NCBI GenBank assembly: GCA_031262985.1
Contig: JAISGQ010000018.1
Coordinates: 62,001-126,000 of the forward strand
Length of the DNA stretch: 64,000 nucleotides
Reading direction: 5' to 3'
DNA from: Oscillospiraceae bacterium
GTDB taxonomy: Bacteria; Bacillota; Clostridia; Oscillospirales; Acutalibacteraceae
Below the pieces are notes generated by a model. The model was not told where the DNA came from. It saw nothing but the letters and a program-made list of their open reading frames with translations, and did not search any database. The position numbers and the translations under genes are program-made. Positions 1 to 64,000 of the stretch are shown in pieces. Position 1 is the stretch's first letter. The number at the start of each line of letters is the position of its first letter.

Positions 1-918
1 CATTGTGAGGATGGGTATGAGCGTAATTGAGCCGTCCTTCCCCTTGAGCCTGCCCGCTCGCTCGTATAAGGAGGCGAGGTCGGTGTACATATAGCCGGGA
101 TAGCCGCGTCTGCCCGGAACTTCCTTACGCGCGGCGGAGACCTCGCGCAGTGCGTCTGCGTAGTTGGTGATATCCGTAATAATTACGAGTACGTGCATCC
201 CCTTCTCGAACGCCAGATACTCAGCGGCTGTCAGAGCCATTCGCGGAGTAGCAATACGCTCTACCGCAGGGTCGTTCGCGAGGTTTACGAACATGACAGT
301 TCTGTCTATAGCTCCCGTCTCGCGGAAGGAGTTGATGAAGTAGTTCGATTCCTCGAATGTGATACCTACGGCGGCAAAGACTACGGCGAACTTCTCGTCC
401 TTACCTCTAACCTTTGCCTGACGGGCAATCTGCGCGGCAAGCTGTGCGTGGGGCAGTCCGGAGGCGGAGAAAATGGGTAGCTTCTGCCCTCTTACGAGGG
501 TGTTCAGTCCGTCAATCGCCGATACGCCCGTCTGAATAAACTCCTGAGGATAGTTTCTCGCGGCAGGATTCATAGGTACGCCGTTTATGTCAACACGCTT
601 ATCGGGGATTATCTCAGGTCCGCCGTCAATCGGTCGTCCCAGTCCATCGAATACACGCGCAAGCATATCGGAGGAGACGGCAAGTTCCATACTCCTGCCG
701 AGAAAACGCACCTTGCTGTCGGAGAGGTTGATTCCCGCACTCGAGTCGAAAAGCTGCACGAGAGCATCCGAGCCGTTAATCTCGAGGACTTTACAGCGGC
801 GGCGTTCTCCGCTTGCAAGCTCTATTTCGGCAAGCTCGTTGTATTTTACATCTGATACGCCCTTAACCAGCATAAGAGGACCTGCCACTTCTTCGATTGT
901 TCTGTATTCTCTCGGCAT
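1..918 (-). CDS. atpB: V-type ATP synthase subunit B (partial, C-terminus beyond left edge)
   Basis: Minus-strand translation from ATG at 918 reads [34 protein letters not shown]...; contains V-ATPase B motifs; UAAUG overlap with the subunit A stop. Confidence 0.95.
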
Positions 919-2705
919 TAATAATCCCCTCCGTTCTTCTGAGTGTTAGCTATCTGCTTCGCCAAATCAACGCGTATCGACTCGGCTTCCTCTGCCACAT
1001 AATTTTCTTCGACATACTTGATTCTGCCTATGCGTTCTCTTACCGGCAGATTGACAAGAGTATCTATATTCATTCCCTCCGAAAGAGCCTGCTTCGACTG
1101 GTCGTAGTATTCGAGTATAAGCTCCATCATGGTGAGCTGTTTGCCGAGGGAGGTGAAGGTGTCCACCTCGTGGAAGGCGTCCTGATGCAGGTAGTCCTCG
1201 CGTATCGAACGCGCCGCCTCGAGCTTGAGTCTGTCAGAGGGAGAAAGCGCGTCTATACCGACCAGCTTCACAATCTCCTCCAGCTCCGCCTCGTCCTGTA
1301 ATAGTGACATAAGCCTGCTCCTGCACTCGTTCCACGCATCGCCCGTGTTCGCGGCAAGCCAGTCTGCGAGTGAGTCGGCGTACAGCGAGTAGGAGTTGAG
1401 CCAGTTGACTGCGGGGAAGTGACGCTTGTAGGCAAGAGCCGAATCAAGTCCCCAGAAAACCTTAACTATACGCAGTGTCGCCTGTGATACAGGCTCGGAG
1501 ATGTCTCCTCCCGGAGGAGACACCGCGCCGATAACAGACAGCGCACCCTCGCGCGGAGCACTGCCCACGCTGAGCACTCGTCCCGCACGCTCGTAGAACT
1601 GCGCCAGACGTGAGCCGAGGTACGCGGGGTAGCCCTCCTCACCGGGCATTTCCTCCAGACGTCCAGACATCTCGCGCAGAGCCTCAGCCCAACGGGAGGT
1701 GGAGTCCGCCATGAGTGCCACGACATAGCCCATATCGCGGAAGTACTCCGCTATTGTGATTCCCGTGTAGATGGACGCCTCACGCGCCGCAACGGGCATA
1801 TCGGAGGTGTTGGCAATAAGCACGGTTCTCTGCATGAGTGATTTTCCCGTTTTCGGGTCGATAAGCTCGGGGAACTCGTTGAGAACGTCGGTCATTTCGT
1901 TTCCGCGTTCTCCGCAGCCGATGTAGACAACTATGTCGGCTGCCGCCCACTTCGCCAGCTGGTGCTGTACTACCGTCTTTCCGCTTCCGAAAGGACCGGG
2001 AACGGCGGCAACTCCGCCCTTAGCGAGAGGGAAGAGCGTATCTATTACTCTCTGTCCCGTGACCAGCGGCATATCGGGAGAAAGCTTTTGGCTGTAGGGG
2101 CGACCTCTTCTTACAGGCCACTTCTGGAGCATGGTGACGGCGGTGTCCTTCTCCCCTTCGCTCAGTACGCAGACTGTTTCATCTACTGTAAAGTCGCCTT
2201 CCTTTATAGATGCCACAGTGCCTGAAACTCCGTTAGGAACCATGATTTTGTGGTTTACTACCTCTGTCTCGGCTACTGTGCCTATAATGTCGCCGCCCGA
2301 CACCTTATCGCCCTCCTTGACAGAAGGAACAAAGTGCCACTTAATGTCGCGCTTGATAGACTTGACGTTTACTCCTCTTTGGATATTAGTTCCCGATATC
2401 TTCATGATGTCGTCAAGAGGACGCTGTATGCCGTCAAATATACTGCTGATAAGCCCCGGAGCAAGCTCAACGCTCAGAGGTTCGCCCGTAGACTCCACAG
2501 GCTCGCCAGGACCTAAGCCGCTTGTCTCCTCATAAACCTGAATGGAGGCTTTATCTCCGTGAATTTCAATTATCTCGCCTATGAGCTTTTGGTTGCTTAC
2601 GCGAACAACGTCGAACATATTCGCGTCGCGCATTCCCGTTGCAACAACAAGCGGTCCTGCTATTTTTTCAATTATTCCTCTGCTTACTGCCAATAGTATC
2701 TCCAC
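918..2705 (-). CDS. atpA: V-type ATP synthase subunit A (catalytic)
   Basis: 595 aa; Walker [18 protein letters not shown], conserved A-subunit sequence; next to subunit B. Confidence 0.97.
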
Positions 2706-2859
2706 CTTTTTCCTGCGTTCTTCATTTGAAGAACGGTATTTTGGGTGCTTGGTATCACTCTTTACGATAGTTGTGAGTTATATACTAAATTAACTATAGT
2801 ACAGGATAGTGCGGACACGAGTTAAGAATAAGAACACCCGATACTCGTATACACATCGC

Positions 2860-3177
2860 CTAATTATTAAAGATAATGTCCGAGCCGACAGCCTTTTCGA
2901 CAGACTGCTTCACCCTTGCAATTCCTATTCCTGTGTTTCCCGATATTCCGGGAATGGGGACTATCGCAGGAATCTGCTCTCCGTCGAGCTTTGAGAGGAG
3001 GTCAGATAGCTCCTCGGCAAGCCATTCGGTGATGTAGATGACGGCAAAGCTTCCGCTTCTCAGCTCATTTATCTTCTCCGCCGCCTCATGCTTAGTTTCC
3101 ACCGCGAAGGTGGCAAGACCGACTGCGGCAAATCCGTAGATGCTGTCCTTATCTCCGATAACGGCTATGTTGTGCAT
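2860..3177 (-). CDS. V-type ATP synthase subunit F
   Basis: 105 aa, NIAVIGDKDSIYGFAAVGL typical of V-ATPase F/NtpG; operon position. Confidence 0.9.
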   Translation of the reverse strand: MHNIAVIGDKDSIYGFAAVGLATFAVETKHEAAEKINELRSGSFAVIYITEWLAEELSDLLSKLDGEQIPAIVPIPGISGNTGIGIARVKQSVEKAVGSDIIFNN

Positions 3178-3194
3178 AGCTTACTCCCCCTTCC

Positions 3195-4163
3195 CTAATA
3201 TAAATCCCTGATTCGCTGTCTTATACGCTCCTCGTCTACGCCGTTGCGCTTCCCCGACAGCACGATTCTGACAGAGCGAAGCTCGGTCTCCTTCGCCGTG
3301 AGGTAGGCTATTATCGGGTCGGAGGAGAACGGCTTGTGCTTTGCGTAGGAGATAAGCTCCACCGTTTTGCTGTCCGTCCAGCGTTCGAACACCGACATTC
3401 CCTGCCTGAGAGCGTCTGACGCGCCGCCGTACTTCGTACTCTCGACATAGCGGAGGAAATCGTCCTCACCGCCGAGTGAGGCGGTTATCAGCTCATCTAC
3501 AGAAACAGTGCAGCACTCGGCAAGCGACTGCTTCATAAAGTCCTTGGATTTTCCCGACTTCATACATCTGTATGCTATCTTTATGTCGGTCAGCGCGGCG
3601 TTCTGCTCCGCGAGACGCTCAGCCAGTTCGCCCGCACCCTTTGACCTTCTGATTGCCGATTCGAGCGACGCTTTGTCTATTATCGCCTCTCCGAGCTGGG
3701 AGTTCTGCGCCTCGACAAACGCGGTGTAGGACAGCTCCGCCGCCTCCGTCATACCGTCGGGAAGCTTGCCCCAGTCCTTCGCCTTGACCTTCGCGAATAT
3801 CTCCTCTGGAGATATAGTGGCGGGGTGCATGACGAGAGTGTCGTAGCCGCAGTCGGCAATAAGGCTCTTTATAACCGCTTTGAGATTGTGAAAATCGTTC
3901 GCCGCCATGAGCGAGGAGAGCACAGCCTTGTCGGGTACAATCTCCTCGGCGAGTGACCACGCCTTTTCACGCTCCCCCGAAAGGAGCTTGGCATCGCCCT
4001 TGTATCCTTCCGCAGGGTTTCCGTAGCCCTTGTCAATCAGCCGCTTTATACAGTCCTCCGCCGATTTCGAGGAAAGAAGAAGCTCTATGTCGGAGGATGT
4101 GAGCAGCTTTGATTCGTTTGCTCTTATTCTCGCGACCGCGTATGCGTAATCTGTATCGCGCAT
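3195..4163 (-). CDS. V-type ATP synthase subunit C
   Basis: 322 aa, MRDTDYAYAVARIRANESKLLTSSDIE...; C/d-subunit (NtpC) type; operon position. Confidence 0.9.
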   Translation of the reverse strand: MRDTDYAYAVARIRANESKLLTSSDIELLLSSKSAEDCIKRLIDKGYGNPAEGYKGDAKLLSGEREKAWSLAEEIVPDKAVLSSLMAANDFHNLKAVIKSLIADCGYDTLVMHPATISPEEIFAKVKAKDWGKLPDGMTEAAELSYTAFVEAQNSQLGEAIIDKASLESAIRRSKGAGELAERLAEQNAALTDIKIAYRCMKSGKSKDFMKQSLAECCTVSVDELITASLGGEDDFLRYVESTKYGGASDALRQGMSVFERWTDSKTVELISYAKHKPFSSDPIIAYLTAKETELRSVRIVLSGKRNGVDEERIRQRIRDLY

Positions 4164-4187
4164 TAAATTTTCCTCCTCCGATTCTTT

Positions 4188-4781
4188 TTATGAGAACACA
4201 TATTTTGATATTTCATCGCTGAGGAAATCGTGCTTATCGTTTACGAGAGCATCAAATGTGCAGTTGACCTCTATGCCTCCGTAGCAGAGGAAGCACCCGC
4301 CGCCTGTCTTTCGCGTTTCCTTCGAAACGGTGAGGACTTTGCCCTCATTTGAGAGCTTCTTGTTAAGCTCTGCTTCAAAGTTCGCGGGCAGCTTCTCCTT
4401 GTCCTCGGCGGAGAGGATAATTTCTCCCGCGCCGGCTTCGGAGAGGCGAAGGGCGAGATTTTCAATTACCGCAAAGTACTCCGCAGTCGGCAGAGAACGC
4501 AGACGAGCAACCGCACTCGCTATTACTCCCTCGATAATCTCACGCCTTTTGGAAAGCAGCATTTTCTTTCCCGTAAGCTCAGCTCCCGATTCGGAGATTT
4601 TGTTTACAGCCTCCACAGAAGCGAGTCCCGCCTCTGCTATCGCGCCGCAATCCGATCCGGTTTTTGCCGCGTACTCCTCTTTTATCCTGTAGGCTTCCTC
4701 GGTAGCCTCGCGCTTTATGCACTCCGCCGCCTCGATTGCCTGCTCTTTGATGGAGTTTATGATTTTTTCCAGTCCGGTCAT
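4188..4781 (-). CDS. V-type ATP synthase subunit E
   Basis: 197 aa, N-terminal charged coiled coil; operon position. Confidence 0.85.
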   Translation of the reverse strand: MTGLEKIINSIKEQAIEAAECIKREATEEAYRIKEEYAAKTGSDCGAIAEAGLASVEAVNKISESGAELTGKKMLLSKRREIIEGVIASAVARLRSLPTAEYFAVIENLALRLSEAGAGEIILSAEDKEKLPANFEAELNKKLSNEGKVLTVSKETRKTGGGCFLCYGGIEVNCTFDALVNDKHDFLSDEISKYVFS

Positions 4782-4852
4782 CTAACGACCCCCTAAGTTT
4801 ATTGGATGGTTAATTTTCGTTGTAGGGTACACTTGTGTCAACATCACCTACA

Positions 4853-7359
<2,507 letters not shown>

Positions 7360-7395
7360 TAGCTTATACCTCCTCTCCCTTTTGTTGTGTGTAGT

Positions 7396-7707
7396 TTATG
7401 AAGTAATAATGGATACGGCAAGCTCCACTGCCTTTTCGGATTTCACCGCCGCCGCGTTCTCCATATCACTGCATTTGCGGCTGTAGTCAAGCCTTGTGCT
7501 TTCCAAAAGCTGTTCTCCTGCGGCTCTTGCCTCCGCCTCCATCTGCCGTACCGACGCCTTCGCCGCAGAGATGGAGTTGTCGTACCGCTCCTTTGCCGAG
7601 GAGGAGGCACTCTCGACAATCTCCCTTGCCGCCGCCTCCGCCGCCTGCAAAAGCTCCTGAGCCTCAGCCTCCGCCGCCTTGATAGCGTCGATTGAATTTT
7701 TCGCCAT
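7396..7707 (-). CDS. V-type ATP synthase peripheral stalk subunit G/H-like
   Basis: 103 aa Ala/Glu-rich coiled coil, first gene of the V-ATPase operon; GGAGGT RBS upstream. Confidence 0.75.
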   Translation of the reverse strand: MAKNSIDAIKAAEAEAQELLQAAEAAAREIVESASSSAKERYDNSISAAKASVRQMEAEARAAGEQLLESTRLDYSRKCSDMENAAAVKSEKAVELAVSIITS

Positions 7708-7904
7708 TCTTACTACCTCCTTTGCACCCCGTGCAGTACTGCCCGGCAGTATTACACGCGCGGTTCGTTGTTTCTTCCATTAATTGCCTTACATTCTACC
7801 ATGAGAAGGGGAATATTTCAACAAAATATTGTACTCCCTTATAAAATTTTAAGCTTTAGAATGATTTTGCATGGAATGGTTATAGAATTTATATATATAT
7901 TACA

Positions 7905-7944
7905 AAATACAGCCCGTCACTCTGCGTGCCAAGCTGTATTTTTG
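7905..7944. terminator. Inverted repeat AAATACAGC...GCTGTATTT (possible bidirectional terminator between spmB and the V-ATPase operon)
   Basis: Complementary arms AAAATACAGC/GCTGTATTTT with T/A-rich flanks. Confidence 0.45.
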
Positions 7945-8076
7945 TGATATATAACGAAAAAACTGAAGTAAAGATACGCAGGGAGAAATACTCCCGCAAA
8001 CAGTTCGGGGAGACGAAACAGCAGGTGTCAAGGGCGGTCAATCTGTCATAATCCAATTGTCAGTCAGCAGTATAAA

Positions 8077-8598
8077 TCAATAGAAATAAAGTGAAGTCAC
8101 AAGCGACGACACCACTAATCCCGTAAAGTCGGCGGCAAGCGCGGCAATCAGAGTGATTCCGGTTTTCTTTATTCCGCAGCTTCCGAAATACACGGCAATG
8201 GAGTAGAAGGTGGTTTCCGTAGAACCCATGAGCACCGAGCCTGCTCTCCCCGCAAAGCTGTCAGTGCCGTACCGCGCGAACACGTCCTTGATAGCCGCCA
8301 ACGCGCCGCTCCCCGAAATGGGACGCACCAGCGCAAGCGGTATAATCTCCTTCGGTATTCCTGCCTTGGAGGCGGCAGGAGCTATAAGCCCCGTCAGCGC
8401 GTCTAACGTGCCGCTTGCGCGGAGCATGGACACGCACACTATCAGCCCTACGAGCGCGGGCAGGATGGAGAAGGAATTTTTTATGCCCTCTCTCGCCCCC
8501 TCCAAGAACTCGTCGAAAACGGGGACTTTCCGAAAAAATCCTGCGCCGAGGATTATCACCGCTACCGAGAGGAGTATGTAGCTACCTAAATTATCCAT
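8077..8598 (-). CDS. spmB: Spore maturation protein B (nucleoside-recognition/GATE-domain family)
   Basis: 173 aa; KNSFSILPALVGLIVCVSMLRASG, overlaps spmA by 8 bp. Confidence 0.9.
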   Translation of the reverse strand: MDNLGSYILLSVAVIILGAGFFRKVPVFDEFLEGAREGIKNSFSILPALVGLIVCVSMLRASGTLDALTGLIAPAASKAGIPKEIIPLALVRPISGSGALAAIKDVFARYGTDSFAGRAGSVLMGSTETTFYSIAVYFGSCGIKKTGITLIAALAADFTGLVVSSLVTSLYFY

Positions 8599-9172
8599 GA
8601 TGATTGCCTCCGAACATTTTGCATATAATAAGACCTACGGCGACAGACGCGACAGACGAAATCCAAACACACGGGAGTATGTCGAGAGGGTTTACGCTCC
8701 CCATACTACCCCTGAGTACCGCGAGAGTGCTTGGGATTAGCTGAATGGAGGCGGTGTTGAGCACCACGAACGTCATCATGTCGCTTGTAGCCCTATCCCC
8801 CAGCTTGCTCTCTGCCTTGAGCGACTTCATCGCCTCCAGCCCGAGAGGAGTAGCGGCGTTGCCCAATCCGAGGAGGTTGGACGCCACGTTCATCAGCACA
8901 AAGCCCTCCGCTTTTTTGTTTTTCTTCAGTGACGGCATAAGTCTCCCCAGCAAAGGTGCGAACACCTTCGACAGAGCCTTCGTTATCCCCGCCTTTTCGG
9001 CTACTCTCATCAGTCCTCCCCACAGGCACATAGCACCCATTAGAGTGAAGCACAGCTCCACCGCCTCCCCTCCCGCGCTGAGAAGGGAGTTGGCAGTCGC
9101 GTCCGCCCTCCCGCTGAAAACGGAAAACACCGCCGCAATCAATATGAGAAAGACGAAAATGTAGTTCATCAT
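8591..9172 (-). CDS. spmA: Spore maturation protein A
   Basis: 193 aa; NVASNLLGLGNAATPLGLEAMKSL motif; paired with spmB. Confidence 0.9.
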   Translation of the reverse strand: MMNYIFVFLILIAAVFSVFSGRADATANSLLSAGGEAVELCFTLMGAMCLWGGLMRVAEKAGITKALSKVFAPLLGRLMPSLKKNKKAEGFVLMNVASNLLGLGNAATPLGLEAMKSLKAESKLGDRATSDMMTFVVLNTASIQLIPSTLAVLRGSMGSVNPLDILPCVWISSVASVAVGLIICKMFGGNHHG

Positions 9173-9254
9173 GGCAAAAAACTCCTTTCCGACACAGCGT
9201 ATTTTTACACGAGTTTGTACACAGTTATTTCATTTTCCTTTGGGTTGACAGTAA

Positions 9255-9283
9255 TTGACGTTATATATTTTGTGTGCTATAAT
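9255..9283 (+). promoter_or_regulatory. Sigma-A-type promoter upstream of the 9442 gene
   Basis: TTGACG (9255-9260), 17-bp spacer, TATAAT (9278-9283). Confidence 0.7.
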
Positions 9284-9441
9284 GTTTGGAGTTAAATAAC
9301 AATAGGTTTATTATGGAGTAGTAGCAGTTTTGCCCTAACTTCCACGGTAAATTATATGCTGTTTGTCCCTTTGGTATGTATGCTGTAGTCATTGCTTTTC
9401 ACTAATGTTACTCCGCGTTTAAAAAGGACGGTTTCATTCTT

Positions 9442-10026
9442 ATGTCAAAATTATTTAAGAAGAATCCCTCTGATTCTTTAAAACAGCCTCCCTCACTCTC
9501 CATGAAAGAGAGGATGGATTCCTCCGTGTCGGGAACTCCCGTGGAACTTCTATCGACAGTGCTTCACCACAGATATTCCATCGCTCCGGGGAAGCACTCC
9601 TCCGACTCCATACCCGACCTCATAAGCTTTCCCGCAATGCAGAAGGCGTTGGGGACGCTCTACTCCGACTTCATGAGTGTTGTCGAATCGGAAAATGCGG
9701 GCGGGAGAATGAATGAGGAGGAATTTTTCGGCGAAGGCGGCGAGATTCAAGCCTCCGAAATCCCGTTTGACAAGCTTAAAACTAAAATTGAGGGAATATC
9801 CTCCGAGCTGGTCGACATGATAGGCAGCATTGAGCAGGAGATGGAAAACAAACGGTTTGACGAGGAGTTTGAGTATCTCCCTCCCGAGCCTGAGGATTTT
9901 GACCCGTATAACAGAAAAATCAACGTCTCCTCCATTCAGGATACGGAGCATTTCACCGAAATTTCCATAAAGCCCAAAATAGTGATGGAGAAAATCGAGG
10001 GCGGTCGGAACGGTCAGGATAATTAG
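9442..10026 (+). CDS. Uncharacterised acidic soluble protein
   Basis: 194 aa ORF in a promoter-led plus-strand cluster; no family recognised. Confidence 0.75.
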   Translation: MSKLFKKNPSDSLKQPPSLSMKERMDSSVSGTPVELLSTVLHHRYSIAPGKHSSDSIPDLISFPAMQKALGTLYSDFMSVVESENAGGRMNEEEFFGEGGEIQASEIPFDKLKTKIEGISSELVDMIGSIEQEMENKRFDEEFEYLPPEPEDFDPYNRKINVSSIQDTEHFTEISIKPKIVMEKIEGGRNGQDN

Positions 10027-10094
10027 CAATCAACAATAATACTGCGGCGTAGTATCAGAGTAATATACTAAACTTTTATTGAGGTGGTTTTCAC

Positions 10095-11537
10095 ATGAAA
10101 AACAACAGGCAGGTTGGACTTGACGGCAGAGTCTTTATCACCGGATGCCTTAAAAAAAGCTCCTTCTTCGTGTTCGGGCTTTTCTTTTACGGAATAATAA
10201 GCGCGGCGGGAGATATACTAAAGCTCTTAGGCAAAAGCGGAGTACTCATGAACTCCATGACTACTACCCTGATTTTTCTCGATTTGGTTATAAGCCTTAT
10301 TTTTGTGGTGGTTGTCTTTTACTCCTACTTCCTCGAATGTGGCTCGAATATACCTATTATAAAGGATAAACCGATTATTATTCTCGGAACTATGCGGCTT
10401 GTCTACAATGTTCTGCTGTGCTACTACATACTCTACAGAACGGTTTACTGCCTTGTAAACACGGACACAACGCCGCTCTCCACCTTCTTTTTCTACTTCT
10501 GTATGTTCGTGCTTGCCATTCTCTCTATACTCGCCTGCTGCTTTGTACTCAACATACTGAGCAGAAATATGATTCGCAGGAGCTATATAAAGACGTTTAA
10601 GAGGCTGTCAACTTGCGGCATTTTATTCTCCGCCGCAATGCCTATTTGTTATCTCGTATCGAGAATCTGGTTTGAGGATTTCGGCGACGAGTACTTTACT
10701 CACGCGCTGTGTGACACAATACGCCTGTTAATTGCTCCTGTATTCTATACTTCCATTTGGTTTATTTTCGTCAAGGCTACGGAGAACGTCAACGAGGTTT
10801 TCAACGAGGTGGACAACGCTGTGCGTGAACGCCGCTACCAAATCTCCTACACGGTGGAGGACGTGACGGAGGAGGACGGCAAGAAGGCTCTCCCCTCTCA
10901 CGACGCTAAGGAGGCGCAGAGCCATGCACTCAGTGCAGCTTCCGAGACGGAGGTTAAGGCACTTTCTGAGGGAAGCTCACACAAGAAAGCGGATGCTGCA
11001 AAACCTGCTGATACATCGCACAGCACCGACAATCGGAAAGCTGCTGATATCTCCAAGAAGTCGGAGAGTGCGGTTGCTGTCTCCGATTCGGATAAGTCCT
11101 CAGATGAGAAAGACGAAGGCGCAAAAGATAATAACTCCCCGCAGTTGACCGAGGCGGAGATTGAAGCCGCGTCGGCGGCCGCTGTTGCGAAGGTTCTCTC
11201 TCAGCAAACAGCATCCAAGCCCAAGAAGCCTTCGGAAAAGCCGCGTACAGGCAATCCTCCCGCAAAAAAGTCTCATGGAAACAAGCGTCCGCCTGCGCTT
11301 ACTACGTTTCGTTCGGATGTCCCGAATTTTGTTCCCGCTGTCAACGACACATCTGTAAAGGAGTTTGACCCATACAAGAAGCCGAGAAAACCGCAGTCCG
11401 GCTCCTCGCAAACTCACACAGGGCAGAAAAGGCGACCGCCCTCTTCTCCTAACGGCAAGCGACCGCCGTCAAAAAGCGGCGGCAATGGCGGCGGAGGAAA
11501 AAGACCTCCCTCAGATTCCGGAAATAACAGATATTAA
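10095..11537 (+). CDS. Uncharacterised multi-TM protein with long Ser/Lys/Pro-rich C-terminal tail
   Basis: 480 aa; several hydrophobic segments in the N-half, disordered tail KRPPSKSGGNGGGGKRPPS; GAGGTG RBS. Confidence 0.8.
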   Translation: MKNNRQVGLDGRVFITGCLKKSSFFVFGLFFYGIISAAGDILKLLGKSGVLMNSMTTTLIFLDLVISLIFVVVVFYSYFLECGSNIPIIKDKPIIILGTMRLVYNVLLCYYILYRTVYCLVNTDTTPLSTFFFYFCMFVLAILSILACCFVLNILSRNMIRRSYIKTFKRLSTCGILFSAAMPICYLVSRIWFEDFGDEYFTHALCDTIRLLIAPVFYTSIWFIFVKATENVNEVFNEVDNAVRERRYQISYTVEDVTEEDGKKALPSHDAKEAQSHALSAASETEVKALSEGSSHKKADAAKPADTSHSTDNRKAADISKKSESAVAVSDSDKSSDEKDEGAKDNNSPQLTEAEIEAASAAAVAKVLSQQTASKPKKPSEKPRTGNPPAKKSHGNKRPPALTTFRSDVPNFVPAVNDTSVKEFDPYKKPRKPQSGSSQTHTGQKRRPPSSPNGKRPPSKSGGNGGGGKRPPSDSGNNRY

Positions 11538-11658
11538 ACGATATAAATGAAAGGCTGTACTCCGCAAATTGCGGTGAGTATATGGGTGAAGGAATTTGCC
11601 GTAGATGTACTCTGCCGCACTTTGTGCGGTGTTGCCGCAAATGAAAGGAACGGAATTT

Positions 11659-12852
11659 ATGGCTGAAAACTCCCCTCAGGCTTCCCTTTACACCGTTCGC
11701 AAAATAGCGGGGAGACCGCTCTCCCTGCTCCTCGCCTCGGTGCTGTCGGTTTACGCCGTTGCCGCTGTAGTATTTTCGATAATTTCATTCGGCGGCAATG
11801 TGATTGTGTCAATCATATCTATACTGTCCTCGCTCGCAGTCGCGGCGGGGTCGGTATTTATGTTTTACGCGTCGAAAAACAATGAGGAGTATGTAAAAAT
11901 CAGTTTATACGCAATTCTTTCGGGATTAGCTCTCAGGCTTATATTGAGCGTGATTGCTCTCTTTATGTACTCTAAGTCGGTCGGAGCGTTCACGTTAACC
12001 GTAAACCTTCTGTTTGTCCTATCGTGCATAGCCCTCGCGGCGGCTCTCCTGCTGCCCGAGCTGGGAGGCTCGCTTTCTCCTGTAGTTCTCTATCTTCCTG
12101 CGGCGTTCGGGCTTTTTTATGTGCTGCTTTTGTTTGTGGATATAATCTCCTACAGCGGGCAGTTTAACGCCGCGTTCAAGTCCACCTTCAACTGGGCGGC
12201 ACTCGATGAGTTTTTCAGCGGAGCAGAGGAGCGGCTGGCGTGGTTTCTTCTCAGCACCGCTCATGATGCGGAGAACATCAAAGCGGTGTTTATGTCGAGA
12301 TTCATAGAGAGAATCGCGGCAGTAGCCGCCGCCGCTTCTGTTTCGGTGTTCGCCTTAGGCAACTCGTCCTTCGCCTTTAAGCTTCTTAAAATCATCCAAT
12401 TTGCCGAGGAGACAGGCGACACCTCCGCCTACTACACTGTAAGAGAGATAAAAGAGATAAAAGCACCGCAGAGGAACAAGAAAAATGCGGCAGTTACCGC
12501 CGATAAGCGGGAAGACGACTATGAGGACTACAACGACAACACCTCCGCCGCCTCGCGTGGTCGAGGAGGAAACGGCAATGTCGGCAGCAGGTCTGCTCGG
12601 CAGGAGGCTCAGCCTGAGCCCGAGGTTATGTACGACGAGGAGAACGGGCTGTACTACTACTATGACGACTTAGAGGACAGATACTACTACTACGACGACC
12701 AGAGTGGGCAGTATTATTACTACGACGAGCAGAGCGGCTCGTACCGCTATCAGAACGAGGGAAGCGGCGGCAACTCCTCCTACCGCGAACAGGGGCTAAC
12801 CGACATAGCTCCGAGTGCGAATGAGGACGACTACAATGACTACTACTATTGA
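11659..12852 (+). CDS. Uncharacterised multi-TM protein with Tyr-rich decapeptide repeats at the C-terminus
   Basis: ORF track start 11605; ATG at 11659 is preceded by AAAGGAACGG and is more likely; tail ENGLYYYYDD/LEDRYYYYDD/QSGQYYYYDE/QSGSYRYQNE. Confidence 0.8.
   Translation: MAENSPQASLYTVRKIAGRPLSLLLASVLSVYAVAAVVFSIISFGGNVIVSIISILSSLAVAAGSVFMFYASKNNEEYVKISLYAILSGLALRLILSVIALFMYSKSVGAFTLTVNLLFVLSCIALAAALLLPELGGSLSPVVLYLPAAFGLFYVLLLFVDIISYSGQFNAAFKSTFNWAALDEFFSGAEERLAWFLLSTAHDAENIKAVFMSRFIERIAAVAAAASVSVFALGNSSFAFKLLKIIQFAEETGDTSAYYTVREIKEIKAPQRNKKNAAVTADKREDDYEDYNDNTSAASRGRGGNGNVGSRSARQEAQPEPEVMYDEENGLYYYYDDLEDRYYYYDDQSGQYYYYDEQSGSYRYQNEGSGGNSSYREQGLTDIAPSANEDDYNDYYY
12640..12759 (+). repeat. 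Four in-frame 30-bp (10 aa) coding repeats
   Basis: Period-10 alignment ENGLYYYYDD, LEDRYYYYDD, QSGQYYYYDE, QSGSYRYQNE. Confidence 0.85.
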
Positions 12853-12948
12853 GACCGCACCGCATCAACTCACACAAAGACGCATACCCACATAAGATGA
12901 TTAAGAGTGTTTTCCTAATATCAAAATCAAGGAGTGTGGTTTTATTTT

Positions 12949-13755
12949 ATGTCCAATGTGACCTTTGCGTTTACTCTCTCTCTTCTTGCGGGACTTTCGA
13001 CAGGAATCGGCAGTGCGGTAGCGTTTTTCGCTAAAAAAAACAACACCGCGTTTCTCTCCGTATCACTGGGACTTTCCGCGGGAGTGATGATTTATGTCTC
13101 GATGATGGAGCTTATGCCAAACGCGATAAGTTCTCTCTCCGAATCGCTCACAGAGAAGAACGCGTCTATAATAGCGATGATAGCATTTTTCGGAGGTATG
13201 CTTCTAATCTACCTCATACAGCGGTTTATTCCCGAGGACGGAGTTTCTCGAAAAAAGCCCAAGAAGAGCGGCGACGTCTCCGAGAAGCCCGACTCCGGCA
13301 AGAGCAAGCTTCTGCGTGCGGGAATGGTCACCGCGCTTGCAATCGGCATACACAACTTTCCCGAAGGGCTTGCGACATTTATGAGTGCGCTCAAAGACCC
13401 GAGTGTTGCCCTCCCTATATTTGTGGCGATAGCGATACATAATATACCCGAGGGAATTTCCGTCTCCATGCCGATATATTATGCTACAGGCAACAAAAAA
13501 CGTGCCTTCCTCGTCTCCTTTCTCTCGGGGATTACAGAGCCTGTAGGCGCGTTGCTGGGGTATCTCCTCCTCATGCCGATTATGAAGGATGCGTACTACG
13601 GGATAATATTCGCGGTTATTTCGGGGGTTATGGTGTTCATCTCCTTCGACGAGATACTGCCCGCCGCCGAGGAGTACGGCAGTCACCGGCTCTCACTCGC
13701 CGGAACGATTATCGGAATGGCGGTAATGGCGATAAGTCTGGTACTGTTTATGTGA
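12949..13755 (+). CDS. zupT: ZIP-family zinc transporter (ZupT-like)
   Basis: FALTLSLLAGLSTGIG-type N-terminus, HNFPEGLATF and HNIPEGISVSMPIYYATGNK motifs; ATG at 12949 after AAGGAG. Confidence 0.93.
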   Translation: MSNVTFAFTLSLLAGLSTGIGSAVAFFAKKNNTAFLSVSLGLSAGVMIYVSMMELMPNAISSLSESLTEKNASIIAMIAFFGGMLLIYLIQRFIPEDGVSRKKPKKSGDVSEKPDSGKSKLLRAGMVTALAIGIHNFPEGLATFMSALKDPSVALPIFVAIAIHNIPEGISVSMPIYYATGNKKRAFLVSFLSGITEPVGALLGYLLLMPIMKDAYYGIIFAVISGVMVFISFDEILPAAEEYGSHRLSLAGTIIGMAVMAISLVLFM

Positions 13756-13799
13756 GACTGATTGGTGAGACTACTCGCCGATACTACTACACAACAAAA

Positions 13800-13840
13800 A
13801 CTACGCCGCCGACGGAGATGGGCTTCGTCGGCGGCGTAGT
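13800..13840 (+). terminator. Rho-independent terminator after the zupT-like gene
   Basis: Perfect 15-bp stem ACTACGCCGCCGACG/CGTCGGCGGCGTAGT followed by TTTT. Confidence 0.85.
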
Positions 13841-13895
13841 TTTCCGTGTATAGCTCGTTATGAGATGGTGGAGTAGTATAAATTATACTAACATA

Positions 13896-13924
13896 TTGAC
13901 ATCTGTCACCCTATCGGCTATAAT
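13896..13924 (+). promoter_or_regulatory. Consensus sigma-A promoter of the TetR/hydrolase operon
   Basis: TTGACA (13896-13901), 17-bp spacer, TATAAT (13919-13924). Confidence 0.85.
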
Positions 13925-13931
13925 ATAAATC

Positions 13932-13959
13932 GCGTTATATAAACTAATTTATATAACGC
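13932..13959. promoter_or_regulatory. Perfect palindrome, candidate TetR operator
   Basis: GCGTTATATAAA-CTAA-TTTATATAACGC, centred on/just after the predicted start point, immediately before the RBS of the TetR gene. Confidence 0.8.
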
Positions 13960-13972
13960 AAGGAGGTGCAGT

Positions 13973-14584
13973 ATGCCGCGCATTGTTCAAATTACAAGAG
14001 AAAAGATTCTCACAGCGGCGTTGGATATTCTTATCCGCGACGGATATTCGGCTGTGAATATCAAGAGTATAGCGGGAGAACTCAAATGTTCCACGCAACC
14101 GATTGCCTGGCAGTTCGGCAACATGGACAACATGAGGGAGGCGTTGACGCAGGAGGCAGTCGCCTACGCGAACCGCAAAATGACCCATACCTCAAAGGAC
14201 TGCGTGGAGGCGTTTTGGCAGATTGGCTACGCGTACATCAGCTTGGCTTTTGATACACCAAATTTATTTCGCTTTGTGTATATGGGCGAAAGCGGCAACT
14301 ATTGCAGAGGCGGATTCAACTCCATTTTGACGGACGGAGGAAACGCCGTTTTGATAGATAAATTGTATCAGCATCTCAATATCAGCAGGGAGCAGGCGGA
14401 AATGCTGTTTCAGAGAGTGCTTGTGTACACGCACGGAGTAGCAGCTTTAGTTACGGCAGGTGTGCTTAACTGCACCAAAGAACAGGCGTGTTCACAGGTA
14501 AAAAGCTTCGGCTTTGATATGTTTTCTCTTTTGGGTATAGAACTTAATAAAGGTGTGAATTTTGATGAAAAAAACTTCGTTTAG
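13973..14584 (+). CDS. TetR/AcrR family transcriptional regulator
   Basis: 203 aa; N-terminal HTH TREKILTAALDILIRDGYSAVNIKSIAGELKCSTQPIAWQFGNMDNMREA. Confidence 0.92.
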   Translation: MPRIVQITREKILTAALDILIRDGYSAVNIKSIAGELKCSTQPIAWQFGNMDNMREALTQEAVAYANRKMTHTSKDCVEAFWQIGYAYISLAFDTPNLFRFVYMGESGNYCRGGFNSILTDGGNAVLIDKLYQHLNISREQAEMLFQRVLVYTHGVAALVTAGVLNCTKEQACSQVKSFGFDMFSLLGIELNKGVNFDEKNFV

Positions 14585-15680
14585 GAAGGTAGTAAAGAAA
14601 ATGCTGATACTGCTTATTACACTGTGTGCCGTAGTTTCGCTGATTGCATTGACTGTTATGTCTTTTCGCATTAATAACTCGCTAAAGTCTAAAATAGATA
14701 CTACGGTAGGAGTGCAGGAAAACGTCTACATCCACATCGGCGGCATAGAACAATATATGCAGATAAGAGGCGAGGATAGAAACAATCCTGTTATATTATG
14801 GCTTCACGGAGGACCGGGCTTCCCTCTGACCTATTTGTCCTACTACTACCAAACTGAGTTAGAGAAAGACTACACGATTGTCTGCCTTGAACAAAGAGGC
14901 TGCGGGCGAACCTACTACAGGAATAAGGACAAGGAGAGCGGCAATACGACTGTGGAGCAGCTGCTTTCCGATACGAACGAGGTGGTTGACTATTTGCTAA
15001 AACGCTTTGGCAAAGAGAAAATCATCATAATGGGGCAGTCATGGGGAACTGTGCTTGGAATGGAGTATATCAATCTCCGCCCCGAAAAAGTCTCCGCGTA
15101 TATCGGCGTAGGTCAGGTGACTGATTTTTCCGAAGGAAAAATCTATGCGGCTACGACGGCAGCAAAGATAGCGACAGCAAGTGGCAACAGTGATGACGCG
15201 AAAATTTTAGCACAGGGCGCGAATCAATTATCAGAAACAAATAGTATAGAAAAATTAGATGTAAAGACTATTGAAGAGATGATTATTACTACCGCGAAAT
15301 ACCTACAAGGAGAGGGAGAAATGTCGGGAGTAAAACAGATGTTTACCGGAATTACATCTCCCGAAATGTCGTGGAGTGACGCAAAATGGTTTCTGTTCGC
15401 AAGCAACACGCAGAATATCATCGCCTCCCAAAACAAGCTTATCGACTATATGTATTTTCGGTTTGATATTGCGAATTTGAGCCGAGAATATGATGTTCCT
15501 ATTTGCTTTATTCAAGGGGAGGACGATTATATTACTCCGACAAAATTAGTGGAGGATTACTATCTTTCTGTTACGACTGAGAAAAAGGAGATTGTCACAA
15601 TCGAGAACGCGGGGCATACTCCTTTTCTCGATAACCCGAAGCAATTTTGCGAAGCAGTTAAGGCTTTTTTGTCTGAATGA
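14565..15680 (+). CDS. Alpha/beta hydrolase (proline iminopeptidase-like), membrane-anchored
   Basis: LWLHGGPGFPLTYLSYYYQTELEKDYTIVCLEQRGCGRTY and GQSWGTVLGMEY nucleophile elbow; N-terminal TM; overlaps the TetR gene. Confidence 0.93.
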   Translation: MKKTSFRKVVKKMLILLITLCAVVSLIALTVMSFRINNSLKSKIDTTVGVQENVYIHIGGIEQYMQIRGEDRNNPVILWLHGGPGFPLTYLSYYYQTELEKDYTIVCLEQRGCGRTYYRNKDKESGNTTVEQLLSDTNEVVDYLLKRFGKEKIIIMGQSWGTVLGMEYINLRPEKVSAYIGVGQVTDFSEGKIYAATTAAKIATASGNSDDAKILAQGANQLSETNSIEKLDVKTIEEMIITTAKYLQGEGEMSGVKQMFTGITSPEMSWSDAKWFLFASNTQNIIASQNKLIDYMYFRFDIANLSREYDVPICFIQGEDDYITPTKLVEDYYLSVTTEKKEIVTIENAGHTPFLDNPKQFCEAVKAFLSE

Positions 15681-15696
15681 ACTCAATGAAAGCAAA

Positions 15697-15727
15697 CACG
15701 GGCAGTGAGTTATACTCACTGCCCGTG
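15697..15727. terminator. Terminator hairpin between convergent genes
   Basis: CACGGGCAGTGAG-ttata-CTCACTGCCCGTG, 13-bp perfect stem. Confidence 0.7.
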
Positions 15728-15778
15728 CGGCGTTATTATCCTAATTATGTAATAAAAGAACAGTCCTCCCCTACACCC

Positions 15779-16234
15779 CTACACACGAACCTCGCCACTG
15801 CTGTCCGCTTGAGGGCTTGCGAACACCAGCAAATCATCTCGGAGTACCCAGCCGAGCGAACTCCAAAACCCCTGTCCCGTAAAATTATCGTTAAAGACGA
15901 AAATGTGAGTTTTCGATATTCCGGCAGAGGACAAATTTCGTATGGCAGTTTCTGCGAGACGCTTGCCTATACCCATTCGCCTGTGCGACGGACTGACCGC
16001 CATGTGGTAGATAAATCCGCGCCTGCCGTCGTGACCCGCCAGCACCGTTCCTATAATCTCGCCGTCACAGACGGCTACGACACTGAGCCCCTCGTTTCTC
16101 AAAAGGAACTTATTCAGCTCCTCCTTTTCGTCCGAAAAGGAGAGCGCGCGGCTTGAGGTAATGCGCCAGAGCGAAAACACGCCGTCGTAGTCCTCTATAG
16201 ACATCGGACGAAGTGAAACTGATTTATCTTCCAA
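15779..16234 (-). CDS. GNAT family N-acetyltransferase
   Basis: 151 aa; GFIYHMAVSPSHRRMGIGKRLAETA acetyl-CoA motif. Confidence 0.9.
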   Translation of the reverse strand: MEDKSVSLRPMSIEDYDGVFSLWRITSSRALSFSDEKEELNKFLLRNEGLSVVAVCDGEIIGTVLAGHDGRRGFIYHMAVSPSHRRMGIGKRLAETAIRNLSSAGISKTHIFVFNDNFTGQGFWSSLGWVLRDDLLVFASPQADSSGEVRV

Positions 16235-16266
16235 AGAAATCCCGCCTTAAACTTAAAATCCAAGCT

Positions 16267-18027
16267 CTAATTGCTTTTCACCGCATCAAGTGAATACTTG
16301 TCGCTGTATGCTTGATATTCGTCCACAAATGACTTCTCCGGCGCAGCCATGAGTCTGCTGACATATCCGTGAGTTTCAAATGAGGAGTCCTTAACCTGAA
16401 TCATGCACAGCGCGATATTTGAGCAGTGGTCCGCTACTCTTTCAAAATTCATAATCAAATCGGAGAATATGAATCCAAGCTCAATCGTACACTGTCCGTT
16501 CTGGAGGCGTTCGACGTGCTTTGCTTTAAGCTCCATATTAAGCTTGTCTATCACCTGCTCCAGAGGCTCAACCCGCATAGCAAGCTCAATATCGTCATTC
16601 GCGAGAGCTTTCGCCGTCATGTCGATTATCTCCCTTAACGCCCCTGACATAACGTTTATCTCGTGTATCGCGTCGTAGGAGAAGCTGATGCCCTTCTCGT
16701 GCATCTCCTCTGCTCCCTCGATTATGTTGACAGCGTGGTCTCCGATTCTCTCTAAATCTCCTATTGTGTACAGGAGCTTCGACACTATGCGGCTGTCGGG
16801 GAGTGACATACTGTAGCTGCTCAGCTTTACGAGATACGAGCCTACTGTATCCTCGTAGCGGTCTATTATCTCCTCCTGCGCCTTCACCCGCTTTACTGCG
16901 GAGGAGGAGTACTCTGAAACACAGTTTATCGAATCCATGATGGACTGCTTTGTAAGCTCCGCCATTTTAAGCGTCATGTTGTTGCACTGCTCAATAGCGA
17001 AGGAGGGGGTGTTGAGAAATCTCTCGTCGATGAATATCGCGTCCTGCTCCTTGCCGTCCTTGACGGTCATCTCGGCAAGTCTACCGAGGAATTTGCCTAA
17101 GGGCAGAAGCATGAGAGTAGTAACTACATTGAATATGGTGTGTACTATAGCGACATTCGCCGCACCCATAGCGTCATTAATAAACGAAAAACGAAAAATA
17201 GCGTTCAAGCCGTAGAATACCGCTAAAATTACCGTAGTGCCTATCAGGTTGAAGTATAGATGAACCATCGCGGCTCTTCTCGCGTTCTTGTTCGCGCCTA
17301 CGCTCGAAAAGAGTGCAGTCGAGCAGGTGCCGATATTCTGCCCCATGATTATAGGGATAGCCGAGCCGTAGGTTATACTGCCGGTCGCACATAATGCCTG
17401 CAATACTCCAACTGCGGCGGAGGAGCTTTGGAATACCGTACTCATGACAATACCCGCCAGTATGCCGAGGAACGGATTGGTCATCAGCACTATGGCGTCG
17501 GTAAATGCCTTTACATCCTTCAGTCCCGCCGTCGAATCTGTAACCATTGTCATGCCGATAATAAGCATGGCAAAACCGACAAATATCATGCCGACATCCT
17601 TCTTCTTGCCGTTCTTTGTGAAAACAGCAAAAACCACACCTATAACTCCTAACACAGGCGCGAAGGAGGTGGGCTTGAGCATGGTGATGATTAGGTTGTC
17701 GCTCTCAATGCTCGACATACTCAATATCCACGCAGTGATGGTTGTCCCTATGTTAGCACCCATGATGACGTTGATTGCCTGACTTAGCTTCATTATTCCG
17801 GAGTTGACAAATCCTACAACCATTACGGTTGTAGCTCCCGACGCCTGAATGACGGCAGTCACTCCCGCGCCTAAAATAACCCCTTTCAGTGGACTGTTGG
17901 TGAGCTTTTCCAGCGTCCTCTCAAGTCCGCTGCCGGACGCTCTCTCAAGTCCGTCGCCCATTACATTCATACCGTAAAGAAACAGCATAAGCCCGCCGAG
18001 CAAGCCCAAAACGTCATATATGTTCAT
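16267..18027 (-). CDS. Na/Pi cotransporter family protein (with PhoU-like C-terminal domain)
   Basis: Track ORF to 18084; ATG at 18027 follows GGAAGGAG. GLMLFLYGMNVMGDGLERASG, QASGATTVMVVGFVNSG, QSSSAAVG motifs. Confidence 0.93.
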   Translation of the reverse strand: MNIYDVLGLLGGLMLFLYGMNVMGDGLERASGSGLERTLEKLTNSPLKGVILGAGVTAVIQASGATTVMVVGFVNSGIMKLSQAINVIMGANIGTTITAWILSMSSIESDNLIITMLKPTSFAPVLGVIGVVFAVFTKNGKKKDVGMIFVGFAMLIIGMTMVTDSTAGLKDVKAFTDAIVLMTNPFLGILAGIVMSTVFQSSSAAVGVLQALCATGSITYGSAIPIIMGQNIGTCSTALFSSVGANKNARRAAMVHLYFNLIGTTVILAVFYGLNAIFRFSFINDAMGAANVAIVHTIFNVVTTLMLLPLGKFLGRLAEMTVKDGKEQDAIFIDERFLNTPSFAIEQCNNMTLKMAELTKQSIMDSINCVSEYSSSAVKRVKAQEEIIDRYEDTVGSYLVKLSSYSMSLPDSRIVSKLLYTIGDLERIGDHAVNIIEGAEEMHEKGISFSYDAIHEINVMSGALREIIDMTAKALANDDIELAMRVEPLEQVIDKLNMELKAKHVERLQNGQCTIELGFIFSDLIMNFERVADHCSNIALCMIQVKDSSFETHGYVSRLMAAPEKSFVDEYQAYSDKYSLDAVKSN

Positions 18028-18240
18028 ACGATTCTCCTTCCGGTCAATTATACTGATATTTATGTACACAATACCGGCAGACAACCAATGGGTTAACCAA
18101 TATTGATATTTTCACGCCAAAAATCCGAACTACATCCATTATACAACATAATTTTTTCATATTCAACATTATATTTAACATATATTTAACCTGCTCAACA
18201 TATATTTTACATAATGAACAATTTTAGGCGATATCGCACA

Positions 18241-18271
18241 AAGCACCTCCGACAAAAATACGGAGGTGCTT
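18241..18271. terminator. Hairpin downstream of ftsH
   Basis: AAGCACCTCCG...CGGAGGTGCTT 11-bp perfect stem. Confidence 0.6.
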
Positions 18272-18295
18272 TATATTACTTTACCGCTATCTTTC

Positions 18296-20185
18296 CTACA
18301 AATTGACAGGAGAAGCCATCATCTTCGCGAAGTCCTCGCCGTTCATCTTCTCGTTGCCGATGAGATACTGCGCCACCTCGTGGAGCTTACTGATATTCTC
18401 AGAGAGGATTTTATTAGTAGTCTTATAGGACGACATAATAATCTCGCTTACCTCGTTGTCAATATCGTTTGCCACCTTATCTGAGAAATCCTTGATATGC
18501 CCCATATCCCTGCCGAGGAATATCTCGTTGTTTTCAGAAGAACCGAAGGTAATAGGACCTAACTTCTCGCTCATGCCGTACTTAGTAACCATATCCCTCG
18601 CTATCTTGCTCGCTCTCTCAAGGTCGCTCGATGCACCTGTGGATATGTCGCCCAGCACCAACGCCTCAGCAACTCGCCCTCCGAGGAGGGTTACGATATC
18701 CTCAAGCATACTGCTCTTTAGCCTGTGGGAGCGGTCCTCCTGCGGCAGGCTCATTGTGTAACCGCCAGCCATGCCTCTCGGGATAATGGAAATTTGGTGA
18801 ACGGGGTCTTGCGTTTCGCAGAAGTAGGTGGCGACTGCGTGACCTGCCTCGTGGTAGGCTGTAATTTTCTTGTCCTTGTCGCTTATGACCTTCGTGCGCT
18901 TCTCCGTACCCGCGATAACCTTGATTGTAGCTTCCTCAATCTCGCTCATTGTAACTGAGCGGAGATTCCTTCTCGCTGAGAGAAGTGCCGCCTCATTGAG
19001 GAGGTTTTCGAGATCCGCGCCTGTGAAGCCCGCCGTACTCTTTGCTATGGTTGACAGATCAACATCCGGAGCAAGAGGCTTACCCTTAGCGTGAACCTTG
19101 AGTATCTCCTCCCTGCCCTTTATGTCGGGGTAGCCGACCATAATCTGGCGGTCGAAGCGTCCCGGTCTCGTCAAAGCGGGGTCAAGGATGTCGGGGCGGT
19201 TTGTCGCCGCAATCATGATAACTCCCTCATTCGCGCCGAAACCGTCCATCTCAACGAGGAGCTGATTGAGCGTCTGCTCTCTCTCGTCGTGACCGCCGCC
19301 TAAGCCTGCGCCTCTATGGCGTCCTACGGCGTCAATCTCGTCGATAAATATAATACACGGGTAGTTCTTCTTAGCCTGATCGAAGAGGTCTCTGACGCGC
19401 GAAGCACCGACACCCACAAACATCTCTACAAAATCAGAGCCGGAGATTGAGAAGAACGGCACTCCCGCCTCCCCCGCTACAGCGCGGGCAAGCAGTGTCT
19501 TACCTGTACCCGGAGGTCCTACAAGCAGAACTCCCTTGGGGATATGCGCGCCTAAGTCGCTGTACTTTTTCGGATTCTTCAAAAATTCTACGATTTCCTG
19601 AAGCTCCTCCTTCTCCTCGTCCGCGCCGGCTACGTCCTCGAAGGTAGTCTTGCGCTTCTCGTCGTCTACCTTCTTTATCTTAGCCTTACCGAAGCTGATC
19701 TGCTTGCTGTTTTCCCCCATTGTATTATTCATCTTCCGCATGAAATAAATCCAGAGGATTACCATGGCGACTATCATCAGAATAGTGGGAGCCCAGCTCA
19801 CCCACGCGCTTGTATCTCTCGGTCTGATGTAGTTAAACGGCACCGACTTAAGCGGATGATTCGGGTCAACCGAGTCGATTTTATCCCTAAGCTTTTCAAC
19901 GTCATGGACAAACAGGTCGAGATTCGGAACCTTGTACTCGATTGCCTCCTGCTTTACTCCGTCCTTATCCTTGAGGTTGATTTTGAGAACTGCTGTCTGC
20001 AATGACAGCTCGTACTCCGTAATCTCCCGCGACTGAGTTGTTGTGGGGTCAAAATACTTCAATATATCGGAATACTTCTGTGCAGCCGGTGTTTTACTGC
20101 GAAAGAAAAAGTACACAAGCGCAATTATGCCCAATATCGCAATAAGAGTAACTATAGTGTTCCTCAGATCTTTCTTATTTTCCAA
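18296..20185 (-). CDS. ftsH: ATP-dependent zinc metalloprotease FtsH
   Basis: [51 protein letters not shown] zinc site. Confidence 0.98.
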
Positions 20186-20229
20186 TCAATACCACTCCTT
20201 AATAAATCTATTATATATTTCAAAATCTG

Positions 20230-20775
20230 CTACTTTTCGTATACTGATCTCTTAAGAACACCCACAAAAGGCAAATTTCTATATTTCTCATCGTAGTCAA
20301 GTCCGTATCCCACAACAAACTCATCTGGTATCTGACAGCCCACGTAGTCCGGCTTAATCTCGACTGTTTCGGCTCTCCTTCCGGGTTTATCGAGCAGTGT
20401 ACATATCTTTATACTCGACGGATTCCTGTTTTTGAGTATCTTCGTCAGATAACTCAGCGTCATGCCGGAATCGAGGATATCCTCCACTATCAGCACGTCG
20501 TAGCCCTTAATCGGGTGGTCTAAATCCTTTATGATTTTTACCACTCCCGATGTCTTAGACTCCGAACCGTAGCTCGAAACCACCATAAAATCAATCTGAC
20601 ACGGAATTGTGACCGCTCTCATCAAATCCGCCATGGTAACTACCGAACCCTTGAGAACGCAGATTAAGAGGAGGTTTTTGTCCTTATAATCCTCGCTTAT
20701 CCGCTCTCCCAGCTTCTCAACCATAGACTTAAGCTGCTCCTGTGTAATCAGAACACTTTCTATATCATTAAGCAT
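20230..20775 (-). CDS. hpt: Hypoxanthine phosphoribosyltransferase
   Basis: 181 aa; VLIVEDILDSGMTLSYL PRPP motif; next to tilS/ftsH. Confidence 0.95.
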   Translation of the reverse strand: MLNDIESVLITQEQLKSMVEKLGERISEDYKDKNLLLICVLKGSVVTMADLMRAVTIPCQIDFMVVSSYGSESKTSGVVKIIKDLDHPIKGYDVLIVEDILDSGMTLSYLTKILKNRNPSSIKICTLLDKPGRRAETVEIKPDYVGCQIPDEFVVGYGLDYDEKYRNLPFVGVLKRSVYEK

Positions 20776-22131
20776 TTACTCGTCCTCCTCAAGCTTTATA
20801 ACCAAAACCCTCTCGGTAGTCTCTGAGATTTTCCTGCTCTCATCAGCTCCGAACCGTTCAATCCATACTATACCCTTTTCGTCCGATATAATAGCCATAT
20901 TGCCGCGTTTCTCCGGCTCAATACCGAACTCATTGAATAATTTCCGCACAGGCTTGCTCAGACCTCTGCTCACAGGGCGGAAGCTGTCCGCCTGCCTCCT
21001 GCCGCGAATACATGGATTGGCAGATATTGTATCATAATCTATCGCGTTTTTAAATAAAAATTTGTTAAATTTATATTTTTCTTCAAATTGCCGCAATGTT
21101 GTAAGCTCAAATCGCACCTCTCTGCCGTCAGGCAGTCGGGAGAACGGAATTTGCATATCGACGCACCATTCTGTAATAGCTTTACCTTTTCGCGAAAATT
21201 TAAACCGATTTTTGTATATTGACGCCGTAATTTCTTTTGATAGAGAAACAGCCCCTGCGCCTCTGTCTATTATTTCGAGAAGCAGTTCTAACCGTCTGAA
21301 ATCGCAGTCTATGCCGTAGCGGTCGCGGCATTCACCTATCAGTACCCGCTTTAAAATCGGCAGAGGCAGTGCTCTTAGCGAATCGAGCGAAAAGCAGTCG
21401 CCCTGCTTGTTATTCGCGGAAAACTCAGCCGCCGCGCTGCTCAGATACCTGTCGTCCTCCGATGCACACTCCGACAGACGCGACATGGACAGTTCGAGTA
21501 GTGGATTTATCTCCGTCAGCCTCGGAATAACGCCCAAACGAATTTTGTTGCGCGTATAGCCGTCGCTCAGGTTGCTCGAATCGGTGACAAAATCAAGTGA
21601 GTTTTCGCGGCAGTACTGCTCGACCTCCGCACGCGTTACAAATATGAGCGGACGGATTATGTCTCCTCTTACAGGGGGGATTCCCCTCAGCCCCGCCACC
21701 GAACAGCCGCGCGTCATGTTCAGGAGCATAGTCTCCGCGTTGTCCGACAGGGTGTGCGCCGTGGCAATCCTCCCGCCGAATTTCTCCCGAACCTCAGCGA
21801 GGAGGCGATACCGCTCCTCTCGTCCGCACTGCTCAGTGCCGATTTTTCGCTCCTTCGCAAGCTTTCCTATATCTACGCGGAATACGTCAATCGGTATACC
21901 CAAGCTCTCACAGAAGGAGCAGGAAAACCGACTGTCTCTCTCCGCCTCCTCGCCGCGAAGCATATGGTTGACATGAACGGCGCGAAGGCTTATGCCCAGC
22001 CGCTCGCGAAGAACGTTCAGCGCGTGGAGCAGGGACACGGAGTCCGCGCCTCCCGACAAGGCGACAATCACGCAGTCGCCGAGCTTCAGCATTTCGTACT
22101 TTTCGATTGCATTTACGACTTTAGTTATCAC
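20776..22131 (-). CDS. tilS: tRNA(Ile)-lysidine synthetase
   Basis: ALSGGADSVSLLHAL PP-loop; HVNHMLRGEEAERD. Confidence 0.96.
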   Translation of the reverse strand: MITKVVNAIEKYEMLKLGDCVIVALSGGADSVSLLHALNVLRERLGISLRAVHVNHMLRGEEAERDSRFSCSFCESLGIPIDVFRVDIGKLAKERKIGTEQCGREERYRLLAEVREKFGGRIATAHTLSDNAETMLLNMTRGCSVAGLRGIPPVRGDIIRPLIFVTRAEVEQYCRENSLDFVTDSSNLSDGYTRNKIRLGVIPRLTEINPLLELSMSRLSECASEDDRYLSSAAAEFSANNKQGDCFSLDSLRALPLPILKRVLIGECRDRYGIDCDFRRLELLLEIIDRGAGAVSLSKEITASIYKNRFKFSRKGKAITEWCVDMQIPFSRLPDGREVRFELTTLRQFEEKYKFNKFLFKNAIDYDTISANPCIRGRRQADSFRPVSRGLSKPVRKLFNEFGIEPEKRGNMAIISDEKGIVWIERFGADESRKISETTERVLVIKLEEDE

Positions 22132-23497
22132 CGTATCTTTCCTCCAGAGCGGTAAATCTGGTGGTTTCTCCCGACCAGTGGAGTGGGATTTCGTTTGTGT
22201 CGCCGTGCCTGTTCTTAGCTACAGAACAGATTGCTTTTGATTTATCTATATCCTCGGGCTTACCCTCTCCGTCGTCGCTATAGTAGCTGTCGCGGTAGAG
22301 GAAGAGGACTATATCGGCATCCTGCTCGATTGAGCCTGAATCCCTGAGGTCTGATAACTGCGGCTTGTGTCCGTGACGCTGCTCCGTGCTTCGGTTGAGC
22401 TGTGAGAGGCAGAGGACGGGGACATTCAGCTCCTTCGCCATAATTTTCAGTCCGCGCGTGATTTCGGAAACCTCCTGCACTCGGTTAACCGACTTGCCGC
22501 TCTGCATGAGCTGGAGGTAGTCTATCACTACAAGCCCTACATTGCCCAAGCGGCGGAGCTTTGCCTTCATTTCGGTAACTGTGATATTTCCCGTTTCATC
22601 GAGGTATATGGGAGCGTCGTTAAACACCTTAGCTGCGTTTATGAGGTCGTGCCACTCCTCCTGATTGAGTTTTCCTTCTCTGAGCTTGAAGCCGCCCACC
22701 CCCGATTCGGAGGAGAGCATTCTCAGGGCAAGCTGTTCTCTTGTCATCTCGAGAGAGAAGAAAGCTACCTTCCTCCCCGAATTGACGGCGACGTTTCTCG
22801 CTATGTTAAGGGCGAAGCTGGTCTTTCCCATACCGGGTCGTGCCGCGAGGAGAATCAAGTCGCTCTTGTTAAGCCCCGCGATTACGTTATCTAAGGTCTT
22901 TATTCCCGTAGAAACGCCGAGATGCTCGTCTCCGTTGCCGGAGCTAATCTCCATGAGCGTGTCAAAGGCGGTCATGAGAACCTCGCTTATTATTTTCAGC
23001 CCCTGCACATTCCTGTTGTCGGAGATTTCGTATATTCTCTGTTCCGCGCGGTCTATGACTGCACGCGGGTCGTTTGATTCGTCTGACGCGTCCTTTATTA
23101 TGTCGTAGGAAGCGAGTATGAGCGAACGCATTTCATACTTCTGCTTGATGATTTTCGCGTATGCCTCTACATTCGATATGTTCGGAGTGTTGTTGGTGAT
23201 TGCTATTATGTAGCGTTTCCCAGACTCCTCGGAGAAAACACCCACACTGGCAAGCTCGTTGATAACAGTGACTATATCTATCGGCTCGCCTACTCTGAAA
23301 AGCCTGAGTATAGCCGCAAATATCTCCCTGTGCTGTTCGTTGTAGAAATACTCGCCGCGAACAGCCTCCAGCAATTCGTTGAGGATATTCGGATTTACTA
23401 TTATCGAACCGAGTACCGCCTGCTCCGCCTCATTGCTGTACGGCAGGGAAAGCACGCCGAAGTCCCGTTCGGTCGGAAGATTACCGTTGTTATTCAA
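22121..23497 (-). CDS. dnaB: Replicative DNA helicase
   Basis: 458 aa; AARPGMGKTSFALNIARN Walker A, LPYSNEAEQAVLGSI N-terminus. Confidence 0.98.
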   Translation of the reverse strand: MNNNGNLPTERDFGVLSLPYSNEAEQAVLGSIIVNPNILNELLEAVRGEYFYNEQHREIFAAILRLFRVGEPIDIVTVINELASVGVFSEESGKRYIIAITNNTPNISNVEAYAKIIKQKYEMRSLILASYDIIKDASDESNDPRAVIDRAEQRIYEISDNRNVQGLKIISEVLMTAFDTLMEISSGNGDEHLGVSTGIKTLDNVIAGLNKSDLILLAARPGMGKTSFALNIARNVAVNSGRKVAFFSLEMTREQLALRMLSSESGVGGFKLREGKLNQEEWHDLINAAKVFNDAPIYLDETGNITVTEMKAKLRRLGNVGLVVIDYLQLMQSGKSVNRVQEVSEITRGLKIMAKELNVPVLCLSQLNRSTEQRHGHKPQLSDLRDSGSIEQDADIVLFLYRDSYYSDDGEGKPEDIDKSKAICSVAKNRHGDTNEIPLHWSGETTRFTALEERYGDN

Positions 23498-23552
23498 GCC
23501 TCACTCACCCTTTGCTGCTCTTTTGCTGCGCAGATTTACTTCTGCTTCCGAT

Positions 23553-23999
23553 TTACTCTTCTCCCACCACGACAAAAACCTTTGCGGAAACTCCCGCGTA
23601 AATCTTAACCTCGCACTCGTATGTACCGAAGGTCTTTATGTCGCTTGATACTGTAATTTTCCTCTTGTCGAGGTCAACGCTGTACTTCTTGTTGATTGCC
23701 TCCGCTATTTCCTTCGAGGTGATAGAGCCGAACAGCTTGCCGTTCTGCCCCGCCTTCGCGGTGATTTTGATGGTTTTGCCGTCTAACTTCTCCTTGAGTT
23801 CGTCAGCCGCCTTCTTCTCCATGAGTAGGCGGTGCTGCTCCGCTCTGTCCTTATTGGCTATATCGTTGAGAGCCTGCGCGTTCGCCTCCGCCGCGAGCTT
23901 CCTCGGGAAGAGGTAGTTTCTCGCGTATCCGTCGGACACGTTGACAAGCTCCCCTTTTTTGCCTGTGCCTTTGATGTCCTCTTTTAACACTACTTTCAT
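23553..23999 (-). CDS. rplI: Ribosomal protein bL9
   Basis: MKVVLKEDIKGTGKKGELVNVSDGYARNYLFPRKLA. Confidence 0.98.
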   Translation of the reverse strand: MKVVLKEDIKGTGKKGELVNVSDGYARNYLFPRKLAAEANAQALNDIANKDRAEQHRLLMEKKAADELKEKLDGKTIKITAKAGQNGKLFGSITSKEIAEAINKKYSVDLDKRKITVSSDIKTFGTYECEVKIYAGVSAKVFVVVGEE

Positions 24000-24092
24000 G
24001 TGATGTCATTCCTTTCAAAATATATTTGGGAATGGTCGTTTGCGCCTGTTTCCCTGCCGCGTCCTTCCCGTTCGCTGAAAATTATTCATAAA

Positions 24093-24226
24093 GTAGGTCG
24101 CAAGGCGACCTACACAGGGAACCCCCGACGAGGGTCCCTGCCCCTTCACTGCGTTTTTCTGACGATAAGGGGATTTTAAATTAACTTAGAAAACCTCACT
24201 TTGCCTCCTTGGCAACAAATTTTAAT
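24093..24226 (-). repeat. Multi-hairpin repeat family 1, copy a (deleted variant)
   Basis: Shares GTAGGTCGC..GCGACCTAC, GGGAACCCCCGACGAGGG, CTGCGTTTTTCTGACGATA and TTGGCAACAAATTTTA with copies b-e; abuts the gdpP-like stop codon. Confidence 0.9.
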
Positions 24227-26230
24227 TTACTTATCCCCCGACACATTCAGCATCTCGTACACCGTGTCTATCGCCTCGCACAGCAGTGTCGCCGCCTGAT
24301 TGGCAGTCACGCCCGTGAGCTGTGCACCCGCCATTGTCCTGTGACCGCCGCCGCCCAACTGCTCCATGATAATCTGCACGTTAATCTTGCCGAACGAGCG
24401 GGAGGAGATGTTGATACAGCCGTCGGTCTCGAAAATCACAAACGATGCGCTTACGCCCTGAAGCGCGAGCATCTCGTCCGCCGCTTGAGAGGAGATTATC
24501 CTTATATCCTTAATATTCTTATCGGCAAATGCGATAGAACATTCGCGGTAGATTTTCGCCGTGCTGATTATCTGATTCTTGTCCGCGTAGTTTTCGAGAG
24601 AACCCGCGAACAGCATCTTCACGTCCACAGTGTCCGCGCCGCGCCGGCGAAGGAAGGTAGCCGCCTCGAAGGTACGCACTCCCGTTTTGAGTACAAAGCT
24701 CTTTGTGTCGAGCATAATTCCCGCAAGCAGTGCCTCCGCCTCCGCACTTTTTATCGCCTTTTCGTTGATATACTGCGCCAGCTCCGCGACCATCTCACTC
24801 GCGGAGGAGGCGAACGGCTCGTGGAAAAAGAAGGTTGCGTTTTCTATCTTATTGACCAGCAGGCGGTGGTGGTCTATCACAATGACATTCCTCGCCTTGC
24901 TGTAAAGCTCCTTGCTCTCGAGAAATTCGGTGGAGTGAGTGTCCACAACAATCAGTACGCTCGAATCGGTAATCTCACTTACAGCCTCCTGCGGGGAGAT
25001 AAATAAGCTCTCCGCCTCGCCCGAATGGTCTACATACGCATCTATAAGATTAACCGACAGAGTGGTTTTTATATCGACTACAACCCTCGCCTCGGTGTCG
25101 AGAGAAGCCGCCACACTCGCCATTCCTATAGCCGCGCCGATGGAGTCCAAATCGGAGAACCTGTGTCCCATTACAAAGCACTTATCCGCGCCCTGAATCA
25201 AATCGGACATACCCTGCGCCAGCATACGCGTCTTTACCTTGCTCTGCTTTTCGGAGGACTTGGCAAGTCCTCCGTAGAAGGAGTAGCCGTCGGCGTCCTT
25301 GATTGCCGCTTGGTCTCCTCCTCTGCCCAGTGCCATGTCGAGGGCGTATCTCGCCCACACCTCGCACTCGCTGATTGTCTTGCCGCCGCTTCCGACTCCT
25401 ATGGAGATGGTGACGCTCTGACCGCCTACGGTTATCTTCTTCATCTCGGAGAGAATGGAGAACTTATCCGCCTTAATCTTCGCCAAATCAGATTCGGTGA
25501 CGACAATGACGCTCTCCCCTCTCGCGTCGCTCCTGCATATGCCTGAGGTAGGCTCAATCCACGCGTTGAGCTTCTCGTTCATCTGCGAGATTATGCCGAT
25601 TTTTTCGTTCTCCCGCACACGAATGAGTTCATCCTCGTTGTCGAACATAACCAATATCACTACGGGAGAATTTTTTCGCGCCTTCTCCTTTATGCGGTGC
25701 AGTTCGGTCACGTCTCGCAGGAAAATCATGTACTGCTCCGAGGAATGATAGCTGTAGGAGACGGGGATTACCTCGTAAAACAGCTTTTCGAGGGAAACGG
25801 TGAACCGCACTCCCTCTTTTATATCCTCAAGGGAGATGTCCTTTATGAAGTCTGTGAGGTTTGAGTTATTCGCGTCTACGCTGTTTGTGATTTTCTCCCT
25901 GAACAGGCTGTTGTACCAGATTATGTCTCCCCTGCCGTCAATCGAAACCATCGGTACGGGAGTGATATTTACATTATCCGGCGCGTTCTTTCCGCCCAGT
26001 CCCAAACTTACCGCAAGCTTTGAGAGGTAGGAGGTGACCTCCTCCCTCATATAAAAAGCGAATAAGAATACCGCCGCCGCCGAAATACCGCATATCGGCA
26101 GTATCGACCAAAGCATAACGCTTCTGCTTTTTATAAATAGCACCGCCGCGGCTATCAGCACAAACGCCGCTATCACTGCGTAAACAAGCGGCATCACTAT
26201 ATTGCCTTTTTTTCTGTTCACGAAAATCAC
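24227..26230 (-). CDS. gdpP: GdpP-like c-di-AMP phosphodiesterase (degenerate PAS/GGDEF, DHH-DHHA1)
   Basis: 667 aa; two N-terminal TMs, VIDHHR DHH motif, C-terminal GGGGHRTMAGAQ. Confidence 0.93.
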   Translation of the reverse strand: MIFVNRKKGNIVMPLVYAVIAAFVLIAAAVLFIKSRSVMLWSILPICGISAAAVFLFAFYMREEVTSYLSKLAVSLGLGGKNAPDNVNITPVPMVSIDGRGDIIWYNSLFREKITNSVDANNSNLTDFIKDISLEDIKEGVRFTVSLEKLFYEVIPVSYSYHSSEQYMIFLRDVTELHRIKEKARKNSPVVILVMFDNEDELIRVRENEKIGIISQMNEKLNAWIEPTSGICRSDARGESVIVVTESDLAKIKADKFSILSEMKKITVGGQSVTISIGVGSGGKTISECEVWARYALDMALGRGGDQAAIKDADGYSFYGGLAKSSEKQSKVKTRMLAQGMSDLIQGADKCFVMGHRFSDLDSIGAAIGMASVAASLDTEARVVVDIKTTLSVNLIDAYVDHSGEAESLFISPQEAVSEITDSSVLIVVDTHSTEFLESKELYSKARNVIVIDHHRLLVNKIENATFFFHEPFASSASEMVAELAQYINEKAIKSAEAEALLAGIMLDTKSFVLKTGVRTFEAATFLRRRGADTVDVKMLFAGSLENYADKNQIISTAKIYRECSIAFADKNIKDIRIISSQAADEMLALQGVSASFVIFETDGCINISSRSFGKINVQIIMEQLGGGGHRTMAGAQLTGVTANQAATLLCEAIDTVYEMLNVSGDK

Positions 26231-26272
26231 ACCTCTTTTGCCGTGCAGTTTTTAACCTATCGTGTGATAAGC

Positions 26273-28351
26273 CTACACATCCATTATTATCGGGAGTATC
26301 ATAGGACTGCGCCTTGTGCCTTCATAGATGAAGCGCGACAGCTCTTCTCTGATTCTGACCTTTGCGGCGTTCCTGTCCTTTATTCCTCTGTTGTTGCACT
26401 CGTCAATAACGCCGAGGACGATGCTCTTCGCCTTCTCCATAAGAGGCTCGGAGTCGCGGACATAAACAAATCCGCGCGACACTATGTCAGGTCCGGAGAC
26501 GATATATCCGTTCTCAGCGTCAAGTGACAACACCACAACCAGCAGTCCGTCCTCACCTAAGTGCTTCCTGTCGCGAAGGACTACGCTGCCTACATCTCCC
26601 ACGCCCAGTCCGTCTACGAGGACGCGTCCGGCAGTGACCTTATCCACGCGCTTTATCGAATTTTCGCTGATTTCCACGCTGTCGCCCAAATCGGCTATCA
26701 TAATGCGCTCGTCCGGTATTCCTATCATGGAGGCGAGAGCCGCGTGCTTTTTCAGGTGCTTCTGCTCTCCGTGGACGGGGATGAAGTGTTTCGGGTTAGT
26801 GAGAGCGAGTATTATCTTCAGCTCCTCCTGACAGGCGTGTCCGGAGACGTGTACATCGTACATCTTCTCGTACACTACCTCACAGCCGTGGCGGATAAGC
26901 TCGTTGATTACGTTGCCTACTGTCTTCTCATTTCCCGGAATGGGAGTGGCGGAGATTATGATGAGGTCATTCTTACCTACCTCCACCTGACGGTGGTCGG
27001 AGAACGCCATTCGTGTAAGCGCACTCATCGGTTCTCCCTGAGTGCCTGTAGTAACGAGAACTACCTGCTCCTTGGGGTACTTGTTTATCATGGAAAGATC
27101 AATGAGAACACTGGGAGGGATTTCGAGATAGCCCAGCTCCTGCGCTATATTGACGGCGTTTATCATGCTTCTTCCGCTCACGGCAACCTTCCGTCCGAAA
27201 TTGCTCGCGCAGTCGATAATCTGCTGTATTCTCTGCAAATTGGAGGCGAAGGTAGCTATTATAATCCGCTTATCCGATGCCGATGCGGATTTGAATATCG
27301 TGTTGAACGACTCGCCCACCTTACTCTCGCTCTGAGTGTAGCCCGCGCGTTCGGCGTTGGTCGAATCGGAGAGCAGACACAGCACTCCCTTTTTACCAAG
27401 CTCGGCGAATCTGCCGAGGTCGATAATTTCGCCGTAAACGGGTGTGGAGTCTATCTTGAAGTCGCCCGTCTGAACCACTACTCCTGCGGGAGATGTGATA
27501 GCGAGAGCCACCGCGTCGGGGATGGAGTGATTCACGCGGATAAACTCAACCGACATACAGCCTAAGGTTACCGTCTGCCCTGGCTTGACAACGGTCAGCT
27601 TGCACTGCCCCAAAATGCCGTGTTCCCTCAGCTTTCCTTCTACAAGCCCTAATGTCAGAGCCGTTCCGTAAAGCGGAATATTGCATTTTTTCAGAAGGTA
27701 CGGAAGCGAGCCGATGTGGTCCTCATGTCCGTGAGTAAGTACGATTCCTCTGATTTTATGCGCGTTTTTTTCTACATACGAAAAATCGGGGATAACCAAA
27801 TCTATTCCCAGCATTGAGTCGTCGGGAAAGGCAAGTCCGCAGTCTACAAGCAGCGCGTCCTCGCCGCACTCGTACATAGTGATGTTTTTGCCTATCTCGT
27901 TAAGTCCGCCGATAAATGTGATTTTAATCGGAGGCTTGTTTGATTTCTTCTGAGGGCTTCTTCCCTTAGGCGCGGCGGCAGAGGCGGCGGCGGCCGCTGT
28001 CTGGCTTTTCACGCTCCCCGCGTTCTGCATGAGAACGCTCTTGAAGATGCTTTTCTTTCCCGCATTCTGCACGTTCTTCTGCTTAGGCGCGTTCTGCTCG
28101 GCGGGCTTTACTCCTCCCTTTGGCTGGGAGGGCTGCTTTCTCGTTCGGTTTTGGGAGGACTGTCCGCGCGTTTTTTCCGCTCCCGCGCTCTTTTTTGCCT
28201 TTGCCTCCTCCTGTGCCGCCCCTCTCTTAGGGGAGGCAGGAGCCTTTGCCGCTCCCGCGCGAACCTCAATCATAGAATACCTGCCGATATTATCGGCGTC
28301 TTTGTTTTTACCTGTTTGATTTGCATTTGGCTTGTTATAGTTTACTGCCAC
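26273..28351 (-). CDS. rnj: Ribonuclease J with basic low-complexity N-terminal extension
   Basis: LTHGHEDHIGSLPYLL metallo-beta-lactamase motif, VSGHACQEELK, HGEQKHL; GTG start after GGAGGT. Confidence 0.95.
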   Translation of the reverse strand: MAVNYNKPNANQTGKNKDADNIGRYSMIEVRAGAAKAPASPKRGAAQEEAKAKKSAGAEKTRGQSSQNRTRKQPSQPKGGVKPAEQNAPKQKNVQNAGKKSIFKSVLMQNAGSVKSQTAAAAASAAAPKGRSPQKKSNKPPIKITFIGGLNEIGKNITMYECGEDALLVDCGLAFPDDSMLGIDLVIPDFSYVEKNAHKIRGIVLTHGHEDHIGSLPYLLKKCNIPLYGTALTLGLVEGKLREHGILGQCKLTVVKPGQTVTLGCMSVEFIRVNHSIPDAVALAITSPAGVVVQTGDFKIDSTPVYGEIIDLGRFAELGKKGVLCLLSDSTNAERAGYTQSESKVGESFNTIFKSASASDKRIIIATFASNLQRIQQIIDCASNFGRKVAVSGRSMINAVNIAQELGYLEIPPSVLIDLSMINKYPKEQVVLVTTGTQGEPMSALTRMAFSDHRQVEVGKNDLIIISATPIPGNEKTVGNVINELIRHGCEVVYEKMYDVHVSGHACQEELKIILALTNPKHFIPVHGEQKHLKKHAALASMIGIPDERIMIADLGDSVEISENSIKRVDKVTAGRVLVDGLGVGDVGSVVLRDRKHLGEDGLLVVVLSLDAENGYIVSGPDIVSRGFVYVRDSEPLMEKAKSIVLGVIDECNNRGIKDRNAAKVRIREELSRFIYEGTRRSPMILPIIMDV

Positions 28352-28554
28352 AAAACAACCTCCATATTAATTTTTTAGACGGCGTGGGCATGAGCTGAAA
28401 TCCCATGTCCGCACTATCTGAAGTTTCAAGTGTAATTATCTGAAAATTAAGTCCTAAATTAATACTACATTAAGTCCTCAGTATAAGTCCTCAAGCAGTT
28501 ATGTACCCCCCCGCGTAGCCTGAAACTACCTCAAGACGGCACAAAACAATCCAA

Positions 28555-28581
28555 GCCCGCTTAGCGACGGTGCAAGCGGGC
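28555..28581 (-). terminator. Possible terminator hairpin downstream of the nucleotidyltransferase gene
   Basis: GCCCGCTT...AAGCGGGC 8-bp stem; weak T-tract. Confidence 0.4.
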
Positions 28582-28682
28582 GGATAAAATTCGTTACTTC
28601 GTTACATAGTCTATTCTATATTAAAATTATTACTACATTACTGAAATATTATTCTCGCAAAACACTTTGTTATATTCTACCA

Positions 28683-30962
28683 TTACTTATCGCTTCCGTC
28701 AAGTGCCGACCTTATGGCTTCCTCCGCCTCGAAGGTAAGCTCCGCCGCAGTCTCTGCGTTGACCGCCTCGGCGATTATCCTGATTGCTCTGCCGCTTCCC
28801 GAGGGAATGAGCCGCACCGCTCCCCTGCTGATATTCTCTATTATCCCCTCATTTGAATAAATATAGGAGTGGTGCTTCGACTCTATCAAATTACCTATAA
28901 TCTCGCTCGGAGAGGCGGATATAGCCACAAATTTATTTTGTATGCTCTTTTTCGGCATCATCTCGAGTATATTGGAGACGGAGTCGCCGTTGTTCTTTAT
29001 GACATGGAGGAGCTTTACCGCCGTCATCAGTCCGTCACGGGTAAACATCTGATTTTTAGCCGTCTCCCTCGCCGTATCGTCCCCGCCCGTAGTCGAGGAG
29101 TTGTAGCGCATTATTTCTCCTCCCAGTATCTCCGCGTAGCTGTCGAACCAGAGAGGAGCGGTCTCCCTTACCGCACAGCTTGCGCCGCTGCTGAGGTTCT
29201 TGTACAGGGAGAGTGCCAGGGCGCGGTCGCTGTCAAGCTCCTCTCCGCCAGAGAGGCGAACGCTTATATCTTTTCCGAAATTCTCTGTTTTTATCTTTAT
29301 GCTGCCGTCTTCGTCTCCGACTATAACTCCTAACTTCGTAAGTGCGAGGGAGAGTATTTCCGCAGACAACTCGTCGTCTCCGCTCACTGACACGCTCAGC
29401 CCCTCAAGTCCGCCCGGAGCAAAGCTTATCAGAGAATTTTGGTAAATTTCAAATATTCCGTTTATTTTAGAGGGGTAGGATACCTCCTTCCCGCCTACAG
29501 CCGGAGTTTCAGCCCGCAGCATGAGTGATTCGAGCTGTCTCTCCTCCTTTCGGGAGAAGGGCACTCCGTTCTTTGAGTAAACGCCTATGCTCAGCTTTTC
29601 CGATTTTCCTATGAACACCCCTATGGAGGAGTTGCACAAATCTTCCGCGAAGGCAACAAGAGGTAAAATAGCATTGCCCAAATCGAGGGCTGCTCCTCCC
29701 GCCGACATGATTCCGGCTATAACCGCGCTTTTACAGCAAAACTCAGCCGCGCCTGAGGAGGCGGCGACCACTATCCTACCCTTGCTCATGCCCGCGAGCG
29801 ACTGCCCTAATCTCACGCAGAACTGGGGCGTTATCTCCGAGCCGAAGTCGCCCTCGAAGCCATTGTCGTCGAGCAGAACTGTGTCGCAGGAGCCGAATTT
29901 GACGTTGTTGCGTATTATTGATTTTTTGTAGATGTTCTTCTCCGGCCATATTCTGACCGACGGCTTTACCGTCACCTCGTCGCCCAGTACAGTGCCCGCG
30001 CCGATTACCGCCTGCTCGAGTATGCAACACCTCTCGCCTATTTTCACATTTTCGCATATGAGAGAGCCGCTTATGTGAGTTCCTGAGGAGATAAAGCTGT
30101 TTTTGAGAATGACACTGCCGCTTATTTTTACTCCGCTCTCTATGACACAGTTGTCCTCAATCACGCAGTCGGAAAGCACCGCGTCGGGAGCTATTCTCAC
30201 GTTGTTTCCCGTCATGATGCCATTTTTTGCGTTATCCCTGTTAAGCTCCGTCTCCACCTTGTCGCTCATTATATCGCTCTGGCAGGAGATATATGTGCCT
30301 ATATCCCCTATATCGCACCAGTAGCCGTCCGCCTTATACACGTTTATCGGCATGGAGTGCGACATCATGCGCGGGAATAAATCGCCCGCAAAATCGTATT
30401 TTTCATTTTTCGGAATCATTTTGAGGACGTTCGGGCTGATTATATATATGCCCGTGTTCGCCTCTCTCGACACCGCCTGACTGTAGGGAGGTTTTTCTAT
30501 AAATCGGCTCACAAACCGCTTCTCGTCGCTTACTACTAAGCCGAACTCCCGCGGGTCGGCTACTTCGGAGGTAACGATGGTCGCCTCCGCGCCGCTTTTT
30601 CGGTGGCTGTCGATAATCTCGCTTAAATTAAAATCAGTCAGGGCGTCTCCGCTGACTATCAGTATATCCTCCTCTGTGTCTTCGACCGCGTTTCGTACTC
30701 CGCCCGCCGTTCCCATAGGGGTGTTCTCTATGACAAAGCGGAGGTTTATGTTTTTGTACCGTCCGTTCTCAAAGTGACTTATAATCTCATCGGGCATATA
30801 TTTGAGTGTTATTTCGGCGTTCTCTACTCCGTGCCTGCACAATAAATCGAGAATGTACTCTATTGTGGGCTTGCCGCACAGGCGTGACATTGGTTTCGGC
30901 TGACTGCACGTTAGCGGTCTAAGCCTTACTCCCTCGCCGCCCGCCATTATTACTGCTCTCAT
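28683..30962 (-). CDS. Sugar-phosphate nucleotidyltransferase (mannose-1-P guanylyltransferase-like) fused to left-handed beta-helix and degenerate phosphomannomutase-like domain
   Basis: 759 aa; MAGGEGVRLRPLTCSQPKPM nucleotidyltransferase signature; hexapeptide repeats; PMM-like C-terminal region. Confidence 0.9.
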   Translation of the reverse strand: MRAVIMAGGEGVRLRPLTCSQPKPMSRLCGKPTIEYILDLLCRHGVENAEITLKYMPDEIISHFENGRYKNINLRFVIENTPMGTAGGVRNAVEDTEEDILIVSGDALTDFNLSEIIDSHRKSGAEATIVTSEVADPREFGLVVSDEKRFVSRFIEKPPYSQAVSREANTGIYIISPNVLKMIPKNEKYDFAGDLFPRMMSHSMPINVYKADGYWCDIGDIGTYISCQSDIMSDKVETELNRDNAKNGIMTGNNVRIAPDAVLSDCVIEDNCVIESGVKISGSVILKNSFISSGTHISGSLICENVKIGERCCILEQAVIGAGTVLGDEVTVKPSVRIWPEKNIYKKSIIRNNVKFGSCDTVLLDDNGFEGDFGSEITPQFCVRLGQSLAGMSKGRIVVAASSGAAEFCCKSAVIAGIMSAGGAALDLGNAILPLVAFAEDLCNSSIGVFIGKSEKLSIGVYSKNGVPFSRKEERQLESLMLRAETPAVGGKEVSYPSKINGIFEIYQNSLISFAPGGLEGLSVSVSGDDELSAEILSLALTKLGVIVGDEDGSIKIKTENFGKDISVRLSGGEELDSDRALALSLYKNLSSGASCAVRETAPLWFDSYAEILGGEIMRYNSSTTGGDDTARETAKNQMFTRDGLMTAVKLLHVIKNNGDSVSNILEMMPKKSIQNKFVAISASPSEIIGNLIESKHHSYIYSNEGIIENISRGAVRLIPSGSGRAIRIIAEAVNAETAAELTFEAEEAIRSALDGSDK

Positions 30963-31048
30963 TTTTCTTCCTCCTGCGTTTTTACTTCGGATATGATTTG
31001 CTGTTAATATTTTGCTATTAATTCGAAGTATTATTCACATGATGAAGT

Positions 31049-31735
31049 TCACATAACGGAGCTTATGAATATTCCGAGCAGTAATCCCGCCGATATGTAC
31101 TTAATTTTGATGTTTTCCATTCTGCTTATTTCGAGCAACGAACAGTAGATTACTCCTGCCGATGCCGCCGCCATAAAGGCTATGGGTATGTCGCTGTAAA
31201 ACTCCCCCGAAAACACCGCCGCCGCACTCACTGCCGCCTTAATCAGTATGATGAGCAGGGAGTATCTGAAGCTGACAGCACTTTTTCCTACTCCTGCACC
31301 TCTTGCTACTCCTGTGCCTGCCGGCTGAGTTCCCGCCGCTGTCATGAACTGCTCCCCCGAGGACAAAAAGGCGGTGAGCAGGGGATGTACACTCAGGCTG
31401 TAGCTACTGCCCATGGACACCGAAATAACATAGCCTATCCCCCACAGGCTTATGCACCTCCTGCTGCCGGACAGGTATGTGGTGAGAATGACCAGAGCCG
31501 CAACGAGGCAGAGCATCAACGCACCTATCCAGCCTCCGAAAATCGCGCCGTAGTGCCACGCACACTCCCCTGTGATTTTCGATGAATGGTAGATTACGAG
31601 TGCGGACAAAATAACTACGCGAAATTGTTCTCCCGCTATTTTTATTTTTGCCACAATTTTTGATACCACGAAAATTATGACGAAGGAGAATACCGCCTCC
31701 ACCAATATGTAAAACAAATTCAGAGAATCACTCAT
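31049..31735 (-). CDS. Uncharacterised integral membrane protein
   Basis: 228 aa, multiple hydrophobic segments; no family recognised. Confidence 0.7.
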   Translation of the reverse strand: MSDSLNLFYILVEAVFSFVIIFVVSKIVAKIKIAGEQFRVVILSALVIYHSSKITGECAWHYGAIFGGWIGALMLCLVAALVILTTYLSGSRRCISLWGIGYVISVSMGSSYSLSVHPLLTAFLSSGEQFMTAAGTQPAGTGVARGAGVGKSAVSFRYSLLIILIKAAVSAAAVFSGEFYSDIPIAFMAAASAGVIYCSLLEISRMENIKIKYISAGLLLGIFISSVM

Positions 31736-31896
31736 ACCATCACACTCCAGTTTTAAAAAGCAAATCCTTAATTAATATGAATATATTCTCTTAAATATCA
31801 TAAGGAGTTTATATCAGTTGCATTTTGTGAAAATCAGTGGTAAACTCTACAGCGACTTACCTCTCGAAGGGTAATTTGCTATAGGAGTGTGAATAT

Positions 31897-32343
31897 ATGC
31901 AAAACGACGTTTTAGTCAAAATATATACAGACGGTGCGTGTTCGGGTAATCCCGGTCCGGGCGGCTGGGGAGCAATCCTCATGTACGGCGAACACGAGAA
32001 GGAGCTTTCGGGCGGAGAACCGCTCACTACCAACAACCGAATGGAGCTTACCGCCGTAATTGCGGCTCTCCGGCTTCTCAAACGAAAGTGCCGCGTACTC
32101 GTGACTACCGATTCAAAATATGTGGTAGACGGAATTACGAAGGGGTGGGCGAAATCGTGGCGTGCGAAGGGGTGGATAAAATCCGACCGCAAGCCGGCTC
32201 TCAACCCCGATTTGTGGGGGGAGCTGCTCGAGTTGACGGAGTACCACGATGTGTCCTTCAACTGGATAAAGGGACACGCGGGTAATGAGTACAACGAAAG
32301 ATGTGACAAATTAGCAGTAGCCGAAAGCCAAAAATTTAAATAA
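31897..32343 (+). CDS. rnhA: Ribonuclease HI
   Basis: [46 protein letters not shown]. Confidence 0.96.
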
Positions 32344-32447
32344 TCTGCCGTTTTTTTACTGTTTTGCATATTTTTCTATTTAACTATTGCAAAGTGGAGT
32401 AAAAAGGTATATATTTAAGTTAAAGTAGGTGGAGGGATTCGCTGATG

Positions 32448-32662
32448 CTAAAATCTGTTGCCAAAGAGTTAAAGTTTAGGTCAAGCCTTTCCAAAGGCTT
32501 GCAGGTTCTTAGGACAGCGTCCTAAGTCGCTCTCCGCAGAGAGCGAAACACCCTTATCGTCAGAAAAACGCAGGAGGGGTAGGAAAAAATGTCCCTAAGG
32601 ACATTTTTTCCGTAGGGGAACCCTCGTCGGGGGTTCCCCTGTGTAGGTCGCCTGCGACCTAC
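32448..32662 (+). repeat. Multi-hairpin repeat family 1, copy b
   Basis: Six consecutive perfect hairpins (stems 8-13 bp) flanked by 9-bp direct repeat CTAAAATCT (32448-32456, 32668-32676). Confidence 0.93.
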
Positions 32663-32723
32663 TTATACTAAAATCTAACTGATTTGCTTGTTTTAATCAG
32701 TTTTTTTGGAAAGGACAATCCTT

Positions 32724-33905
32724 ATGAAGAGATTTGTTTATGCGGACAATGCCGCCACTACTCCCGTATCGCCTGTTGTTCTCGGCAAGATGACGGAGGT
32801 TTTAACCGATGTGTACGGAAACCCCTCCTCCATATACTCAAAGGGCAGGGAAGCCGCCGTCTTACTCGCCGAGGCGAGAGCAAAAATAGCAGGCGCGATA
32901 GGAGCTACCGAGAGGGAGATTTTCTTTACCTCCGGCGGCTCGGAGGCGGACAACTGGGCTATCAAGGGTGCTGCCGAGGTGATGGCGAAGAAGGGGAAAA
33001 AGCACATCATCACAACCGCTTTCGAGCATCACGCCGTCCTCCACTGCACTCAGAAGCTTGAGAAGAACGGCTTCGACGTGACCTACCTCCCTGTCAACAG
33101 CGACGGAGTTGTAAAGCTCGACGACTTCACTGCCGCCCTGAGGGAGGACACAGGGCTGGTCACTATAATGATGGCGAACAACGAAATCGGCACAGTACAG
33201 CCGATTTCGGAGATAGGAAAAATCTGCCGCGAGAAGGGTATTCTCCTCCACACCGACGCGGTTCAGGCTATGGGGCATATTCCCATAAACGTAGCGGACC
33301 TCTCGGTCGATATGCTTTCAGTCTCGGGGCACAAACTCCACGCCGCGAAGGGAGTTGGATTCCTCTACATCCGAAGGGGCGTGAGGATTGCTAACCTGAT
33401 GGACGGCGGCGCGCAGGAGTCCATGCGCCGCGCGGGGACGGAAAATACCGCCTCCATAGCGGGAATGGCGGCGGCAGTAGAAGACGCCGTAGCCCACATG
33501 GACGAGCGGCACTCCAAGATTTTGGCTATGAGAGAACGGCTTATAGACGAAGTTCTCAAAATAGAGCGGTCTCGGCTCAACGGCTCGCGTACCGAACGGC
33601 TGCCCGGCAACGCCAATTTCTGCTTTGAGGGCATTGAGGGCGAATCTCTGCTCCTCATGCTGGACAATCTCGGCGTGTGCGCCTCCTCCGGCTCTGCCTG
33701 CACGTCAGGCTCACTCGACCCAAGTCATGTTCTCCTCGCGATAGGATTGCCCCACGAGATAGCTCACGGCTCGCTCAGAATCAGCCTTGACTACACCAAC
33801 ACGGAGGAGAATGTGGACTACATTCTCGAAATTCTCCCCACTATCGTCAGAAAACTGCGCGATATGTCTCCTCTTTGGGACAGGATTATCGGCAGTCAGA
33901 AATAA
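32724..33905 (+). CDS. nifS: Cysteine desulfurase (NifS/IscS family)
   Basis: [37 protein letters not shown] lysine; [14 protein letters not shown] at 32724 follows GGAAAGGA. Confidence 0.96.
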
Positions 33906-33930
33906 GTATATTTTACGGAGGTATTGTTTT

Positions 33931-34374
33931 ATGTACAGTGCTAAGGTTATGGATCATTTTGCCAATCCCCGCAATGTGGGAGAACTCGCCGACGCTAACG
34001 GAGTGGGCGAAGTGGGAAACCCCAGATGCGGCGATATTATGCGTATGTACCTCAAAATAGAAAACGGGATTATTGAGGACGTAAGGTTTAAGACTTTCGG
34101 ATGCGGCGCGGCTGTGGCTACGAGTTCGATGGCTACCGAGCTTGTCAAGGGCAAGTCGCTTGAGGACGCGCTTTTGGTCACCAACAAGGCTGTTATGGAT
34201 GCTCTTGACGGACTTCCTCCCGCAAAGATTCACTGCTCCGTCCTCGCCGAACAGGCTATCAAGGCGGCTCTGTGGGACTACTACACCAATATAGGGGTAG
34301 ACCCCAAGCCTATCTTAGGGGAGATTGAATCCGACTGCCACGGATGCTGCGGCACAGAGGGCTGCGGGGTTTAA
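33931..34374 (+). CDS. nifU: NifU/IscU-type Fe-S scaffold protein
   Basis: VMDHFANPRNVGELADANGVGEVGNPRCGDIMRMYLKIENG; ATG at 33931 after ACGGAGG. Confidence 0.95.
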   Translation: MYSAKVMDHFANPRNVGELADANGVGEVGNPRCGDIMRMYLKIENGIIEDVRFKTFGCGAAVATSSMATELVKGKSLEDALLVTNKAVMDALDGLPPAKIHCSVLAEQAIKAALWDYYTNIGVDPKPILGEIESDCHGCCGTEGCGV

Positions 34375-34381
34375 GAATAAA

Positions 34382-34665
34382 CTAAAATCTGTTGCCAAGG
34401 AGTTAGAATTTGGGTCAAGCCTTTGCAAAGGCTTGCATGGTTCACATTCTAAATTAACTAACAAAACAATGCAAGAAAAGCCTAAAAAGTCATATGTGAA
34501 ATTTTTTCGTGCTTTTCTTTGTTGTTTTCTAAGTTAATTTAGAATCGGACAGAGTCTTAAGTCGCTCTCCGCAGAGAGCGAAACTCTTTTATCGTCAGAA
34601 AAACGCAGTGAGGGAGCATGGACCCCTCGTCGGGGGTTCCCTGTGTAGGTCGCCTTGCGACCTAC
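34382..34665 (+). repeat. Multi-hairpin repeat family 1, copy c (interrupted by a palindromic insert)
   Basis: Same end sequences as copies b/d/e; begins 7 nt after the nifU stop; lacks the TGTCCCTAAGGACA hairpin. Confidence 0.9.
34446..34545. mobile_element. 100-bp near-palindromic MITE-like insert nested in repeat copy c
   Basis: Perfect 14-bp terminal inverted repeats ATTCTAAATTAACT/AGTTAATTTAGAAT; interior also largely complementary. Confidence 0.7.
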
Positions 34666-34762
34666 TTATTATTTATACTGATAACCAATTAAAATATCTA
34701 TGCCTTTATAAAATTTTCGTCATATATAGTATCAGTTATTACCGAACGGAGTAGTTTATCAT

Positions 34763-35404
34763 ATGAAATATTCACACATTATCTGGGATTTTAACGGCAC
34801 TCTCCTCGACGATATGGAGGCGGGAATAAAGAGCGAAAACGTACTTCTCCAAAGGCGGAATATGCCTCTAATCGAGAGTGAGGAGCAGTATCGCGCCGCC
34901 TTTTGCTTCCCCGTCATTGATTTTTACAAGAAGCTGGGCTACGACTTCTCCCGCGAAAGCTACTCCGAGTTAGCCTGCGAGTGGACGGAGCAGTACATAA
35001 AATTTTCCGCAGACGCGAAGCTTTTCCCCTACGTTCCGACTATCCTCGGCATGATACAGCAGACGGGAGCAAGGCAGATTATTTTGTCCGCGAGCGAGCA
35101 GACACTCCTTCGCGGGCAGGTGGAGAAGCTGGGTATACTTGAGTATTTTGATACTGTACTGGGGCTTGATAACAACCACGCCCTCGACAAGACGGCTATC
35201 GCAAAACAGTGGGTCGCAGAGGAGAAGCCGCAAAAAATGCTCCTCATAGGCGACACCTCCCACGATATGGAGGTAGCCGAAAGTATCGGCGCGGACTGTC
35301 TGCTGATTGCAAACGGGCATCAGTCCTACAACTATCTGAAAGAGCGGGGAGCTACACTCCTCGGCACTATTTGCGAAGTGGTGAATTTTCTGGAGATTAT
35401 GTGA
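34763..35404 (+). CDS. HAD-family hydrolase (phosphoglycolate phosphatase-like)
   Basis: IIWDFNGTLLDD motif I; LIGDTSHDMEVAESIGADCLLI motif IV. Confidence 0.92.
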   Translation: MKYSHIIWDFNGTLLDDMEAGIKSENVLLQRRNMPLIESEEQYRAAFCFPVIDFYKKLGYDFSRESYSELACEWTEQYIKFSADAKLFPYVPTILGMIQQTGARQIILSASEQTLLRGQVEKLGILEYFDTVLGLDNNHALDKTAIAKQWVAEEKPQKMLLIGDTSHDMEVAESIGADCLLIANGHQSYNYLKERGATLLGTICEVVNFLEIM

Positions 35405-35471
35405 TGTGTGGAACTGCGAAAAAACAGCAAAGTGAATGAGATTAACAGAGTGTTGTATGGGGGACTGCCGA

Positions 35472-35936
35472 ATGCCAAAAGCTGAAATCACAACAATGGT
35501 AATGATACAAAACCCCGCCACAGGTAAGGTTCTCGTGCAGGAACGGGTGAAAAATTGGAAGGGTTACGCTTTCCCCGGTGGTCACATCAACGACGGCGAG
35601 AGCTTATACGACTGCGCCGTGCGGGAGATTCGGGAAGAAACCGGACTTGTCATCCGAAATCTGAAATCTTGCGGATTGGTGCATTGGTTCAACAATAAAA
35701 CGTCTGACCGTATGATGATATTTTTGTACAAGACAAGTGATTTTAAGGGCGAGGTCATCTCTAACGATGAGGGGATAAACGATTGGATGGATGTTGCCGC
35801 ACTTCGAGCTGCCTTGAACAGCGGAAAGCAGACAAACAGCTTTTACGTTTATCAACCGCTCTTTTTTGACGATAAATACAGTGAAGCTTTCTGCTCGTGG
35901 AACGACGACGAACCTTTTGAGATGGAGTACAGATAA
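35472..35936 (+). CDS. NUDIX hydrolase
   Basis: GHINDGESLYDCAVREIREETGLVI Nudix box; start uncertain (35436-35472). Confidence 0.92.
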   Translation: MPKAEITTMVMIQNPATGKVLVQERVKNWKGYAFPGGHINDGESLYDCAVREIREETGLVIRNLKSCGLVHWFNNKTSDRMMIFLYKTSDFKGEVISNDEGINDWMDVAALRAALNSGKQTNSFYVYQPLFFDDKYSEAFCSWNDDEPFEMEYR

Positions 35937-35964
35937 AGCTTTTTAAACGGTAAATAATACTACG

Positions 35965-36102
35965 CCGCCCGCAGGCGGTACTTCACGTTGTCCGAAAGGG
36001 CAACACTTCACTCCGCCCGCAGGCGGTGCTTCATGGCATGAAATTCAATTTCATGCCGATTCACAAAGAAACTGTAGCAAAACTTCGTTTTGCTACAGTT
36101 TC
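35965..36102. repeat. CTTCA-linked hairpin array (family 2, copy 1), ending in a bidirectional terminator hairpin
   Basis: CCGCCcgcaGGCGG twice, GTTGTCCgaaaGGGCAAC, GGCATGAAATTcAATTTCATGCC, GAAACTGTAGCAAAACttcGTTTTGCTACAGTTTC, joined by acttcac-like linkers. Confidence 0.85.
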
Positions 36103-36110
36103 TTTTATTC

Positions 36111-37460
36111 TTACAGCCCGAGCAATGAGCTTGCAATGGTAAAGTAAACAAAAAGCGAAATCGCATCCACTATAGTAGTGATAAACGGACTTGACATTAC
36201 TGCGGGGTCGAAGCCGAGCTTCTTCGATATAAGCGGCAGAATACAGCCGATAACCTTGGCGATAAGCACCGTCACCCCAATGGTAATGCAAACTACAACG
36301 GCGACCAGAACATCAACTCTGTCGATAAGCATCAGCTTGGCAAAGTTGGCCACCGCAAGTGTTACGCCTACAAGAGCGGAAACCCTTACTTCCTTCCACA
36401 GGACCGACAAGAGGTCGGAAAACGAAATCTCGCCGAGAGAAATTCCTCTTATCACAGTGACGGACGCCTGACTTCCTGCGTTTCCTCCCGTGTCCATGAG
36501 CATGGGGATAAACGCAGTCAGTACGATACTCGCGGCGAGTGCACTCTCGAATGATGTGATTATATACCCCGTAAAAGTGGACGAAATCATGAGTATAAGC
36601 AGCCATGGTATTCTGTTCTTAAATATCGAAAAGATACTCGTTTTCATGTACGGCTTTTCAGAAGGAGTCATAGCCGCCATCTTCTCAATATCCTCCGTAG
36701 CCTCCTCCTGAATGACGTCGATAGCGTCGTCAACCGTCACGATACCCACAAGGCGATTGTCTCCGTCTACAATCGGGATAGCGAGGAAGCCGTATTTGCC
36801 GAGGAGATTAGCCACGTACTCCTGATCGTCATGAGTGCGTGCAAAGACTATATTTGTTTCCATTATGTCACATATCACGGTGTCGCTCTCCTTGAGGAGA
36901 AGCTCGCGAACCGTAACCAAGCCCAGAAGCACTCTGTTCTCATCGGTGACATAGCAGGTGTAAATTGTTTCTTTATCGACACCTGTGCTTCGGATTTTCC
37001 GAAACGCATCCTTTACCGTCATGTCGCGCTTGAGGTTGACATACTCGGTAGTCATAATACTCCCCGCGCTATCCTTAGGATATTGCAGGAACTGATTTAT
37101 AAGATTTCTCTTTTCCATAGGAGTGTTCTGCAAGATTCGTTTTACAACACTCGCGGGCATCTCCTCAATCATATCAACTGTATCATCAAGATACAATTCT
37201 TCGATTACGTCGGAGAGTTCCTTGTCGCTGAACGCCTTTATCAGAACCTCCTGCTCGTCGCTGTCGATATACGCAAATGTGTCCGCCGCCAGCTCCTTCG
37301 GCAGAATTCTGAAAACTACCGGCATCTGAGCCTCGGGCAGTTCCCCAAGAAGCAGGGCAATGTCAACGGGATTTTCGTTTTCGAACAGCTTCCTCATCTC
37401 CACAAACTTCTTGTCCTTCGCAAGCGCAAGAGCAGTGTCGATGAAATTCATCTCATCCAT
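36111..37460 (-). CDS. mgtE: MgtE family magnesium transporter
   Basis: MgtE N domain, CBS pair, PMLMDTGGNAGSQASVTVIRGI; likely ATG at 37460 rather than the track start 37598. Confidence 0.95.
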   Translation of the reverse strand: MDEMNFIDTALALAKDKKFVEMRKLFENENPVDIALLLGELPEAQMPVVFRILPKELAADTFAYIDSDEQEVLIKAFSDKELSDVIEELYLDDTVDMIEEMPASVVKRILQNTPMEKRNLINQFLQYPKDSAGSIMTTEYVNLKRDMTVKDAFRKIRSTGVDKETIYTCYVTDENRVLLGLVTVRELLLKESDTVICDIMETNIVFARTHDDQEYVANLLGKYGFLAIPIVDGDNRLVGIVTVDDAIDVIQEEATEDIEKMAAMTPSEKPYMKTSIFSIFKNRIPWLLILMISSTFTGYIITSFESALAASIVLTAFIPMLMDTGGNAGSQASVTVIRGISLGEISFSDLLSVLWKEVRVSALVGVTLAVANFAKLMLIDRVDVLVAVVVCITIGVTVLIAKVIGCILPLISKKLGFDPAVMSSPFITTIVDAISLFVYFTIASSLLGL

Positions 37461-37750
37461 GTTTATTCCTCCTTTTTTAGGTTTTGCCAAAAAGGCGGAA
37501 GTACGAAACACGAACCCAATCCAAATGTATATTTTATTTTTGAAAGAGTACGGTGAAACGACAGCCAAAGCCGCCGCGACTTCGCCCGTCAGGCTCACTT
37601 TCAGAAACAGCTATACCTCCGGGGTTCGCCGCTCCATTACTTCCAGCTTCCATGTCGTTCACCTCTCCTTCGTCATTACAGTAAAATTTATAGTTTGCCT
37701 TACAGCACCAAGAGATAGTATACCACACCTGCGGTAAAAATAGAAGTATT

Positions 37751-37846
37751 TTATTTCAATTTCTCAATTTCATTGACAAAATACAGGCTCATGATATTCG
37801 CATCCTCTCGTGGGGAGGAGTAGAAATTCGGACGATACGAATACAT
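37751..37846 (-). pseudogene. 3'-terminal fragment duplicate of rimI (31-codon ORF MYSYRPNFYSSPREDANIMSLYFVNEIEKLK)
   Basis: 57-bp direct repeat of the rimI 3' end (37778-37834 vs 37866-37922) with 4 differences, all synonymous. Confidence 0.85.
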
Positions 37847-37847
37847 C

Positions 37848-38357
37848 TTACTGCTTATCTCCTGTAAAATACAAGCTCATGATGTTCGCGTCCTCTCGCG
37901 GGGAGGAGTAGAAATTCGGACGTATCCCAATTGACTTAAATCCGAGAGCTTCATAGAGTGCGATAGCCTCCGTGTTGCTGATTCGCACCTCCAAGCTCAG
38001 TTCCTCTATGTAAAGTTCTTTGCATTTACATATTAAAGCCTCCATTAATGCCCGCGCTATGCCCTGCCTTCTGTACTTCTTCGTGACGGCGACATTGCAA
38101 ATCATGGAGAACCCGCCTGCAAATTGCATACCCGCATATCCGGCGACCGTCCCCGTCTCCTTCCCCTCCGCCTCGCACACAACAAAGCAGGCGGCGGAGT
38201 TTTCCACCTCCTCTGCGACGCTTCGTTCGCTCCACGGGGAGGAGAAGCACTCCCTTTCGATAGCCGCCACTGCCTCTACGTGAGAGTAACTAAGTGGCAC
38301 TATGCGGTAGTTGCCGCCTACCCCGCTCTGCTCATTGGTTTTTTCCGTATCACTCAA
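37848..38357 (-). CDS. rimI: Ribosomal-protein-alanine N-acetyltransferase
   Basis: 169 aa GNAT; NVAVTKKYRRQGIARALMEALI; LEVRISNTEAIALYEALGFKSIGIRPNFYSSPREDANIMSL. Confidence 0.92.
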   Translation of the reverse strand: MSDTEKTNEQSGVGGNYRIVPLSYSHVEAVAAIERECFSSPWSERSVAEEVENSAACFVVCEAEGKETGTVAGYAGMQFAGGFSMICNVAVTKKYRRQGIARALMEALICKCKELYIEELSLEVRISNTEAIALYEALGFKSIGIRPNFYSSPREDANIMSLYFTGDKQ

Positions 38358-38390
38358 TCTGCATCTCCATCCTTCTATCGCAGTTCCGTA

Positions 38391-41009
38391 CTATCCCTTT
38401 GCGTCATACCACGTTTTCGCCGTATTGCCGTCAACTGAAAGCTCCACACTGAGCTTAGCGGCGGAGCGCATCTCCTCCACCAGTATTTCTTTAGCGAGAG
38501 CGGCTTCACTTTCGGGACACTCCAATATCAGCTCATCATGCACCTGTAGGACGAGCCGCGATTGCATATGCTCCGCGCGAAGTCTCCTCCACACCTTCAC
38601 CATGGCGATTTTGATTATATCGGCGGCAGTGCCCTGTATAGGCATATTCCTTGCCACCCTTTCGCCGAAGGAACGCATATTGAAGTTGGAGGAGGAAAGC
38701 TCGGGGAGGTAACGCCGCCTGCCGTAGAGTGTTTCGGCATAGCCCTTCTCCTTCGCGTCGGCAATCATTTTGCTCATGTATTTGTCAATCTCGGGATAGG
38801 TTCGAAGGTAGCCCTTTATATACTCCGACGCCTCTTTTTGGCTGATACCCAAATCCTTCGAGAGGGAAAACGCGCCTATTCCGTAGACAATGCCGAAGTT
38901 TACCGCCTTCGCGTTAGAACGCATGGAGGGAGTTACCTCCTCCTCGGGGACACCGAAAACCTGCGCCGCTGTCATTTTGTGTATGTCCTCGCCGCTTTTA
39001 AATCCGTCTATCATCCTTTGGTCGTTCGAGCAGTGAGCCAAAACACGCAGTTCAATCTGACTGTAGTCGGCGTCCGCTAAGAGCCAGCCGTCGTTTGCGA
39101 TGAAGAACTTCCTCATCTGACTGCCAAGCTCTGTCCTGACGGGAATATTCTGCAAATTCGGCTCAGTACTGCTTATTCTGCCTGTTCTGGTCTCCGTCTG
39201 ATTGAAGCTCGAGTGAATACGCCCGTCCTGCGCCACTGCCTTCTGCAAGCCGACGCAGTATGTGGAGTTGAGCTTTGCGAGCATTCTGTGCTCCATAATC
39301 AAATCAACCACAGGATGAACTCCGCGCAGTCCCTCCAAAACCTCGGCGTTGGTGGAGTAGCCCGTCTTTGTCTTCTTGCCGCCGGGGAGCATGAGCTTGC
39401 CGAACAGCACCTCCCCCACCTGCCGCGGGCTGTTTATGTTAAACTCGTAGCCGGCGTACTTGTATATCTCCTCTGTGATTTCCGTTATCTTAGAATCAAG
39501 CTCCCCGCCGAACCGCGCTATGCCATCTACGTCTACGCGGAAGCCCAATTGCTCCATATCGGCGAGAACGACAGCCAGCGGAATTTCAATTTCCGTGAGG
39601 AGTGCTTTCTGGTTGTTTTTATCTATCTCAAAGCTGAGCTTTCTGCATATTTCGGGAAAACGCTCCGCCTTTGCCGAAAGGAGCATAAACGGCGGAATGT
39701 TTTCGGGGAGCGGCGTGGAGTACAGCTCGCACAGCCGCTCGTAGCTATATGAGCTTGCGGACGGGTTGAGTATATACGCCGCGAGCATTAAGCCCATCTC
39801 ACAGCCGCATATTTCTATGTTTTCAGTAATGAGTGCCTTTGCCGCAGATTTAAGGTCATACGTCCGCTTTGCTATGGAGGGGTCGGGCATAACCTGAGAC
39901 AGGAAATTGTGAGCGGCCTCCTTTGACAAAATCAGTGTTTTCCCCTCAAAGGAAACGGCAAGCTCCGAGATACTCCCCTCGCTACATTCGCAGAGGAAGG
40001 AAACCTCCTTCGACGCTATCACCTGTGGGAGCAGTGCCTCTGCCTCCTCGCCGAAAAGCACGCAGGAGCTGTCCTGCTGCGCGATGTCGGGAGTCTCCGC
40101 GCCTAGTATCGCTCCGCCGAAAAGGTCAATTTGTTCGTTTTGCTTGAGCGAGAGACGCTCTATCATCTTGAACATCTCAAGGCGGCGGAGCTGTGACATT
40201 GCCGAATTGGTGTCTATCGGCGCGGGGATGTAGTCGGAAAGCTCAAGCGAAACAGGCGCGTCAGTGCGGACTGTGCCGAGAGTGCGGCTCAAATACGCCA
40301 TCTCCTTGTCCTCCACGAGCTTTTTTCTCATGCTGTCCTTTATCTCGTCGCTGTCAATGCTGCCGTACACTCCGTCGAGGGAGCCGAATTTCTGAATGAG
40401 CGCGAGTGCCCCCTTCTCCCCTATTCCGCGAACTCCGGGGATGTTGTCGCTCGTGTCGCCCTGTATCGCCTTTATGTCAATCAGACTGCGCGGAGTAACC
40501 CCGAAATTAGCGGAAATTACCTCCTCATCGTAGATAACCGACTCGGGTCTGCCCGCCTTTGTTGAAAGGAGGCGAACGGTCACTCCTTCGCCTATCAGCT
40601 GTAGGGAGTCCTTGTCGCCCGTGGCTATTACGCAGGCGTCGCCCGTCTCCCTGCAACGCTGTGCCAGAGTGCCGAGTATGTCGTCCGCCTCGAACCCCTC
40701 GGCGGAGAGCAGCTTGTACCCAAGGGCGGCGAGCAGGTTTTGAAGGGGCTGCATCTGCGAAAAAAGCTCCTCCGGCATACCCTTCCTCTTCGCCTTGTAG
40801 CCGTCGTAAAGCTTGTGCCTGAATGTGGGAGCTTTCAGGTCGAAGGCTATTGCAACGCCGTCCGGATTGGTCTCCTCCATTATTTTAAGGAGCATACTCA
40901 TAAAGCCGTGTATGGCGTTAGTGGGCTGCCCGTCTTTCGTTGTGAGCGGTCTGATTCCGTAAAAGGCTCTGTTAACCACGCTGTTTCCGTCAACTGCAAG
41001 AATTTTCAT
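38391..41009 (-). CDS. polA: DNA polymerase I
   Basis: 5'-3' exo domain plus polymerase motifs (DYSQIELRVLAHCS, RRYLPELSS, QVHDELILE); ATG at 41009 likely. Confidence 0.97.
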   Translation of the reverse strand: MKILAVDGNSVVNRAFYGIRPLTTKDGQPTNAIHGFMSMLLKIMEETNPDGVAIAFDLKAPTFRHKLYDGYKAKRKGMPEELFSQMQPLQNLLAALGYKLLSAEGFEADDILGTLAQRCRETGDACVIATGDKDSLQLIGEGVTVRLLSTKAGRPESVIYDEEVISANFGVTPRSLIDIKAIQGDTSDNIPGVRGIGEKGALALIQKFGSLDGVYGSIDSDEIKDSMRKKLVEDKEMAYLSRTLGTVRTDAPVSLELSDYIPAPIDTNSAMSQLRRLEMFKMIERLSLKQNEQIDLFGGAILGAETPDIAQQDSSCVLFGEEAEALLPQVIASKEVSFLCECSEGSISELAVSFEGKTLILSKEAAHNFLSQVMPDPSIAKRTYDLKSAAKALITENIEICGCEMGLMLAAYILNPSASSYSYERLCELYSTPLPENIPPFMLLSAKAERFPEICRKLSFEIDKNNQKALLTEIEIPLAVVLADMEQLGFRVDVDGIARFGGELDSKITEITEEIYKYAGYEFNINSPRQVGEVLFGKLMLPGGKKTKTGYSTNAEVLEGLRGVHPVVDLIMEHRMLAKLNSTYCVGLQKAVAQDGRIHSSFNQTETRTGRISSTEPNLQNIPVRTELGSQMRKFFIANDGWLLADADYSQIELRVLAHCSNDQRMIDGFKSGEDIHKMTAAQVFGVPEEEVTPSMRSNAKAVNFGIVYGIGAFSLSKDLGISQKEASEYIKGYLRTYPEIDKYMSKMIADAKEKGYAETLYGRRRYLPELSSSNFNMRSFGERVARNMPIQGTAADIIKIAMVKVWRRLRAEHMQSRLVLQVHDELILECPESEAALAKEILVEEMRSAAKLSVELSVDGNTAKTWYDAKG

Positions 41010-41109
41010 ATGTGAAATTCTCCCTTCTGCTATCTTCATAGATTATAGCAAAATTGTGTGCTGATTTAAAGGGAGTAAGTAAAATTTAAGTTTATCTTTA
41101 CTTTTTCGT

Positions 41110-41138
41110 TTGCGAAACCTAAAGTTTTGTGCTATACT
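41110..41138 (+). promoter_or_regulatory. Sigma-A-type promoter of the SPFH gene
   Basis: TTGCGA (41110), 17-bp spacer, TATACT (41133). Confidence 0.6.
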
Positions 41139-41187
41139 TTCTCACGGGAAATCAATTTAAAAATCAAATTTATTGGAGGAACTAATC

Positions 41188-41997
41188 ATGGCAGATGTAA
41201 CAAATTTAATCAAGCAAAAGCAAATCAAGAAAATCATCCTTATCGGTGCGATTATTGTGGCGGTATTCCTCGTTTTCTCATCCTTTATTGTCTTTGTTCC
41301 GGCAGGACAAAAGGGCGTGCTGATGAACTTCGGCGCAGTCTCCGAACGCACACTGGAGGAGGGAATTAATTTTAAAATCCCCATTGTGCAGTCGGTTCAG
41401 CTTATCAACACGCGTGTGCAGAAATTTGAGTCGACTGGAAACAACTCCTCCAGCCGCGACTTGCAGACAATCGAGAGCAACATCGCGATAAACTACCGCG
41501 TCAAAGCCGATCAGGTGGCGAACCTCTACAAAAACATCGGTTTGGAGTACGAATCGACCATCATCAGTCCGGCTCTGAGCGAGGTAGTCAAATCGGTCAC
41601 CGCTCTCTACACCGCAGAGGAGCTTATAACAAAGCGTCCCGAGGTCAGTGAGCAGATGAAGGAGCAGCTTCAGACAAAGCTCGCCAACAAATATATAATG
41701 GTAGACAGCTTCAATATTATCAACTTCCAGTTCTCCGAGGCGTTCAACAAGGCTATCGAGGAGAAGCAGATCGCCGAGCAGGAGGCTCTCAAGGCTAAGT
41801 ACGAGCTTGAGAAGGTCGGAATCGAGAAGGAGCAGGCAATTTTGAAGGCGGAGGGCGAGGCTCAGGCTCTCAAGCTCAGAAAGCAGGAGCTTAACGACCA
41901 GATTATTATGCTCGAATTTATCAATAAGTGGGACGGCAAAATGCCTACCTACTACGGAGGAGAAGGACTTATATTCAGTTTAACGGGCAATAACTAA
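41188..41997 (+). CDS. Prohibitin/SPFH-domain protein
   Basis: FIVFVPAGQKGVLMNFGAVSERTLEEGINFKIPIVQSV; coiled coil EEKQIAEQEALKAKYELEKV. Confidence 0.92.
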   Translation: MADVTNLIKQKQIKKIILIGAIIVAVFLVFSSFIVFVPAGQKGVLMNFGAVSERTLEEGINFKIPIVQSVQLINTRVQKFESTGNNSSSRDLQTIESNIAINYRVKADQVANLYKNIGLEYESTIISPALSEVVKSVTALYTAEELITKRPEVSEQMKEQLQTKLANKYIMVDSFNIINFQFSEAFNKAIEEKQIAEQEALKAKYELEKVGIEKEQAILKAEGEAQALKLRKQELNDQIIMLEFINKWDGKMPTYYGGEGLIFSLTGNN

Positions 41998-42087
41998 TCG
42001 CTGTCAGAAGGAAGCCTATGAAGGTGTTGCGAAGCAGTACTTTCATAGGCAAAGCAATAACACATTACGAAATGGGAGGAAACACCT

Positions 42088-42666
42088 GTGGAAAGCAGCT
42101 TCTTCGCCATGCTATCGCGCATGAAATACATCTCCCGCTGGTCACTCATGAGGAATACACTCAGCGAAAGTCTCAGTCAGCACACACTCGAAACCGTGAT
42201 ACTCTCCCACGCTCTGGCGGTCATTCACAATGAGCGGTTCGGCGGAAGCATCAACGCGGAGCATATCGCCATGCTCGCCCTCTACCACGATGCGTCGGAG
42301 ATAATCACGGGGGATTTGCCCACGCCGATTAAGTACTACAACGAGGTTCTCCGCTCCTCCTATCGGGAGGTCGAGGAGATGGCGGCGGACAAGCTTACTG
42401 ATATGCTGCCGCCATATTTGCAGGGGAGCTACTCCCCTCTCCTCCACCAGAAAGGCAGCGCGGAGGAACTGAGGTTCGTCAAGGCGGCGGATAAGCTCAG
42501 TGCGCTCATCAAGTGTCTGGAGGAGAAGAACGCCGGAAACCTCGAATTCTCCAGCGCGGAGCAAAGCACGATGAAGGCACTCAAGAATATGGAGATGCCC
42601 GAGGTAGAGGTGTTTTTCGAGGAGTTTATTAAGGCGTATACTTTAACTCTCGACCAACAGGGATAA
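42088..42666 (+). CDS. 5'-deoxynucleotidase, YfbR-like HD domain
   Basis: LSQHTLETVILSHAL ... ALYHDASEIITGDLPTPIKYYN. Confidence 0.92.
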   Translation: MESSFFAMLSRMKYISRWSLMRNTLSESLSQHTLETVILSHALAVIHNERFGGSINAEHIAMLALYHDASEIITGDLPTPIKYYNEVLRSSYREVEEMAADKLTDMLPPYLQGSYSPLLHQKGSAEELRFVKAADKLSALIKCLEEKNAGNLEFSSAEQSTMKALKNMEMPEVEVFFEEFIKAYTLTLDQQG

Positions 42667-42688
42667 TGCCTACTGACATAAACAACGG

Positions 42689-42719
42689 AGCTGTAGCAGA
42701 ACTTTGTCTTGCTACAGCT
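42689..42719. terminator. Terminator hairpin between convergent yfbR-like and ribU genes
   Basis: AGCTGTAGCA...TGCTACAGCT stem followed by TTGTTTCTTTT. Confidence 0.75.
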
Positions 42720-42748
42720 TTGTTTCTTTTACTCCACGGAATAATTCC

Positions 42749-43303
42749 CTACTTCTTTATAATTTTGTTAGATATAGGCGAAAGAGCCTTGTACAGCAAA
42801 ATCGCCAGTAATCCGTTGAGCAGTGATTGTGTCAGATTGAAGGGGATAAACGCCGGAACTATCAGACTGTAGAATTGCTCCAAGGGCACGCCGAAAAAGT
42901 TCACGGTAAATATGCGGTTCATGGGAATCATTACAGCGGTTCTCGCTATTGCTCCTACAAGCACGCCGATTATGAGAAATTTAAATTTGCGCTTCTTTCT
43001 AAAGAACAAACCTATGCAGGCAATCAACGCACCCGAACCTGCAAAGTGCATCACTAAGCCAATCCAGCCGTTTCCGCCGAAGAGGAAAGCCTGTATCGCC
43101 GAGGCTGCAAAGAGTATAGTCAAGCCGGCGGGCAATCCTAAAATCAGGGTTGCAAGTATTATTACAGAGTCGGCAAGGTCGTACTCCAAAAACGGTGCGG
43201 GAGGAAAGGGTATGTGTACAAAAAACAGCAGGACTACGGATAATGCCGTAAACATTGCCATTAGGGCAAGCTTTACTGTGTTTTCTCTTACATTTGGTTT
43301 CAT
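42749..43303 (-). CDS. ribU: Riboflavin ECF transporter substrate-specific component
   Basis: Membrane protein with LALMAMFTALSVVLLFFVHIPFPPAPFLEYDLADSVIILATLILG; FMN riboswitch upstream; ATG at 43303 after GAAAGGAA. Confidence 0.92.
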   Translation of the reverse strand: MKPNVRENTVKLALMAMFTALSVVLLFFVHIPFPPAPFLEYDLADSVIILATLILGLPAGLTILFAASAIQAFLFGGNGWIGLVMHFAGSGALIACIGLFFRKKRKFKFLIIGVLVGAIARTAVMIPMNRIFTVNFFGVPLEQFYSLIVPAFIPFNLTQSLLNGLLAILLYKALSPISNKIIKK

Positions 43304-43340
43304 TCTAAAATCATTTCCTTTCGGTTTTGTGTTCAAAAAA

Positions 43341-43377
43341 ATAAACCCTGTAGGTAAATATACATCCACCTACAGGG
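43341..43377 (-). terminator. Terminator of the FMN riboswitch expression platform
   Basis: Minus strand CCCTGTAGGT...ACCTACAGGG followed by TTTATTTTTTT. Confidence 0.9.
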
Positions 43378-43415
43378 CATAAAAAAGCAAGCACATAAAA
43401 TCTGTCGCCGACTTT

Positions 43416-43548
43416 TCTCCTCTCTCATCCGGACTGTACCGTCGGCTCGGGAATCACACCCAAATCAGTGGCAAACGCACTCGCGGGCTAACGAAAAGCT
43501 TCGCATTACCGCCGGTGGGGAATCGCACCCCGCCCTGAGGATTTATCT
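43416..43548 (-). promoter_or_regulatory. FMN riboswitch (RFN element)
   Basis: Minus strand ATCCTCAGGGCGGGGTGCGATTCCCCACCGGCGGTAA...AGCCCGCGAG...TGATTCCCGAGCCGACGGTACAGTCCGGATGAGAGAGGA. Confidence 0.97.
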
Positions 43549-43631
43549 CTGCTGTATTATATTACCTGCGCGGTGCTTTGTCAACAGGAAATTAAGAGGA
43601 AAATCACATCAAAACTCACTCATCCTCCGCG

Positions 43632-44549
43632 CTACATCTCGGAGGAGGAGCATTTCTCCCCCTTCTCCATCTCCTCCGCGTACCTCCTGCATGGAGGGAG
43701 AGCCGCCATGTCGTTCGGAACAGGCGCAGAGAGTGAGATTATCTCCCCCGATACGGGATGTACAAACTCGGCTTCTCGGCAATGCAGTGCCTGCCGCCCG
43801 ATTAGTTCCCTGCCGCCGCCGTACAAATCGTCTCCGCACAGCGGCATACCGATGGAGGAGAAATGCACGCGTATCTGATGTGTCCTCCCCGTTTCGAGCC
43901 GTATCTCGAGAAGCGTCATGCCGCCTAAGGAACAAAGAACCGTCCAGTGAGTGACGCTCCTGTCGCCTTCGGGAGACACCTTCCGTTTAGAGGAGTGTCC
44001 CTCCTCCCTCGCGATGGGAGTGTCGATAGTGCCGCTTCCCGAAAGCTCCCCTTCACACACGGCGAGGTAGGTCTTGCTGACGCTACCGCTTAATCTTGAG
44101 GCGGAGTAGATATTTTTCCCTGCCACCACCAAGCCGCTTGTGTCGCGGTCAAGGCGGTTTACAGGACGAAACGCCGCGTACTCCCCTCGCTCGCTCATGT
44201 GGTACGCCACTGCGTTTGACAGCGTGTTTCCGCTGTAGTGCTTAGTCGGATGCACCACCATGCCGTGCGGCTTGTTTACTGCGATTACGTCCTCATCCTC
44301 AAAGACAATATCAAGCGGGCAGGAGAATTTTGAGGGCACAGCCGTATCGTCGTCAATTTTTATGACGACGACTTCTCCTGCAAAGAGGACGTCTCTCGAT
44401 TTGATGAGAATCCCGTTTCGCGTCACTCCGTTTTCCGTCCTCTTGAGCTTCGCGGAAAGACGCGCAGAAATACGGCAAGTGCCGCGAAGAAAGTTTCTTA
44501 AAAGAACACCGTCATTCTCCTGCGGCACTGTAAATTTGAGTTCTCGCAA
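43632..44549 (-). CDS. RluA-family pseudouridine synthase
   Basis: VNKPHGMVVHPTKHYSGNTLSNAVAYH; RPVNRLDRDTSGLVVAGKN catalytic motif. Confidence 0.95.
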   Translation of the reverse strand: MRELKFTVPQENDGVLLRNFLRGTCRISARLSAKLKRTENGVTRNGILIKSRDVLFAGEVVVIKIDDDTAVPSKFSCPLDIVFEDEDVIAVNKPHGMVVHPTKHYSGNTLSNAVAYHMSERGEYAAFRPVNRLDRDTSGLVVAGKNIYSASRLSGSVSKTYLAVCEGELSGSGTIDTPIAREEGHSSKRKVSPEGDRSVTHWTVLCSLGGMTLLEIRLETGRTHQIRVHFSSIGMPLCGDDLYGGGRELIGRQALHCREAEFVHPVSGEIISLSAPVPNDMAALPPCRRYAEEMEKGEKCSSSEM

Positions 44550-44595
44550 GGCATATCATCTCCCTGCATAATTAGCTATTAACGCCTGACTGCGC

Positions 44596-45663
44596 CTACT
44601 TTACCTCAACCGTCCAGCCGAAGGTGTCCTCCGTCTTGCCCATCTGGAGGGAGGTCAGAGAGTCGTACAGCCTCTGCGAAATCTCGCCGATTTGGTTGTT
44701 GTTTATGGTCATAACATTGTCCTTGTACCTAAGCTCGCCGACAGGAGAAATAACCGCAGCAGTACCTGTTCCGAACATCTCGATAAGCTTTCCTGCGGCG
44801 TGTGCCTCCTCCACCTCGTCGATGGAGATGAGACGCTCGTTTACCGTGTAGCCCCACGAACGGAGAAGTTCAATGCAGCTCGCTCTCGTAACTCCGGGGA
44901 GTGTAGCTCCGTCAAGCTCGGGAGTGACAATCTCGCCGTCGAGGACGAAGAACACGTTCATCGCGCCGACTTCCTCAATATACTTTCTCTCAACGCCGTC
45001 AAGCCACAGCACCTGAGAGTAGTTGATAGCGGCGGCGTCATTCTGCGCCTTGAGGGAGGCGGCGTAATTTCCGCCTGTCTTTGTGTAGCCCATTCCGCCC
45101 TTGACTGCGCGGACGTAGGACGACTCAACGTAGATTTTAACGGGGTTAAGTCCCTCGGGGTAATAAAGTCCCGATGGAGAGAGAATAACCATGTAGTAGA
45201 GCTTGTGGGCGGGGTGTACTCCGAGGAAGGGGTCTGCGGCGAAGATAAACGGACGGATGTACAGGCTCGTTCCCTCAGAGTGGGGAATCCAGTCTTTATC
45301 CACCTTAATAAGCTCCTTGAGTGCCTCAATGCAGAAGCTCTCGTCAACCTGAGGGATGCAAAGCCTCTCGTTCGAGGAGTTGAGACGTGCGTAGTTTTTG
45401 TCGGGTCTAAAGAGGAGAACTCTGCCATCCTTAGTCCTGTACGCCTTAAGTCCCTCGAAAACCTCCTGCCCGTAGTGAAGCACCATAGCGGCAGGGGAAA
45501 TGGATATATCTCCGTAGGGAACTATGCGCGGGGAGTGCCAACCCATCCCCTCGTCGTACTCCATGATAAACATATGGTCGGTGAATATTTTTCCGAAGCC
45601 GAGCTGGCTCTCGTCCTGCGGCTTGGCTTTCGGAGATGTGTTTCTCTCAAATTTAATTTCCAT
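44596..45663 (-). CDS. ilvE: Branched-chain amino acid aminotransferase
   Basis: LHYGQEVFEGLKAYRTKDGRVLLFRPDKN; GGNYAASLKAQNDAA. Confidence 0.96.
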   Translation of the reverse strand: MEIKFERNTSPKAKPQDESQLGFGKIFTDHMFIMEYDEGMGWHSPRIVPYGDISISPAAMVLHYGQEVFEGLKAYRTKDGRVLLFRPDKNYARLNSSNERLCIPQVDESFCIEALKELIKVDKDWIPHSEGTSLYIRPFIFAADPFLGVHPAHKLYYMVILSPSGLYYPEGLNPVKIYVESSYVRAVKGGMGYTKTGGNYAASLKAQNDAAAINYSQVLWLDGVERKYIEEVGAMNVFFVLDGEIVTPELDGATLPGVTRASCIELLRSWGYTVNERLISIDEVEEAHAAGKLIEMFGTGTAAVISPVGELRYKDNVMTINNNQIGEISQRLYDSLTSLQMGKTEDTFGWTVEVK

Positions 45664-45717
45664 AGGGCATATGCCTCCTTATTTGATTGTTGAACTTGGA
45701 TTTTGAACTTGGAACTT

Positions 45718-45746
45718 GGACTTCGGAAGTAAACCCTCCGAAGTCC
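45718..45746 (-). terminator. Hairpin between secF and ilvE
   Basis: GGACTTCGG...CCGAAGTCC, 9-bp stem. Confidence 0.45.
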
Positions 45747-45777
45747 GATAGCTGTAAATTATTCTATTCAGCGTTAA

Positions 45778-46965
45778 TTATTTTTTGCCCGATTTTTCAA
45801 TCGCTCTTTTGGCAAGCTTGTTCTTGGCTCTCTTCTCCTCAACCATAACCCAAAGGATGTTTGCGATGAAGATTGAAGAATAACAGCCCGAAATAACACC
45901 GAACAGCATGGGAATCGTAAAGCTGATGAGTGAAGATATTCCGTAAACTATCGCCGCTACGGCAACTGCCGCAACTGTGATGATGAATGTAAGGTTGGTG
46001 TTTATTGTTCTCGCTAAGGTTTCGTTTATGCTCCTGTTGCAAAGCTCAGATAGGGTAACCTTAGGACCTAAAACTCTGCGGTTTTCTCTCACTCTGTCAA
46101 AAATAACGATAGTGGAGTTGATTGTGTAACCGATAATCGAAAGAACAACGGCTACAAAATTGTCGTCCAGCGGGAACCCAAAGACAACGAACGCGATAAA
46201 CACAACGATGCAGTCGTGGATAATAGCGGCAACGGCTACTACTCCCGCTGTCCAGCCGCCGATTTTTCTGAAACGGATGGCGACATACAAAATCATGAAT
46301 AACGAGGCGAGTATAATAGCTACAAGACACTTGAGGAAGAACTCCTGTCCCATAACGGAGTCAACTGAGTTGACCGTTCCGCTCGAGAATGAGAGATTGG
46401 GGTAGCGTGTCTCGAGTGCTTCGAGTACGCGGCTTCCCGCCTGTCTGTGGAGAGCTTTCTTCTCGGAGAGGGAGATAGTCACAGTCTTGTCGCGGCTGTC
46501 CGCAGTAGTTGAAAGGCTTGTACTCAAATCAACCTTTGAATCGCTTCCGAGAACGCTCTTTACGATAGACGCCACATCAGCTGTATCAAGCTCTGTGCTG
46601 TCTGTGGGAGTGATACCTAAGGAGGAGATTTCCGGCAAGTCCGGCTCGCTCTCCATATCTCCCGCCGACAGTGCGGAGGAGGAAACTACAGCGGTCTGCG
46701 GGTCTGCGTCTGCGTCTGCGGCTGTTTGGGTGTCCTCAGCAGACTGTACTGCTGTGTCTGTCGCCGACAAATCGGAGGAGGACAAATCACTGCCCGAAAG
46801 CTCAGCCTTTACTCCGTAAGCGTACTTGAGCATAGCACCGCCCGTGAACTTAATGTCGAGCTGTACTCCGTTTATGAGTAGAAAAATTAATCCTACGGCA
46901 AAAACTACCGACGAAATAATGAGTACTCTCTTTTTCTGACCAATAAAATCGTATGTCTTTTTCAT
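45778..46965 (-). CDS. secF: Protein translocase subunit SecF with acidic Ser/Asp/Thr-rich insertion
   Basis: LDIKFTGGAMLKYAY; DNFVAVVLSIIGYTINSTIVIFDRVREN; follows secD. Confidence 0.95.
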   Translation of the reverse strand: MKKTYDFIGQKKRVLIISSVVFAVGLIFLLINGVQLDIKFTGGAMLKYAYGVKAELSGSDLSSSDLSATDTAVQSAEDTQTAADADADPQTAVVSSSALSAGDMESEPDLPEISSLGITPTDSTELDTADVASIVKSVLGSDSKVDLSTSLSTTADSRDKTVTISLSEKKALHRQAGSRVLEALETRYPNLSFSSGTVNSVDSVMGQEFFLKCLVAIILASLFMILYVAIRFRKIGGWTAGVVAVAAIIHDCIVVFIAFVVFGFPLDDNFVAVVLSIIGYTINSTIVIFDRVRENRRVLGPKVTLSELCNRSINETLARTINTNLTFIITVAAVAVAAIVYGISSLISFTIPMLFGVISGCYSSIFIANILWVMVEEKRAKNKLAKRAIEKSGKK

Positions 46966-48386
46966 TATTCAGCACCTCCGTACAGGGATTTCTTTCTAAA
47001 GATTCTGAACCTTGAAATAGATCTCAGCATTGCCTTAGAAGCAAATACGCCGAACACAAAGTTGAGAAGCGCACCTGCGAACATGGTGCAGCCGAAGGAG
47101 TAGATAGTACCCGTAGTAGCCGGACCGAACATGAAGAGGAACGGCGTGAGCATACCACTCCAAAGCGTGCCTGTAGGACCGAACACGCCCATGAGAATAA
47201 TCGCTACGATTATATTCGTGACGTTTCCGTCGATGATAGCAGAAAGGCTCTCGGAGTTGCCGGAGTCAATCGCGCCGTCGATGGTTTTGCCCTTGGCAAG
47301 CTCCTCCTTGATTCGCTCACTCGTGATGATGTTCGCGTCAATCTGCATACCGAGAGAGAGAATGATACCCGCTATACCGGGAAGTGTGAGGGTGAAGCTG
47401 TTGATGAACGGGAAATAGCCCGAAACTATGGCGATAGCCGCCGCGAGCTGTCCTAAGATAGCAAGGCAGGAGACCGCGCCGGGGAGCTTGTACTTCCAAA
47501 TCATAAACACAGCAATGAGGATAAACGCGATAATACCAGCTATAACCATTGCGTTAAGGGAGTTCATGCCCATTACAGGGTCGATAATCTCGTAGTCCAC
47601 AACTCTTATGCTGAAAGGAAGCGCACCGTCGTTGATGCCGTCAGCGAGGGTTTTCGCTGTCTCCGCAGTAAAGCTGCCGCTGATAACTGCATCTCCGCCG
47701 TCGATTACGGAGTCAACGGTAGGATATGAAATGCACTCGGTGTGTGTTCCGTAATTCATCCATATGGAAATTATGTTTCCAAGCTGACGCGCTGTAGCCT
47801 CGGCAAAAATCTTCTGCCCCTCACTGTTGAGCGAAAGAGTTACAACGTGCTGATTATCCTGAAACTCAGTCGCCGCCTGTGTAACGTGTTTTCCGCGAAC
47901 GGAAACGGTAAGCAGATTTCCTGAGCCGTCGGTAATTATCTCGTTGCCCTTTTCGTCAACTGAAACTATTACCTCTTCGGGCAGTCCGTCTATAAAGAGA
48001 ACCTCCGCGCTTGCCGCAAGCTCGCCTATAGTAGCCTCGGGGTCTTGCGCCAAACCGTCTTTCCACGGGAAGCTGAGTATAACGCGGTCATTGTCCTTAT
48101 CGACATATGACTCCGCGTCTGTAACATTGTTAAGCACGAGTCTCTGGTCGAGAATGCTCTTGAGGGAGTCCATCTGAACATCTGTAGCATCGTAGTTGTT
48201 TGCCGGACCGAAGGTAACACCTACACCGCCTTGAATATCCGTACCCCACCTGATGTCCTTAGCACCGCGGATATACGCGACCTCTACATCTCCGTTCTTA
48301 CCGTATACACCGAAGAACGATGTGTACGTCAAGGCGAGAATCAGAGCTGCCACGATAAAAAACCACGGTTTGCCTAATTTTTTCAT
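46965..48386 (-). CDS. secD: Protein translocase subunit SecD
   Basis: DIRWGTDIQGGVGVTFGP; GIILSLGMQIDANIITSERIKEEL. Confidence 0.95.
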   Translation of the reverse strand: MKKLGKPWFFIVAALILALTYTSFFGVYGKNGDVEVAYIRGAKDIRWGTDIQGGVGVTFGPANNYDATDVQMDSLKSILDQRLVLNNVTDAESYVDKDNDRVILSFPWKDGLAQDPEATIGELAASAEVLFIDGLPEEVIVSVDEKGNEIITDGSGNLLTVSVRGKHVTQAATEFQDNQHVVTLSLNSEGQKIFAEATARQLGNIISIWMNYGTHTECISYPTVDSVIDGGDAVISGSFTAETAKTLADGINDGALPFSIRVVDYEIIDPVMGMNSLNAMVIAGIIAFILIAVFMIWKYKLPGAVSCLAILGQLAAAIAIVSGYFPFINSFTLTLPGIAGIILSLGMQIDANIITSERIKEELAKGKTIDGAIDSGNSESLSAIIDGNVTNIIVAIILMGVFGPTGTLWSGMLTPFLFMFGPATTGTIYSFGCTMFAGALLNFVFGVFASKAMLRSISRFRIFRKKSLYGGAE

Positions 48387-48604
48387 TCCTTTTCCTCCTC
48401 TTTCCTATAAGCAAAGCATTAGTGTTCATCGCTCTTTCTGCAATAAACATAACACAGGATATTATAGTTTCCCAAAGAGCAAATGTCAACGAAATTAGGA
48501 TATATTGTAAAAAATTTGTTGTAGGTTTTGTAGAGAAGGTATGGCACTCCCTCCACGTGACAAACTATGAGGACACCGACATAATTTGTCGGTGTCCTCA
48601 AGTT

Positions 48605-49885
48605 TCAGCTGTTTTTCAATAACTGCTCTATTGCCGTTAGCTTTGTGCAGACGGCGAGTATCTCAATCGCCTTTATCAGCTCCTCAACAGAGGGCGAGGT
48701 AGGCGCGATTCTGATGTTTTTGTCCTCAGGGTCGTTGCCGTAGGGGAAAGACGCACCGGCGTTTGTAAGAACGACTCCCGCCTCCTTGCACATGGACACT
48801 ATCTTCTTCGCACAGCCGATCATGGCGTTGAAGTTGACAAAGTAGCCGCCGTTCGGATTACTCCACGAGGCGACGCCCGACTGAGTAAGATTTTCGTCCA
48901 AAGCCTTTGCCACTGCGGTAAATCTGGGGCGGAGAATCTCGGAGTGACGCTCCATCTGAGCGTAGATTCCTCCCGAATTATTGATAAAGGCGATGTGTCT
49001 GTACTGGTTAATCTTGTCGGGTCCTATAGACTGAACGGCTATTCTCTTTTTGATAGCCTCGGCATTTGTCACCGACGTCGCCATTCCGGCAAGTCCGGCT
49101 CCCGGGAAGGTGATTTTGGAGGTGGAAAAATACATATACACCATGTTGGGATTGCCCTCTTTTTTGCACTCCTCAAGCAGGTTGAGCAGCTTCGTGTCCT
49201 CCCCGAAGAGGTTATGCACGAAGTAGGCGTTATCCCAGAATATTCTGAAATCCTCCGCCGCGGGTCTGAGCCGCGCGAACCTGCGGACAGTCTCGTCGGA
49301 GTAGGTGATTCCCGTGGGATTTGAGTACTTCGGAACACACCAGATTCCCTTGACCTTCTCGTCTGAGTTGACCAGCTTTTCGATAGTGTCCATATCGGGC
49401 TGCCCATCTATGTACTCGATTGGAATCATCTCGATACCGAAATAATTTGTTATCGAAAAATGCCTGTCGTAGCCCGGACAAGGGCAGAGAAATTTGACCT
49501 TCCCCTGATTCGCCCACGGAGTTCCTCCCAGAAGTCCGTGACCCATAGCGGAGGAGATTGTGTCGAACATCATGGTTAAGCTCGAATTGCCGCCTACAAT
49601 AATCTCCTCGGTGGAGACATCCAATATGTCGGCGAAGAATTTCTTAGCCTCCGATATTCCGTCAACTCCGCCGTAGTTTCTCAAATCTGTGCCGTCCTTT
49701 GTCACTAAATTTGAGGTGCTGTTTATCGTATCAAGCATGGGCATGGAAAGCTCTAACTGCTCCTTGCTCGGTATTCCCCTTGTCATGTTGAGCTGCAAGT
49801 CCATCTCCTTGTACTGTCCGTACTTTGAGAGCAAAGCCTCCTGCTCCTTCAAAAGCTCCGCTCTTGACATTTCAATATAACGCAT
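48605..49885 (-). CDS. Class I/II aminotransferase (aspartate aminotransferase-like)
   Basis: GNSSLTMMFDTISSAMGHG; PKYSNPTGITYSDETVRRFA; STSKITFPGAGLAGMA. ATG at 49885 likely. Confidence 0.9.
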   Translation of the reverse strand: MRYIEMSRAELLKEQEALLSKYGQYKEMDLQLNMTRGIPSKEQLELSMPMLDTINSTSNLVTKDGTDLRNYGGVDGISEAKKFFADILDVSTEEIIVGGNSSLTMMFDTISSAMGHGLLGGTPWANQGKVKFLCPCPGYDRHFSITNYFGIEMIPIEYIDGQPDMDTIEKLVNSDEKVKGIWCVPKYSNPTGITYSDETVRRFARLRPAAEDFRIFWDNAYFVHNLFGEDTKLLNLLEECKKEGNPNMVYMYFSTSKITFPGAGLAGMATSVTNAEAIKKRIAVQSIGPDKINQYRHIAFINNSGGIYAQMERHSEILRPRFTAVAKALDENLTQSGVASWSNPNGGYFVNFNAMIGCAKKIVSMCKEAGVVLTNAGASFPYGNDPEDKNIRIAPTSPSVEELIKAIEILAVCTKLTAIEQLLKNS

Positions 49886-50020
49886 AGTTCTATAACCTCC
49901 GAGTATTTTTTCTTCTATATATAATATTACACGGATTCGCATTTTGCAAGTTTTTTAATCAAAACTTGCAAAAAAATATTGCAAATCCGTGTGGTGTGTG
50001 TCTGAGTTGTGGGTACTGAC

Positions 50021-51415
50021 TTAAAATTCCGCCGTACCTGTAGTTCGTGGAAAGGGAAGCACATCCCGTATATTGCTGATACCTGTCAGATACATGACAA
50101 GCCGCTCAAATCCCAGCCCGAAGCCGCAGTGCTTAGTCCCTCCGTACTTGCGAAGCTCGGTGTACCAGCGGTAGTTCTCCTCATCAAGCCCCAGCTCCGC
50201 CATTCTCTGCGCGAGGAGTTCAGTCCGCTCCTCCCGCTGACTGCCCCCTATAATTTCTCCGATTCCCGGAACAAGCATATCCATTGCCGCGACAGTTTTT
50301 CCGTCGTCATTCAGGCGCATATAGAAAGACTTAATCTCCTTCGGATAGTCGGTGACGAAAACAGGACCTTTGAATACGGTTTCCGTGAGATATCGCTCAT
50401 GCTCCGTCTGGAGATCAGAACCCCACTGAGCCTTGTACTCAAAATTGTCGTTGTTCTCACGCAGTATCTCCACCGCGCGGGTGTATGTCACACGCTTAAA
50501 ATCGGAGGTGAGCAGTGCGTTCAACCGCTCCTTCAGCCTCTTATCCACAAAGGAGTTGAAGAAATCTATATCCTGCTCACAGTTTTTAAGGACATCGGAA
50601 ATGACATATTTAATCATATCCTCCGCCAGCTCCATATCGTCCTCGAGGTCGGCGAAGGCAATCTCCGGCTCAATCATCCAAAACTCCGCGGCGTGCCGCT
50701 GTGTGTAGGACTTTTCCGCCCTGAATGTAGGAGCGAAGGTGTAAATTTTCCCGAAAGCCATAGCCATGCACTCACCTTCGAGCTGTCCCGACACGGTGAG
50801 CGACGTTCGCTTGCCGAAGAAGTCCTTCGAGTAATCGACTGCTCCGTCCTCAGTCTTTGGTATATTGCTCATATCAAGCGCGGTAACGGTGAACATCTCC
50901 CCCGCTCCCTCACAGTCACTGCCTGTGATAATCGGAGTGTGTGCGTATATAAATCCGCGTTCATTGAAAAATTTGTGTATCGCGAAGGCGGCGGCAGAAC
51001 GCACTCTGAACGCCGCGCTGAAGGTGTTGGTTCGCGGCCTGAGGTGAGCTATAGTTCTCAGATATTCGAGTGAGTGGCGTTTCTTCTGGAGCGGATATTC
51101 AGGCAGAGACGCACCCTCTGTCTCAATCTCCTCAGCGTGTATCTCGAACGGCTGTTTTGCCTCGGGAGTGAGAACTACCCTGCCTCTGACAATCAGTGCC
51201 GCGCCTACATTCTGCTTTGCCGTCTCCCTGAAATTTTGGAGCTTGCCCTCCTCAAATACAATCTGAACCCCTTTAAAACAGCTTCCGTCATTTAAGTCGA
51301 TAAATCCGAGAGTTTTTGAATCGCGGATTGTCCTGACCCATCCCGCGACAGTTACCGTTTTATCGGCAAAGCTTTCCGCGTTTCCGTAAAGCTGACGTAT
51401 CTCAGTTCTTTTCAT
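50021..51415 (-). CDS. asnS: Asparaginyl-tRNA synthetase
   Basis: [35 protein letters not shown]-fold; [22 protein letters not shown] motif 3. Confidence 0.97.
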
Positions 51416-51425
51416 TGGGTGCTTT

Positions 51426-51881
51426 CTATCCTTTCGCTAACCGCTCATTTTCAATATCGGCAATCTGGTCTATACGCGTCTGGTGCCGTCCTCCCTCAAA
51501 TTCCGAGAGGAGGAACACATCTACCATCTCAAACGCCAGCCCATCGCCTACCACTCGCCCGCCCAAGCACAGCACATTGGCGTTGTTGTGCAGTCTTGTG
51601 TACTTCGCCGAAAAGTAGTCGGAGCAGCACGCGGCGCGTATTCCGGCTACCTTGTTAGCGGCTATCGACATACCTATGCCGGTAGAGCAGACGAGGATAC
51701 CGAAATCTGCCTTCCCTCCTACCACACAGTCGCAAACGTCCTTTGCTATGGGTGCGTAGTTGACAGAGTCGGTGGAGTGAGTGCCTAAATCTACGTACTC
51801 CGTGTTGTTCTCATTAAAATGAGCGATTAATTTCATCTTCAAATCGTAACCGCCGTGGTCACATCCTATTGCTACTGTCAT
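51426..51881 (-). CDS. rpiB: Ribose 5-phosphate isomerase B
   Basis: [42 protein letters not shown]. Confidence 0.96.
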
Positions 51882-51927
51882 TTTTATAATCCTCCGTTTT
51901 TTGTCTTTTACTCAAACAAAAGTAATT

Positions 51928-52659
51928 TTATAGCTTTTGGGGCGATTCCTTCTCCTTTTTGCTCAAAAGCTCACGCTCCGCTTGAGAGGGGCTTAGGTAG
52001 ACGGGAACTAAATCCCCCGCGTCAACCGATTTCCCCTCAGTATGCAGCCTGAGTGCTATACAGGCAATCCCGTAGGCAATATCGCGGCTTACATTCTCCC
52101 TCGCCGCCGTGCAGTGGAGCACATCTCCCATAGCACTCACGCACAACTCCGCCCCGTCGCCCATAAAGACGACGGGCTTATTTAAGCTTAAAAGCTCCGC
52201 CCTGAGTGCGTCTGTCTGAATCACTCTGTCCTCTGTAAGTCGTTCGGGGAGTTCCCCTCCGCACGCAAACAGGGCGTTGTAGAGCCGTCCTCCACGCGCG
52301 TCCATCACAGGGCATATAACCGCGCCGCCCTGCGCCTCGCCCGCCGTCAGAAGGGAGTACGCCATAGCCTCCATCGCCGACACTCCCGCGCAGGGCTTCC
52401 CTGCTGTAAAGGCAAGTCCCTTTACTATTGAGACGCCGATTCTCACTCCGGTAAAAGAACCCGGACCTGCCGCCGCCGCGAACAAATCAATGTCGCCTGC
52501 CGCAAGTCCTGCCGACCGGAGCGTAGTATCTATAAGCGGGAGCAAGGTCTGGCTGTGCGTCAGCCCTACATTGAGATAGGAGGAGGCGATAATCCTCCCA
52601 TCCTCGCAGACGGCGCATGAAGCCGCCGAGGAGGTGCTGTCAACCGATAATATCTTCAA
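51928..52659 (-). CDS. tsaB: tRNA threonylcarbamoyladenosine biosynthesis protein TsaB
   Basis: ILSVDSTSSAASCAVCEDG; AAAGPGSFTGVRIGVSIVKGLA; overlaps tsaE. Confidence 0.96.
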   Translation of the reverse strand: MKILSVDSTSSAASCAVCEDGRIIASSYLNVGLTHSQTLLPLIDTTLRSAGLAAGDIDLFAAAAGPGSFTGVRIGVSIVKGLAFTAGKPCAGVSAMEAMAYSLLTAGEAQGGAVICPVMDARGGRLYNALFACGGELPERLTEDRVIQTDALRAELLSLNKPVVFMGDGAELCVSAMGDVLHCTAARENVSRDIAYGIACIALRLHTEGKSVDAGDLVPVYLSPSQAERELLSKKEKESPQKL

Positions 52660-53111
52660 TTTTCCGCTCCTCCCTCAAAATCAAGCGGAGTATCAACTCC
52701 GTCTATCTCAAATATTCTGCCGTTTTCGCCGTCCTTTTCGATTCTCACAGAGAGGTGGTTTTCGGGCAGCGCGTTCTCGATATTTTCGCTCCACTCGATT
52801 ACCATCACTCCGTTTTCGAGGTAGTCGAAGAAGCCCGTAGAATACAAATCCTCTAAACTTACAACACGGTACATATCGAAGTGAAACAGCCTGCAACGCC
52901 CCTCATGCTCGTGGACAAGCGCGAAGGTAGGACTTGATATTTCGCTCTCGTCAATAGAGAGACCCTTGGCAAGTCCCCGTATAAACGTAGTTTTTCCTGC
53001 TCCCAAATCGCCGAACATGGCAATGCACTCCGCGCCGCGAAGAGCTGAGCCGAGGATAAAGCCGAGCTGTCTGCTCTCGCTCTCCGACTGAGTTTTATAT
53101 ATATACTTCAT
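52656..53111 (-). CDS. tsaE: tRNA threonylcarbamoyladenosine biosynthesis ATPase TsaE
   Basis: GDLGAGKTTFIRGLAKGL; SPTFALVHEHEGR. Confidence 0.96.
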   Translation of the reverse strand: MKYIYKTQSESESRQLGFILGSALRGAECIAMFGDLGAGKTTFIRGLAKGLSIDESEISSPTFALVHEHEGRCRLFHFDMYRVVSLEDLYSTGFFDYLENGVMVIEWSENIENALPENHLSVRIEKDGENGRIFEIDGVDTPLDFEGGAEN

Positions 53112-53113
53112 TA

Positions 53114-54775
53114 TCAGAACAATCCGCTTATAATTCCGTTAGCGTCGAGGTCGATATTTTCTGCGGCAGGCTTTTTCGGAAGTCCCGGCATGGTCATGAC
53201 GTCGCCCGTCATGACTACTGCAAAGCCCGCTCCGTTGGAGATTCTGACCGAGCGAACGGTAATCGCAAAGCCCGAGGGATGTCCCAGCAACGCGGGATTG
53301 TCGGAGAGTGAGTACTGCGTTTTAGCTATGCACACAGGCATATCGGCGGCGAGGGAGGCAATCTCCGCCATCTCCTTTTTCGCGCCGTCGGTGAAAATAA
53401 CGTCATTTGCGCCGTAGATTTTGGAGGCTATCGCTCTTACTTTGTCCTCCAGACTGAGCGAGAGGTCGTACATAAATGTAAAGTTGTTTTCCTTTTCAGC
53501 CGCTTCGCACACCTTTTGGGCAAGCTCTATGCCTCCCTCTCCGCCCTTGGCGAATACGCTCGAAACAGCGAAGGACGCGCCCTTTGCCCCGCAGTAGCGG
53601 CAGATAAACTCCGTCTCCTCGGCGGTGTCGGTGAGGAAGCTGTTTATGGTTACCACAACGGGAACTCCGAATTTCTTGAGGTTTTCGATATGCGCCCCTA
53701 AATTCACTATTCCCCGCTCCAGCGCGTGCATACTGTCGTCGGCTACCTTAGGATTAACCCTGCCGTTGTACTTCAATGCGCGTACTGTCGCCACAAGCAC
53801 GATAGCAGCAGGAGTAAGCCCCGCCATTCTGCACTTTATGTCGAGGAACTTCTCCGCCCCTAAATCCGAGCCGAAGCCCGCCTCCGTTATGCAGTAGTCG
53901 GAAAGGCTGAGTGCCAGCTTAGTCGCTCTGACGGAGTTGCAGCCGTGAGCGATATTTGCAAACGGTCCGCCGTGCATGAGTGCGGGAGTTCCCTCCAGCG
54001 TTTGTACAAGATTAGGCTTTATCGCGTCCTTTAGGAGAGCCGCCATCGCTCCCTGCGCGTTTAAATCGGAGGCGAATACGGGTTCTCCGCTGTATTTATA
54101 TGCCACTAAAATTTTAGAAAGCCTGTTCTTTAAGTCCTCCGCGTCGAGGGCGAGGCACAAAATCGCCATGACCTCACTCGCAACGGTAATGATGAAGCCG
54201 TCCTCGCGTGGTACTCCGTTAATTTTGCCGCCCATGCCTATGACCGTGTTTCGCAATGCGCGGTCATTCATGTCGAGGCATCTCTTTATAACTACGCGGC
54301 GCGGGTCGATGGAAAGTGCATTGCCCTGCTGCAGGTGGTTGTCGAGCAAGGCGCAGAGGAGATTGTTCGCAGACGTAATGGCGTGCATATCGCCCGTAAA
54401 GTGGAGGTTTATGTCCTCCATGGGAACTACCTGTGAGTAGCCGCCGCCTGCCGCGCCTCCCTTTATGCCGAACACAGGACCGAGAGACGGCTCACGAAGG
54501 GCGATAACCGCCTTCTTGCCTATCTTCGCCATAGCCTGCCCGAGACCTATAGTGGTGGTAGTCTTTCCTTCTCCCGCCGGAGTGGGGTTGATGGCGGTGA
54601 CTAAGATGAGCTTGCCCGAGGCTTTTTTGCTGTAGTCGGCAATTGCCCGCTCCGTTATCTTTGCCTTGTATTTTCCGTAAAGCTCAAGGTCGTCAGAGGA
54701 GATTCCCAAATCTCCCGCAATGCTTTCGATAGGACGCATTATCGCTTCCTGTGCGATTTCTATGTCTGTTTTCAT
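53114..54775 (-). CDS. fhs: Formate-tetrahydrofolate ligase
   Basis: [34 protein letters not shown]-type region [11 protein letters not shown]. Confidence 0.97.
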
Positions 54776-54879
54776 TTTCAAATCTCTCCCAATTTTCAGT
54801 AAAATACTTTAAAATATCGCGAAATATTTAAATTTCAAAGTATTATAACATATTATTCACAATGAATAAAGTATTTTAC

Positions 54880-54908
54880 TTGAAGTAAAGTCAAAATAAT
54901 TATATAAT
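54880..54908 (+). promoter_or_regulatory. Sigma-A-type promoter of the rodA-like gene
   Basis: TTGAAG (54880), 17-bp spacer, TATAAT (54903). Confidence 0.65.
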
Positions 54909-54951
54909 ATAATGCGAATTATGATATTTTATAATATTTAAGGATGATGAT

Positions 54952-56118
54952 ATGCAAAAGACAAGGAATATAGGGAGAAATATCCCGAATAAAATATTAA
55001 ACGCACTTTTAGGCTACGTGAAAACAACGAATATCCCCATGTGGATTACTATGCTCAGTGCGACTGTTTTCAGCTGCCTGCTTGTGTACAGCGCGACATG
55101 GCAAAACGGCAACAGAAACATTATCGTGCAGATGTCCGCCTGCGCTCTCGGCTACACGGGAGCTATAATACTCTCCACCATGGACTACGAACAGCTCGGC
55201 GAGCTTTGGTATATTGTGGGCGGAGGCTGTATACTGCTGGTTGCGGCTACATACGTTTTAGGTTTTACCTCATATGAACAAGCGGACGACAGGGCGTGGC
55301 TGAACATCTTCGGTGTCAGCTTTCAGCCGTCGGAGCTTATGAAAATCGGCTTTATTATCACCTTCTCCTACCACCTCGCCAAGGTGGTTAAGGCGGGGCA
55401 GATAAACGCCGTGCCTCAGCTCCTCATGCTACTTGGACACGCCATGATTCCTATAGGAATGATTCTTCTTCAGGGTGATACGGGAACTGCGATGGTATTT
55501 ATGCTTATGACCGTTATTATGTTTTTCAGCAGCGGTATCAGCTGGAAGTACATCGCGGCGGCGTTTGTCCTCTTCCTCGCCGCATTGCCTATACTCTGGG
55601 AATATGTCATTCCGGAGTTCCAGAAACAGCGTATTTTGGTTGTATACAACCCTCAGGCGGGAGACGAGGCGGACGGTCTCTACCAGCAGACACTCGGACG
55701 AATGGCACTCGGCTCGGGCGGAGTTTCAGGTCAGGGCTGGCGGCAGGGACAGATGGCTCAGTCGGAAATCATCCCCGAGGACTACACCGACTTTATTTTT
55801 ACAGTTGCGGGAGAGGAATTCGGCTTTATAGGGACAAGCCTTATTGTTATCATTCTCCTCACAATTATGATATTTACCCTGCGTACCGCCTTTAAGGCGA
55901 GAGACCCCATGGGCAGGTTTATGTGTATGGGATTTTTCGGGATTGTCGCGATTCAGACAATATTCAACTTGGGAATGTGCCTTGTAGTTCTGCCCGTTAT
56001 CGGTATCACCCTGCCGTTTTTCAGCGCGGGAGGTTCTTCAAGTATGTGTCTGTACTTCGGCTTCGGGCTGGTGCTGAGCGTGTATGCGCGTCAGAATGAG
56101 GTAAGTCTGCAAATTTAG
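54952..56118 (+). CDS. rodA: FtsW/RodA/SpoVE family SEDS protein
   Basis: SFQPSELMKIGFIITFSYHLAK; GDTGTAMVFMLMTVIMFFSSG; LPFFSAGGSSSMCLYFGFGLVLSV. Confidence 0.93.
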   Translation: MQKTRNIGRNIPNKILNALLGYVKTTNIPMWITMLSATVFSCLLVYSATWQNGNRNIIVQMSACALGYTGAIILSTMDYEQLGELWYIVGGGCILLVAATYVLGFTSYEQADDRAWLNIFGVSFQPSELMKIGFIITFSYHLAKVVKAGQINAVPQLLMLLGHAMIPIGMILLQGDTGTAMVFMLMTVIMFFSSGISWKYIAAAFVLFLAALPILWEYVIPEFQKQRILVVYNPQAGDEADGLYQQTLGRMALGSGGVSGQGWRQGQMAQSEIIPEDYTDFIFTVAGEEFGFIGTSLIVIILLTIMIFTLRTAFKARDPMGRFMCMGFFGIVAIQTIFNLGMCLVVLPVIGITLPFFSAGGSSSMCLYFGFGLVLSVYARQNEVSLQI

Positions 56119-56215
56119 GCGGGGAGTGCTGCTCCCCGCACAGATAGAGTGAGTACTCCCTGCGCGGTTGGAATGGGTACTCCCTGCAAACACTGCACGA
56201 ACGGAGGTAAATTCA

Positions 56216-57535
56216 GTGAACAAAAACGCCCGCTATCTAAATACGCGCAGTGTCCTTCGCATTGCCGCAGTTTTTATGTCACTGCTGATAATACTGCTCT
56301 CCTGCGCGTGCAAAGAATCCGATACACAGCGTGTGCTTTCCGTCTGGGTTTACTCCGAGGAGTACAAAAAGATCGTTGAGTACGCGGTAAATAACAGCGG
56401 CACGAACTTTGCTGTGCCGCTCGATATAACCGTAGTTGAGTCCTCGAAGCTCTCCGAACAGCTTGCTCTCGCGGAGCAGAACGACCTCCTGCCCGACGTA
56501 GTTATGCTCTCCCCCGACAATATGGGTAAGTTTATCAATTCTGACAGCTCGCTCCCGCTCTCGGACAGCGATTTGAGCAGTGGGCTTTCGGCGGTTGAGC
56601 AGGAAGATTACTACTCCTATGCCCTCGACTTGGGGCGGGATTACGGCGGTAATCTCAAAGCACTGTGCATGAATTTTGACCCCGGAATTTTCCTCTACCG
56701 CCGCAGTATGGCAAAGGCGTATTTCGGAACGGACTCCCCCGAATTGGTGTCGGCTATGCTCTCCTCATGGGATAGCTTTCTCGGCACGGCGGAGCTTGTG
56801 AAGCTGTCCTCCGACGGGAAAACCCGCATAGTCGCAGGGCATGAGGACTTAATACGCCCCTTCTTCTCCTCCGGCTTCGGCTGGGTGAACAAGAGCGGCG
56901 ATTTATCCGTACCTGCCGCCGCCGCGGACTATTTGGATTTCGCGGAGGTTATGACAGAGCGGGAGTATTCCTACTCCGCCGCGCAGTGGTCGCAGGCGTG
57001 GCTTGCGGGAATGAACGACCCGCAGGCGGTGTTCGGATATTTCCTGTCGGGGATGGGGATAAAATACATCCTCGAACCCGCCTGCAACGAGAAGGACGGT
57101 AGCTTCGGCGACTGGGCGGCAGTGGCGGGTCCTTCCCCCTACAGCTGGAGCGGCGCGTGGCTGAGTATCCACAGCAAAAGCGACATGAAGAAGGAGAGTG
57201 CGGAGCTTCTGCGCCTCCTCACTGCCGACGGCGATACGGTGGAGAAGCACTGCCGCTACTCGAGGCTGTTCAGCGCGAGGAGGGACACGGCGGAAAGAAT
57301 TAAGTCGAACAGCCAATTTCAAGCTCCCGTGCTGGCGGGGCAGAATTACTACGAGGTGATGTATGATTCGGCGGCGAGGATGAACACTGCGAAGGGTGCG
57401 ACTGAGTACGACTCCATTGTACGCGCGGCACTATATGACTGCGCGAACTCTGTCACCTCGGGACAGAAATCACGAGCGGATGCTCTGATGGAGTTTTCGG
57501 CTACTGTGAAAGCGGCAGTTAGCGCAGGGGAGTAA
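56216..57535 (+). CDS. Putative extracellular solute-binding lipoprotein
   Basis: GTG at 56216 after ACGGAGG; signal peptide with lipobox LLSC; periplasmic-binding-like composition. Confidence 0.75.
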   Translation: MNKNARYLNTRSVLRIAAVFMSLLIILLSCACKESDTQRVLSVWVYSEEYKKIVEYAVNNSGTNFAVPLDITVVESSKLSEQLALAEQNDLLPDVVMLSPDNMGKFINSDSSLPLSDSDLSSGLSAVEQEDYYSYALDLGRDYGGNLKALCMNFDPGIFLYRRSMAKAYFGTDSPELVSAMLSSWDSFLGTAELVKLSSDGKTRIVAGHEDLIRPFFSSGFGWVNKSGDLSVPAAAADYLDFAEVMTEREYSYSAAQWSQAWLAGMNDPQAVFGYFLSGMGIKYILEPACNEKDGSFGDWAAVAGPSPYSWSGAWLSIHSKSDMKKESAELLRLLTADGDTVEKHCRYSRLFSARRDTAERIKSNSQFQAPVLAGQNYYEVMYDSAARMNTAKGATEYDSIVRAALYDCANSVTSGQKSRADALMEFSATVKAAVSAGE

Positions 57536-57587
57536 TGCTCCCAACCACAAATAATACAAATTTTAGTAAATTTATATGTCTTTTTTG

Positions 57588-57616
57588 TTGATTATATAAA
57601 ATATCTGTGCTACAAT
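57588..57616 (+). promoter_or_regulatory. Sigma-A-type promoter of the phosphoribosyltransferase gene
   Basis: TTGATT (57588), 17-bp spacer, TACAAT (57611). Confidence 0.6.
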
Positions 57617-57655
57617 AACTGCAAGTCCTGTAAATAAAATTTGTGGAGGTCAGTT

Positions 57656-58291
57656 ATGGAATCAAGAGCATACGAATTGTCGTCAAGCGTCAACAAGAAA
57701 CTTAAAATAAGCGTTATCCCCGGTCATTTTGCCACAAACCATTCGCACATCACCCACTATATAGATTTGACCAAGCTTAAAACCTCACACGTACACGCCC
57801 GCAACACCGCAGTGGAGCTTGCCTCCCGCTATGTCGCCACCGATATTGACAGCATTATCTGCATGGACGGCATGGAGGTAATAGCGGCGTTTTTGGCAGA
57901 GGAGCTTGCCTCCGCAGGCAGCGGAGTGAACAGGGAGAAGAGCATACGCATAATTACTCCCGAATACAATCAGAACAATCAGATGATTTTCAGGCACAAT
58001 GTGGAGAAGGCGGTTTGGAATAAGCGCGTGTTAATCCTCCTTGCCTCGGCTACTACGGGAAAGACTATAAACCGTTCGCTCGAGTGCATAAAGTACTACA
58101 ACGGCGAGGTTGTGGCTGTAGCCGCTATATTCAGCGCGGCTCAAAGTGTGCAGGATATTGATATTGTCTCCCTGTTTTCTGAGGAGGACATTGTGGGGTA
58201 TAACACATATAGCTTCACCGACTGCCCCTACTGCGCGGAGAAGACCAAGATTGACGCTATTGTCAACGCGTATGGGTATTTGAAGATTTAG
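57656..58291 (+). CDS. Orotate phosphoribosyltransferase-like protein
   Basis: PRTase-like fold; IDSIICMDGMEVIAAFLAEEL and RVLILLASATTGKTINRSLECIKYYNG; ATG at 57656 after GGAGG. Confidence 0.75.
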   Translation: MESRAYELSSSVNKKLKISVIPGHFATNHSHITHYIDLTKLKTSHVHARNTAVELASRYVATDIDSIICMDGMEVIAAFLAEELASAGSGVNREKSIRIITPEYNQNNQMIFRHNVEKAVWNKRVLILLASATTGKTINRSLECIKYYNGEVVAVAAIFSAAQSVQDIDIVSLFSEEDIVGYNTYSFTDCPYCAEKTKIDAIVNAYGYLKI

Positions 58292-58329
58292 GGGGAGTAG
58301 GAAATACTAATAATAAAATAAGGAGGTTA

Positions 58330-58383
58330 GATGGTGTGGACACAAGTTAAAATGCTTGGATTTTAAACCGTGTCCACACCATC
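58330..58383. repeat. 54-nt inverted repeat in the 5' leader of the 58393 lipoprotein gene
   Basis: GATGGTGTGGACAC ... GTGTCCACACCATC, 14-bp perfect arms, inner TTAAAAT/ATTTTAA pairing, flanked by TTA/TTA. Confidence 0.9.
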
Positions 58384-58392
58384 TTAGTATTT

Positions 58393-58845
58393 ATGAAGAG
58401 AATTATTGTTCTAATAACTGTTTTTTTCGGCGCGTTATTGTTTTTCATGGGATGTTCTTACGACAAAACTCCGCCTACCTCTTCTGCCCTGCCTGATGGT
58501 GCATACGAACTTGAAGATAAAAGAATTAATAAGACAAACCTCACAGGAAAATATATGAGTTCAGACGATTCTGAATTTTTCTTCGAAATCTATGAAGATT
58601 ATGCGATATTATCTGATAAATGGGAAACATATATCGGTTTTTCAGGAGAATATGAATCGAAAATTTTAGAGATTGAATATAGGAAAGATGAAAACAGAGT
58701 ATACCTAAACTTTGTATTTGTGATTCCAAAAGAAACAAGTAATCTATGCCTTTCTTTTTATTCTGATGGAGAAGAAGAAATTCATTCATTCACTTGGTTT
58801 GATAATGTTTTCCCTGAGGAGAAAGTTATTCTTGTAAAGCAGTAA
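58393..58845 (+). CDS. Small uncharacterised lipoprotein
   Basis: 150 aa; signal peptide with lipobox FMGC. Confidence 0.75.
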   Translation: MKRIIVLITVFFGALLFFMGCSYDKTPPTSSALPDGAYELEDKRINKTNLTGKYMSSDDSEFFFEIYEDYAILSDKWETYIGFSGEYESKILEIEYRKDENRVYLNFVFVIPKETSNLCLSFYSDGEEEIHSFTWFDNVFPEEKVILVKQ

Positions 58846-58938
58846 AACCATATGTATCGTTATCAATTAAGTTTTGACGCACTCCCTTTTTCATGCATGA
58901 AGGAGTGTAGTTTCACACAAGCGCAAACCTCCCTAACA

Positions 58939-59096
58939 CCGCCCGCAGGCGGCACTTCACATCATGAAATCTTATTTCATGATACCTTCACATAATGAAA
59001 TTTCATTTCATGTCACTTCACGTCATGAAATTTCATTTCATGTCACTTCACAAAAAACAGCTATAGAAAAACTTCGTTTTTCTATAGCTGTTTTTT
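58939..59096. repeat. CTTCAC-linked hairpin array (family 2, copy 2), ending in a 21-bp terminator hairpin
   Basis: CCGCCcgcaGGCGG, then three ~30-bp units of ATGAAATttcATTTCAT type separated by CACTTCAC, then AAAAAACAGCTATAGAAAAACttcGTTTTTCTATAGCTGTTTTTT. Confidence 0.88.
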
Positions 59097-59099
59097 ACT

Positions 59100-59771
59100 T
59101 CACCCTATCATCTTGCTCCGTATCTGCTTGATGATAGCCTTTTCCCGACGCGAGACCTGAACCTGCGTCATCCCCAGCTCCTCGGCAGTCTGGTTCTGCG
59201 TCTTTCCCTTGAAGTAGCGAAGGAAAATCAGCATTCTGTCCTCCTTGCCGAGTTCGCTGACAAGCTGCCGCACCGCAAGCGTATCGGTCAGGGAATCATC
59301 GAAGGTTTCGGTAGGCAGGTCAAGCTCAAGATTCTCGCTGGAGTCGCCCTCCACGGTGAGTGAAACAGGGTGCTGTGACGCGTTTATAGCCTCGGACACC
59401 GCCTCCGCATCGACATTGAGCATATCGGCAATTTCCGATATGTGCGGGGCTTGTCCGTTCTGCGCCGAAAACTCGGCAGTAGCACGCGCCACCTTCATGC
59501 CAAGCTCCTTTAGCGAGCGCGACACCTTGACCGCGCCGCCATCGCGAAAAAGGCGACGTATTTCTCCTAATATCGCCGGTACTGCGTAGGTGGAAAAGCG
59601 TATGCCGCGCTCCTTGTCGAACCCGTCAGCAGCCTTAATCAGTCCCATACATCCCGCTTGGTAGAGGTCGTCATACTCTATCCCTCTGCCTATATATCTT
59701 CTGGCGCATGAGTGGACAAGCCCGAGATTTTCCGAAATAAATTCATTTCGCTCAGTTGTCATTTCGCTCAC
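59100..59771 (-). CDS. sigF: Sporulation sigma factor sigma-F
   Basis: 223 aa sigma-70 family; GIEYDDLYQAGCMGLIKAADGFD; last gene of the spoIIA operon. Confidence 0.94.
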   Translation of the reverse strand: MSEMTTERNEFISENLGLVHSCARRYIGRGIEYDDLYQAGCMGLIKAADGFDKERGIRFSTYAVPAILGEIRRLFRDGGAVKVSRSLKELGMKVARATAEFSAQNGQAPHISEIADMLNVDAEAVSEAINASQHPVSLTVEGDSSENLELDLPTETFDDSLTDTLAVRQLVSELGKEDRMLIFLRYFKGKTQNQTAEELGMTQVQVSRREKAIIKQIRSKMIG

Positions 59772-60198
59772 GCCGAATCAGGTATTTTTCCAGAATTACG
59801 GTAGTGCCGCGCCCCTCGGTGGACCTGACCTTCAGCTTGTCCATAAAGCTCTCCATCACGGCAAAGCCAAGCCCCGCACGCTCCTCACCTCCCGTAGTAA
59901 AGAGCGGTTCCATCGCCTGCTTTACGTCGCCTATCCCGCAGCCTGTATCGCGTATTTTCACCGACACCTTGCCGTCCTCAAAGATTTTGGAATGTATGTA
60001 GATGTTGCCTATACTATCCTTATAGGCGTGGACTATGCAGTTGGTCACAGCCTCGGAAACTGCTGTTTTTATATCCGTAATTTCGTCTATGGTAGGGTCG
60101 AGCTGTGCCACAAACGACGCAACGGCAACACGCGCGAAGCTCTCGTTCGAGGAGCAGCTCGGCATTACCAATCTCATTTCATTTATAGGCTTCTTCAT
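59752..60198 (-). CDS. spoIIAB: Anti-sigma-F factor SpoIIAB
   Basis: GHKL kinase: AVSEAVTNCIVHAY, IRDTGCGIGDVKQAMEPLFTT. Confidence 0.95.
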   Translation of the reverse strand: MKKPINEMRLVMPSCSSNESFARVAVASFVAQLDPTIDEITDIKTAVSEAVTNCIVHAYKDSIGNIYIHSKIFEDGKVSVKIRDTGCGIGDVKQAMEPLFTTGGEERAGLGFAVMESFMDKLKVRSTEGRGTTVILEKYLIRRERNDN

Positions 60199-60515
60199 CT
60201 TTTAGTTCCTCCGGTTTCTATTGAAAGTCGTCCTAATCCCGCCATTTTTATCATCCTCGACACTGTCCTCGACGTGTTCTCTATTCTGAGAGTTCCGCCA
60301 AGCTCGTTCATCAGCCTATGCCTTCCCATAATCAGACCGATACCTGAGCTGTCCATAAAGCCTATCTCCGCAAAATCGAGAATCAGGAGTTTAGGGTGAG
60401 TTTTCTCCACCTGCGCGTCGATTCGCTCCCTCGCTTCTCTCGCGCTGTGATGGTCAATTTCCCCGACAAGAAGGGCTTTCATCTCCTCCCCCTCTGTCGT
60501 TATTCTGACTGTCAT
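60195..60515 (-). CDS. spoIIAA: Anti-anti-sigma factor SpoIIAA
   Basis: STAS domain LILDFAEIGFMDSSGIGLIMGR; ATG at 60515 follows GGAGGTG (track start 60572). Confidence 0.94.
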   Translation of the reverse strand: MTVRITTEGEEMKALLVGEIDHHSAREARERIDAQVEKTHPKLLILDFAEIGFMDSSGIGLIMGRHRLMNELGGTLRIENTSRTVSRMIKMAGLGRLSIETGGTKR

Positions 60516-60667
60516 CAAATTTAACACCTCCGCTGAGTTATGTACTCCTTGTAGTCCGAAAATCTCTACCACAAAAGAATAACCTAACGGCAGTGCGGTT
60601 TCCCGCGAAATCAGTCGATGGACAAATATTTATTTTGTCTTTGGAGCAGTACCGCACATCTCCCCTG

Positions 60668-61957
60668 CTACATCTCTCCTACCATGTCAATTATACTCCC
60701 CCTGAGTTCTCCCGCAAGGTAGAGTGAGCCGCAAATGAGCACCGCCTCGTCCTCCTTGCAGCTGCCTATCGCGTAGGAGAGAGCCGTGTGCTTATCCTCA
60801 AACCGCTCAGCAGGGACAAAGCGGGAGCATAGCCGACATAGCTCCTCCTCGCTCATCGCTCTCGGATTGTCGGGAGAAACGGCGAGTATTTTCATAAAAT
60901 GAGGAGTGAGGATGGAGAGCGTCTTCTCCACATCTTTATCCCTGAGCATCCCCATAATCGCCGTGATTTTCACATCGGGGAGCAGTCTGGTGAGAGTATC
61001 AGACAGTGCTTTCGCTCCGTTCGGGTTGTGAGTGCCGTCTAAAATTACGAGCGGACGCCTTGACATAATCTCAAATCTCGCAGGGAAGCGGGCGGCGGCT
61101 ACTCCTTCGAGAATCGCGCTGTCATCTATCAACACCGATTTTCCTCTCAGCACATCCACGGCGGAAAGCACAGTTGCGAGGTTCTCCGCCTGATACCTTC
61201 CGGCAAGGGGGAGAAATATCCGCTTGCCGGAGTAGGCAACCTCCGTCCCCTCTATTGATTCAAAGATTATGTCAACCGAATCGGCGGAGCAGAAGTGTAT
61301 CGCACTGCCCTTCTCCTTCGCCGTTGATTGGAGGACGGAAACTACCTCCTCCTTTTGATTTGCAGCGACTACGACATCGCATCCGCACTTGATAATACCG
61401 GCTTTCTCATACGCAATTTTCGCGTATGTATCGCCTAATATGTCGGTGTGATCGAGTGCGATTCGCGTTATCACGGAGCAGAGGGGGGATTTTATGATGT
61501 TTGTCGCGTCAAACCGTCCTCCCAGCCCTGTTTCGAGAACCACGAGGTCGCACTGCTCCTTGGCGAAGTAGGAGAACGCCGCCGCTGTTATCAGCTCGAA
61601 CTCGGTTATCACGAGGGACTGCTCCTCCATTTGATTTACAAGCGGGAGGAGGTGGTCAATCTGCTCGGCGAAGCTCTGTTTCGGAATCATACTGCCGTTT
61701 ACACTTATTCTCTCTCTGAAATCGGAGATATACGGGGAGATGTACAACCCCGTTTTGTACCCTGCCGCTTGGAGTATGGAGGCGAGCATGGCGGCGGTAC
61801 TCCCCTTGCCGTTAGTTCCGGCTATGTGGATGAATTTGAGTTTATCCTGAGGGTTTCGGAGCATTGCCATAAGCTGCTCAATTCGCTCTAAGCCGGGTTT
61901 TATACCGAATTTAAGTCTGTCGCTCACAAACTGCCGCGACTGCTCATATGAAAGCAT
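60668..61957 (-). CDS. folC: Folylpolyglutamate/dihydrofolate synthase
   Basis: IHIAGTNGKGSTAAMLASILQAAGYKTGLYISPYI; LDGTHNPNGAKAL. Confidence 0.96.
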   Translation of the reverse strand: MLSYEQSRQFVSDRLKFGIKPGLERIEQLMAMLRNPQDKLKFIHIAGTNGKGSTAAMLASILQAAGYKTGLYISPYISDFRERISVNGSMIPKQSFAEQIDHLLPLVNQMEEQSLVITEFELITAAAFSYFAKEQCDLVVLETGLGGRFDATNIIKSPLCSVITRIALDHTDILGDTYAKIAYEKAGIIKCGCDVVVAANQKEEVVSVLQSTAKEKGSAIHFCSADSVDIIFESIEGTEVAYSGKRIFLPLAGRYQAENLATVLSAVDVLRGKSVLIDDSAILEGVAAARFPARFEIMSRRPLVILDGTHNPNGAKALSDTLTRLLPDVKITAIMGMLRDKDVEKTLSILTPHFMKILAVSPDNPRAMSEEELCRLCSRFVPAERFEDKHTALSYAIGSCKEDEAVLICGSLYLAGELRGSIIDMVGEM

Positions 61958-62024
61958 ATTGTTTCCTCCAAATTACAAACTGTTGACGGAAAACTGCCTA
62001 TTAAAGCATATTACCTACAAATTA

Positions 62025-62237
62025 CAATCTGTTGCCAAGGAGGCAAAAGTTTAGGTCAAGCCTTTTCAAAGGCTTGCAGGTTCTTAGGACGGCGTCCTAA
62101 GTCGCCCTCCGCAGAGGGTGAAATCTTTTATCGTCAGAAAAACGCAGGAGGGGTAGGGAGAAATGTCCCTAAGGACATTTCTCCCGTAGGGGAACCCTCG
62201 TCGGGGGTTCCCCTGTGTAGGTCGCCTTGCGACCTAC
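62025..62237 (+). repeat. Multi-hairpin repeat family 1, copy d
   Basis: Same module order as copy b, with compensatory stem differences. Confidence 0.93.
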
Positions 62238-62278
62238 TTCTTGCTAATACTAACATCTTGTTGATTAGTGTTAAACTT

Positions 62279-62311
62279 ATAGGGTTTTGCCGCGTTGCGG
62301 CAAAACCCTAT
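62279..62311. repeat. Perfect 15-bp hairpin between repeat copies d and e
   Basis: ATAGGGTTTTGCCGC-gtt-GCGGCAAAACCCTAT. Confidence 0.9.
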
Positions 62312-62357
62312 AAAGATGTGCCAACAGATTATAACTCCATGAAGGAGTTAGTAATAA

Positions 62358-62569
62358 GTAGGTCGCAAGGCGACCTACACAGGGAACCCCCGACGAGGGT
62401 TCCCTACGGAGAAAATGTCCTTAGGGACATTTTCTCCTACCTTCCTGCGTTTTCTGACGCTAAAAGAGTTTCGCCATCTGCGGATGGCGAGTCAGGGCTC
62501 TGCCCTAACAACCCGCAAGCCTTTACAAAGGCTTGACCCAAATTCTAACTCCTTGGCAACAGATTTTAG
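62358..62569 (-). repeat. Multi-hairpin repeat family 1, copy e (inverted relative to d)
   Basis: Reverse complement has the full module order; starts 17 nt after the valS stop in valS sense. Confidence 0.93.
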
Positions 62570-62586
62570 TAGGATAACAGTCAAAA

Positions 62587-64000
62587 TTACTTCTCAAAAG
62601 CGGCGATACTCTCGAGTATAATCGCCTTCTTCTCCTCCGCCTTTTTGAGCTTCGCGCGCTCCGCCTCTATTACAGCGGCAGGAGCTTTCGCAGTAAAGCC
62701 CACGTTAGAAAGCTTTCCGTTTATCATAGAGAGGTCCTTCTCCACCTTCTCTAAGTCCTTCCTCAGACGCTCCTTCTCCTTCTCGGCATCGACAAGCTCG
62801 TCCATAGGAATCATTATCTTCGCTCCGTCCGAAACGATAGTAACTGCCGATTCCATGCTGTCAAACTTCGCGCCTACCGTCACCTTGCTCGCGGAGGCGA
62901 GACGCTCCACAAATGTGGCGGCTCTCGCAAAGCTCTCCTCATACGCAGTCTCTATAAAAACCTGCGCCTTCTTTGAGGGAGGTACGTTCATCTCGCTTCT
63001 CCTGTTGCGGATTGCCTTAATAGCCGACATAATCCGCTCCATCTCGGCGGTCTCCTCGGAGAAGTCCCATTCCCCCCTGAACTCAGGCCAGCGGGAGGTC
63101 ATTATCGTGTCGCCCTCATGCGGTATGGTAAGGAATATCTCCTCCGTGATAAACGGCATGAAGGGGTGAAGCAGCTTTAGGATATTGGTCAGCACGAATA
63201 TCAGCACCGACTGTGCGTCCTTCGAGGTCTGCCCGCCCTTGTTGAGGCGGATTTTCGCAAGCTCAATGTACCAGTCGCAGTAGCAGTCCCAGATGAAGTC
63301 GTACAGCTTCTGCACTGCCACGCCGAGGTCGAAGTTCTCTAAATTATCCGTTACTTCCTTCGCGAGTATGTTGAGCTTCGAGATAATCCACTTGTCCTCC
63401 GTCTCAAGATTTTCGGGAGCTGCCGGCATATCGTCGCTCTCGAGATTCATCAGAACGAACCGTGTCGCGTTCCACAGCTTATTTGCGAAGTTTCGGCAAG
63501 CCTCCACCTTCTTGTCGCTGTAGCGCATATCGCTTCCCGGGCTTACGCCTGTAGTAAGGGAGAACCTGAGCGAATCCGCGCCGAACTTATCTATTACAAC
63601 GAGCGGGTCTACTCCGTTGCCAAGTGACTTGCTCATCTTCCTGCCCTGCTCATCCCTTATGATGCCGTGGATGAACACAGTGTCAAAGGGTACTTGCTTT
63701 GTCTGCTCAATCCCCGAGAATATCATACGCGCCACCCAGAAGAAGATTATGTCGTAGCCTGTGACCAGCGTGTTTGTCGGGTAGAAGAAATCGAAATCAT
63801 CCGATTTCGAAGGCCATCCGAGCGTGGAGAACGGCCACAGCGCGGAGGAAAACCAAGTGTCGAGCGTGTCCTCGTCCTGCCGTAGATTCGTACTGCCGCA
63901 TTTCGGACAAACCGAGGGAGTAGTTCTCGAAACGATAACCTCCCCGCAGTCGGAGCAGTACCACACGGGAATCCTGTGTCCCCACCAGAGCTGACGAGAA
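62587..64000 (-). CDS. valS: Valyl-tRNA synthetase (partial; N-terminus beyond right edge)
   Basis: SSALWWGHRIPVWYCSDCG upstream of the track start, KMSKSLGNGVDPLVVIDKFGADSLRFSL; C-terminal coiled coil. Confidence 0.96.
   Translation of the reverse strand, partial: SRQLWWGHRIPVWYCSDCGEVIVSRTTPSVCPKCGSTNLRQDEDTLDTWFSSALWPFSTLGWPSKSDDFDFFYPTNTLVTGYDIIFFWVARMIFSGIEQTKQVPFDTVFIHGIIRDEQGRKMSKSLGNGVDPLVVIDKFGADSLRFSLTTGVSPGSDMRYSDKKVEACRNFANKLWNATRFVLMNLESDDMPAAPENLETEDKWIISKLNILAKEVTDNLENFDLGVAVQKLYDFIWDCYCDWYIELAKIRLNKGGQTSKDAQSVLIFVLTNILKLLHPFMPFITEEIFLTIPHEGDTIMTSRWPEFRGEWDFSEETAEMERIMSAIKAIRNRRSEMNVPPSKKAQVFIETAYEESFARAATFVERLASASKVTVGAKFDSMESAVTIVSDGAKIMIPMDELVDAEKEKERLRKDLEKVEKDLSMINGKLSNVGFTAKAPAAVIEAERAKLKKAEEKKAIILESIAAFEK

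Follow-up and report, generated by a model that had tools for sequence, protein, structure and literature searches.

An intergenic multi-hairpin repeat of an Oscillospiraceae genome with covarying candidate third strands for two fold-back DNA triplexes

The window—a stretch of 64,000 nucleotides, corresponding to bases 62001–126000 of contig 6 in an assembly of 1.96 Mb with 79% completeness—carries a chain of hairpins on its plus strand, referred to here as copy b of a repeat family. All six hairpins that an earlier, sequence-only reading had described are located inside 32448–32662, with no others. The module order in this genome is a leader with ACTNNAATCTGTTGCCAAGGAG, the segment AGTTTAGGT, hairpin 1, the segment CAGGTT, hairpins 2 and 3, a junction with TATCGTCAGAAAAACGCAGG, and hairpins 4–6. 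The parts of copy b are:

32445–32472, plus strand: 5′ leader (CTAAAATCTGTTGCCAAAGAGTTAA), from the alignment of copies, most of which begin with the conserved ACTNNAATCTGTTGCCAAGGAG
32473–32481, plus strand: third strand 1 (AGTTTAGGT), a putative fold-back strand lying along hairpin 1 with T.A-T triads in class IV order; columns 2 and 21 covary (G-C/A-T), and the T-tract equals the A-tract in length across genera
32482–32501, plus strand: hairpin 1, CAAGCCTTT-CC-AAAGGCTTG, with both-side changes in 9 of 9 pairs across genera
32502–32507, plus strand: third strand 2 (CAGGTT), proposed as the reverse-Hoogsteen strand of hairpin 2 in class I order; columns 32 and 34 covary with the stem pairs 43-49 and 41-51, with a fixed mirror code in 44 pairs from 19 genera
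32508–32526, plus strand: hairpin 2, CTTAGGAC-AGC-GTCCTAAG, from alignment and covariation of copies
32527–32546, plus strand: hairpin 3, TCGCTCTC-CGCA-GAGAGCGA, from alignment and covariation of copies
32547–32581, plus strand: junction with the conserved TATCGTCAGAAAAACGCAGG, between hairpins 3 and 4
32582–32611, plus strand: hairpin 4, GGAAAAAATGTCC-CTAA-GGACATTTTTTCC, in which pairs 113-140 and 116-137 covary
32613–32641, plus strand: hairpin 5, TAGGGGAACCCTCGTCGGGGGTTCCCCTG; other genera keep the same CTCG-CGG loop region
32643–32662, plus strand: hairpin 6, GTAGGTCGCCTGCGACCTAC, from direct inspection and the alignment of copies

A putative CCC..GGG clamp around the TATCGTCAGAAAAACGCAGG junction (helix 4) is weakly supported, by a both-side change in one pair. 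The 3′ end comes in two subtypes in this genome—...GTGTAGGTCGCC..GCGACCTACTTA and ...GTATAGGTCGCC..GCGACCTATAGGGCATCCCCGTTAGG—the second of which adds a further conserved tail. This subtype II tail, GGGCATCCCCGTTAGGAAAACT...TGCGTAGGTTACTGAGAGCAGAGTNAG, is conserved in L040, L044, L049, L050, L061, and L066, and several contig ends coincide with it. An extra leader (ACTNCAATCTGTTGNCAAGGAG) stands ~32 bases upstream in several subtype II copies (L040, L049, L056, L058, and L061), and solitary leader-like sequences are found 3′ of copy e (62325–62345) and 3′ of L045.

Five copies had been counted from the sequence of the window, which is too low for the family: the copies in its own genome number at least 53, scattered and for the most part intergenic. 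This number combines 42 nearly full-length BLAST copies with 11 further places among the 19 best covariance-model matches. The BLAST search with b (40 of 140 candidates scored) gave at least 42 nearly full-length copies at 87–96% identity; since many contigs end inside copies, the true copy number is probably higher. Copies d and e lie where they had been placed before. Both are of full length, and a and c turn out to be interrupted by another, fold-back insert:

62022–62239 (core 62048–62236), plus strand: copy d, full length, from the alignment of copies
62349–62569 (core 62359–62544), minus strand: copy e, full length and inverted relative to d, from the alignment of copies
34382–34669, plus strand: copy c, in two parts (34382–34443 and 34547–34669) split by the ~105-base fold-back insert (~34443–34546)
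about 24091–24223, minus strand: copy a, without hairpins 1–3, carrying one end of the insert of copy c

Copies d and e stand in opposite orientation, 110 bases apart, between the minus-strand ORFs 60668–61957 and 62587–63966, and a long perfect hairpin (TATAGGGTTTTGCCGC-GTT-GCGGCAAAACCCTATA) lies between them at 62277–62316. The ~105-base insert, with the ends ATTCTAAATTAAC...GTTAATTTAGAAT, interrupts copy c at 34443–34546 and has left a remnant in copy a (~24170–24192); it resembles a separate MITE-like element with the b-family repeat as its target.

The stem changes quoted earlier between copies b, d, and e are real and paired. Hairpin 2 occurs with the stems GGAC/GTCC, GGGC/GCCC, AAGAC/GTCTT, and GGGT/ACCC; hairpin 3 with CTC/GAG, CAT/ATG, CCC/GGG, and ACC/GGT; and hairpin 4 with several variants. 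Of the two loops described as invariant, CGCA is so in this genome and CTAA is not, as 6 of 43 copies have CGCT, CGCC, or CCAA. Within these 43 same-genome copies, 99.5% of the consensus-structure cells are paired and both-side changes occur in 13 pairs, while shuffling of the 3′ partners never reached the observed pairing or covariation score (0 of 500). Pairs 60-71, 37-55, 43-49, and 116-137 lie above all values from 50 alignments that were simulated along a tree built from the copies themselves. Across genera (93 sequences, 25 pairs), the stems are paired in 98.3% of cells compared with 73.6% after shuffling, in an alignment (A3) that follows the structure of the model and is biased toward it, the raw sequences being directly readable. 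Both-side changes are found in 24 of these 25 pairs, and sliding the partners by one to three columns lowers the pairing to at most 52%. Between genera, the stem letters are almost entirely different, with order and lengths preserved, and the loop CCGCAG and the module order are conserved across 26 genera. The view of a new-looking, non-coding family selected as folded RNA or single-stranded DNA is hence supported, as the covariation beats the tree-based null and is very strong across genera.

Paired stem changes alone could also stem from template-switch correction of imperfect palindromes. An explanation built on this process would dispense with functional selection altogether: quasipalindrome correction keeps the hairpins perfect and gene conversion homogenizes the copies. 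It would fit the nearly mismatch-free stems, the few haplotypes common to many copies in the genome, and the differing inserts that orthologous sites hold between species, but not the constancy of the CCGCAG loop and of the module order over 26 genera. It is also opposed by the behavior of the flanks, described below.

Among the 248 genomes of the order that were sampled, the model of hairpins 1–3 matches 38, distributed over 26 of 127 genera and at least 10 families. Among 349 genomes drawn from the phylum there is no match outside the order, the only carriers besides the window's genome being two from the same order. Copy number reaches a maximum of 68 in one genome (G127), whose 10 contigs bear 33 copies on the plus and 35 on the minus strand; as a plain strand count in this genome, there is no replication-strand bias. 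Likewise, 12 versus 16 codirectional cases—a rough figure from simple ORF calls—reveal no gene-orientation preference. One genus carries mainly inward-facing inverted pairs 200–460 bases apart, which resemble d and e. In L171 (G147), 20 kb hold ~10 copies, most of them in inward-facing inverted pairs, and at two places in G127 (L172, 832–1527 and 9051–9740) the module ends a ~700-base hairpin chain rich in further palindromes. At orthologous intergenic sites, species that are 91–96% identical carry differing inserts, and the sites compared among same-genus genomes include no clean empty site for the b family. Another interspersed repeat, ~210 bases long (AGCAGTGGCGAGTC...), does offer a filled/empty pair: L169 carries it at 5265–5476 (G183), and it is missing at the orthologous L173 (G067). 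At a site orthologous to a G183 copy, L175 (G067:C20, 25017–25713) holds a 177-base unit three times in tandem at a spacing of 260 bases. Phage and plasmid collections gave no match to the b family; two IMG/VR contigs (L186 and L187) contain the exact pattern of hairpin 1 plus third strand. Exact matches of the 19-mer TATCGTCAGAAAAACGCAG in a Butyrivibrio MAG and a Methylophilaceae MAG were dismissed as chance, given the unrelated sequence around them.

The repeat might be related to REP/RAYT or IS200/IS605 as a non-autonomous element that a Y1 (HUH) transposase mobilizes in single-stranded form; the hairpin-rich, intergenic copies, their inverted pairs, the lack of a target duplication, and a fold of single-stranded DNA would suit this, but Y1_Tnp is missing from the 79%-complete genome of the window as well as from 9 of 14 further carriers—hence from 10 of the 15 tested—and the carriers without it include genomes listed as 99–100% complete with up to 68 copies. 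A requirement for the Y1 transposase is thereby largely refuted, and we regard this origin as very unlikely, a diverged HUH enzyme under the Pfam cut-off being possible. An even smaller probability is given to a classical MITE driven by a DDE transposase. The b family is short, non-coding, and present in many copies, as for a MITE, and intergenic repeats are seen to be gained and lost between species; yet 34 copies display neither a terminal inverted repeat spanning the element nor a target-site duplication, and among genera the arm sequences vary while the internal folds persist. In the carriers searched, neither a mobility mechanism nor a companion enzyme was found.

Covariation is not confined to the stems. 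In the 43 copies, three sets of columns that involve non-stem positions covary as strongly as true pairs do—columns 2 and 21, 34 and 41/51, and 32 and 43/49—which, taken alone and in one genome, is below the ceiling of the tree-simulated null. The latter two link identical purines in mirror register (A with A-T, G with G-C), and hence no antiparallel pairing yields them. In three related genera retrieved by BLAST, the pattern can be seen by eye; in one of them (G023), AGGGGT precedes GGGGA stems and TGGGGT precedes GGGGC stems. For a cross-genus comparison, a 77-position model of hairpins 1–3 was made from three genera, and loci were then gathered from many. Third strand 2 was compared with the 5′ stem strand in one fixed register for 44 distinct six/eight-base pairs, about 10 of which were entered by hand (stem mismatch) and several others of which had the boundary between stem and flank re-set manually.

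At the four inner positions, a reverse-Hoogsteen code (G.G-C, A.A-T, T.A-T) fits in 91.5%, compared with 65.0 ± 2.9% for third strands permuted among the stems; none of 20,000 permutations reached the observed value, where, copies within a genus being related, permutation values are not exact probabilities. The two central positions (g4-s5 and g5-s4) show G.G, A.A, or T.A in 44 of 44 pairs, and position g2 obeys the code less strictly (32 of 44). With one pair per genus (19 genera), the central positions fit in 100%, compared with 51.5% when permuted. Direct-repeat and shifted-register arrangements were rejected for their lower fit than the fixed mirror register, other mirror registers giving at most 54% and direct ones at most 59%. 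A T of the third strand stands opposite a stem A in 21 of 23 cases at g5 and in 4 of 14 at g4. Since such a T is no copy of the stem, copying cannot explain third strand 2; and since it is unfit for a pyrimidine motif on the complement, the code argues for the strand as written. The same T opposite A, together with the haplotype AGATT/AAGAC, rejects the alternative that the flank of hairpin 2 pairs in antiparallel fashion. Template switching yields inverted or direct repeats, and neither mirror-register matches nor T opposite A; template-switch correction cannot produce the third-strand covariation. We hence rate an origin of the family free of functional selection as quite improbable.

The arrangement at hairpin 2 is that of a class I intrastrand triplex: along one DNA strand, the reverse-Hoogsteen segment comes 5′, followed by the purine strand and the pyrimidine strand, and the class I triads—G.G-C, A.A-T, and T.A-T only, in antiparallel register—account for 91.5% overall. 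Hairpin 1 follows class IV, in which the Hoogsteen segment comes 5′, then the pyrimidine and the purine strand, and in which the third strand of the T.A-T and C+.G-C triads has the same direction as the purine strand: the tracts match in length, and a C or G stands opposite the C-G below. T-tract and A-tract are of equal length in 83% of 72 combinations, compared with 34 ± 5% when permuted, and in G016, another of the three genera from BLAST, the T-tract before hairpin 1 has 4, 5, or 6 letters, tracking the A-tract in 7 of 7. This length matching could alternatively arise from strand exchange by ordinary antiparallel pairing.

The choice between folded RNA and folded single-stranded DNA had been left open by the sequence-only reading, which overlooked the covariation between flank and groove; this signal points to DNA. 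Purine-motif triplexes reportedly cannot form in RNA, while pyrimidine-motif ones can (PMC4666352), so that the purine code at hairpin 2 would have the conserved fold read as single-stranded DNA. Selection as a structured RNA—a terminator, a stabilizer, or a mobile RNA, with a U.A-U triple at hairpin 1 and some other explanation for the flank contacts of hairpin 2—is accordingly weakened by the same code, which does not form in RNA (PMC4666352). It would account for the strong stem covariation, parallel U.A-U triples do exist in RNA, and some genera have a T run after the last hairpin; on the other side, this genome lacks such a run, and the copies show no orientation preference relative to neighboring genes. 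The frequency of G-U wobbles fails to discriminate RNA from DNA, whether counted on conserved helices or by single-sequence folding: G-U pairs make up 1.3% of conserved-helix cells in the element and 2.5% in FMN riboswitches from that order, so that they are not much rarer in the element, and this use of wobbles is compatible with RNA. An RNA relative is not found in Rfam, where no family matches b, scores staying below the gathering threshold, and a permissive threshold brings up noise only; the sole Rfam match of the window is an FMN riboswitch at 43413–43546 on the minus strand. Overall, we consider the RNA explanation unlikely.

Given what is established—copy number, intergenic scatter in both orientations, covariation of the stems and of the third strand in fixed register, restriction to one order, and turnover between species—the explanation we favor, and hold to be probable, is a non-coding interspersed DNA repeat in which one strand folds into the conserved unit: two fold-back triplexes in tandem, followed by a lineage-variable chain of hairpins. 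In the first module, a G-T3..6-(C/G)G segment would lie along the A-tract side of hairpin 1, forming T.A-T and C/G.G-C triads in the parallel, class IV manner. In the second, a six-base segment of G, A, and T would accompany the purine strand of hairpin 2 in antiparallel orientation, with G.G-C, A.A-T, and T.A-T triads, as in class I. Both third segments stand directly 5′ of their own hairpins, and by folding back they would thus come to lie in the groove at mirror register. The purine side of hairpin 1 is the 3′ strand, which makes its third strand parallel; that of hairpin 2 is the 5′ strand, which makes it antiparallel. We infer that the third strands really form, in DNA, and that they might do so upon exposure of the single strand, e.g., on the lagging-strand template or in negatively supercoiled intergenic DNA. 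Folded hairpins 1 and 2 would then be a compact node of single-stranded DNA beside further hairpins. This structured strand may be what spreads or gets recognized, and the element may persist as a hitchhiker that some single-strand machinery copies or moves; a role for the host, e.g., in binding a protein, is just as conceivable. Locally, polymerases could be stalled and rearrangements promoted, effects that have been reported for TM_ECO (PMC4666352).

Intrastrand triplex repeats as a kind are already known, and four classes of intrastrand triplexes, including the class I and IV orders, have been described (PMC4666352). TM_ECO, BoxC, and PIT are potential intrastrand triplex elements of Escherichia coli and other proteobacteria (Hoyne, Maher and co-workers; Holder et al. 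2015, PMC4666352). Like the b family, they are short and intergenic, show no strand bias, sometimes form inverted pairs, differ in copy number between close relatives, and have one DNA strand able to fold as a purine-motif triplex. TM_ECO itself is a single 37-base class II motif of nearly fixed sequence from 262 proteobacterial genomes, with the C-rich strand first, the third strand 3′, and 9 triads. The b family, in contrast, belongs to another bacterial group and combines class IV and then class I modules in tandem, with third strands 5′, in a multi-hairpin repeat of genus-variable sequence with compensatory third-strand changes; its predicted triplexes are short, at 4–7 triads each. The class II pattern of TM_ECO/BoxC/PIT proper (CCCTCNCCCN3-6GGGNGAGGGN3GGGNGAGGG) is missing from the b-family copies. 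The repeat is best filed as a new multi-module form of the PIT/BoxC/TM_ECO kind. REP/BIME elements with RAYT (Y1) are likewise intergenic hairpin repeats with inverted pairs and genome-specific families, from which the b family differs by several chained hairpins plus third strands and by the lack of Y1 in 10 of 15 carriers. To our knowledge, REPs have no triplex feature, and we know of no third-strand code for BOX. BOX and RUP of Streptococcus pneumoniae (PMC3049150) and similar small interspersed repeats likewise are non-coding, have a modular build and a structure, and belong to a Gram-positive genome; the b family lacks any Rfam match. For Clostridia or Faecalibacterium, literature searches on repeats with triplexes or hairpins returned nothing relevant, and no description was found of a module that joins class IV and class I in tandem, of covarying third strands, or of the b family in Clostridia-like genomes—a weak absence, as subscription papers were thinly covered.

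The broader proposition—that a whole bacterial order bears genome-wide repeats under continuous selection for tandem intrastrand triplexes on one strand, one parallel with T.A-T and one antiparallel with G, A, and T—is put forward tentatively, at slightly less than an even chance. If true, this would be among the first cases in which covariation, beyond motif matching, demonstrates DNA triplexes as structures selected in vivo, and a dedicated protein or process that recognizes triplexes would be implied. Whether DNA triplexes form and are selected in cells is an old open question, so far approached by motif counts and in vitro work. Three strands that covary in register over 19 genera provide an evolutionary test independent of motif searches, and the family supplies natural mutants of each triad together with a short testable sequence. 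More generally, the flanks of hairpin repeats can carry tertiary covariation beyond what Watson–Crick covariance models represent. Finders of the ITxF type would mostly miss such modules with their limit of six triads: third strand 2 and hairpin 2 would form 4–7 triads depending on the copy, and by this count many copies would fall under that minimum.
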